Of a stretch of 35,275 nucleotides of DNA, positions 1-35,275 are shown one piece after another. Position numbers and translations under genes: made by a program. This stretch comes from a virus: positions 1-35,275 of IMG/VR virus record IMGVR_UViG_3300029988_000016; one strand, given 5' to 3'. The notes under the pieces are model-generated. The model worked only from the letters and a program-made list of their open reading frames with translations. It was not told where the DNA came from and did no database searches. The stretch's first letter is position 1; every line of letters begins with the position of its first letter.

Positions 1-60
1 ATCTCGATGCTGGATAAGCACCGCGAAGTTTTCCCAACTGACGGTATGGGAACCGTCTAG
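1..60 (+). CDS. C-terminal end of an upstream head gene (partial)
   Basis: Frame 1 is open from the window edge and encodes ISMLDKHREVFPTDGMGTV before a TAG at 58-60. An SD-led gene follows 23 bases later. By position (just before a head surface protein and connector genes) it could be the major capsid protein or another head protein, but 19 residues are not enough to identify it. The partial status is certain; the identity is an inference from gene order. Confidence 0.5.
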   Translation: MSMLDKHREVFPTDGMGTV

Positions 61-83
61 CCACCAAAAGGAGAAACAAAACA

Positions 84-884
84 ATGTCAAATCTCAACAT
101 CATCAGCACGTCGCCCAACCCTGCGGTAGCCCAGCAGACAGACCTCGTCAACGCTCTTGTGACGGCGGTCCAGGCTGTGCCCGTAACTCCTCCGGTGGTG
201 ATTGCCGTACCACTGGCCCCCGCTTCGACCAACTACACGTATGCCGTGGTCGCCAAGCTCGGCACTCAAACGGTACCCGCAACTGTCACGATCACTACCG
301 GCGCGGCCACGCTCTCGGCTACGGCATCCAACACCATCTCGTGGAACACGATCCCCGGTGCCGTCTATGACGTGTACCGTGTGACGGGCGGCGCAAACCA
401 GGGCAAGATTGCATCGAACCTTACCCCCAACGTGCCGAATGGCTATGGCGGTGTGCTGAATACGCTGGCAACAATGAGCGTAGTTGACGCTGGGCTTTCT
501 GGCGATTCAACAGCGGCTCCGACGTTCAACACTACCGGAACGCTGGCGCATGGAGCGATGACGCCCGATCAGGTGGTGAATTCGGCGACTGCGGTCATCA
601 GCATCATCACCGGCACTGTGCTCGTAACCTACGCTGGCGTAGCGGCCATGACCCTCGGAACCCCGGTAGCGGGCCCGGCTTCAGCGGGCGGTCAGGATGG
701 AGCCGAATTGCTCTTCATCACTACCACCACGAACCAGCACACCGTGACAACCCCGGCCAATGTCATCAATGGCAACAAGCACATTCTGACCTTTGCTGCC
801 ACGGCCAACAGCCAGCTCTCTTTGGAGGCCCACGGCGGCATCTGGTACTACGCCAACGCTGTGAACGCAGCAGTCGCCAGCTAA
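84..884 (+). CDS. Virion surface protein with Fn3/Ig-like domain, probably head fibre or decoration
   Basis: 266 residues, preceded by AAAAGGAG ten bases before the ATG. The protein is rich in A, T, V, N and G with almost no charged residues, typical of beta-rich virion surface proteins. Residues about 50-110 have a fibronectin/Ig-like pattern (YTYAVVAKLG, then ISWNTIPGAVYDVYRV), as seen in domains that phages place on capsids and fibres. The C-terminal third ends with a beta pattern around LTFAATANSQLSLEAHGG and IWYYAN, which resembles the tip of head-fibre or decoration proteins. Its place directly after a head gene and before connector genes favours a capsid rather than a tail role. No enzymatic motif is visible. 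Confidence 0.55.
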   Translation: MSNLNIISTSPNPAVAQQTDLVNALVTAVQAVPVTPPVVIAVPLAPASTNYTYAVVAKLGTQTVPATVTITTGAATLSATASNTISWNTIPGAVYDVYRVTGGANQGKIASNLTPNVPNGYGGVLNTLATMSVVDAGLSGDSTAAPTFNTTGTLAHGAMTPDQVVNSATAVISIITGTVLVTYAGVAAMTLGTPVAGPASAGGQDGAELLFITTTTNQHTVTTPANVINGNKHILTFAATANSQLSLEAHGGIWYYANAVNAAVAS

Positions 885-886
885 GC

Positions 887-1480
887 ATGGACATCACCCT
901 AGAAGGCGGCAAGCGGCTCTCTGCACGGTTGGATCACATGGGTCCTGCCATCAGAACAGCCGCGCGCCGCCAACTGGCGAACATCGGCGAACACTTGGCT
1001 AGCTACGGGCAGCAGCACTTCGAGGAATCAGGACTCAAGAGACGGTCTGGAAACCTTGCCGCATCTATGGCGGCAATGCCGGTTGAGGAAGATGAACACG
1101 GCCTGACCGGTGGCATGATGGCCGGGAAAGGCTTGAAGTACGGCCCCGCTCAAGAGTTCGGTGCGGAGATCGATGCGGCCAATGGCCACATGCTGGCAAT
1201 TCCAATGGAAGATGCACTGACGCCAGCAGGAGTGGCAAGGTTCGCTCCGCGGGACGCCAAAGACGCCGGTTATGATCGGATCTTCTTTTCAAACGTGGGC
1301 AACAACGTCTACATGTTCGGCGTCATGGATGGCATCGTCCACTTGCTTTTCGTTCTCGTGCATCACGTCTCGATTCCGGCGCGCCCGTTTGCGGGTCCTG
1401 CGCTCGACGCCAACCGGGCATGGATTGAGGCGCGATTGAAGCAAGCAGTCGATGAAGGAATCAAGGAGTCGGGAGAGTAA
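887..1480 (+). CDS. Virion morphogenesis / tail completion protein (Mu gpG or HK97 gp10-like)
   Basis: 197 residues, starting 2 bases after the previous stop. Basic, helix-rich N-terminus (RLDHMGPAIRTAARRQ), then SGLKRRSGNLAASM, KYGPAQEFGAE and, near the C-terminus, VSIPARPFAGPALDAN. The series 'R-SG-L', 'YG..QEFG' and 'IPARPF.G' is the usual signature of the Mu gpG / HK97 gp10 tail-completion families, which join the tail to the filled head. The gene position between head and sheath genes fits. A hydrophobic stretch (HLLFVLVHHV) in the C-terminal half is probably a buried beta hairpin. The next gene overlaps by one base (TAATG). Confidence 0.6.
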   Translation: MDITLEGGKRLSARLDHMGPAIRTAARRQLANIGEHLASYGQQHFEESGLKRRSGNLAASMAAMPVEEDEHGLTGGMMAGKGLKYGPAQEFGAEIDAANGHMLAIPMEDALTPAGVARFAPRDAKDAGYDRIFFSNVGNNVYMFGVMDGIVHLLFVLVHHVSIPARPFAGPALDANRAWIEARLKQAVDEGIKESGE

Positions 1481-1950
1481 TGGGACATCCGATTGGACGC
1501 GAGGCTGTATATTCGGCATTCTTCGCGCAGTTGAAGGCGGCGCTTGTGACCCCGACAAGCCCATTCAACTATGCCGGCCGTCGTCCGGTTCCTGATACCG
1601 ACCTGGCCGAGGAGCAGTACCCCGCATTCTTCATGATGGAGGCCGGTGAAATCTATGACCGTAGCGTTCTATTTGCGCCTGCGCGGGTATCTCTACTCTG
1701 CACGATTTCAGTTGTTTCCCTTCAAGGCGAAGTTCCAGATGAGACCAATGTCTCAAATCTTAACAACCTTGCGGATGCGGTTGAGAGCGCCATACAGGAT
1801 TCGGTCGGGCCAACGGCGGACTTGACCCTGGGCGGACTGGTGCAAGATTGCTGGATCACGCATCGGACCTTGACAATTACCGGCTCATCGTCGCAACGTC
1901 AGAGCAAACAGAACTTCGGCGTAGAAATCGTACTGCCGCATTCGAGGTGA
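1480..1950 (+). CDS. Head-tail joining / tail terminator-like protein
   Basis: 156 residues, its ATG overlapping the preceding stop (TAATG), so probably coupled. It looks like a small alpha/beta protein: N-terminal helix (REAVYSAFFAQLKAAL), a Pro-rich segment, and a strand-rich C-terminal half ending QRQSKQNFGVEIVLPH. Size, position after a gpG-like gene and overall pattern match neck or tail-terminator proteins of myophages, which cap the tail tube. No single diagnostic motif is seen, so the assignment rests mainly on gene order. The gene at 2398 is a second candidate for a similar role. Confidence 0.45.
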   Translation: MGHPIGREAVYSAFFAQLKAALVTPTSPFNYAGRRPVPDTDLAEEQYPAFFMMEAGEIYDRSVLFAPARVSLLCTISVVSLQGEVPDETNVSNLNNLADAVESAIQDSVGPTADLTLGGLVQDCWITHRTLTITGSSSQRQSKQNFGVEIVLPHSR

Positions 1951-1953
1951 CAA

Positions 1954-2397
1954 ATGTTCTACGAAGACTCCAGAATGGGAATGGCGAAGTCGGCAACCCC
2001 CAACCCCTACAACAATCACGGCGTGGGCTGCCCTTGTATTCTATGCGGCCAGACGCGCGGGATGGCGATGGCAAAGCGGGACGCCGGTGCCAGCGAAGAG
2101 AAGATGCACCTGGCCATTGCCCATAGCCTGCACCACTCGCAGGCAAAGGGTGATCACGAGCGCAAGGCTTACGGCTGGGGAGGCGTTCATGATGGGCAGG
2201 CACCGCCCGAACTCACTGTCGAGCAGAAGGCCAAGCATCTGGAAGCGGCCGCCGCTCACGGGCAAGCTCAGGACCATTACCGTTCTGCGGCCAACTCCTA
2301 CCGCGACAACCTGCCTAAGGGTGCCGCTGAGCATCAGAAGCTGGCAGAGGAAGCGGCGGCGCGGGCCGAGAAGCTGAGCGCAAAGGCGAACGCGTAA
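1954..2397 (+). CDS. Hypothetical protein with N-terminal Cys cluster and Ala-rich helices
   Basis: 147 residues. Residues about 25-33 carry VGCPCILCGQT, a CxCxxC cluster that could bind a metal. The rest is strongly helical, rich in Ala, Glu, Lys and His (ATG-proximal MAMAKRDAG, then TVEQKAKHLEAAAAHGQAQ, and EEAAARAEKLSAKANA at the end), probably a coiled coil or helical bundle. The gene sits between two neck/tail-completion candidates and its stop is immediately followed by the ATG of the gp37-like gene, so it belongs to the same operon. I do not recognise the family. Confidence 0.6.
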   Translation: MFYEDSRMGMAKSATPNPYNNHGVGCPCILCGQTRGMAMAKRDAGASEEKMHLAIAHSLHHSQAKGDHERKAYGWGGVHDGQAPPELTVEQKAKHLEAAAAHGQAQDHYRSAANSYRDNLPKGAAEHQKLAEEAAARAEKLSAKANA

Positions 2398-3006
2398 ATG
2401 AGCGACCCAACATATGGCGCGCTCCCGGTACAGATCGACCCCACGGCATGGGGCGGCAGGACCAATACGCCCCCCGCGTCCCTCACTGTGGACTCGATTC
2501 AGAATCAGATTGCCGCTCAACTCGTGGCGTTCTTTGCTTCCGGATCGCTGGCAATTCCGGTCTACATCTACCCAGCCTTTGACCTTGATACGTGGTGGGC
2601 TAGTTCGGCGATTGCTTTCGTCCTGATTTCCTACAGCAACACAGGACTCTCAAAACCGCTTGCTACGTCGTCCATGGTCCAAGAGCGCACGCTTCAGTTC
2701 AAGATCCACGTGGAGGCGCGCAAGACGGCGTGGAACCTCAGCGGGGCCGGCTCAGTCTACGCGCTCATCGATGCAATTGAATCGGCGCTGGGGGGATTCC
2801 AGCCTACCGGATGCCGTCACGCCTACTTCACCGAGGAAAGATTCTCGGAACAGGACCCACAAGGGCGCGTCTGGCTGTACGACCTGACTTTCAACGTCCT
2901 CACCATTCGCCCGCGGCTGTTGCCCTCTTACGCGCTGGCGAACTTGCAGCAAGCGATTTTCAACGTTACTCCGAGCGGAGATCAGATCATCGTCCCCGAA
3001 CCATAA
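2398..3006 (+). CDS. Mu Gp37-like tail protein (DUF1834-type)
   Basis: 202 residues, starting directly after the previous stop. The C-terminal part (VWLYDLTFNVLTIRPRLLP) and the middle section (SMVQERTLQFKIHVEARK, then ALIDAIESALGGF) match the pattern of the Gp37 / DUF1834 family of Mu-like phages. That family lies just before the tail sheath gene and is thought to act in tail termination. Here it also lies just before the sheath, with only a 61-residue gene and a terminator in between. A CAGGACTC word lies at 2642. Confidence 0.6.
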   Translation: MSDPTYGALPVQIDPTAWGGRTNTPPASLTVDSIQNQIAAQLVAFFASGSLAIPVYIYPAFDLDTWWASSAIAFVLISYSNTGLSKPLATSSMVQERTLQFKIHVEARKTAWNLSGAGSVYALIDAIESALGGFQPTGCRHAYFTEERFSEQDPQGRVWLYDLTFNVLTIRPRLLPSYALANLQQAIFNVTPSGDQIIVPEP

Positions 3007-3033
3007 CCACAGACCACCACGAGAGGAAAAACC

Positions 3034-3219
3034 ATGAAAACGTTCGTAGTAATCCAAGGTGAAAGCAGAGAAAAGTTTGAAGCGGATGCGATGTTTTCCA
3101 CAGACAAAGGAGAGGTGCATTTTATCCGGTATCTAGCTTTCCCAGAGAAACAACCCCTAGAGAAGATTGCAGTCGTAGTATTGGCCCCCGGTATGATTAT
3201 TCGTCAACTGCCGGAGTAG
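3034..3219 (+). CDS. Small hypothetical protein
   Basis: 61 residues, with a good Shine-Dalgarno (AGAGGAAA) before the ATG. The sequence starts MKTFVVIQGESREKFEADAM and ends with a strand-rich part (EKIAVVVLAPGMIIRQLPE). It is charged and soluble, probably a small beta fold. It is the last gene before the 3261-3307 terminator. Base composition is a little more AT-rich than its neighbours, so it may be a mobile small accessory gene. Function unknown. Confidence 0.55.
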   Translation: MKTFVVIQGESREKFEADAMFSTDKGEVHFIRYLAFPEKQPLEKIAVVVLAPGMIIRQLPE

Positions 3220-3260
3220 CAACCTGATACACTTTGTATCGACGGGTACTCAAGCACTGA

Positions 3261-3307
3261 GGCTCGGATGGTTCTGGTTTGATAAGCCAGAGCTATCCGG
3301 GCCTTTT
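3261..3307 (+). terminator. Strong intrinsic terminator between head/neck and tail genes
   Basis: Arms 3261-3277 and 3287-3303 pair over 17 base pairs in RNA (three G-U pairs) around the 9-base loop TTTGATAAG, followed by TTTT. This is a textbook rho-independent terminator. It lies only 29 bases before the sheath ATG and covers the upstream in-frame TTG at 3279, so that TTG is not a credible start for the sheath. A small inverted repeat GATAC-ACTTT-GTATC lies just upstream, about 3227-3241. Confidence 0.75.
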
Positions 3308-3335
3308 CACGTTTGGCGGCAAAGGAGCGGAGAAA

Positions 3336-5645
3336 ATGGCTTTCTTCCATGGCATCACGGTAACCGAGGTCAACACCAACGGCGTCTCCATTCAGGTGGT
3401 CAACTCGGCAGTTATTGGCCTCATTGGCTCGGCTCCACAGTGGTCGGCATCGTCTGGAGCAGGACCCGGAATCAACGTCCCGACGCTCATTCAGTCTGCC
3501 GCGCAGGGATCAAACTTCGGCAAGCAGATTGCCGGATACACGATTCCTGAAGCCCTTGCGGACATTCAACTCCAAGGCGCGGGTGCCGTCATCGTCATCG
3601 ACGTGTTCAACCCACTGCTCCATCAGAGCACCTTTGCGACCAATCCCTTGACAGGACCCGCATCCAACAGTGTGCCGGTAACACTCGGCCACATGGGCCT
3701 AATTGGTCCAGGCTTGCCCAACACCCCTCTCTCGACGGCATCTGTTGATACCGTGGCACAGGCAGGCGGCGCGGCAAGCCACAGCTACGCAACAGGCGAC
3801 ACGATTACCCTGGCGGGCGGAACGTCCTCAGTCCCCGCGGTCCTGACCGTCGCAACAACGAAGCTCGTATCGCTGGCGGTGAATGCCCCCGGCGGCGCTA
3901 CATCGCACAACTACGCAGCCGGCGACAGCGTTACGCTGGCAGGCGGAACCGCTTCGGTTGCTCCTCAACTCACCGTTACCTCCACTCAGGTTACGGGCGC
4001 AACGGTTGCGATCGGTGGAAGCGGCGGCACGAACGGGACTCAAACTGTGACCGGAACGACTGGCACCGGGACACGCTTTCAGGCTTCTGTGACTGTGGCC
4101 GGTGGCGCGATTACCGCGGTCCTGTCGATCTCTTTGGCTGGCTCCTACTCCGTGAACCCCACGGCTCCCGCTCTTGAGCCTGTGACGGGCGGTGGACTGG
4201 TTGGCGCCGAACTGGCAATCACTCTGGGAGTGGCCACCTTCAACATCGTCAACGCGGGCAGTTTCACCGTGAACAGCGCGGCACTGACGCAGGCAAGCTC
4301 AACGGGACTCGGCACCGGGGCGACCTTCAACCTTGGCGTCTTTGGAGTCCTGACGGCCACGGTATCCACGGCGGGAAGCTACTCGGCTGTCCCGGCGAAC
4401 CCTGTAGCTCAGGCCAGCACCTCGGGCAGCGGCACCGGTGCCACTTTCAATGTGACCTTTGCGGGGCCGCCTACCACTGTCGTGGTCAAGAACCAGGCCG
4501 GCTCGACGACCTACGTCGAGGGCACTGATTACACCATCGATTACGTGAACGGCCTGCTCTACACCAAGAGCGGCGGCGCAATCACCTCGGCGCAGGCATT
4601 GCAGGTCTCCGGCGCCTACTGCGACCCGTCCAAGGTTGCATATACCGACATCATCGGGACCGTGACCGGAAGCACCTATACCGGCATCCAAGTCTTGCAG
4701 ACCACCTTCCAGACGATGGGCCTGTTCGCCAAGCTGCTCATCACCCCAACCTTCTACGATGCGTCAACCAGCGCCAACCTGCTGGCCATGGCGACGAAGC
4801 TCCGGGCCATCTCGTTCACCGATGCGCCGCCGAATACGACCGTGGCAACCGCCATCGCCAACCGCGGCGCCGCCGGCAACGCATTCAATCAGGCCAGCGA
4901 CCGGCTTGCTCTCACCTTCCCATGGCAGTTGAAGACGCCCACCAGCATCAGCCCCACAGGCGTGGTAGTGGGCGCACAGGGCACCATCGGATACACAACC
5001 TTGACCGGGACCGTTGACACGCCGTACAGCACTTGGGTAGTGGGCGCTACGGCAGCCAACGACATCGCCAATGGCTTCTGGTTCTCGCCGTCGAACACCA
5101 TCATCAACGGGATTCTGGGTCCTGATGTCAACCTCTACATGAGCGCCTACGATCCGACTTCGGACACGAACGCGCTGAACGCGGCCGGCATCATGACGGC
5201 CTTCAACGGCTACGGTACCGGCTACAGGACATGGGGCAACCGCGCATCGAGCTTCCCGTCGAGCGGCGCGGTCACCACGTTCATCGCCGTTCGCAGGACC
5301 CTCGACGTTGTGGAGCAGAGCATCCAATACAGTTCGCTCCCCTTCGCAGACAAGCCCATCACTAACGGCCTCATCAATTCGATCTTGCAGAGCGTGAATG
5401 GGTTTATCAACTCGCTCATCCAGCAGGGCGCATTGATTGCTGGAAGCACGGTAACCTACAACCCGGTTGACAACCCCCCTGCGAGTCTGGCGAATGGGCA
5501 ACTCACGTTTGAAGTAAGCGTGATGCCGCCGCCGCCGGCCGAGCAGATCATTTACAACTTCTCCATCAACACCAGCCTGCTTGCGAACCTCGGGGCATCC
5601 GTAACGAGCACCAGCACAACCAGCAACGTCAATGTGACCGCATAA
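3336..5645 (+). CDS. Contractile tail sheath protein with large adhesin-like insertion
   Basis: 769 residues. The start is taken at 3336 (SD AAAGGAG nearby); an in-frame TTG at 3279 lies inside a terminator loop. The N-terminus MAFFHGITVTEVNTNGV followed by AVIGLIGSAPQW is the classical start of myophage sheath proteins. The C-terminal half has the usual sheath pattern: DYTIDYVNGLLYT at about 398-410, then LLITPTF, TWGNRASSF, VEQSIQYSSLPFADKP, and a final strand-rich domain (VSVMPPPPAEQIIYNF). Between residues about 134 and 376 there is an inserted block rich in G, T, S and A, with two near-identical YA[TA]GD..TLAGGT units and three AGS[YF]...GTGATFN units. Such repeats are common in phage adhesins. 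The protein is therefore longer than the usual 380-500 residues. Confidence 0.92.
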   Translation: MAFFHGITVTEVNTNGVSIQVVNSAVIGLIGSAPQWSASSGAGPGINVPTLIQSAAQGSNFGKQIAGYTIPEALADIQLQGAGAVIVIDVFNPLLHQSTFATNPLTGPASNSVPVTLGHMGLIGPGLPNTPLSTASVDTVAQAGGAASHSYATGDTITLAGGTSSVPAVLTVATTKLVSLAVNAPGGATSHNYAAGDSVTLAGGTASVAPQLTVTSTQVTGATVAIGGSGGTNGTQTVTGTTGTGTRFQASVTVAGGAITAVLSISLAGSYSVNPTAPALEPVTGGGLVGAELAITLGVATFNIVNAGSFTVNSAALTQASSTGLGTGATFNLGVFGVLTATVSTAGSYSAVPANPVAQASTSGSGTGATFNVTFAGPPTTVVVKNQAGSTTYVEGTDYTIDYVNGLLYTKSGGAITSAQALQVSGAYCDPSKVAYTDIIGTVTGSTYTGIQVLQTTFQTMGLFAKLLITPTFYDASTSANLLAMATKLRAISFTDAPPNTTVATAIANRGAAGNAFNQASDRLALTFPWQLKTPTSISPTGVVVGAQGTIGYTTLTGTVDTPYSTWVVGATAANDIANGFWFSPSNTIINGILGPDVNLYMSAYDPTSDTNALNAAGIMTAFNGYGTGYRTWGNRASSFPSSGAVTTFIAVRRTLDVVEQSIQYSSLPFADKPITNGLINSILQSVNGFINSLIQQGALIAGSTVTYNPVDNPPASLANGQLTFEVSVMPPPPAEQIIYNFSINTSLLANLGASVTSTSTTSNVNVTA
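3786..3977 (+). repeat. Repeated beta units inside the sheath gene
   Basis: Two copies of a 22-residue unit are encoded at 3786-3851 and 3912-3977: YATGDTITLAGGTSSVPAVL and YAAGDSVTLAGGTASVAPQL, each followed by TV. Downstream, about 4137-4455, three copies of a second unit occur (starting AGSY, AGSF and AGSY; the last two ending GTGATFN). The repeats are clear in protein but diverged in DNA, so they are not recent duplications. Confidence 0.75.
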
Positions 5646-5655
5646 GGAGCGCACC

Positions 5656-6177
5656 GTGGCAAACCTCGTGATTAATTCGCTGAGTAACTGCAATGTATAC
5701 CTCAACGGTGTCGAACTCCTCGGGCGCGCCGCCGAAGTCAAGATTCCTCAGCCCAAGCGCATCAGGACAGACTACAAGGGCCTCGGCATGGCCGCGCGCA
5801 TCAAGATCCCGACCGGCTGGGACATGATGGAGTCCACCATCAAATGGTCTTCGTTCGATCCTGACACCATCAGCCAAGTGGCCTTGTCCAGCCAGACATG
5901 CTCAATCAGTTGCCTCGGCGATCTCCAGACCCTCTCAGCATCGGGAGAGGTTTCCGAGAGTCCTGTCATCTATAACTTCAACGGCGTTCCGTTCGATGTG
6001 GGTGACATTGACTTCAAGTCGCAGGAGCTGGTGGAGTTCACGTCCAGCTTCGATGTTTACCACGTCGATTTGAGCGTGGGCGGAACTCAGATTTACCTCT
6101 TTGACGCATTCTCGAATCAGTACGTTGTGAACGGCGTTGACCAGTTGGCGAACTATCGCGCCAACATCGGAGGTTGA
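5656..6177 (+). CDS. Tail tube protein (P2 FII-like)
   Basis: 173 residues with a GTG start after AAGGAG. The N-terminal part MANLVINSLSNCNVYLNGVE, followed by GRAAEVKIPQPKRIRTDYKG, and the later EFTSSFDVYHVDLSVGGTQI closely follow the major tail tube protein family (P2 FII type). It forms the inner tube through which DNA passes. It is 10 bases downstream of the sheath gene, the universal order in contractile tails. Confidence 0.92.
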   Translation: MANLVINSLSNCNVYLNGVELLGRAAEVKIPQPKRIRTDYKGLGMAARIKIPTGWDMMESTIKWSSFDPDTISQVALSSQTCSISCLGDLQTLSASGEVSESPVIYNFNGVPFDVGDIDFKSQELVEFTSSFDVYHVDLSVGGTQIYLFDAFSNQYVVNGVDQLANYRANIGG

Positions 6178-6180
6178 TAA

Positions 6181-6477
6181 GTGGCAGCCAACGGATATGC
6201 ACCATCCGCTTCGCAGCAAGTCGTAGCAAGCGGAATAGCACAGACAATCGCCAACCCTGGCACGGGCGCAACTCTGCGTCTTGCCAATGTGGGAGCCGAG
6301 CCTGTGTATGTCGCACTGGGCGCATCGAGTCCTGTTGCGGTCAATCCCCAGACGGGACTCGCGATCTTGCCCGGCGCGCCTGCTGAGTTTCTGACGGCAG
6401 TATCAAGCGGGTTCATCGGCTTCGTGACAGACGGATGCACTTTCAATGTTCGGCTCAACATCTCGCAAGGGACGTAG
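6181..6477 (+). CDS. Small structural protein after the tail tube
   Basis: 98 residues, GTG start right after the tube stop codon (TAAGTG). The sequence is hydrophobic and strand-rich with few charges: QTIANPGTGATLRLANVGAE, PVYVALG, then PAEFLTAVSSGFIGFVTDG. This is the look of a small beta-sandwich virion protein, possibly decorating the tail. I do not know a named family. It lies in the tail operon between tube and assembly chaperone. Confidence 0.6.
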   Translation: MAANGYAPSASQQVVASGIAQTIANPGTGATLRLANVGAEPVYVALGASSPVAVNPQTGLAILPGAPAEFLTAVSSGFIGFVTDGCTFNVRLNISQGT

Positions 6478-6523
6478 AGGCCAGACCACAACCATAGCCG
6501 AGCACCGGCGTGAGGTGATTCAA

Positions 6524-6907
6524 ATGGCAACAGGACCCATCGTACTGACTTCCGATACAACCCCCTCCCCCGAACAGATTCGCCGCGAGTTTGACCTTCC
6601 CTCTGGCAAGCACGTTATCTTGCTTAAAGGTACTGGTCGTGACCAGCGTCTAGCCGCAACTGTCGCCGGCGAGAACGCAGACAGCATCAAGATTCAGGAC
6701 GCTCTGGCTTCCCGGCTTTCCCTTGTAGACGGAAAGCGCATCCGCATGGAGGACGTAGACGAGATGGACTTCGACGATGCGATGGTGTTTCGCGCCGAGG
6801 TCTCTCAGGTATTGCGCCCTTTGCTCCAGAGGATTTCGGGTGTCCTGAAAACGGACCAGGAAGCTCCGAAACCCGCACAGTACGCGGAAACAGACCATTC
6901 GTCCTAA
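6524..6907 (+). CDS. Tail assembly chaperone
   Basis: 127 residues from the ATG at 6524, preceded by GAGGTGATT. A longer frame from 6446 overlaps the previous gene and lacks an SD. The protein is soluble and charged, with ITV-like strands (HVILLKGTGRDQRLAATVAG), an acidic helix (RMEDVDEMDFDDAMVF) and RAEVSQVLRPLLQRISGVL. Size and exact position between tube and tape measure match the tail assembly chaperones (lambda G, P2 E) that coat the tape measure before tube polymerisation. The reading frame at -1 remains open into the next small ORF, as expected for the G/GT frameshift product. Confidence 0.7.
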   Translation: MATGPIVLTSDTTPSPEQIRREFDLPSGKHVILLKGTGRDQRLAATVAGENADSIKIQDALASRLSLVDGKRIRMEDVDEMDFDDAMVFRAEVSQVLRPLLQRISGVLKTDQEAPKPAQYAETDHSS

Positions 6908-6909
6908 GC

Positions 6910-7059
6910 ATGGAAGCACTGGGAGCGATGGTGCATGAAGGGGTGAGTCCTGAGACCATCGATACCATGTCAATAGGCGATTTAGTGGGATGGTACCAAG
7001 TTATGCACTCCTACTCCCGTAGCGTTGAAAAGCAGATGAGGAAGCGGAGGAAACCTTGA
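6910..7059 (+). CDS. Small ORF after the chaperone; possible frameshift extension (T/E'-like)
   Basis: 49 codons: MEALGAMVHEGVSPETIDTM, then SIGDLVGWYQVMHS and a basic tail KQMRKRRKP. No SD is visible before its ATG (only TAAGC after the chaperone stop), while the -1 frame of the chaperone gene runs open into it. The 'SPETIDTMSIGDLVGWYQ' helix resembles the short second chaperone segment of other tail operons. Its TGA overlaps the TTG start of the tape measure. It may be made by coupling or as a -1 frameshift fusion; I see no perfect slippery heptamer. Confidence 0.6.
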   Translation: MEALGAMVHEGVSPETIDTMSIGDLVGWYQVMHSYSRSVEKQMRKRRKP

Positions 7060-8813
7060 GCGAAGACGATCAAACATCCATCCTGAAGGTTCTCGTCCAA
7101 CTCCGCGACGAGGTTACTGACCCTCTAAAGCAGGTCAATGACCGATTCAGCGAGATGGCGGAGAACTTCGCCAGCATTGGGATGGCGGCCGGCGAAGTGT
7201 TTGCCGGATACGAGGCGCTGAAGACAGTCATTGAGCCAGCCGCCGCCATGCAAGAGCAGATGGTAGGCCTGAAAGAGGCCACTCTCGCCAATGCGGATGC
7301 GATGGAACGGTATAAGCATCAGGCTGACGAGATTGGAGCTTCCTTGCCGCTGAAGGGCGGTGCAGAAGAAGCCATGCAGGCCATGACGGAACTGTACAAG
7401 ACGTTCCGTGATGATGAAGCAATCAAAGAACAGACGGAAACCGCAGCAAAATTAGCTGTAGTCATGGGAGACACGGCACCACTTGCCGCAAAAGTTTTGT
7501 CTTCGGCAGTCCAGAATTTAGGAGACAATAGTCGTCCCGTAATCGACCAAATGAAGGAGTTTGGCGACGAGATAGCCGTTCTTCAGGCGCGCTTCCCGAT
7601 GGGCAGCGGTGGCCTGATGCGCATGTCAATGGCGCTTCGGATGCTTGGCACAGCGGCGCAGGTCAACAATGTTGCGCAGAAAACCATGCTTGCACTGATG
7701 GCCGAGGGTAACAGAATCAACCTCGGAGGCCCGCGCGGTTCAGGCCCCATCCTCGCCGGAATCGTCAACTCGCTGCTCAAGATGAAAGATGGTCGCTACG
7801 AAATGGAGAAGTATGGACTCCAGGTCGTAAAGACAACTGATGGGCACGTCAACCTTATCAAGACTCTTGAGAAGATGAGCGAGTTGTCTGACAAGCAGAA
7901 GCGCGCACTTGAGTCTTCCATGGGGAGTCAGGGTGCCAACGTCTCTTTGCTTATCAAGCACATGGACGATTTGAAAGAGGCGTACAACGAAATAGACCAC
8001 GCAAGTGGGCAGTTAGATCAGGATGCGAAAGACCGCGCTGCTACCTTTGATGCGCACATGCAAGAAATGAAAAGCGCATGGCAGGAGTTCAAGGAATCTA
8101 TCGGGACTCGTATTCTTCCTGATCTGACTACCGACATTAACCAGATGACGGAAATTATAAACAAGATGAACGAGTTTTCCGATAAGCATCCGACTGCGGC
8201 GAAAGTTGTCGGAAGGGGTTTGGAGGTTGGAGTAGGAGCGGGAATGTTGGCGGCGGCGGTAAAGGTAGGTCCGATGATATGGAAAGGACTTGGCGGTGCC
8301 GCTGCTTATGGCTGGGTACGCAGTTTGTTCCCGGCTGCAGCAAAGACTCTAACGGCGCGAGAAGCTATGTATGGGGGAGGCAGAGCCGCTGAAGCGGCGG
8401 GGATCTCAAGGTTTCTTCCGATTATTGGAGAGGCGGTGACCGGTGGGATGTTGGGGTGGCAGGCCGGTCACTGGTTGCAGAGGCATGACCCCATTGGATT
8501 TGAAGCCTATCAAGGGATGCAAGAGAAAACATCCGTATTGGAAGGTTGGAAAGGGCCTATCGCAGTTCCCGTACAAGGTAATTATGGATGGGGTACTGAG
8601 GCATTCGGATCGCCGCGATTGGCGAATCCGTTCGCTAATACCACACCATTTTCCACATTGGGGGCTGCGGGGACTGTAAACAACAACCCGAACATTAACA
8701 TTTACCCTCCAAACCAGCAGATGGACCCAACTGCGATGGGAGATATGGTTGAGCGGGCGATTGAGCAGTATAACCAGCAAAATGCCCGGAAGCAATTGGG
8801 GGGAGGCCGCTAA
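7056..8813 (+). CDS. Tail tape measure protein
   Basis: 585 residues with a TTG start overlapping the previous TGA (TTGA), after GGAGGAAA. It has an amphipathic helical N-terminus (VQLRDEVTDPLKQVNDRFSE), long helical and coiled-coil parts (KTLEKMSELSDKQKRALESS), a hydrophobic Gly/Ala-rich membrane-active segment at about 390-430 (GLEVGVGAGMLAAAVKVGPM), and a Pro/Asn-rich end. The layout fits phage tape measure proteins, which set tail length. At about 0.15 nm per residue the tail would be near 90 nm, short for a myophage (inference). The gene is somewhat more AT-rich than its neighbours and contains no CAGGAC word. Confidence 0.85.
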   Translation: MSEDDQTSILKVLVQLRDEVTDPLKQVNDRFSEMAENFASIGMAAGEVFAGYEALKTVIEPAAAMQEQMVGLKEATLANADAMERYKHQADEIGASLPLKGGAEEAMQAMTELYKTFRDDEAIKEQTETAAKLAVVMGDTAPLAAKVLSSAVQNLGDNSRPVIDQMKEFGDEIAVLQARFPMGSGGLMRMSMALRMLGTAAQVNNVAQKTMLALMAEGNRINLGGPRGSGPILAGIVNSLLKMKDGRYEMEKYGLQVVKTTDGHVNLIKTLEKMSELSDKQKRALESSMGSQGANVSLLIKHMDDLKEAYNEIDHASGQLDQDAKDRAATFDAHMQEMKSAWQEFKESIGTRILPDLTTDINQMTEIINKMNEFSDKHPTAAKVVGRGLEVGVGAGMLAAAVKVGPMIWKGLGGAAAYGWVRSLFPAAAKTLTAREAMYGGGRAAEAAGISRFLPIIGEAVTGGMLGWQAGHWLQRHDPIGFEAYQGMQEKTSVLEGWKGPIAVPVQGNYGWGTEAFGSPRLANPFANTTPFSTLGAAGTVNNNPNINIYPPNQQMDPTAMGDMVERAIEQYNQQNARKQLGGGR

Positions 8814-9391
8814 TGTTCGCATCTTTCGGTCCAATCTCATTTCAGCCTCTTGCCAGCCCGACCAAGCTGGAGGTGGAGAAGAAGTATCACTACGAAGCCA
8901 TCAACGTAATCGGTGCGCCTCCTGTGTTGCAGTGGATCTACGACAATCTTCGCCACGTTGAAATTTCGATCTACCTTCACAACTTCTGGTGCAAGCCGCA
9001 GAAGGCCATCGACGCCCTGACACAGCTTGCCGACTTCCATGTTCCGCAGCAGTTCGTCTTTGGCAACAAGAACATCCTCGGGACATTCGTCATCTCGAAC
9101 TACCGGATCAAACAGCGGTGGATGGCGGACGACGGCTCTGTAATCGCTGCGGAGATGGATCTAGAGCTAACCGAGTACGTAGCACCGTCTACGCTCCAAA
9201 GCAACACCATGACGGTCGGGACCATCGGCAACTCGACAATCAACACCAATCCTCCAGGGCTCACCACCTCACAGAGCGCAGCGGCCGGCTCGACGCTTGT
9301 CGTGAGTCCTGCCACGGCTTCCCCCTCAGGAATACCGGCACAGACGCCGTATACGAATGTCCCGTTGAGCACGATTGCGAGGGCTGCCTAG
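8813..9391 (+). CDS. P2 gpU-like tail protein
   Basis: 192 residues, ATG overlapping the tape measure stop (TAATG). N-terminus MFASFGPISFQPLASPTKLE, then KKYHYEAINVIGAPPVLQWI, is the usual start of gpU-family proteins ('FG.I.F', 'hErI.g.PslQ'). The middle (YRIKQRWMADDGSVIAAEMD) and LELTEYV complete the domain. A low-complexity tail of about 55 residues rich in S, T, N and P follows. In P2 gpU is needed for tail completion; here it directly follows the tape measure as expected. Confidence 0.8.
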   Translation: MFASFGPISFQPLASPTKLEVEKKYHYEAINVIGAPPVLQWIYDNLRHVEISIYLHNFWCKPQKAIDALTQLADFHVPQQFVFGNKNILGTFVISNYRIKQRWMADDGSVIAAEMDLELTEYVAPSTLQSNTMTVGTIGNSTINTNPPGLTTSQSAAAGSTLVVSPATASPSGIPAQTPYTNVPLSTIARAA

Positions 9392-9679
9392 ATGCCGAAT
9401 GTCGTCATTCCTAACGGCGGTTTGGGAGTCCTGACGCCGGGACTCATCAGCCAGTACGTGAATCCGTCCGCGCCGTCCTCGGGAATCATTTATGTGTCCA
9501 AAGGGGAACGCTGGGACGCGATTGCGTATAAGATGTATGGCGACAGCACGCAGATTGAGCCTCTGATCCAGAACAACCCCGGAATTCCGATTGGCGACTA
9601 TGTGGCGCAGGGGGTTCAGGTATTTGTGCCTTTGATAACACCAGCAACCAGCACGACCAGCAGCACGCCGTGGGGTTGA
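9392..9679 (+). CDS. P2 gpX-like tail protein with LysM-type domain
   Basis: 95 residues, starting directly after the gpU stop. The C-terminal part GERWDAIAYKMYGDSTQIEP, followed by LIQNNPGIPIGDYV and VQVFVPLI, is the LysM-like gpX pattern ('G.rWD.IA...YG.......i...Np.i'). These proteins sit at the tube-baseplate hub. The short N-terminal extension is Pro/Gly-rich. Two close motif copies occur at its start: GAGTCCTG at 9426 and the related GGGACTC 12 bases later. Confidence 0.85.
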   Translation: MPNVVIPNGGLGVLTPGLISQYVNPSAPSSGIIYVSKGERWDAIAYKMYGDSTQIEPLIQNNPGIPIGDYVAQGVQVFVPLITPATSTTSSTPWG

Positions 9680-9682
9680 TAA

Positions 9683-9967
9683 ATGGCAAAGTTGCACAAG
9701 ATCGCAGAGGATTACTACGGGTTCTTTTGCCCCGGGTGCCTTAACACGCACGCCGTTTCAGTGAATGGGCGCCGAAACTCATGCAATGCAACTTGGGGAT
9801 GGAACGGAAGTGTGGATAGTCCCACCTTTACGCCATCAATCAACTGCGTGGGATACTGCCATTCGTTCGTTACCGACGGGAAGATTCAGTTTCTCGGTGA
9901 CAGCACGCATAAACTGGCCGGGCAGACGGTCGAGATACCTGATTGGGACGCGGAGCAGGAAGATTGA
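9683..9967 (+). CDS. DUF6527-type small Cys/His protein
   Basis: 94 residues. The pattern FFCPGCLNTHAVSVNG, ATWGWNGSVDSPTFTPSI, then YCHSFVTDGKIQFLGDSTHK and LAGQTVEIPDW is the DUF6527 family, small phage and prophage proteins sometimes mislabelled as ammonia monooxygenase. CPGC plus the later Cys/His residues suggest a bound zinc. Function unknown. It is embedded between gpX and gpD genes, so it is probably late-expressed and may have a virion or assembly role. The next gene overlaps its stop (TTGA). Confidence 0.8.
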   Translation: MAKLHKIAEDYYGFFCPGCLNTHAVSVNGRRNSCNATWGWNGSVDSPTFTPSINCVGYCHSFVTDGKIQFLGDSTHKLAGQTVEIPDWDAEQED

Positions 9968-11046
9968 GCGCATCCGTACAAATCCCGGCGTGGCAGATCA
10001 TGTACGGCGGAACCCAAGTCGCCGGCAACCTGCTCACCCATTCCCAGCACATCCACTACGACGAAGCTGTGGGTGGCAAGGCCAACGTGCTGGAGATTCA
10101 AGTCGAGGATTCGGCGCGCGCGTGGGCGAACAGCCCTCCAGTCATCGGGACCGCACTCAGCTTGTCAATCGGTTATCAAGGCCAATCTCTCGTGTCCTGT
10201 GGGAACTTCGAAGTGGATGAGTGGGAAGCAGAGGGACCGCCAGACACGTTCCTGATCCGGGCAATCCAGGCCGGGGTGACTCATGCCATCAGGACCTCAT
10301 ATTCGCAGCCCTATGAAGGCCAGACTCTTACATCGATAGCTAAGAGCATCGCCGCGAAGTATGGGATGAGCGTGTCAATTGACGCGGTGAATCCCGATGT
10401 TCCTTATCAGCATATAACCCAACGCCTAGAGAGTGACCTTGCATTTCTGCATAGGCTTGCCAACGGGCAAAATTACGAGTTCACCATCCGCGGCGATCAA
10501 CTCGTCTTCTACAGCCGCCCGAAGTTGGATGCGAAGAAAATCACGGACCTCAAAGACAAGAATGCGCAGTACATCTACAAGACCGACAACACGCGATTCA
10601 GGATTCACCAGCAGCACCACGGTGACAAGACATACAAGAAAGCCGTGGTGATGTACTTTGACCCGCACTCGAAGAAGTTGCTCCAAGCAACGGCCAACGC
10701 GGCCACTACAACGGCTCAGAGCACTGACTTGAGTCTTCAGGACACTCTACTAGTCCGAGAGCGGATAGAGAACGCACAGCAGGCCACTCTACGCGCACAA
10801 GCTCATCTCCACGCGGCGAATATGCACGTCCTGAAGGGGGAGGTTATCATTCCAGGGTCGATGGTCTACCGGGCCGGCAATCCGGTCATGCTGAGCGGCT
10901 TTGGCACCGCGCTCGATTCGATAAAATGGATCATCAACGAGGGCAAGCATAGGGTGGACCGGAACGGCTACAAGACTTCATTGGAACTCAGGACCACGAT
11001 AACCGGAGCGGCCACACAGTCCGCCTCGGACGACTACGGAGAATAG
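9964..11046 (+). CDS. P2 gpD-like baseplate hub protein (late control protein D family)
   Basis: 360 residues. The start is taken at TTG 9964, overlapping the previous TGA exactly as the tape measure does; AGGAAG precedes it. Beta-rich N-terminus (QSLVSCGNFEVDEWEAEGPP), then the typical GPD centre TLTSIAKSIAAKYGMSVSID, ITQRLESDLAFLHRLANGQN, YEFTIRGDQLVFYSR, and a C-terminal domain with ENAQQATLRAQAHLHAANMH. This is the gp27-like hub family that links tube and spike. An in-frame upstream TTG at 9943 is possible but less well placed. Confidence 0.85.
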   Translation: MSASVQIPAWQIMYGGTQVAGNLLTHSQHIHYDEAVGGKANVLEIQVEDSARAWANSPPVIGTALSLSIGYQGQSLVSCGNFEVDEWEAEGPPDTFLIRAIQAGVTHAIRTSYSQPYEGQTLTSIAKSIAAKYGMSVSIDAVNPDVPYQHITQRLESDLAFLHRLANGQNYEFTIRGDQLVFYSRPKLDAKKITDLKDKNAQYIYKTDNTRFRIHQQHHGDKTYKKAVVMYFDPHSKKLLQATANAATTTAQSTDLSLQDTLLVRERIENAQQATLRAQAHLHAANMHVLKGEVIIPGSMVYRAGNPVMLSGFGTALDSIKWIINEGKHRVDRNGYKTSLELRTTITGAATQSASDDYGE

Positions 11047-11679
11047 ATGCCAGACTTAGTACGCGGACCATACACGGAGCAGTTCCACCCGCCTTACAGG
11101 ACGGGCATCGTCGCGCAGATCGAGTCTGTGCCGCCATACCGAGTGCGCGTGCAGTTCCCCGATCAAGGGAATGTGCTCTCATGGTGGTTGCCGGTCCAGG
11201 TCATGAAGACGATGAACGACAAAGACTTCTGGCAGCCAGACCTCGGCGAGCAGGTATCCGTGGTCATGGACGAGTGGGACGAAAACGGTATCGTGACTGG
11301 CGGAGTCCCGTCAACGGTGGACTCGGCGCCAGCAGGACTCACACCTGCCGATCGCTATACGCAATTCGCCGATGGGACGATCATTCACTACAACACGTCA
11401 AACCACCAGCTTGTAGTAACGCTCGGAGCCGGGGGCCAGATGGCTATAAGCCAACCATCGGGAGGAAAAATTGAACTGGATTCAAGCGGCAATGTTTTGG
11501 TTACGGCTGCAAATAGCATTTCGTTTACCAACGGCGGTGCGGCGGTGGATGCTTTAGCGCTGGTGAGTAAACTGGTGATAGCGTTCAACGCGCATGTACA
11601 TCCGTCCAATGGTGCGCCACCAACTGTGCCTTGGACGGCAAGCATGATTGAAAGTGTCCTGACGAAGGTGTCAAACTAA
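11047..11679 (+). CDS. Baseplate spike protein (P2 gpV / Mu gp45-like)
   Basis: 210 residues, starting directly after the gpD stop. N-terminal OB-fold pattern (RTGIVAQIESVPPYRVRVQF, then WWLPVQVM, DLGEQVSVVMDEWDENGIV), then a beta-helix-like region (KIELDSSGNVLVTAANSISF) and a C-terminal FNAHVHPSN with HVH at residues 183-185. HxH near the tip is the iron-binding motif of P2-type spikes. The protein should form the trimeric needle that punctures the outer membrane. Confidence 0.85.
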   Translation: MPDLVRGPYTEQFHPPYRTGIVAQIESVPPYRVRVQFPDQGNVLSWWLPVQVMKTMNDKDFWQPDLGEQVSVVMDEWDENGIVTGGVPSTVDSAPAGLTPADRYTQFADGTIIHYNTSNHQLVVTLGAGGQMAISQPSGGKIELDSSGNVLVTAANSISFTNGGAAVDALALVSKLVIAFNAHVHPSNGAPPTVPWTASMIESVLTKVSN

Positions 11680-12135
11680 ATGGCAACGACTTTCCCATAT
11701 GCGACCCTCACCAATATCCAGTCATCGAGCTGGGAGCTGATGCTTGACTCGACGGCGGGAGGCGGACCAGGATCAGGACTCGGAAAAGTCTGTCAAGCCC
11801 TCGGCGACGTTCACCAGACCTTGCAGATCATCTTCAGTACCATCCCCGGCGAAGATCCTTTCCGCCCGACCTTCGGATGCGACTTGACACAGTTCCTTGA
11901 CCGCCCGCTCACCGCAGCAATACCGGCCATCATCGGTGCCGTTTCTGCGGCCATTGCCGATTGGGAACCGCGCATCACCCTTGAGAGTGTCGATGTGGTC
12001 GCCAGCACAACCAACATCGGGCAGTTGGCCGTATCGATCACTTGGCAGCCCAATCTTGGATTGATAAACCAGGCGAACAGCGTTCTTGGAAACCTAACGC
12101 AGACGACGGTTATTAAAGTCGGAGGAGTGTCCTGA
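11680..12135 (+). CDS. Baseplate wedge protein (gpW / gp25-like)
   Basis: 151 residues, starting directly after the gpV stop. The core IPGEDPFRPTFGCDLTQFLD is the diagnostic gp25/gpW motif ('rpgertfrpdfG..l..lf'). The C-terminal part (ITLESVDVVASTTNIGQLAV) is the usual strand-rich end. It forms the inner baseplate wedge with gpJ, which follows one base after its stop (TGATATG). Confidence 0.85.
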   Translation: MATTFPYATLTNIQSSSWELMLDSTAGGGPGSGLGKVCQALGDVHQTLQIIFSTIPGEDPFRPTFGCDLTQFLDRPLTAAIPAIIGAVSAAIADWEPRITLESVDVVASTTNIGQLAVSITWQPNLGLINQANSVLGNLTQTTVIKVGGVS

Positions 12136-12136
12136 T

Positions 12137-13423
12137 ATGCCGGTGATCGTTCCCGCGAACTCGTTCCCGCCGGCCACCGGCACCCCTCAGACGGTCCCTG
12201 TAGACCTGCCTACACCATCGTTTGTCAATGACGCGGATGGACTCGACCCGACCAGCGTCCTGAACAGCATGGTGACCGCCTTCGAGACTGCGACCCGCAG
12301 AACCCTCTACCCGGCCCAGGTCGAGCAGTTGCTTATCAACCTCTACGCCTACCGAGAGATTCTGGACAGGAACGCGATTCAGTATTGCGGCCTTCAGAAC
12401 TTGCTCGCGTTCGCCGCATACCCGATGCTGGACTACCTTGGCGAGTATCTGGACTGCACTAGGCTCCCCGCGCAGCCTGCTACGACGACCGAACAGTTCA
12501 CGCTCACTGCGGCGCAACTCACGCCAACGACGATCCCCGCTGGTACGCAGATCGGGACTCAAGACGGTCTCAACATCTTCTCCACGGTCGCTGATCTTGT
12601 GATTGCCGCCGGACAGACGGTGGGCACGGTGGGAGTCCAATGCACCACGGCGGGCCTCAGCGGTAACGGCTACATTGCAGGGCAGGTGAGCGTCCTGTTG
12701 GGTTCATTCCCGCTCGTGGCCAGCGTCACAAACATTGCCACAACGGCCAATGGAAGCAACGGAGAGCCAGCCGGAACAACCGATGGAGACAACCACTACC
12801 GCGCGCGCATCCAAGCGGCGCCGAACAATCTCACTACAGCGGGGCCGTCGGGCCAGTACCGATCACTGGCGCTTGACGTGAGTTCGGCCATCGTCGATGT
12901 GCAAGTCCCGACGCAGCCGACAACGCCGGGCACGGTGCAGGTCTACGTCCTGACAGGACCAGTAACGCAGCCGTCCACATCCCCAAACAGTGCGGGTATC
13001 GCCTCCGGTACTCTGCTTTCAGCCGTTCAATCAGCCCTCAGTGCGCAGACGGTGCGCCCACTTTGCGACACGGTGCTCGTTTCCGCTGTGACGGAAGTTG
13101 ACTACACGGTTACCGGCGCGATCACGCTTTACGCAAACGTGAACTACGCAACCATCGCTGCGGGTATCACTGCGGCTGCTCAGAATCTTGCTCTGACACT
13201 CGCTGCAAACATTGAACAGGATATAGTCCTGAGTCAGTGGCAATCGGCTCTGAGCGTCTTGGGCGTCTACGACATGCAACTGACACTGGCTGCGAACATC
13301 GGCGGCACACCACTCACTCCAACTTCGGATGGCAGTTTCTTGCTCACAGCGGGACAATGGGCGAACTGCATAGGCATCAACCTCACAATCGTTATGGGCA
13401 CAAAAAACCAGCCAACAAGCTAG
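12137..13423 (+). CDS. Baseplate protein J-like
   Basis: 428 residues. N-terminal TAFETATRRTLYPAQVEQLL, then AYREILDRNAIQYCGLQNLL, followed by a DYLGEYLDCTRLPAQPATTT stretch, the GTQIGTQDG turn, AGLSGNGYIAGQ, and NGEPAGTTDGDNHYRARIQA. These are hallmarks of the Baseplate_J family. The C-terminal third carries the usual domain (TVRPLCDTVLVSAVTEVDYT). It should form the outer wedge connecting to gpI and fibres. It lacks the CAGGACTC word although shorter CAGGAC/GTCCTG words occur. Confidence 0.88.
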   Translation: MPVIVPANSFPPATGTPQTVPVDLPTPSFVNDADGLDPTSVLNSMVTAFETATRRTLYPAQVEQLLINLYAYREILDRNAIQYCGLQNLLAFAAYPMLDYLGEYLDCTRLPAQPATTTEQFTLTAAQLTPTTIPAGTQIGTQDGLNIFSTVADLVIAAGQTVGTVGVQCTTAGLSGNGYIAGQVSVLLGSFPLVASVTNIATTANGSNGEPAGTTDGDNHYRARIQAAPNNLTTAGPSGQYRSLALDVSSAIVDVQVPTQPTTPGTVQVYVLTGPVTQPSTSPNSAGIASGTLLSAVQSALSAQTVRPLCDTVLVSAVTEVDYTVTGAITLYANVNYATIAAGITAAAQNLALTLAANIEQDIVLSQWQSALSVLGVYDMQLTLAANIGGTPLTPTSDGSFLLTAGQWANCIGINLTIVMGTKNQPTS

Positions 13424-13442
13424 TCTACAAGGAGACTTCCGC

Positions 13443-16229
13443 ATGAAACGAATTGCGCTCTTTCTTTTCCTGATCTTGTCAACTATCACATGCTTTGCTC
13501 AGACGCAGATCGACCCGACTTACCAGATTGCATGGAATCTCCTGAGTGGAGCAGGCGCCCCGACCATCACATGCACACAGAATGGGAACTTTACCGTTTA
13601 CCCCTACGGAGCACAGTGGGGCGAGTCTTACCAGGACACGACGAACAATGTCGAGTACAAATGCACAACCTCTGGATGGGTACAAAACCTTTCCACAACG
13701 GGCGGCACGATCAATGGCAGCCTCAACGTCTCAGGCACCGTCGCGGCTGCAACTGCGTTCTATGGTCAAGCCGCCGCAACGAGTGTAATAACTCCGATGC
13801 TCGTAGTCGGCCAGGGCTCAACCCCGTTTTACGGGAATATCATCTCGTCAAGAACTGTTAGTGGAGCCAATCTTTTTTTCGACGACATTCAGGCGGAGAG
13901 TAGCTTCACTTGTACAGGCGGCAGTTGCGGCTACGCTGCGCACGATGGGCGATCTAATATCAACGCCAGCGGCGGCGGAGTGATGAACCACGCGCTGTCT
14001 TTTCAGGCGTCACTTACAATCAACGCTCCTGCCAGTGCGATCTACGGAATGGATAGTCAGAACGTTATCAACGCAGCAGTCACGGAATTAGATGATGTAC
14101 ATATTTATGATTGGTCTGGATCAGGTTCCGTGGCTAACCATCATGGCATACAAATTGATAGCTGGACCAACCCGGGATTCTCAATCTACGATGCAGGCAA
14201 TACAGGAAATTATCTCGGCAGCCCCACACAATTTGGTAGCACTGCGACGTTTTCTGGAACCGCTTTTAATGGTGTCGTGTTCCCTGGCGGCGGTTTTTTG
14301 ACTCTGGATAGCGCCGGGCATCTCACTCCCAATCCAAATTTGCAGATTACCAACGGGGTGATCTCAATGATTGACAATACCGCCGCTGAAATTCTGGCGA
14401 CGGGAGCAGCTACGCTAACGCTCCAGTCAACCAATACAAACATTGCGATAAACCCTGTCGGAACCAACATTGCTACTTTTAACTCTCAAGGGCTGACGCT
14501 GGCTGCGAATAAAGGTATTACTTTTTCTGGTACTGGTTCATTCAGTAACTCAGGGCAGAATGCAGGGGGGAGTTTCGTAGCGTCAGCTAGCCCCGCAACT
14601 TATCCCACAGTTGCCTCTAATATGCTTTCTGTTAACGGGCTCCAGGCATACTCGTCTGCGGGAGGAGGGGCGGTAAGCACCCTTTTCATCCAGCCGTCAG
14701 GGGGAGCGACGTTTATAGGGGGCAGCATAAATATCAATTCTCTAAAAGCATCATCGGGGTATAACTGTCTCCAAATTGACAGTACGGGGACATTCGCAAA
14801 TACAGGCTCTCCATGTGGCACCGCTACTTCTACGGCTAATTTAGCGGGCGGCGCTGTGGGGAGTCTTCCATATCAGAGCGCAGCGTCTACGACTACGTTT
14901 ATCGCCAGTCCCACAACTAGCGGCCACACGTTTATCCCTGTCTGGCAACCCAGTGGCTCCGCCATAGCTCCAACGGCTGTAGATGCAAACACTTTATCCG
15001 TGAGCGCAGCCGCAAACTCCACGACGACATCGGCTATCTCAGGAATGAGCGCTGGAGGAGCCGCAATCGCAGGGAGCGCGGGAGCGATTACGAGCAGCAA
15101 GGCGCTGGCAGGGGCTGGAGCCGGTATCACGACAGGCCCGACTACATCAGTCAGCGGCGATGTAATGACCGCAAGCGGAACAGGCGGCCAGATTGCCGAC
15201 AGCGGTACTCTCCTGTCATCTCTCGCGCCTCTCGCATCGCCATCGTTCACGACTCCAACCCTCGGAGTGGCTACGGCCACGAGCGTCAACAAGGTTGCGG
15301 TAACCGCCCCTGCTACGAGCGCAACGCTTACTTTGGCTCAAGGATCGACGCTTCAAACCACCGGAGCGTATACCCTCAACCTCACCACGACAGGCACGGC
15401 GACGCCTACATTCCCAGCAGCGACTGACACGGTTGTGGAGCTTACGCAGACTCAGACGCTCACCAATAAGAGCATCGCTGGTTCTGAGATCAACAGCGGC
15501 ACGATACCCATTGCGCAGATACCCACTGGGACAACGTCAAGCACGGTACCAACGGGTGGAGTGATAACTGCGGCGGGACCGATTGGCAGCGCGACCTCTA
15601 TCCCGGTTGTCACCTACAATGCAGCCGGGCAGCTTACCGCAGTGACAACAGCCATGCCTACAGTGTCAGTAGTAGCTGGTGATGCACCGACTGGGGGCGG
15701 AAGTTATCTCCCCACGAGTCCCAACACATCCGCGGCAAACGGGCTAGTCTGCACATCTAACACGAGTTTCTTGGAGGCGAACTGCACAGCGCTACCCACC
15801 GCTACAACCGCGACGACGCAGAGCGCGAATGACAACAGCACCAAAGTGTCCACAACGGCATACGCGGATACGCATATGGTCGAGACGGGCGGAACGTGGT
15901 CTCCTGGCTATGGCGGCATCACTTACACTGGATCATCACCCGTGCTTACGGGGGTTTACAAAAGGACAAGTGATTCTTCTGGAAACCACCTCGTGTTCTT
16001 CACGGTTCTTATCACCTTGGCCACAGGCACATCCACTGGAGTAAATAGTTATCTGACATCGCTTCCTAGCACCCCAGCGGCGGCTAGTAATGTAATGTGC
16101 ACCGCGGCAAGCTCTTCGCTTGGAACCTTTACAAATGTAGGTTGCTTGTCGTCACCCCCAAATTTGTACATTCCAGGATGGACGGCGCTCACTGGCAACA
16201 TCTACATCAACGGCTCGTACTGGGAGTAG
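13443..16229 (+). CDS. Large tail fibre with N-terminal Sec-type signal peptide
   Basis: 928 residues, SD AAGGAG well placed. Residues 1-20 (MKRIALFLFLILSTITCFAQ) are a typical Sec signal with a likely cleavage after the final Ala or Gln region, very unusual for a tail fibre. Next comes a Cys-containing domain (CTQNGNFTVYPYGAQWGESY) and a long low-charge region rich in S, T, A and G. The middle and C-terminal parts have the fibre hinge TLTNKSIAGSEINSG, then TIPIAQIPTG and a C-terminal tip domain (TGGTWSPGYGGITYTGSSP). Codon use and AT content differ from neighbours around 13.8-14.8 kb. It sits between J and I, where most P2-type phages have no gene. Alternative: an exported protein of fibre-like build not in the virion. 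Confidence 0.75.
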   Translation: MKRIALFLFLILSTITCFAQTQIDPTYQIAWNLLSGAGAPTITCTQNGNFTVYPYGAQWGESYQDTTNNVEYKCTTSGWVQNLSTTGGTINGSLNVSGTVAAATAFYGQAAATSVITPMLVVGQGSTPFYGNIISSRTVSGANLFFDDIQAESSFTCTGGSCGYAAHDGRSNINASGGGVMNHALSFQASLTINAPASAIYGMDSQNVINAAVTELDDVHIYDWSGSGSVANHHGIQIDSWTNPGFSIYDAGNTGNYLGSPTQFGSTATFSGTAFNGVVFPGGGFLTLDSAGHLTPNPNLQITNGVISMIDNTAAEILATGAATLTLQSTNTNIAINPVGTNIATFNSQGLTLAANKGITFSGTGSFSNSGQNAGGSFVASASPATYPTVASNMLSVNGLQAYSSAGGGAVSTLFIQPSGGATFIGGSININSLKASSGYNCLQIDSTGTFANTGSPCGTATSTANLAGGAVGSLPYQSAASTTTFIASPTTSGHTFIPVWQPSGSAIAPTAVDANTLSVSAAANSTTTSAISGMSAGGAAIAGSAGAITSSKALAGAGAGITTGPTTSVSGDVMTASGTGGQIADSGTLLSSLAPLASPSFTTPTLGVATATSVNKVAVTAPATSATLTLAQGSTLQTTGAYTLNLTTTGTATPTFPAATDTVVELTQTQTLTNKSIAGSEINSGTIPIAQIPTGTTSSTVPTGGVITAAGPIGSATSIPVVTYNAAGQLTAVTTAMPTVSVVAGDAPTGGGSYLPTSPNTSAANGLVCTSNTSFLEANCTALPTATTATTQSANDNSTKVSTTAYADTHMVETGGTWSPGYGGITYTGSSPVLTGVYKRTSDSSGNHLVFFTVLITLATGTSTGVNSYLTSLPSTPAAASNVMCTAASSSLGTFTNVGCLSSPPNLYIPGWTALTGNIYINGSYWE

Positions 16230-16295
16230 ACAAGCAAGTGCCCTCGCGGGCGTGGTGAATTAAGCACGAAAAGGCCATAGGAGGGCCCGAGCAAC

Positions 16296-17429
16296 ATGGC
16301 AAACAATCTCAGGCCCGCATCATCGATCAATGACCTCCGGACCCAGGCGCACATGCAAATTTCTGCGCGCCTTGAGTCTCTTGACCTTACGCCTTTACTC
16401 CTCAGGACTCTAGGAAACAATCTCCCGGCATCCATCTTGCCCTACTTGATATGGGAACTCGACATGATGGTTCCCAGCGTCCCGATGCAGACTTTGGGCG
16501 CCACGCCGCAGGCTATCATTCAAAACGCATTGCCACTTCACAAGATCATGGGCACACCGGGCGCAATAGTCCAAGCTCTCGCACTGTGTGGATTCACTGC
16601 GACCTGCTATGAGGGGCAGGCGTCGTGGGGGGGATCTGCTTATCCGCCCAATCAAGGATGGGCCGTCTTCCGCGTGGGGGTGAACGGATCAGGACAAGCG
16701 CCGATAGGAGTTATAAACGGCGTCAATCGGTCTTTCAACCTTCCCGCTGTTCCGGTAGGAAACTCTCTGCGCGTCTTCTACAACGGCATTCTCCTGCCAT
16801 CCACCAATTACACCGTGTCGGGAATAGGACTCACTACAACCTTCTCTCCTGCGATGAACTCTTCTTTATGCGTCCTGTTGCGCAAGGCCACGGACGGGAC
16901 TCCGCTCTACTTCGACGCCGTTGTACCCACCGTCTCAGGGTCGAATCTGGTACTCCCCCATGCTCCGATATCCATTGAACTCTACCGTAACGGGATGTTT
17001 CAAAGCATGGGGGCGTCCCCAGCGCAACTCGACTACATGTCCACAATCATCAACTTTTTCAAGCCAGCGCGGTGTCTGCTCGATTCAGTGTTTGCGGAGG
17101 GCAGCAAAGATTACTACATCCTCGACGGGAACACCATCATCCCGTCGGTGCCGATCGGAAGCGCGTCATTCCTGGCGTGGGGAACCTATGCCGGAAGCGG
17201 GACGGCGCCAAACTTTGCCGACTGGATTACCCCAACCGGAACATTGAACGGGACCAACAAGGTCTTTACGCTCCCACAAGCTCCGAACCCGGCTGCCAGC
17301 CTTCGCCTATACCGTGGATGGCAAGTCTTGAAGCCGGGCGGCGTTGACTTCACATTGAGCGGCGCAACGATCACCTACACCATTGCGCCACCGCCCACGG
17401 CCACGCATCTGGCCTTCTACCGCTATTGA
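16296..17429 (+). CDS. P2 gpI-like baseplate protein with inserted and appended beta modules
   Basis: 377 residues, AGGAGG upstream. Residues 1-130 follow gpI: LTPLLLRTLGNNLPASILPY, LIWELDMMVP, KIMGTPGAIVQALALCGF, WAVFRV. The gpI end appears only at about 246-265 (DYMSTIINFFKPARCLLDSV). Between lies an inserted module (about 133-240) with NGVNRSFNLP...NSLRVFYNG, and a related module (about 316-377) with NGTNKVFTLP...ASLRLYRG follows at the C-terminus. gpI links the baseplate to the tail fibres; the modules could be the fibre docking or binding sites. The 66 bases before the gene hold only a small GCCC-TCGC-GGGC hairpin and the SD. Confidence 0.8.
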   Translation: MANNLRPASSINDLRTQAHMQISARLESLDLTPLLLRTLGNNLPASILPYLIWELDMMVPSVPMQTLGATPQAIIQNALPLHKIMGTPGAIVQALALCGFTATCYEGQASWGGSAYPPNQGWAVFRVGVNGSGQAPIGVINGVNRSFNLPAVPVGNSLRVFYNGILLPSTNYTVSGIGLTTTFSPAMNSSLCVLLRKATDGTPLYFDAVVPTVSGSNLVLPHAPISIELYRNGMFQSMGASPAQLDYMSTIINFFKPARCLLDSVFAEGSKDYYILDGNTIIPSVPIGSASFLAWGTYAGSGTAPNFADWITPTGTLNGTNKVFTLPQAPNPAASLRLYRGWQVLKPGGVDFTLSGATITYTIAPPPTATHLAFYRY

Positions 17430-17461
17430 CGGTGCGTTACAATCGCTTTGGAGGAAACACT

Positions 17462-17746
17462 ATGGAAACGCCCTACGAACCGAACGAAACCGCTATTGTG
17501 ACTCCTGTTATGCTGCCAGCCTGCCCGTATTGCGCAGACGATCCGGCCCGGCTCTCGATCATGAACCAGATATTTCCTGGCGGCATGATCGGCGCCATCA
17601 TCTTCTGCGGGAATCCGGAGTGCCGAAAGATCATCTCGACGCAGATCGTCGGGCGCATTGAGCAACAGGCACCGAATCAGGACTCGAAACCGCAAGAGGC
17701 CGTAGTGGCTGGCCCGCAGTTGGTGAAGTCTCCGGAGGCCCTGTGA
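17462..17746 (+). CDS. Small zinc-ribbon-like protein
   Basis: 94 residues from the ATG at 17462, preceded by GGAGGAAA; an in-frame TTG at 17426 overlapping the gpI stop is also possible. CPYC at about 21-24 and CGNPEC at about 50-55 make a four-Cys zinc ribbon. A hydrophobic Gly/Ile stretch (FPGGMIGAIIF) lies between. The C-terminus is Gln/Glu/Pro-rich and probably disordered. It sits between gpI and the second fibre; its stop overlaps the GTG of the next gene (GTGA). It may be a fibre assembly factor (inference from position only). Confidence 0.65.
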   Translation: METPYEPNETAIVTPVMLPACPYCADDPARLSIMNQIFPGGMIGAIIFCGNPECRKIISTQIVGRIEQQAPNQDSKPQEAVVAGPQLVKSPEAL

Positions 17747-18822
17747 ATCGATCAGTAAAGCGCATCATCGCACTCACCGCTCTCTGGCTATGCGCGGCCT
17801 TCGCCATCGCTCAGGCTCCAATAGGAGTTTGTCTGAACAATGTCGCACAGACCATCTCAAACGGAGTTATCGCGCCGATTCCATACGCCACCATTGCGCT
17901 ATGCACACCGGGTTCGACCGCATCAAATTGCGTGGCGAACAAGGTCAGCATATACACGTCTACAGCGCTCAGCACAGCAACCCCAACAAATCCGTTTACA
18001 TCTGATGCTGGCGGAAACTACTTCTTCTGTGCCGCAGTTGGGCATTACGGAGTCCTGATTTCCTCATCCTACGGGACATTCTTTGTCAATGACGTTGCTT
18101 TGGTGGACGACTGGTCAAAGGGCGGAACAATGACCGGGGCGCTCACTGACGCATTCGGTTTTGTTGGCAATGCAAGTACGGCCAGCGCATTGGCAGCCAC
18201 TCCGACAGCCTGCAATCCAGCCTCGTACTTTTCCTACGGTATCGCAGCCAACGGCAATGCTCTGTGCAATGCGCTTCCCACGCCGGCAACCGTCTACTAC
18301 CAGACCATCCAAGCGGCTGGCACCCCACTCACTCAGCAGCCGGTCCTGAACTTCGACAGCACTATAGCCGCTACAAACGGCATCGGAAAGACGAATGTGG
18401 GGCTCCCATCGACAGGAACTCCTGGAACCTACAGCTACCCCGTTTCAGTGACTACCGATGCGCAGGGCCGAGTGTCCGCAGTGACGGGCGGAACAGTTAC
18501 GAACGGATGGACTTCGAGCCTTGGGGCTTGCAATTCGGCGGGATGCTGGACACAAGATCCCACTGGGCACATACATCAGTGGGGGCATTTGAGCGGAGAG
18601 ACTACAAGCTGCAACGCAATTACATTCCCGAAGTCATTCACAACTTTAGCTTCAATCGTTCCTTCCGGGATGGCCGACGACTTTTCTACTGGTTCTAGCG
18701 TCCAACATGCGGCGGTCATCAACGCATCTCATGGATGCACTGGAATCTCAACCACCACGATGTATGACTGGGTATCTTCCACGGGCGGTAATGGGGTCTG
18801 GTGGAGCGTAGACGGCTACTAA
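17743..18822 (+). CDS. Second fibre / receptor-binding protein with signal peptide
   Basis: 359 residues, GTG start overlapping the previous TGA, SD GGAGG. Residues 1-25 (basic start, then IIALTALWLCAAFAIAQA) form a Sec-type signal. Residues about 26-130 look like a transthyretin/carboxypeptidase-regulatory domain: GVIAPIPYATIALCTPG, TSDAGGNYFFCAAVGHYGVL. The middle is fibre-like (GGTMTGALTDAFGFVGNAST). The C-terminal domain (DPTGHIHQWGHLSGETTSCN, TFPKSFTTLASIVPSG) follows the 'QWG ... FP..F' tip domain of many phage tail fibres. It is shorter than the 928-residue fibre and may be an alternative receptor binder. Confidence 0.7.
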   Translation: MNRSVKRIIALTALWLCAAFAIAQAPIGVCLNNVAQTISNGVIAPIPYATIALCTPGSTASNCVANKVSIYTSTALSTATPTNPFTSDAGGNYFFCAAVGHYGVLISSSYGTFFVNDVALVDDWSKGGTMTGALTDAFGFVGNASTASALAATPTACNPASYFSYGIAANGNALCNALPTPATVYYQTIQAAGTPLTQQPVLNFDSTIAATNGIGKTNVGLPSTGTPGTYSYPVSVTTDAQGRVSAVTGGTVTNGWTSSLGACNSAGCWTQDPTGHIHQWGHLSGETTSCNAITFPKSFTTLASIVPSGMADDFSTGSSVQHAAVINASHGCTGISTTTMYDWVSSTGGNGVWWSVDGY

Positions 18823-18847
18823 ACGGATCTCTGAGAGCGGGGAATCA

Positions 18848-19174
18848 ATGGCTGAGCGCAGGACGAACGTAAGTCAATTCGACGGGGTGAATGCACTCCA
18901 AAAGGACATTGAGCGCTTGACTAAAGAGCGCGACGCACTCGCCAAAGAGCGGGAGAACTCGCAGACAAGACTCCTTGAAGAGCACAGTATCACGCTCAAA
19001 GAGATGACGACGACCCTGGCGCTACTCGTTGACAGGACCAAAGACCTCCCTGAGCTTGGGAAAAGAGTCACCCGGCTGGAGTCGTGGAAGGTTTATCTGT
19101 CTGGCATCGCATCAGCATTCACGCTCATCGGAACCTTGATCGGCGCCGGAATTACGCTGATGTTTCGGAGATGA
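18848..19174 (+). CDS. XhlA-like lysis-associated membrane protein
   Basis: 108 residues. Residues about 15-80 are a charged coiled coil (NALQKDIERLTKERDALAKE). Residues about 84-105 are one transmembrane helix (VYLSGIASAFTLIGTLIGAG) followed by basic RR. A coiled coil plus one C-terminal membrane helix is the XhlA / haemolysin-type build seen next to holins and endolysins. It opens the lysis cassette and is followed by a muramidase-like gene. Confidence 0.65.
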   Translation: MAERRTNVSQFDGVNALQKDIERLTKERDALAKERENSQTRLLEEHSITLKEMTTTLALLVDRTKDLPELGKRVTRLESWKVYLSGIASAFTLIGTLIGAGITLMFRR

Positions 19175-19223
19175 AATGGATCACGGCCACGATCTTCCGC
19201 AACCCGATGATTTATGAGGTAAC

Positions 19224-19736
19224 ATGAACAGTTTTCCAAAGATAGACGTCCTGGCCGCGTGTGCAAAGTATGGGCCGCTCTTGAAAGTCCCGACAGAACT
19301 CGACGGTGAACGCGTCATGGCCGCGCTAGCTTCAAACGAGAGCAGCACTGGCCATGACTGCGGGCCGCGGCATGAACCCGCATACGACGTAGGTGGTTCA
19401 GTATGGGCTTCGAGTCCTGATCAGCGTGCGCTCGTGGCGCAATACAGCCGCGATGGGGCCTCCAGCTTTGGCCCATGGCAGACCATGCTGATCAACTGCC
19501 CAGGCTTTACTCCTGCCGAACTCGAAACCAGCCTTGACGACTGCGCACGTTCATTTGTGAGCCACTTCAATTCCTACGTGGCGCACTTCGAGCCCAAGAA
19601 CTTGACTGAGATCGGTCAGATTTGGAATCTCGGCCACAAGACAGCCAACCCGCCGGCGGGAGTCATCCGCTATTGCTCCGATTTGCAGAAAGCCTACGAT
19701 TCTGCCGTGAAGCAATCCACATCTGGTGTATCCTGA
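19224..19736 (+). CDS. Endolysin (lysozyme / lytic transglycosylase-like)
   Basis: 170 residues, GAGGT before the ATG. ALASNESSTG places a catalytic-type Glu at residue 39. Next come YDVGG, SFGPWQTM at 81-88 (the 'S.G..Q' element of SLT/lysozyme folds) and IWNLGHKTANPPAG. This is the motif order of goose-type/SLT muramidases that cut the glycan chain. No signal peptide, so it probably depends on a holin. It sits between the XhlA-like gene and a holin-like gene. Confidence 0.7.
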   Translation: MNSFPKIDVLAACAKYGPLLKVPTELDGERVMAALASNESSTGHDCGPRHEPAYDVGGSVWASSPDQRALVAQYSRDGASSFGPWQTMLINCPGFTPAELETSLDDCARSFVSHFNSYVAHFEPKNLTEIGQIWNLGHKTANPPAGVIRYCSDLQKAYDSAVKQSTSGVS

Positions 19737-19743
19737 TTTCAAG

Positions 19744-19884
19744 ATGATTCAGTTTATTAAAAGTCTGTTTTCGCGGCGTGTATGCTCTCTATGCGATGGC
19801 TCCGGATGGGTCGAGGTCGGGCATCGAGAGTCATTGAAAGAGCATTTGAAGTGCTGCGTTTGCAGCGGGAAGGGAACGCTATGA
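19744..19884 (+). CDS. DnaJ-type CxxCxGxG zinc-finger microprotein
   Basis: 46 codons starting ATGATTCAG at 19744. The sequence carries CSLCDGSGW at residues 14-22 and CVCSGKGTL at 38-46, two CxxCxGxG-like units as in the DnaJ zinc-finger, joined by a short charged linker. Its TGA overlaps the ATG of the next gene (ATGA), which supports a true coupled gene. Only a poor SD is visible. Cys spacing CxxC / CxxC(or CCxC) suits one zinc ion. Possible roles are a thiol or chaperone function for lysis or fibre proteins; this is not shown by the sequence. Confidence 0.65.
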   Translation: MIQFIKSLFSRRVCSLCDGSGWVEVGHRESLKEHLKCCVCSGKGTL

Positions 19885-20126
19885 AGATTCCCGAGCCATT
19901 CTGGGCAGTTCTACTCGCAGTTCTGGGGGTTATTCTTGCACTGGCTTGCCTCTTTGCTCCATCTCCGGCAAACATCGTCCTCGCAGTGCTTGCCATTGCC
20001 TCCAACCTTGTCAGCGGAGCCCTCGGAGCCTTTGCCGGTCACGCAAGTGCAACCAGCAACTCCACAGGACCCAACGCCACAATCAACAACCCTGGCGCCA
20101 CCTTTCCCGGTGACGCTTCCAAGTAG
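19881..20126 (+). CDS. Holin-like small membrane protein
   Basis: 81 residues from the ATG at 19881, with GGGAAGGGA upstream and ATGA overlap with the previous microprotein. Two hydrophobic segments: FWAVLLAVLGVILALACLFA at about 6-25 and NIVLAVLAIASNLVSGALGA at about 29-48, then a polar Ser/Asn/Gly/Pro tail. Small size, two membrane helices and position beside the endolysin suggest a class II holin. A longer frame from 19782 exists, but its start has no SD. Confidence 0.6.
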   Translation: MKIPEPFWAVLLAVLGVILALACLFAPSPANIVLAVLAIASNLVSGALGAFAGHASATSNSTGPNATINNPGATFPGDASK

Positions 20127-20148
20127 CGCCAAGGAGGCGCAAGACACC

Positions 20149-20580
20149 ATGAGCATTTTCAGCACTATCATCAAGGATGTCGAATCCTTCGCCAGCAAGT
20201 TCGAGAAGGAACTTGCGAATCTCTGGAGCAAAGCACCCAGTGTGGCCGCTGTCGCTTCGACTGTCCTCCAATTCGTTGCTCCGCTGATCGAAACAGCATT
20301 CACTATCGAGTCGGGCGCGGCGGCGGGTTCCGCAGTAACCAATCTGCTGAATACCGTTGAGCAGAAACTCGTAGCCGCCCAAGGGCTCATCACTGCCATT
20401 GGTGCCACACCGACGCTCACAGCCGTGATTGCCGGTATCGAATCCGACCTGACCGATCTGCTTTCTTTGGGTGGCTTTAAGAATTCGACAACTCAAGCCA
20501 ATATTCAGTTGGTGCTGAAGGAAATCCAAGCGCTGCTTGGAGCGTTGCCGACTGATGGAACTCCGGCCGCCACGGCCTGA
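20149..20580 (+). CDS. Helical protein of the lysis region, unknown function
   Basis: 143 residues from the ATG at 20149 (AAGGAGG ten bases upstream). Amphipathic helices (STIIKDVESFASKFEKELAN) and hydrophobic helices (VAAVASTVLQFVAPLIETAF, then SAVTNLLNTVEQKLVAAQGL) dominate, with no Cys and a disordered end. It may be membrane-associated. It lies between the holin-like gene and a membrane-anchored protein in the same operon. I do not recognise a family. Confidence 0.55.
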   Translation: MSIFSTIIKDVESFASKFEKELANLWSKAPSVAAVASTVLQFVAPLIETAFTIESGAAAGSAVTNLLNTVEQKLVAAQGLITAIGATPTLTAVIAGIESDLTDLLSLGGFKNSTTQANIQLVLKEIQALLGALPTDGTPAATA

Positions 20581-20581
20581 C

Positions 20582-21289
20582 ATGAACACTACCATCAAAG
20601 TCGCAATCGCCGCGGGAGCCATCACTCTCGCGGCGCTTTCTGTTTGGGGCGCGTGCGGCTTCACTAGGCACCTCATCATCGCTGTGGACCGGTGGGGAGC
20701 CGCCGCGCCGACCGCTGGCAAGACAGACGCAGTGCTTGACCATATCAACCGGCCATGCAAAGGAGCATCAGGACCCGACGCTTGCGGTACTCTGGCGCAG
20801 ATCAACAAGACGGCAATTGACGCCGGAGATGCTATCGTGCGCACTCAGTTGATAGAGCGCAACACGGCTCCGCACGTTACTGCGGCAATGGATCAGTTCG
20901 GTACGGCGGCGGTTCATCTCTCCAGCACAGCAGATTCACTCGCAGGAACCGCGCACGCCGCCACTGGCACGCTCACAGCGGCCACCGGGGCCATTCAGAC
21001 GCTCACGGTAGACGCTCGGACGGCCAACGACCTCATGGCGCAATTGCAGCCCCTCATATCCAGCTACACGGCCACAGGAGACGACTTGGACACAGCCATC
21101 AAAACTGCCAATGGCATTATGGCCAGTCCGAACGTAACTATCATGCTAGCCAACGGGGCGCAGTTCACGACCACTGCGGTGCAACTTGAGCAGAAGTTGG
21201 CCCAATGCACACTGCACCCAACCCTTCCGTGCGTCTTGAAGAGCGACATTCTCTTCGGAGCCCAAGTCGGCGGTTATCTTTTGAGATGA
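20582..21289 (+). CDS. Membrane-anchored periplasmic protein, possible spanin-type role
   Basis: 235 residues from the ATG at 20582, one base after the previous stop. Residues about 3-25 are a membrane anchor or signal (IKVAIAAGAITLAALSVWGA). The rest is a long, mostly helical, Thr/Ala-rich domain with repeats of hydrophobic spacing (HLSSTADSLAGTAHAATGTL), with two Cys near residues 59 and 68 and two near the C-terminus. Such a build would reach into the periplasm; an i-spanin role is possible from position, but the protein is longer than usual spanins. It is the last gene before the 21338-21373 terminator. Confidence 0.5.
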   Translation: MNTTIKVAIAAGAITLAALSVWGACGFTRHLIIAVDRWGAAAPTAGKTDAVLDHINRPCKGASGPDACGTLAQINKTAIDAGDAIVRTQLIERNTAPHVTAAMDQFGTAAVHLSSTADSLAGTAHAATGTLTAATGAIQTLTVDARTANDLMAQLQPLISSYTATGDDLDTAIKTANGIMASPNVTIMLANGAQFTTTAVQLEQKLAQCTLHPTLPCVLKSDILFGAQVGGYLLR

Positions 21290-21337
21290 GTTTAGGAGTC
21301 AAATTCAACAACAGGAGGATCGGAGTAGCCAGAGCAT

Positions 21338-21373
21338 AAAGAGGTCAGTCTTTCGGGGCTGGCCTCTTTATTT
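21338..21373 (+). terminator. Intrinsic terminator after the lysis operon
   Basis: AAAGAGGTCAG at 21338-21348 pairs with CTGGCCTCTTT at 21359-21369 (11 base pairs, one G-U) around TCTTTCGGGG, and is followed by ATTT. The 48 bases before it hold an SD-like AGGAGG at about 21313 with no start codon after it. Confidence 0.8.
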
Positions 21374-21406
21374 GATAAATATCCTAAAGTGGATCAAAAA
21401 ACGGTT

Positions 21407-21412
21407 TATAAT
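21407..21412 (+). promoter_or_regulatory. Perfect -10 box for the Strawberry-notch helicase gene, leaderless layout
   Basis: TATAAT at 21407-21412 is followed by the ATG at 21419, six bases after the box. Transcription would begin at or next to the A of the ATG, giving a leaderless message. No clear -35 hexamer lies 16-18 bases upstream (the sequence there is TAAAGT-like). It lies just past the lysis-operon terminator, where a new promoter is needed. Confidence 0.55.
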
Positions 21413-21418
21413 GCAAGG

Positions 21419-24400
21419 ATGATCGACTTATCAACCCGCCTATTGCTACTCAACCGCAGGACTCGGATTCAGCGTCCTGTCGAGAATCTGAACGCTTATC
21501 AAGAGGTGTACACCTCACTTTCCAGCCTACAGGACGAAGCGGTGATGTGCCCGCGGTCGATGAAAGAGCCGATGCGGGAGGCTATGGAGCGCGTCCGGTC
21601 AGAAGTTGGCGACTTGGATGAGTTCGTGGCCCGCGAGATGGAGTATCCCTCCGTCAAGGAGATGCAGAGCTACTTCATGGGCCTCCAGGTCGATTCGATT
21701 GCCCTGGCCATCTGGCAGATCAGGAAACAAAAGGCCTTAATAAATTCCGATCAAACCGGCGTTGGAAAGGGAAGGGTAGCGGCGGCCGTATGCCGGTGGA
21801 CGATCCTCCACGGCCTTTTGCCGATCTTCGTCACCTATTCAGACACGCTTTTTACTGACTTTCAGCGCGACCTTGACGACATCGGCTTCGGTCCGAGCGT
21901 CTGGCCGCTGCTCTTCAATGCCGGGGCGTCGATAACCGAACAGACAACAGGACGCAAAATCTTCTCCAACAAGAGCAGCATGAAGGGGGTCCTGACCCGC
22001 ATATCCGAGTCCGGAGAACTGCCGCGCGCGCGCAATGCCGTCTACCTGACGTACTCGCAGATCAACACGATCAATATCCAACAGGAGGCCCTTGCGAAGT
22101 TGGCGCGGAAAGCTGTCTTTATCCTTGACGAGTCCCACAACGCCGGTGGCTACGACTCAAACACAGGAGCGTTCTTCCAAGAGGTGCTGCCCGCGGCGCA
22201 CGGCGTGATGTTCCTGTCGGCAACATGGGCAAAGAGGCCAGACAACATGACGCTCTACGCCACTAAGACAGACATTTCGATTGCCATTCCCGACAACCAG
22301 CGCGTCTCTGACGCCATCCGAGCCGGCGGTCCACCCCTACAGACCGTCGTGAGCCATCAGCTTGCCCAGACCGGCCAGCTTGTGCGGCGGGAGCGCTCCT
22401 TTGAAGGCATCAGCATACTGAACTTCATTGACGACCGGAATCAGCTTTATCAAGAGCAGATTTGCGACGATGTGACGGAAGTCTTGCGCGCCATCTTCAA
22501 AGCGGACATGGCCTACCACCAAGAGGATTTCGAGACATTGCGCCTCCAGTACAAGAAGCGGAGCATCAAGATCTACCATCACAAGTTCAGCGCCATCGTC
22601 CACAACATCGTGAAGCAGTTCCTCCTGGCCTTGAAGTCGGACGCCGCGGCGGATTGCGCCATCGAAGCGCTCGGACGCGGGGAAAAGCCGATTGTCGCCC
22701 TTGAGAGCACGATGGGAGCATTCCTCGATAGCTACGTGAGCGCTGAGAACCTGACAGAGGGCGAATTGCTTGATAAGCTTTCGTGGTCCACCATCCTCAG
22801 ACGGGCACTCGACAGGACTCTTCACTACACCGTAAAGACGCCGATGGGCAATGACCGTCAAGAGTTCCCGCGCCATCGGCTGTACGTCGAGACAGAAGCG
22901 AAGTACCGGGAAGCTGAGAGGCTGCTTGATAACCTTGCCGTGACGCTTCCGGTGTCGCCGATCGATTGGATAAGGACTCGCATCACGCAAGCTGGCTTTA
23001 CCGTGGCAGAGATTACCGGCCGCTCCTACCGAATCAACTACGCGGGTCCCGTCCCGGTCTTGTCTTCGGTCCCGGCCAGCGAGCGCAAGGACCGCGTTCA
23101 GACGGGGAGCCTGTTCAACAATGGCGGTGTCGATTGCCTCATCCTGAATCAGGCAGGCTCGACGGGAATCAGCCTTCACGCTTCCGATAAGTTCAAAGAC
23201 CAGCAACAGCGGCACATGATCGTCGCGCAACCGGCCGGCGACGTCAACGTGTTCATGCAGATTTTGGGACGCAGCAACAGGACCGGCCAGATGGTCCTTC
23301 CGCGGTACACGATGCTCTCCCTGGCCATCCCCGCAGAGATTCGCCCAGCCATCAGCCTTGCCAAGAAACTGAAGAGCCTGAACGCCAATACGTCGAGCAA
23401 TACCCGGTCGGCCATGTCGATTGAAGCGCCGGACATGATGAACAAGTACGGAGACAAGATCGTGGCGGAATGGCTGCACGAGAACGAGCAGATTGCGCGG
23501 CTCATGGGTCTGACGATGGACAAGTCGGAAGAGGAGGGCGGAACCCCAGAGGAGGACCTGGCACGCACGGCAACAGGACGCTCCGCACTCTTGCCTGTCA
23601 AAGAGCAGCGCGAGTTCATGGAGACGATCACCGAGAGCTACACGGACTATATCGCATACCTCGACGAAACCGGGCAGAACGACCTTGAACCCAAAACTTA
23701 CGACTTCGATGCAGAGCAGAAGACCAGCCATGTCATTTATGTAGGGTCTGACCCCTCATCGCCATTCGGGGAAGACGCCATCTTCGGTACCTACTCAATC
23801 AAGCGTCAAGGCAAGTCCTACACTCCTGAAGAGGTAGAAGATCTGATTGCACAGACTTATGGTCCTGATCTCATGAAGTACGAGCCGTGGCAGCGGGACA
23901 CGTACCATGCGCGGACCTTGAGCGCGCACCTTGAAGGCTTATTCAAGCCGTACATTGAGGGCGTGGAAGCCCCACATATATTTGACCGGGCGCAGAAAAT
24001 AAGGGAATGGTCGCGGACGATCCTGAACGACTTCCGAATGGGGACAGGACTCAGAATCGAAATCAACGGCGACACCTATAATGGCATCATCTACGACATT
24101 CGCAGCCGCAAGAAGGTGAGCGGAAACCCCTACGCGCCCAGCTCGCTGAAGTTCTACATTGCGGTCAACGGGCCTTTGCGCGAGGTGCGCGTACCTGGCT
24201 CGCAGATCAAGAAGATCACGCTGTCGAACCTTGGACGCAATGCGGATATTGCTGAACTGTTTCAGGACTATCTAAGCGACACTCGGCAGCGCGCCAAGAT
24301 CATCACCGGGAATCTGCTGGGAGCTTATGGGCAGTTGAAGCCGGGCAGCAAGGGACGAATCATCACGTTCACAAAGCACGAGGGCGGGACAGAACAAGGG

Positions 24401-24460
24401 ATTTTGATGCCAGCGCGGTTTGATTGGGAGAAAGACGTAACCCCGCAGAAACTCGATTGA
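21419..24460 (+). CDS. Strawberry-notch-type SF2 helicase (phage DarB-like helicase half)
   Basis: 1013 residues from the ATG at 21419; an in-frame GTG at 21389 lies before the -10 box and is less likely. Walker A is SDQTGVGKGR at about 110-119, the special GVGKGR form of Strawberry-notch helicases. Walker B is FILDESHNAGG (about 230), motif III FLSATW, and the C-terminal helicase domain has NQAGSTGISLHASD and VFMQILGRSNRTGQ. In P1, DarB contains a helicase of this type and protects incoming DNA from type I restriction, so an antirestriction or DNA-remodelling role is plausible. It is transcribed with the late direction but has its own promoter. No methyltransferase part is present here; one is in the convergent gene. 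Confidence 0.85.
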   Translation: MIDLSTRLLLLNRRTRIQRPVENLNAYQEVYTSLSSLQDEAVMCPRSMKEPMREAMERVRSEVGDLDEFVAREMEYPSVKEMQSYFMGLQVDSIALAIWQIRKQKALINSDQTGVGKGRVAAAVCRWTILHGLLPIFVTYSDTLFTDFQRDLDDIGFGPSVWPLLFNAGASITEQTTGRKIFSNKSSMKGVLTRISESGELPRARNAVYLTYSQINTINIQQEALAKLARKAVFILDESHNAGGYDSNTGAFFQEVLPAAHGVMFLSATWAKRPDNMTLYATKTDISIAIPDNQRVSDAIRAGGPPLQTVVSHQLAQTGQLVRRERSFEGISILNFIDDRNQLYQEQICDDVTEVLRAIFKADMAYHQEDFETLRLQYKKRSIKIYHHKFSAIVHNIVKQFLLALKSDAAADCAIEALGRGEKPIVALESTMGAFLDSYVSAENLTEGELLDKLSWSTILRRALDRTLHYTVKTPMGNDRQEFPRHRLYVETEAKYREAERLLDNLAVTLPVSPIDWIRTRITQAGFTVAEITGRSYRINYAGPVPVLSSVPASERKDRVQTGSLFNNGGVDCLILNQAGSTGISLHASDKFKDQQQRHMIVAQPAGDVNVFMQILGRSNRTGQMVLPRYTMLSLAIPAEIRPAISLAKKLKSLNANTSSNTRSAMSIEAPDMMNKYGDKIVAEWLHENEQIARLMGLTMDKSEEEGGTPEEDLARTATGRSALLPVKEQREFMETITESYTDYIAYLDETGQNDLEPKTYDFDAEQKTSHVIYVGSDPSSPFGEDAIFGTYSIKRQGKSYTPEEVEDLIAQTYGPDLMKYEPWQRDTYHARTLSAHLEGLFKPYIEGVEAPHIFDRAQKIREWSRTILNDFRMGTGLRIEINGDTYNGIIYDIRSRKKVSGNPYAPSSLKFYIAVNGPLREVRVPGSQIKKITLSNLGRNADIAELFQDYLSDTRQRAKIITGNLLGAYGQLKPGSKGRIITFTKHEGGTEQGILMPARFDWEKDVTPQKLD

Positions 24461-24471
24461 GTCCTGCGGGG
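24441..24471. terminator. Bidirectional terminator at the convergent junction, containing the CAGGACTC word
   Basis: CCCCGCAG at 24441-24448 pairs perfectly with CTGCGGGG at 24464-24471; inside, ACTC-GATT-GAGT forms a further 4-base-pair stem. The helicase stop lies inside it and the opposing gene ends 8 bases beyond. One arm and part of the loop make GAGTCCTG (24459-24466), a copy of the genome-wide word. Poly-T is weak on the + side, better on the - side. Confidence 0.65.
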
Positions 24472-24478
24472 TGTTGGA

Positions 24479-27154
24479 TTACCAGTTGGAATTAGGGAGA
24501 GCATGGAATGCGGCGTTCTCTTCTTCGTCAGGCCCATCGACGCTGTTCATCTTGAAACTGCTGATTTCTTCCTGATCATCTGCAAGCAAGTCAAAGAGCG
24601 TTGGCGTGTTCATTCCGACCTCTGCTGCCTTCATGTACCGCAGCGCATCGGCAAAGTATGCCTCAGACAGTTCCACGCCCAGGCCTTTGCGCCCCATCTT
24701 GACCGCGTGCATGGCCACGGTGCCGATTCCAACGAACGGGTCGAATACCGTTTCTCCCGGCATTGAGAACTGCTCAATTGCCCGCTTTGCAATGTCCTCT
24801 TGCATCGGGCAAAGATGCTGGTCGTGCCCGGTGGCCTGCTGCTGCATGTTGAGCGTCCGCATCCGCGCAATATCGGTCCAGACATCAGGACTCCAACTCT
24901 GCGGCTGCAGAAGCATGAACGTCGCCGGCAAGCGGCTCCCAGCAATCTTGCATGGGCATTGTCCGCACTTCCGGTCTCCGATGTGGATGTGACCGCATTC
25001 CTTGCATTGCTCCAGACTCTCGCTCAGTCCGACGTGCGCGAAATAGTCGTAGACCTGGCGCATGGAGTCCTGACGAAACAATTTGAAGATTCGATCATGC
25101 GGTATCCCTTCAAAGTCCTGCGGCGTGATTGAACGGTTTCCGTTTGACCGCATAAAACCGTGAGCGTCAATCTGCCAACGTGAGCGCGAATAGCTCTTCT
25201 TGCTCTTCACCACAGGCTTGTCGGCGTACCCATTGCTCGTGTCAGTAGGAGGCTTGCGGAATATCAGGAGATACTCTGGCATCCCCGCGCCCATGCGGCT
25301 TCCGTCTTTGCATTGCTCTGTCCATCCCAGGCGATAGGTTTGATTGTTCTCGCGCACAACATCGGTCACGATGGTCTTGCGGGCAAGAAAACCGAATCCG
25401 TGTTTCTCGAAAGCATGTGCGCAGGCATCGGAGAAACGATAGACGGTCTGAAATCCCATGCCTGTCATCCCGCTGGGCGTGATGCGGTCCTTGACGTGAA
25501 TTGCGGCGACGCGGCCGGGTGACAGAACGCGAAAAAGTTCAGGAATCAAAAAGTCCATCTGTGCCCAGAAGTGGTCATTGTCCTCAGAGTGCCCGAAATC
25601 GCGGAACGATGGGCTGTACTCGTACTGAGTAGAGAACGGGATGCTGGTCAAGATCAGATCGACACTGCTATCTAGCATCGATGCTGTTTCGGGAACGCAG
25701 TCATTATTGACGATTTTCCAGTTCTCCCCTGAAACTTCCACCCGTTCGACGTTCATCTTCCGCGTCGATGCTTCAGCAAGAGCAGCAGACCCGAGTCCGT
25801 ACTTGCGGATGATCGCCGTCATGTTGGCAATCATCTCGTTGTGCTGCTCCCACTTCTTTTCAAGGGAGCGACGAATCTCCCGCTCAGCTTCGGTATAGAT
25901 GATGTCGATGATTACGTCGCGCTCTTGCAAGAAACGGTGAATGCGGTGACATGCCTGAATGAAGGCATAGAACTTGTACCCGACTCCAGGGAAGATGGCA
26001 TGGCGTGCCTGTTGAAGATTGCACCCGGCCCCATACATCGAAGGCTTGGAAATGAACGCTTGCGTATCGCCATCTCTCCAGTTCTTCATCAGTTTTTCGC
26101 GTTCGTCAATGTCCTGATTTCCATAGAGAGAGGAGCAGGTAGAGCCCATCGACTTAACGAGTTCATCGACGGCGCGTTGCTCATCATTCAATTCGCACCA
26201 GATGATGAATTGATCGTATCCATAGAGCGTCTTGTCTGTCTTCTCGATGATCTCCCGAATCTTCTCTACGCGGCGCGTAAGGCTGTTGCGTTTTTCGCGG
26301 GCTGCACATGTTACGCCGATAGCCGAGTTGCTTAAGAGCCGTCCTTGTCCGTTCGGCTCCTGGCCGGCGTCAGAATGATCGGAGGGAATCTCGTGCCAGC
26401 GCACCGTCATTGGGGGGAGAGCGTAGCCAGCATCGTCAAACCCAAGATCAGAGGGAGTCTGGAGGAATACTGCCCAGGACGCACACCACAGCCAGAATTC
26501 ATGCTCACGGCTGGCAACCAACGTAAGTTCATCGGCGTGCTCACTGTCTCGCTTGAACCAGCGGGTCTTCGCGGCGGAAATGTCCATCACGTCGAGGAAT
26601 GCGGCATAGGCGAGCAACTCGATGTAGTCGTTTGGGGAAGGAGTCGCCGTCGCCACAAAGCGATAGATGCCGCTGCTCTCAAACAACCCCATCAGTTTTC
26701 TGAAGGTGGCAGTTCCGCCGAATCCCCGAAGAACTGCGGCCTCGTCCAGAGATACGGCGCTGAATTGACGCGGGTCCAACTTCCCGTCTCGCACGGTCTC
26801 ATAGTTGGTGATATAGATGCCTGTTGCTCCGCATTCTTCAAGTGAGCGAACGAACTTCGCCCCGATGCCGAGCATGGCAGCGTCCTTCATAAACTCGAAG
26901 CGTACCCCGAGCGGGCAGACGATGAGGCCTCGACCGCCGACCTTTGCGCACACCAAGCGCAGAATCTCCAACTGGCAAACAGTCTTACCAAGGCCGAAAG
27001 CTGCGAAGATGGCTGCCCGGCCGCGCTTGACAGCCCACTTGACGATAGCTCGCTGGTGGGGCTTGAGAATTGCATTGATCTCGTCATCCTCTACGGTAAA
27101 TCCGGTGTCGGGAATCGTGAGAACTTTCGCCTTCAAAAACTCTTCATAGTTCAT
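24479..27154 (-). CDS. SF2 helicase - DNA methyltransferase fusion
   Basis: 891 residues. The start is the ATG at 27154 (SD AAAGGAAAG); a frame extension to 27208 would overlap the promoter. N-terminal helicase: LKPHQRAIVKWAV, Walker A AAFGLGKT (about 51-58), VSLDEAAVL (Walker B), ATATPSPND (motif III), and FIQACHRIHRF (motif VI). From about 470: WKIVNNDCVP, TSIPFSTQYEY (motif IV position), a CKECGHIHIGDRKCGQCPC zinc cluster, and DPFVGIGTVAMHAVKMGR with GVELSEAYF (motif I). Motif IV before motif I means a beta-class amino (N6A or N4C) methyltransferase. The usual (D/S)PP(Y/F) is SIPF here. Likely role: modifying phage DNA against host restriction. Confidence 0.85.
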   Translation of the reverse strand: MNYEEFLKAKVLTIPDTGFTVEDDEINAILKPHQRAIVKWAVKRGRAAIFAAFGLGKTVCQLEILRLVCAKVGGRGLIVCPLGVRFEFMKDAAMLGIGAKFVRSLEECGATGIYITNYETVRDGKLDPRQFSAVSLDEAAVLRGFGGTATFRKLMGLFESSGIYRFVATATPSPNDYIELLAYAAFLDVMDISAAKTRWFKRDSEHADELTLVASREHEFWLWCASWAVFLQTPSDLGFDDAGYALPPMTVRWHEIPSDHSDAGQEPNGQGRLLSNSAIGVTCAAREKRNSLTRRVEKIREIIEKTDKTLYGYDQFIIWCELNDEQRAVDELVKSMGSTCSSLYGNQDIDEREKLMKNWRDGDTQAFISKPSMYGAGCNLQQARHAIFPGVGYKFYAFIQACHRIHRFLQERDVIIDIIYTEAEREIRRSLEKKWEQHNEMIANMTAIIRKYGLGSAALAEASTRKMNVERVEVSGENWKIVNNDCVPETASMLDSSVDLILTSIPFSTQYEYSPSFRDFGHSEDNDHFWAQMDFLIPELFRVLSPGRVAAIHVKDRITPSGMTGMGFQTVYRFSDACAHAFEKHGFGFLARKTIVTDVVRENNQTYRLGWTEQCKDGSRMGAGMPEYLLIFRKPPTDTSNGYADKPVVKSKKSYSRSRWQIDAHGFMRSNGNRSITPQDFEGIPHDRIFKLFRQDSMRQVYDYFAHVGLSESLEQCKECGHIHIGDRKCGQCPCKIAGSRLPATFMLLQPQSWSPDVWTDIARMRTLNMQQQATGHDQHLCPMQEDIAKRAIEQFSMPGETVFDPFVGIGTVAMHAVKMGRKGLGVELSEAYFADALRYMKAAEVGMNTPTLFDLLADDQEEISSFKMNSVDGPDEEENAAFHALPNSNW

Positions 27155-27178
27155 GATCTTTCCTTTCGGTGTGTGGTG

Positions 27179-27208
27179 ATTATAAAGCAAACGGTTGTCG
27201 ATTATCAA
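27179..27208 (-). promoter_or_regulatory. Sigma70-type promoter for the helicase-methyltransferase gene
   Basis: On the minus strand TTGATA (27203-27208) is followed after 18 bases by TATAAT (27179-27184). The gene starts 25 bases downstream with SD AAAGGAAAG. The -35 box overlaps the stop codon of the DUF1937 gene. The fusion gene can thus be expressed apart from the replication operon. Confidence 0.75.
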
Positions 27209-27537
27209 AGTTTATTTGGGTCCAGATATTCGACCGGAATGCCCTTGTCTTTCGCGATGACGATCTCAGCTTGAACCCCTTTAGACTGCTCCCATCCCGG
27301 CATCATGGCGACGACAACCTTCTCTGAGACGCAGATGAACTCCTCGTCGAAGTGCTGCCAGTAGTCCCAACCTCTCGGAAGTTCGCAGCGCTCGGCTATG
27401 GGATGAGTGTGGGCAATGGGGCTGAAGACAACCAACCCTCGCGCCATCAGGACTCCAGCAATGCGGCACACCTCGCCAAAGCGTAGAGCTTCCACGGTCC
27501 TGTCCGGATGGCTGTACGGACTTGCTAAGTAGATCAT
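27205..27537 (-). CDS. DUF1937 family protein (deoxyribosyltransferase-like fold)
   Basis: 110 residues from the ATG at 27537 (SD AAAGGAGG, ATGA overlap with the HNH gene). MIYLASPYSHPD is the hallmark start of DUF1937, related to nucleoside 2-deoxyribosyltransferases. Also seen: VFSPIAHTHPIAERCELP, DYWQHFDEEFICVSEKVVVA, and a conserved-looking WEQSKGVQAEIVIAKDKGIP. Such proteins may bind or hydrolyse nucleotides; the exact role in phages is unknown. A longer frame to 27633 overlaps the previous gene and lacks support. Confidence 0.85.
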   Translation of the reverse strand: MIYLASPYSHPDRTVEALRFGEVCRIAGVLMARGLVVFSPIAHTHPIAERCELPRGWDYWQHFDEEFICVSEKVVVAMMPGWEQSKGVQAEIVIAKDKGIPVEYLDPNKL

Positions 27538-27893
27538 CGAACCTCCTTTATCTTCTTTCCTTGCTGGTGACTGGCTGCGATATGGCACCAATAGCAGCCT
27601 CCGAGGAGCGTGTTGCCGACCGCTTCCGTCCAACCGAATCGGCGTTTCCCGTGGAGGTGGACAAGGTGCCAGCGTTCAAAGATGCTTCCATTGCTTGGCA
27701 GGACCCCGAAGATGTGCTTTGGATGTAGAGGCTTTCCCTCTTCGTCTCGTAACTCGCACTGGCCGCCGCATCGTTCATAAACCCTGTCACGCTCGGTTTC
27801 CTTCTCTGCATTGGTCGGTTGCCCCTTCCGCACTCCTGGCCGCTTCTTGCGTACTGGCGTGTAGCGCTTCAGTGGAGTCCTTCGGGGGATCAT
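27534..27893 (-). CDS. HNH-type nuclease-like zinc protein
   Basis: 119 residues from the ATG at 27893, which overlaps the upstream stop (ATGA). Basic N-terminus (MIPRRTPLKRYTPVRKKRPG), then RCGGQCEL, a HLVHLHGKRRFGW segment and GNTLLGGCYWCHIAASHQ. The paired Cys plus 'H-x-x-H ... N ... C-x-x-CH' arrangement fits an HNH (beta-beta-alpha metal) nuclease; NinG-like recombination proteins are an alternative. Located in the replication operon between small proteins and DUF1937. Confidence 0.7.
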   Translation of the reverse strand: MIPRRTPLKRYTPVRKKRPGVRKGQPTNAEKETERDRVYERCGGQCELRDEEGKPLHPKHIFGVLPSNGSIFERWHLVHLHGKRRFGWTEAVGNTLLGGCYWCHIAASHQQGKKIKEVR

Positions 27894-28096
27894 GCTCTCA
27901 CCATCTTTCCTTCTGGAGTCCTGCGCATAACCAGATGCCAACTTGGCCCGCGCGAAACAACTTCGCAGTCGTCTCCGGTCATTGATTCTGTGAGGTTGGC
28001 GACTCGTTCGGCGAGTCCAAGTTGGGTGAATGGTTGGCAGACAGTGTGCTGTCGAGTCCGTCCGTAGGGATAGGTGCGCTTGGGTTGGTTTTCCAT
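27890..28096 (-). CDS. Small protein in the replication operon, overlaps another ORF
   Basis: 68 residues. MENQPKRTYPYGRTRQHTVC followed by a helix (LGLAERVANLTESM) and a strand pattern (CEVVSRGPSWHLVMRRTPEG) suggests a compact domain. Its stop overlaps the HNH start (ATGA). Its first 118 bases lie in another frame of the ORF at 27979-28176. SD is weak (AAAGAGA). Function unknown. Confidence 0.6.
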   Translation of the reverse strand: MENQPKRTYPYGRTRQHTVCQPFTQLGLAERVANLTESMTGDDCEVVSRGPSWHLVMRRTPEGKMVRA

Positions 28097-28176
28097 ACGT
28101 TCTCTTTCAGATAGCTGGTTATGGCGGTCAACTGCCGCTGGATGAGGTTCAAATCAACATCAGGACGCTCACGCAT
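27979..28176 (-). CDS. Small ORF directly after dnaB, overlapping the next gene
   Basis: 65 codons starting from an ATG 5 bases before the DnaB stop is reached (28176), preceded by AAGGAAA. The N-terminal half is a clear helix (DVDLNLIQRQLTAITSYLKE), the C-terminal half is Ser/Pro/Asn-rich and probably disordered, and lies out of frame over the next gene for 118 bases. Either a true overlapping gene or a shorter protein with an overprinted tail. Confidence 0.5.
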   Translation of the reverse strand: MRERPDVDLNLIQRQLTAITSYLKENVWKTNPSAPIPTDGLDSTLSANHSPNLDSPNESPTSQNQ

Positions 28177-29524
28177 AGTAATCGTTTCCTTCATAGTCAA
28201 TTTCCGCTTCAGCCTCAAAGCAAAGTTTGCGCGGATTAAACTCTCCGTCTACATTTCCAGGTGAACCGCCGCCACGGATGAGTGCTAAATTGATGTTTGC
28301 CTTTCGCGTCATCTTCAGCGTTTCTTTGTCCTGATACCGATGCAAGAGGACCATCGCAAAGCAGTCCTGAAGCGGCTTCTTGCTCTCGCTGATGTCGCCC
28401 GGCTGCGGCCGCTTGTCAGCAAACTCTCTCGGCACTTCCCCAAGTTGGAAGAGGTTGAGCAGTGCTGCGTTCTTGTGCTGCTTGATCTTCTTGCGCAACC
28501 GCTCCGAGTTCTCGACGTAGCGCTTTCGGATGTCCCGATCGCCGCCGGCTATCAGTCCGAAGTGGTCCAGGACAAACAGCACGTCGCCATCCTTGCGTGC
28601 CTCCCGGTCGATGGCCCAGCATATATGGTCACAGTCCATGTCACCGTCATAGATCGTAAGCGGCCATTCGCCGATGGCGTAAAGCCCTTGCATCACGAGC
28701 GCTTGCTGTTCTGGAGTCCTGAGTTCTGGCTTGACCACGACAATGTTCGGAAGATATACAACGTGAGGGACCAGGTTCAACTCGACCTCTTCGTGGTCCA
28801 TCTCCAGCGAGAACCAGACGACGCGGGCTGTGCCGTTGATGCAGTTGTACGCCGTTGACAGGACTCCCATACCTGTCTTGCCCACCTTTGGCCGCGCTGC
28901 AACGATGGTGTAGCGCCCCTTCCGGTATCCGCCTCCCATCTTTGCGTCAAGCCATGCGTTGCCAGTCGGGATGCCCCGCGGCGTCTTCTCTTGGTACTCC
29001 CGCACTACCCTATCCATGAGTTCGACGATGTGACTCTGAATCGGAGCTTTGTTCGAGTCCTGTTGAGGTTCGGCAATCTTCTCGATCTGCTTTATCATCC
29101 GGCCAGCAAGTTCAAGCGCTGGCATCTCCTGATCTTGTGCCCGTGACATTGCCTGAGAGGAAAAGACCATCAGTCTCCGCAACAGGCTCTTGTCTTTGAC
29201 GATGCGGATGTACTCTTCGATGACCGGCCGGCGCGGCAAACCCTCAGTCAAACTCGCCAAGTAGGCCACTCCGCCAATCGCCTCAATCTCTTTGTAGCGG
29301 GCCAGCTCATTGGATAGGGTGACAATGTCCACGGCGCGCTGCTCGTTTATCAACTCAGTCATGCGCAGGAAGATGCGCTGGTGCGAGTCGAGCGAGAAAT
29401 CGTCTGCCGTCAGCTTCTCTGCGCATTCGGCGTGGGCAGCATTGTCAAGCAGGATCGCCCCGAGGATGGTCTTCTCTGCGTCGATGTTGGCCGGTAGCCC
29501 GTCTATCTGGAGGTCCGCTTTCAC
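28169..29524 (-). CDS. Replicative DNA helicase, DnaB family
   Basis: 451 residues, GTG start overlapping the stop of the 354-residue ORF (GTGA). DnaB N-terminal domain: IDAEKTILGAILLDNAAHAE, SHQRIFLRMTELINEQRAVD. RecA-like core: GIPTGNAWLDAKMGGGYRKG, Walker A ARPKVGKTG (about 213-221), Walker B-type VLFVLDHFGLIAGG, and a sensor-like QLGEVPREFADKRPQPGDIS stretch. It unwinds the fork for phage DNA replication. The genes at 30700 and 31049 upstream are likely partners. Confidence 0.92.
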   Translation of the reverse strand: MKADLQIDGLPANIDAEKTILGAILLDNAAHAECAEKLTADDFSLDSHQRIFLRMTELINEQRAVDIVTLSNELARYKEIEAIGGVAYLASLTEGLPRRPVIEEYIRIVKDKSLLRRLMVFSSQAMSRAQDQEMPALELAGRMIKQIEKIAEPQQDSNKAPIQSHIVELMDRVVREYQEKTPRGIPTGNAWLDAKMGGGYRKGRYTIVAARPKVGKTGMGVLSTAYNCINGTARVVWFSLEMDHEEVELNLVPHVVYLPNIVVVKPELRTPEQQALVMQGLYAIGEWPLTIYDGDMDCDHICWAIDREARKDGDVLFVLDHFGLIAGGDRDIRKRYVENSERLRKKIKQHKNAALLNLFQLGEVPREFADKRPQPGDISESKKPLQDCFAMVLLHRYQDKETLKMTRKANINLALIRGGGSPGNVDGEFNPRKLCFEAEAEIDYEGNDYYA

Positions 29525-30585
29525 TTACTGCCTTTCGGTGTCGAGGTACGCTTCGATGAAGGCTTTGGCTGTTTCCGATACGATTGCATCGCCGTAACCG
29601 CGCAACTTGACCACTCGGGCGGCAACCCCATGAGCCAGCGGCTGTACTCCGGGTCCAATTGGCCGGCACTTTCCGTCCCTGCCAATCCACCAGTCGCAAT
29701 CTCCCCAATAACCGCGAGTTGCGCCTGTCTCGGCAATTGATCGAGCCGTGATCGGATCGACCCATCCGGGTCCACGCCAGTCTCGGACATTCCCGAACTG
29801 TCCTTCCAATCCCTCGAACTTGGCGTCGATCTCGACGCCAAGTTCGAGAACTTCACTACATGCTCCAGCGATGCCGTATGTTTCGTTCCGTCCTGCATCC
29901 GTCCCGTTGCGTCCATCCTTTCCGTCGAGCAGGACCGGCCACCGTTGGGGGTGCAAGGACTCGGGACAGACGAGAGAATCTCCGCATGATTGAGTGTGAT
30001 GTTGTGCGTCGTGTAATCCCTCCCCGGTTTCCTTAAAGCATCGGTCTGCGTCGGGGTCGGAACACTTGCCAGCGACAACGCTTGAGCCACATCTACCAGT
30101 TGGCTGCAAGCATTCACCCGCTCTATACGCTTCTGCGAGTAGGCTTGGCATTTCTCCGGCGGCAATCTTGAGTTGTTCCAATCGCCTAGATTGGGAGTCG
30201 GCACAGAAGAATAGACGGTATCTTCTGTGCGGCGCTCCGACGCCACAAGCACCCAGTACCGCCGCCGCAAAGGCGTACTCCTCCGCTTCCATGTCTGTTG
30301 AAACAAGGTCGAGCCAGCCGTGTCCAATCGCTCCATCAGCCTGTTCACCAAAGACTGTTCCAGGGCCGCACTCGCGGATGAGATTGAACCATACCGGCCA
30401 GAGATGACGAGGGTCGTCAAACCCCTCTCCTTTGCCCGCAACTGAGAAGGAAGGGCAGGGACAACTTCCGGTCCAGACTGCGCGGTCGTCAGGCCATCCC
30501 GCGAGTCTGAGCGCGTAGCTCCAGACGCCGATTCCTGCAAAGAAATGGCACTGGGTATATCCCATAACGTCGGCTGGTCTGACAT
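29521..30585 (-). CDS. Overprinted 354-residue ORF in another frame of the C5 methyltransferase gene
   Basis: Start ATG at 30585, with AAAGGAG at 30594-30600, spaced 8 bases: a strong SD inside the methyltransferase gene. Its stop overlaps the DnaB GTG (GTGA). N-terminus MSDQPTLWDIPSAISLQESA; then LDTAGSTLFQQTWKRRSTPL, repeats of the type SVPTPNLGDW, SVPTPTQTDA, SVPSPCTPNG, STPSSRDWKD, and near the end EYSRWLMGLPPEWSSCAVTA. I recall very similar products annotated in other phages, as hypothetical or methyltransferase-associated proteins. An end like 'SRWLMG.PPEW' recalls a C5 methyltransferase target-recognition region. Function unknown; about 1.06 kb overlap with the methyltransferase. Confidence 0.6.
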   Translation of the reverse strand: MSDQPTLWDIPSAISLQESASGATRSDSRDGLTTAQSGPEVVPALPSQLRAKERGLTTLVISGRYGSISSASAALEQSLVNRLMERLDTAGSTLFQQTWKRRSTPLRRRYWVLVASERRTEDTVYSSVPTPNLGDWNNSRLPPEKCQAYSQKRIERVNACSQLVDVAQALSLASVPTPTQTDALRKPGRDYTTHNITLNHAEILSSVPSPCTPNGGRSCSTERMDATGRMQDGTKHTASLEHVVKFSNLASRSTPSSRDWKDSSGMSETGVDPDGSIRSRLDQLPRQAQLAVIGEIATGGLAGTESAGQLDPEYSRWLMGLPPEWSSCAVTAMQSYRKQPKPSSKRTSTPKGSK

Positions 30586-30703
30586 CTTTGATGCTCCTTT
30601 CGTCCACGTCGCCCGGCGCAATCAAACCGGCCTTGATGAGTTCACGCAACCATGCAGCCTTCTGGGGATCAAACTCGTTGTAATACGCAGCAGGACTCGT
30701 CAC
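29525..30703 (-). CDS. C5-cytosine DNA methyltransferase
   Basis: 392 residues from the GTG at 30703, which overlaps the stop of the previous gene (GTGA); a GTG at 30745 is less likely. Motif I HFFAGIGVWSYALRLAGW; motif IV GSCPCPSFSVAGKGEGF with the catalytic Cys in PC (usual PCQ is PCP here); motif VI as FGEQ; motif VIII GAPHRRYRLFF; motifs IX-X VKLRGYGDAIVSETAKAFIE. The enzyme methylates cytosine in a specific site, probably to protect phage DNA. The middle (about 190-330) is low-complexity and variable, and is exactly where the other-frame ORF has its repeats. Confidence 0.88.
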   Translation of the reverse strand: MTSPAAYYNEFDPQKAAWLRELIKAGLIAPGDVDERSIKDVRPADVMGYTQCHFFAGIGVWSYALRLAGWPDDRAVWTGSCPCPSFSVAGKGEGFDDPRHLWPVWFNLIRECGPGTVFGEQADGAIGHGWLDLVSTDMEAEEYAFAAAVLGACGVGAPHRRYRLFFCADSQSRRLEQLKIAAGEMPSLLAEAYRAGECLQPTGRCGSSVVAGKCSDPDADRCFKETGEGLHDAQHHTQSCGDSLVCPESLHPQRWPVLLDGKDGRNGTDAGRNETYGIAGACSEVLELGVEIDAKFEGLEGQFGNVRDWRGPGWVDPITARSIAETGATRGYWGDCDWWIGRDGKCRPIGPGVQPLAHGVAARVVKLRGYGDAIVSETAKAFIEAYLDTERQ

Positions 30704-31221
30704 TCTGGCCTCGTCCCATCCCGGTAGATCTTCGGAACCCCGCACGCGGCCAAGAACTGCGCCGGCGTGGGCATTTTCTTCAGCGTTTCATCCTGGCTCA
30801 GGACTCGATAAGCCGTGTCCATGTCCTGATCTGTCCGATGTCCTACCCGCTCCTCGTAGAGCGAGAGCAACTCCTCATCGGCTGTCACGCCAAAGATGCG
30901 CGCCAGTTTCGCCACAATGCCCCTCAGATGCCTTTGTGGGTGCCGAATGGACCGGATGGCCACCAGAAGCGTACCGAAGTCAGGACACGCCGTTTCCCGG
31001 TCACGCCGCGGGCTCTCTGCAATCTTTTGGATGGTTGCAATCACATCCTCAAATGGTTCCGTCAATAGTCCTTCCGAAAAGGCTGTCAGTGTCGGTTGGC
31101 TGTACTCGCCTCCCCTCATCAACGCGAGCGTCCCGAGCGCCACTATGATCTGCTGCTTGGGAGACAGCGGCTCTGACTGCATCAACTGTCCGGTCTGCTT
31201 TCTTACCAGTCTGCTTTCCAT
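30700..31221 (-). CDS. Replication-associated protein, possible helicase loader
   Basis: 173 residues from the ATG at 31221 (SD ACGGAGC). Helical, with SEPLSPKQQIIVALGTLALM, PQRHLRGIVAKLARIFGVTA and a C-terminal DMDTAYRVLSQDETLKKMPT-PAQF. The 'short helices ... P(T)PAQF' end resembles G39P-like helicase-loader or lambda P-type partner proteins; the position one gene upstream of a methyltransferase and DnaB supports this. No Walker motif. It overlaps the upstream gene by 173 bases out of frame. Confidence 0.45.
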   Translation of the reverse strand: MESRLVRKQTGQLMQSEPLSPKQQIIVALGTLALMRGGEYSQPTLTAFSEGLLTEPFEDVIATIQKIAESPRRDRETACPDFGTLLVAIRSIRHPQRHLRGIVAKLARIFGVTADEELLSLYEERVGHRTDQDMDTAYRVLSQDETLKKMPTPAQFLAACGVPKIYRDGTRPE

Positions 31222-31528
31222 TGCTTGCTCCGTTCGGTTTCTGCCACTCGGCAGGATCATCAAAATAGCGTTCTTGGTTGAACCAGGTTGCGGGGTGAGG
31301 GCGGTAGTCTTCGTGTCCTGGCGGCTTTTGTCCCGCTGGCGACCTGGCGTACTCGGTTGCTTTCTTCCAGAGGAACCGCCTAGCCGTCTCGGAGTCCATG
31401 GCGACATACTCGTCGCACCCTCTGCGCAGCCGGTCAACTGCCTTGCGAATGGCTTTGATAGCAGCGGCGGGGGCAACATGGCGAGGGTAAGCGAGGTAGC
31501 ACGCTCTCTCTTGCTCGGAGTCTGTCAC
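31049..31528 (-). CDS. Replication-organizer C-terminal-like protein
   Basis: 159 residues, GTG start with SD CAGGAGG, overlapping the previous stop. LAYPRHVAPAAAIKAIRKAV, then RRFLWKKATEYARSPAG and YRPHPATWFNQERYFDDPAE match the C-terminal block ('YPR..gk..A...', 'ipHPATWLN..RW.D') found at the end of many phage replication-initiator proteins. The DNA-binding N-terminal domain usual in those proteins is missing. The last 57 codons overlap the next gene in another frame. It may recruit DnaB or its loader (inference). Confidence 0.55.
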   Translation of the reverse strand: MTDSEQERACYLAYPRHVAPAAAIKAIRKAVDRLRRGCDEYVAMDSETARRFLWKKATEYARSPAGQKPPGHEDYRPHPATWFNQERYFDDPAEWQKPNGASNGKQTGKKADRTVDAVRAAVSQAADHSGARDARVDEGRRVQPTDTDSLFGRTIDGTI

Positions 31529-31737
31529 TAGCCCCTCCTGAATTCGTCGCGGTCAGGACACGTAACGAAGTGAGCAACAGCGAGACTCGAACCTTTTTCC
31601 ATGAGATTGAAAGGCATCTTCTTTCCCTTTGGCGTGAACCACCACTCGACCTCAGCATTGCATCCACGGCACCGCGCATGGTTATCAAAGCGGTATCCTG
31701 CTGCTTTTAGGGAGTCAAAATCTTGCGGAAATGGCAT
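31528..31737 (-). CDS. Small zinc-finger protein, first gene of the replication operon
   Basis: 69 residues; SD AAGGAGGGAA. HARCRGCNAEVEWWFTPKGK, then MPFNLM and HFVTCPDRDEFRRG follow a known small phage pattern ('C.gC...i.W..t..GK..P ... H..tCP....fR'). Cys, Cys, His and Cys probably bind zinc. Its stop overlaps the next GTG by one base (TAGTG). Function unknown; such proteins commonly neighbour replication genes. Confidence 0.7.
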   Translation of the reverse strand: MPFPQDFDSLKAAGYRFDNHARCRGCNAEVEWWFTPKGKKMPFNLMEKGSSLAVAHFVTCPDRDEFRRG

Positions 31738-31757
31738 CCTGTTCCCTCCTTCAAGGG

Positions 31758-31812
31758 GTCGGGGGCGGCAGTGAAGGACTACCGCCCCCTGACCAGAGGA
31801 GCAACCCTCTGG
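31758..31812 (-). promoter_or_regulatory. Tandem hairpins in the leader of the replication operon
   Basis: GGGGGCGG (31761-31768) pairs with CCGCCCCC (31782-31789), extended outside by three pairs with one bulge (31758-31793). CCAGAGG (31793-31799) pairs with CCTCTGG (31806-31812). Both lie in the predicted 100-base leader before the first gene of the leftward operon, the last just upstream of its SD. They could attenuate or stabilise the message. No long T-run follows, so a simple terminator is less likely. Confidence 0.5.
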
Positions 31813-31845
31813 GTGAGGTCCGTTGCTGGCGCGCGGGACTTATTA

Positions 31846-31874
31846 AAGGTAATTCGCGCCAGTTCGGGAGTCAA
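31846..31874 (-). promoter_or_regulatory. Candidate promoter of the leftward replication operon
   Basis: On the minus strand TTGACT (31869-31874) is followed after 17 bases by TACCTT (31846-31851). The -35 is good, the -10 weak. A perfect inverted repeat CAGACT-GA-AGTCTG lies just upstream at 31882-31895 and could be an operator. Confidence 0.4.
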
Positions 31875-31909
31875 GAAAAATCAGACTGAAGTCTGTCAAG
31901 AGTGACGAT

Positions 31910-31936
31910 CTTGGTTCGTTTTAGTCCTGAACCAAG
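31910..31936 (-). terminator. Hairpin at the end of the upstream leftward operon
   Basis: CTTGGTTC (31910-31917) pairs perfectly with GAACCAAG (31929-31936). The stop codon of the 187-residue gene lies in the loop. The minus-strand loop contains CAGGACTA, one base from the genome-wide word. T-run is poor, so termination strength is uncertain. Confidence 0.45.
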
Positions 31937-32484
31937 ATAGCCGTCGAGTAGTCCACCTCCCACATCTGGACTGATTCGTTGGCTTCATTGAAGGCTTTCA
32001 GCGCCGCTTCGAGCTCTTCGATTCCGTTCAGGTCAGAAGTGTCGGCATCGTCCCACATGTTGTCCAAAAGGTTGCAGGTCACATCCTCAAGGTCAACATT
32101 TGGTAGATGCGAATCTTGACACGCCCACACGTATTCCGGTTCCTGGCCTTCAAGAAACTGGTCAACAGCATCCTCGACGGAATCGTAATACCGATCGCCG
32201 CAGAAGACGTGCTCACCGGCGTAATCGGAAGCCTTGATCTTAGTTGCTTTCTCGAAGCGTTCGGCCTCCTTCACCGCTTCTTTTTCGCGCCATTCCTTCC
32301 ACTGGCACTCCTCGCACTTGCGCTGGAAATACCCCTGCTGAATCTTCTTCCCGCAAGCGCATAGACGCTCACCGTGGCACCAGTTGGCCTGATCCTCCGT
32401 CGCGTGTACCGTGCGACAAACAGAGCACATGAAAACTCCAGCGCTGGTGCCATCGGGCTTGTATAACCGAACTGCGTTCGACAT
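31921..32484 (-). CDS. Zinc-ribbon phage protein, unknown function
   Basis: 187 residues. N-terminal Cys sets: CSVCRTVHATEDQANWCHGE, RLCACGKKIQQG, then RKCEECQWKEW, likely two zinc sites. A charged helix follows (EKEAVKEAERFEKATKIKAS), and an acidic C-terminal domain with VWACQDSHLPNVDLEDVTCN and DLNGIEELEAALKAFNEANE. I have a general impression of this acidic domain from other phage proteins of unknown function. SD AAGGGAAAG. Last gene of the upstream leftward operon. Confidence 0.65.
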   Translation of the reverse strand: MSNAVRLYKPDGTSAGVFMCSVCRTVHATEDQANWCHGERLCACGKKIQQGYFQRKCEECQWKEWREKEAVKEAERFEKATKIKASDYAGEHVFCGDRYYDSVEDAVDQFLEGQEPEYVWACQDSHLPNVDLEDVTCNLLDNMWDDADTSDLNGIEELEAALKAFNEANESVQMWEVDYSTAILVQD

Positions 32485-32494
32485 GTCTTTCCCT

Positions 32495-33169
32495 TCAATC
32501 CGTGTTGTGATTCAGGCGGTAAGCTTTCAGTTCTCGGGGTCCTGAACCCGCGACCGGCTCCGTCTCGAATGGAATGTCCTGCTCGGCGTCCGGGTCAAGC
32601 TCCGGCTCATCCTCGCCCTCATCAGGACTCTCAGAGTCTTCCGTGTCGTCGTCCACCAGTTCCGTCTCATCGGCGGTTGCAAAGGCCAGTTTCGATTCCG
32701 AGTTCGAGTAGACTGTTTCGATGTAGAAGTCCTTGTGCAAGTGGATCGCTGCCCATTCCATCATCTCTTTGGTGAACGGGACATAGATCGCCAAATGCAG
32801 GTTGACTTCCTTCTTCTCGCCTTCTCCCACCGTTGCCAGATACAGCTTCATGAGCTTGGCGCCGGTTGTCGATACCCAGTGGTCCTTGCTCGTGTCGGTG
32901 GAGAAGATGTCCAGCGTCATGCCTTCGATCTCGACATTAATCGCCGATCGCTCCGTCTTGGAACCATCCTTCGCCATGAGGCTGAACGGTTCTCCGATCT
33001 CATCGTTCATCCCGATGAGCGATTGGTTGAGCAACGGAAGCCGCATGTCGAGTTTGATCGTTGAGACGCCAGCCCGGTTGCAGTGTTGAATCCACTGGAC
33101 GAGGAACGCCTTGCGGCGGTGCCCCTCAAAGAACTGCTTGAGAATCGTTGGTTGCGCTTTTGCTGCCAT
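32495..33169 (-). CDS. Acidic-tailed protein of the recombination operon, unknown
   Basis: 224 residues (SD AGAGGTGA). Residues 1-165 are an ordered alpha/beta domain (TIKLDMRLPLLNQSLIGMND, VEIEGMTLDIFSTDTS, KEVNLHLAIYVPFTKEMMEW). Residues about 168-206 are very acidic (DDDTEDSESPDEGEDEPELD) and contain AEQDIPFE, similar to the DIPF tip of single-strand-binding proteins, but it is not terminal; a basic end of about 20 residues follows. A DNA-mimic or SSB-like partner role is possible but unproven. Confidence 0.5.
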   Translation of the reverse strand: MAAKAQPTILKQFFEGHRRKAFLVQWIQHCNRAGVSTIKLDMRLPLLNQSLIGMNDEIGEPFSLMAKDGSKTERSAINVEIEGMTLDIFSTDTSKDHWVSTTGAKLMKLYLATVGEGEKKEVNLHLAIYVPFTKEMMEWAAIHLHKDFYIETVYSNSESKLAFATADETELVDDDTEDSESPDEGEDEPELDPDAEQDIPFETEPVAGSGPRELKAYRLNHNTD

Positions 33170-33189
33170 GAATCACCTCTTTCGGTTGG

Positions 33190-33720
33190 TTAGAATTCTG
33201 GGAGTTCGGCGAAGTACAAATCCTCTTGCTTCGCAGGTTTCTTGACGCCGTTCGTATCCTTGCGCGGGAAGTTTCTCATCATATTCCCGATGCCTCCGTT
33301 CCTCATCACGCCTTCCAATCGATGCCGGAACGGGGCACCAGGGCCTTGCATGAACTTGACGATCTCCACATACTCCTCGTGGGTAAAGTCGCCTTTGCTG
33401 CCGTTGCACTTTTTGCAGATGCAGTGCTTGTTGGCCAGTTCAGGACCCCCATGCCTACGCTTTGGTGTCTTGTGGTCCAGTTCCATGCTCAGTATGTCAA
33501 TCGGCGCGCCACAATAGGGGCAAAGGATCACCCCGAGTTGAATCTGTGTCCAGAGCCACTTCCCGAACTGCGCTTGCGTGTAGGGCAGGATTTCGTCCAG
33601 GGCAACGTCAAGAACGAATCCCGCCTTGGTGGCTTGCTTTTCGAGTTCCTTGCGCCACCACTTACGCTCATCGTTGTAGAGTTGCGCTACACGCTTTTGG
33701 TACTGCTTGAGGTCGATCAT
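33190..33720 (-). CDS. HNH endonuclease
   Basis: 176 residues; ATG overlaps the ASCH gene stop (ATGA). Basic N-terminal helix (QKRVAQLYNDERKWWRKELE). The HNH domain is complete: LCPYCGAPID, MELDHKTPKRRHGG, then ANKHCICKKCNGSKGDFTHE with the zinc-binding CxxC pairs and the DH...N...catalytic set. C-terminal linker ends KQEDLYFAELPEF. It nicks or cuts DNA; it may act in recombination or packaging. It sits inside an operon, not in an intron, so homing is less likely. Confidence 0.85.
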   Translation of the reverse strand: MIDLKQYQKRVAQLYNDERKWWRKELEKQATKAGFVLDVALDEILPYTQAQFGKWLWTQIQLGVILCPYCGAPIDILSMELDHKTPKRRHGGPELANKHCICKKCNGSKGDFTHEEYVEIVKFMQGPGAPFRHRLEGVMRNGGIGNMMRNFPRKDTNGVKKPAKQEDLYFAELPEF

Positions 33721-34130
33721 CTGTTCACCAAAAAATCATCAGGAACATTGAAGAAACCGAGCGCACCCTTGAAAGGTATTGGGGTCCTGAAGATGATCGG
33801 ATTGGCAAGAACGAATCCGAACTTTCCGACAAAGAACGCGCTCGGATGCTTAGTCACGCAAGCGACAATCTCTGCGGTCCCAACGAGACATCCGCCAGAA
33901 TCCCGTAAAGCCTCGATTTCTGGAAAGTGAAGATATGGAAGGGATATACGATCTGCCGTCTCCATATCCCGAATATCTTCAAGATCGTCAAGGATTTCAC
34001 CCATCTTCCAAAACTTGCTTGCATGAAGATAGAATCGACCGCGAAAGTTGGTTGGCCAGTCCCGATTCTCTACCGGCTTACCGTGGAGGATGGCCCACCA
34101 CCACGGAGCGCGTACACTCAAAGCTTTCAT
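33717..34130 (-). CDS. ASCH-domain protein
   Basis: 137 residues. MKALSVRAPWWWAILHGKPV, ENRDWPTNFRGRFYLHASK and CLVGTAEIVACV are the ASCH (PUA-like) pattern: 'S.r.PwaweI..G.K..EnR.w.t..RG.i.iHa'. The fold binds RNA or modified nucleotides. A role in sensing or processing nucleic acids is plausible. Stop and start overlap with both neighbours (ATGA each), so it is coupled to the SbcC-like gene and the HNH gene. Confidence 0.85.
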   Translation of the reverse strand: MKALSVRAPWWWAILHGKPVENRDWPTNFRGRFYLHASKFWKMGEILDDLEDIRDMETADRISLPYLHFPEIEALRDSGGCLVGTAEIVACVTKHPSAFFVGKFGFVLANPIIFRTPIPFKGALGFFNVPDDFLVNR

Positions 34131-35275
34131 GACAGTCTCTCAACCTTTCCTTTCTCCACCAGGTAGAACCCGACTCCTTCTTGCTTCGGAGCCTCACGCC
34201 GCTTGTCAGCAACAAAGATGAACGCCTTCTCCAGCAGCCCAGTATCGAGTAGATGCTTGACCCCGGCGAAGAGCTTGCCGCGGTGCGCGTCGATCAGAAT
34301 GTCGGCCCTGTCAATCAGGACCATCTTGATCTTCGAGTAGACCGCAATTGCACACTGAAGAGCCACCAGGAATCGGAACAACTCAGACCCGCTCAGTTCC
34401 TTGACCGGCAGCGTCTTCGGTGTAGTCTCAGGCGTCACCACGTCGAAGCTGTAGGGCTCAAAGGATAGCGTTGCCGAGTATCCCCACCAGTTCAGGACTC
34501 GATTCACAGACTCATTGAACCCGCCGATGTGCTTCTGCAAAAGAGTGGCCTTTATGCCCTTGGGACCAAAGTGTTCGCAGAGTGTTTCCAGTTCATCGAC
34601 GTCGTTCTTTTGGTCCTGCCAACGCTGCGAACTGGTCTCGATCTGCTTGATGGTTGACTCGTACTGCACTGCCGGAGCCAACCGCGCTTCCCACTCGCTT
34701 ATCTCGGTATTGACCGCATCAATTCCAGTCGTATCGACTGGCTCGGACTCGGAAGCCTTGGCCGTTGCGAGAGTGGTTTCTAGTTCCTTGATAGCGGCTT
34801 CGAGAGTCCTAATCTTCTCGACCATAGCCGTTATCTGGCGGACGCTCTCCAGCTTGCGGCTGCTGACAATCTCTTGCTGGGAGAGAGTAGCCTCAGCTTT
34901 CCCAATGTCGCCCAGGGCTTTCTGTTGTTGGATGAGTTGCGCGCGGCTCTCAGTCAGTTCCAGTTCGTGCCCTTTGTGCTCGGATATCTTGGCAGCGATG
35001 AACTCTGGCTTGATGACTTGCTTGCAGGTTGGGCATAGGCAATCATCCCGAAGTCCCTCGTAAATATCCTGAGCGTCCTTCATGTCCTGAATCTCGCCGG
35101 AAAGCGCGTCGATGGCCGTCTGAAGAGTGGCTAAGGCTGAGCGCTGGCCAGCAATCTTCTTGAGACTAGATAGCTCTGCTCCGTCGATAATCAGGGCTTC
35201 AATCTCGTCACGGCGCTTGATGGCATCAGAGTAATCATTGTTGGTGAGGAGCAGTTCGCTCTGCTTGGATTCAAT
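34127..35275 (-). CDS. SbcC/Rad50-like ATPase, C-terminal part (runs off the right edge)
   Basis: The frame is open through the window edge, so only the last 382 residues are seen. Zinc hook CPTCKQ (CxxC) lies between two coiled coils (before: KRRDEIEALIIDGAELSSLK; after: ELTESRAQLIQQQKALGDIG). C-terminal ATPase half: LCEHFGPKGIKATLLQKHI, NRVLNWWGYSATL, signature LSGSELFRFLVALQ, Walker B-position MVLIDRADIL. The usual Glu after the Walker B Asp is Arg here. Rad50-type proteins process DNA ends with an SbcD-type nuclease, which would be expected beyond the edge. Confidence 0.85.
   Translation of the reverse strand: MESKQSELLLTNNDYSDAIKRRDEIEALIIDGAELSSLKKIAGQRSALATLQTAIDALSGEIQDMKDAQDIYEGLRDDCLCPTCKQVIKPEFIAAKISEHKGHELELTESRAQLIQQQKALGDIGKAEATLSQQEIVSSRKLESVRQITAMVEKIRTLEAAIKELETTLATAKASESEPVDTTGIDAVNTEISEWEARLAPAVQYESTIKQIETSSQRWQDQKNDVDELETLCEHFGPKGIKATLLQKHIGGFNESVNRVLNWWGYSATLSFEPYSFDVVTPETTPKTLPVKELSGSELFRFLVALQCAIAVYSKIKMVLIDRADILIDAHRGKLFAGVKHLLDTGLLEKAFIFVADKRREAPKQEGVGFYLVEKGKVERLS

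Follow-up and report, generated by a model that had tools for sequence, protein, structure and literature searches.

The window spans all 35,275 bases of an IMG/VR virus record. Two long reading frames overlap on its minus strand, and a dnaB-like helicase gene follows them (Table 1). The second gene, beta, lies in frame +1 relative to the first, alpha, and the two overlap over 1,061 bases. An earlier note on this DNA had called alpha a C5 methyltransferase, and profile searches bear this out, with matches to PF00145 (E 1.1e-12, above the cut-off) and PHROG 363 (E 1.6e-71). The alpha family profile matches residues 3-175 of M.HhaI, the part with motifs I-VIII. PADLOC matches alpha to generic methyltransferases; it gave no match for beta. 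The second same-strand frame of 354 codons, the AAAGGAG eight bases 5' of its ATG and the coupling of its stop to dnaB, all proposed in the same note, are present as described, the TGA of beta overlapping the GTG of dnaB as GTGA.

Table 1. Coordinates of genes, motifs and signals in the window.
Feature	Position	Strand	Basis
Alpha: C5 cytosine methyltransferase catalytic subunit, 392 aa, GTG start	29525..30703	-	PF00145, PHROG 363, M.HhaI 3-175 alignment
Beta: +1-frame protein, 354 aa, ATG start; proposed target-recognition and motif IX subunit	29521..30585	-	PHROG 1008, 128 pairs, hhalign
Beta Shine-Dalgarno (SD) AAAGGAG, within alpha codons DERS	30594..30600	-	Sequence; codon bias, 105 loci
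Alpha motif I, FAGIGVWSYAL	30509..30541	-	Sequence
Alpha motif IV with catalytic Cys, GSCPCPSFSVAG	30434..30469	-	PCP instead of the usual PCQ
Alpha motif VI, VFGEQ	30341..30355	-	Sequence
Alpha motif VIII, GVGAPHRRYRLFF	30206..30244	-	Sequence
Alpha motif X, RGYGDAIVSETAKAFI	29555..29602	-	Sequence
Beta N-terminal helix and hairpin (SASAALEQSL... to ...YWVLVASER)	30232..30378	-	Sequence; model pLDDT 82-93
Beta region with three S/V-x-TP..D units	29791..30207	-	Sequence
Beta motif IX, LDPEYSRWLMGLPPEW	29611..29658	-	Aligns with FPEWMMGWPAGWV of one-chain enzymes (hhalign)
dnaB-like helicase, start overlapping the beta stop as GTGA	28169..29524	-	Sequence

Alpha has motifs I, IV, VI, VIII and X. 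In its motif IV (GSCPCPSFS) the catalytic Cys is kept and the Q of the PCQ found in most relatives is replaced by P. Motif X, of the GNxV type, reads RGYGDAIV in the window and GYGNAIV in relatives. No motif IX was found in alpha, where the stretch from VIII to X is a poorly conserved spacer. Alpha does not hold the motif IX and target-recognition domain (TRD) that a single-chain enzyme carries on the same chain; the matching region is in beta.

Conservation of the second reading frame

Beta is a genuine conserved second gene. It matches PHROG 1008 (E 6e-22, residues 11-339); no match was found among Pfam or NCBIfam profiles. Relatives of the beta frame are present in 212 of 50,697 phage records, and 158 stretches encoding relatives turned up in the scanned genomes of bacterial and archaeal species, with both frames intact in 75 of the best 80. 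The arrangement occurs in hundreds of phages and prophages, usually with one protein annotated, and the overlap spans phages, prophages and plasmids of proteobacteria, acidobacteria, planctomycetes, firmicutes, spirochaetes and bacteroidetes. The alpha frame alone is annotated in most phage regions examined; both frames are annotated in K1G and Paenibacillus larvae phage Bloom. Pseudomonas phage Shamal (L174, 958-1644) has the beta frame annotated, as hypothetical, and the overlapping methyltransferase frame unannotated.

Forty-seven viral contigs were picked by the methyltransferase alone, which avoids a bias toward an open beta. Both frames are intact in 28 of these. In nearly all 47 the +1 frame stays open along the methyltransferase, which the +2 and minus frames do not. 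A broken beta beside an intact alpha, the finding named in the earlier note as decisive against beta, is present in one of the 47, and that contig carries an HNH-/endonuclease-like insertion; beta thus withstands this check. The remaining contigs are either cut or have the same indel hitting both frames. Another set, selected by means of a distant alpha, has a median +1 ORF of 230 codons vs 41 for +2. Beta was not seen apart from the alpha gene at any of the loci examined. At one locus (L130) an in-frame stop cuts alpha and beta is intact, and at another (L162) both frames are broken in what looks like a decaying prophage copy.

Synonymous-codon shuffling of the window's alpha left a +1 frame of this length open in 0.085% of 20,000 trials. 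Across the 128 loci with both frames intact, which were selected for openness, stops are absent from the +1 frame vs 418 predicted by synonymous shuffling, and the +2 frame has 1,671 stops vs 1,511 expected. Identity in the +2 frame was dropped as a control for beta conservation, since it is itself raised by the overlap, and fourfold sites upstream of beta were used instead. The third base was compared at fourfold-degenerate alpha codons whose amino acid is identical in both sequences, so that the upstream part of alpha is its own control. For alpha pairs that are 35-50% identical, this base is identical at 27.7% of sites upstream of beta, where codon usage predicts 27.0%, and at 50.7% within the overlap, where 27.1% is expected. 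The values for pairs 50-60% identical are 31.3% upstream and 56.8% within the overlap. The synonymous-site check proposed in the earlier note reveals constraint inside the overlap only, and its impression that both frames are conserved is borne out.

The start of beta falls within the alpha peptide DERSIxDV. This peptide is typically coded GAA AGG AGY ATH RAR GAT GTN, which yields AAAGGAG and an ATG at the right spacing. Its arginine is AGG in 50 of 105 loci (48%) vs 4% of arginines upstream, and its aspartate is GAT in 91 of the 105. An SD core of at least 5 bases lies near 48% of beta starts vs 2-8% of other internal ATGs, a contrast somewhat flattered by the use of the best of several nearby start codons. 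Judged by these codon preferences, the beta start site is evidently selected and built into the codons of alpha.

The role of beta

In beta a conserved N-terminal helix-hairpin precedes the PTP..D repeats, and these are followed by LNPAHSRWLMGLPPEW; besides the repeats, beta carries the signature "NPxxSRWLMGLPxEW". The earlier note had described repeated VPTP..DW units; repeats do exist, but the window's beta has just three units, of the form S/V-x-TP..D. A search with a related beta led to actinophage methyltransferases. One of these, mycobacteriophage Filuzino gp68, is a single chain with motifs I-VIII, LLPTP repeats, FPEWMMGWPAGWV and GNGVCPQQ. Between motifs VIII and X, the one-chain actinophage enzymes align with the beta profile (hhalign 95.7%, E 1e-8, the value for one comparison), and the alignment ends in motif IX. 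An AlphaFold model of a one-chain member matches M.HhaI with Z 22.2 and rmsd 3.5 over 239 residues. The profile alignment and this fold match together suggest that the C-terminal half of beta corresponds to the target-recognition region plus motif IX.

AlphaFold gave a poor model of beta alone (mean pLDDT 61) in which the PTP region looks disordered, and this region is of low confidence in the models of both beta and the one-chain enzyme. The best VIA-align score of the low-confidence beta model is Z 3.2, to unrelated chains, and so tells nothing about its fold. A PDB sequence search with beta gave nothing significant. At L089, on plasmid pAP1 of Paenibacillus polymyxa, the +1 frame holds two motif IX blocks, LNPTWVECLMGFPLDW and LNPAWVECLMGFPLGW, with stops between them, which suggests that part of the overlap has been duplicated.

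The most likely role of beta is that of a second subunit of the methyltransferase, the one that recognises DNA. The earlier note had left its role between regulating the methyltransferase, assisting it and acting independently; assistance is best supported, in that beta holds a region corresponding to the target-recognition part and motif IX, which are absent from alpha. The 1.1-kb stretch very probably encodes a two-polypeptide C5 cytosine DNA methyltransferase in overlapping frames. Alpha would bind AdoMet and catalyse methyl transfer through motifs I-VIII and X. Beta, translated from its own ribosome-binding site inside alpha, would supply the target-recognition region and motif IX. The two chains, both presumably needed, would assemble into one active enzyme, which from phage biology probably marks the phage's own DNA against host restriction. 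Against this reading stand the PCP in place of PCQ in the window's motif IV, the failure of Pfam to recognise beta as part of a methyltransferase, and the poor model of beta alone with its disordered-looking PTP region.

Beta could also be a protein of independent function, a regulator or anti-restriction factor for example, that was overprinted on the methyltransferase gene and has only its DNA in common with it. Such a protein would fit with the lack of a solved relative by sequence and with an N-terminal helix-hairpin to which nothing in the alpha frame of the one-chain enzymes corresponds. However, the PTP and motif IX regions of beta align with the corresponding part of those enzymes, exactly these parts are the ones that alpha lacks, and beta never stands apart from the alpha gene in the loci examined. 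An independent role is improbable on this evidence. Programmed ribosomal frameshifting after motif VIII, which would fuse the catalytic part of alpha to the recognition part of beta with no separate beta made, is less probable again. Actinophages do have these modules in a single frame, and homopolymer G tracts are present in some relatives, but the window's overlap has no long G tract, and the ribosome would have to shift back again before motif X. Beta moreover has its own selected SD and start, and its conserved N-terminal domain lies upstream of any such shift. The least credible reading is that chance or codon bias keeps the +1 frame open and that it is untranslated: composition can yield stop-poor +1 frames (single-gene shuffle P <0.0002 to 0.01), but the +1 frame is open even at 42-50% GC where +2 is not, fourfold sites are constrained inside the overlap only, and the start is selected.

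Frame boundaries between lineages

The boundaries between the frames shift from lineage to lineage. This was the least expected result. Four layouts are present. The PTP repeats, motif IX and motif X all lie in the alpha frame in Filuzino. In Catdawg gp6/gp5, motifs I-VIII are in alpha, and the PTP repeats, IX and X are in the +1 gene. In the window and most relatives, X is in alpha, and the PTP repeats and IX are in +1. At L257 and L260-L262, IX and X are in alpha and the PTP repeats alone are in +1; the same motif IX block is directly before motif X in the alpha frame of L257. Among the 61 relatives with both ends found, 42 are one chain and 15 are split with a +1 offset, as in Catdawg. Offset layouts are mostly +1, and four actinophage loci with insertions or gaps have other offsets. 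The one-chain actinophage genes (L171, L176-L231) keep a +1 ORF of about 100-300 codons, which in 17 of the 42 has the beta hairpin motif followed by PTP repeats.

A further proposal is tentative, and we give it somewhat less than an even chance. The locus may be a stable two-track gene in which catalytic and recognition parts have repeatedly moved between frames, with the +1 track as the swappable recognition module of a large C5-methyltransferase superfamily in phages. If so, one indel could fuse, split or switch off the enzyme.

A poly-G tract in the overlap varies in length among near-identical aquatic phages, with G8 in 7, G9 in 10 and G10 in 1 of 18 contigs (G8 in L051, L052, L055 and L056; G9 in L046, L049, L054 and L058-L061; G10 in L079; scan L238-L255). 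G8 keeps both frames; G9 joins the beta start to the alpha end, breaking both. The variation therefore looks like a phase-variable switch, with assembly error as the alternative. An insertion near alpha motif VI at two loci (L075:3380-3826; L076:3368-3910) holds an endonuclease VII/HNH-like gene (phrog_3322, E ~1e-27) whose reading frame is that of beta; the alpha frame remains open.

Comparison with known systems

Dual-coding genes of more than 1 kb that are conserved this widely are rare. The findings suggest that, among the phage genes usually annotated as "orphan C5 methyltransferases", many encode only half of an enzyme. Recoded alpha clones would destroy beta, and false negative activity could result. 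The one-chain, split and nested forms provide a natural series for testing how long overlaps arise.

A literature search, which covered few subscription papers, found no report of an alpha/beta overlap in phages. PMC11855218 reports an out-of-frame HNH gene concealed in the methylases of cluster F1 phages, which are relatives of the one-chain form; the passages covered do not describe the alpha/beta overlap. The endonuclease insertion at L075 and L076 is much like the ShiLan element of PMC11855218.

The Filuzino gp68 family shares with the window the motif order, the PTP repeats and the motif IX block; it differs in having motifs, PTP, IX and X in one frame, beside which a shorter +1 ORF persists. 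PHROG 1008, which beta matches, is labelled "DNA methyltransferase", though beta has no visible catalytic motif.

A 1995 paper on M.EcoHK31I (YGGCCR) reportedly found its beta encoded in another frame within alpha. By motif layout, the window's alpha resembles its larger subunit in having I-VIII and X, with motif IX on a second polypeptide. M.AquI and M.EcoHK31I are established two-polypeptide C5 methyltransferases (PMC3404938); what is new here is the scale, the placement of the recognition region in beta, and the presence of motifs IX and X and the PTP repeats in either frame according to lineage. In M.EcoHK31I motifs I-VIII and X and the predicted TRD are on the larger subunit, and motif IX is all that the smaller one carries (PMC3404938), whereas the recognition region is placed in beta here; the TRD placement in that enzyme counts against a recognition role for the window's beta. 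M.AquI (CYCGRG) is like the window in having the recognition region and motif IX on the second chain. It differs in the position of motif X, which is on its small subunit and on alpha in the window. Motifs IX and X are both on the smaller chain in Catdawg gp5, and it is the Catdawg gp6/gp5 pair that resembles M.AquI.
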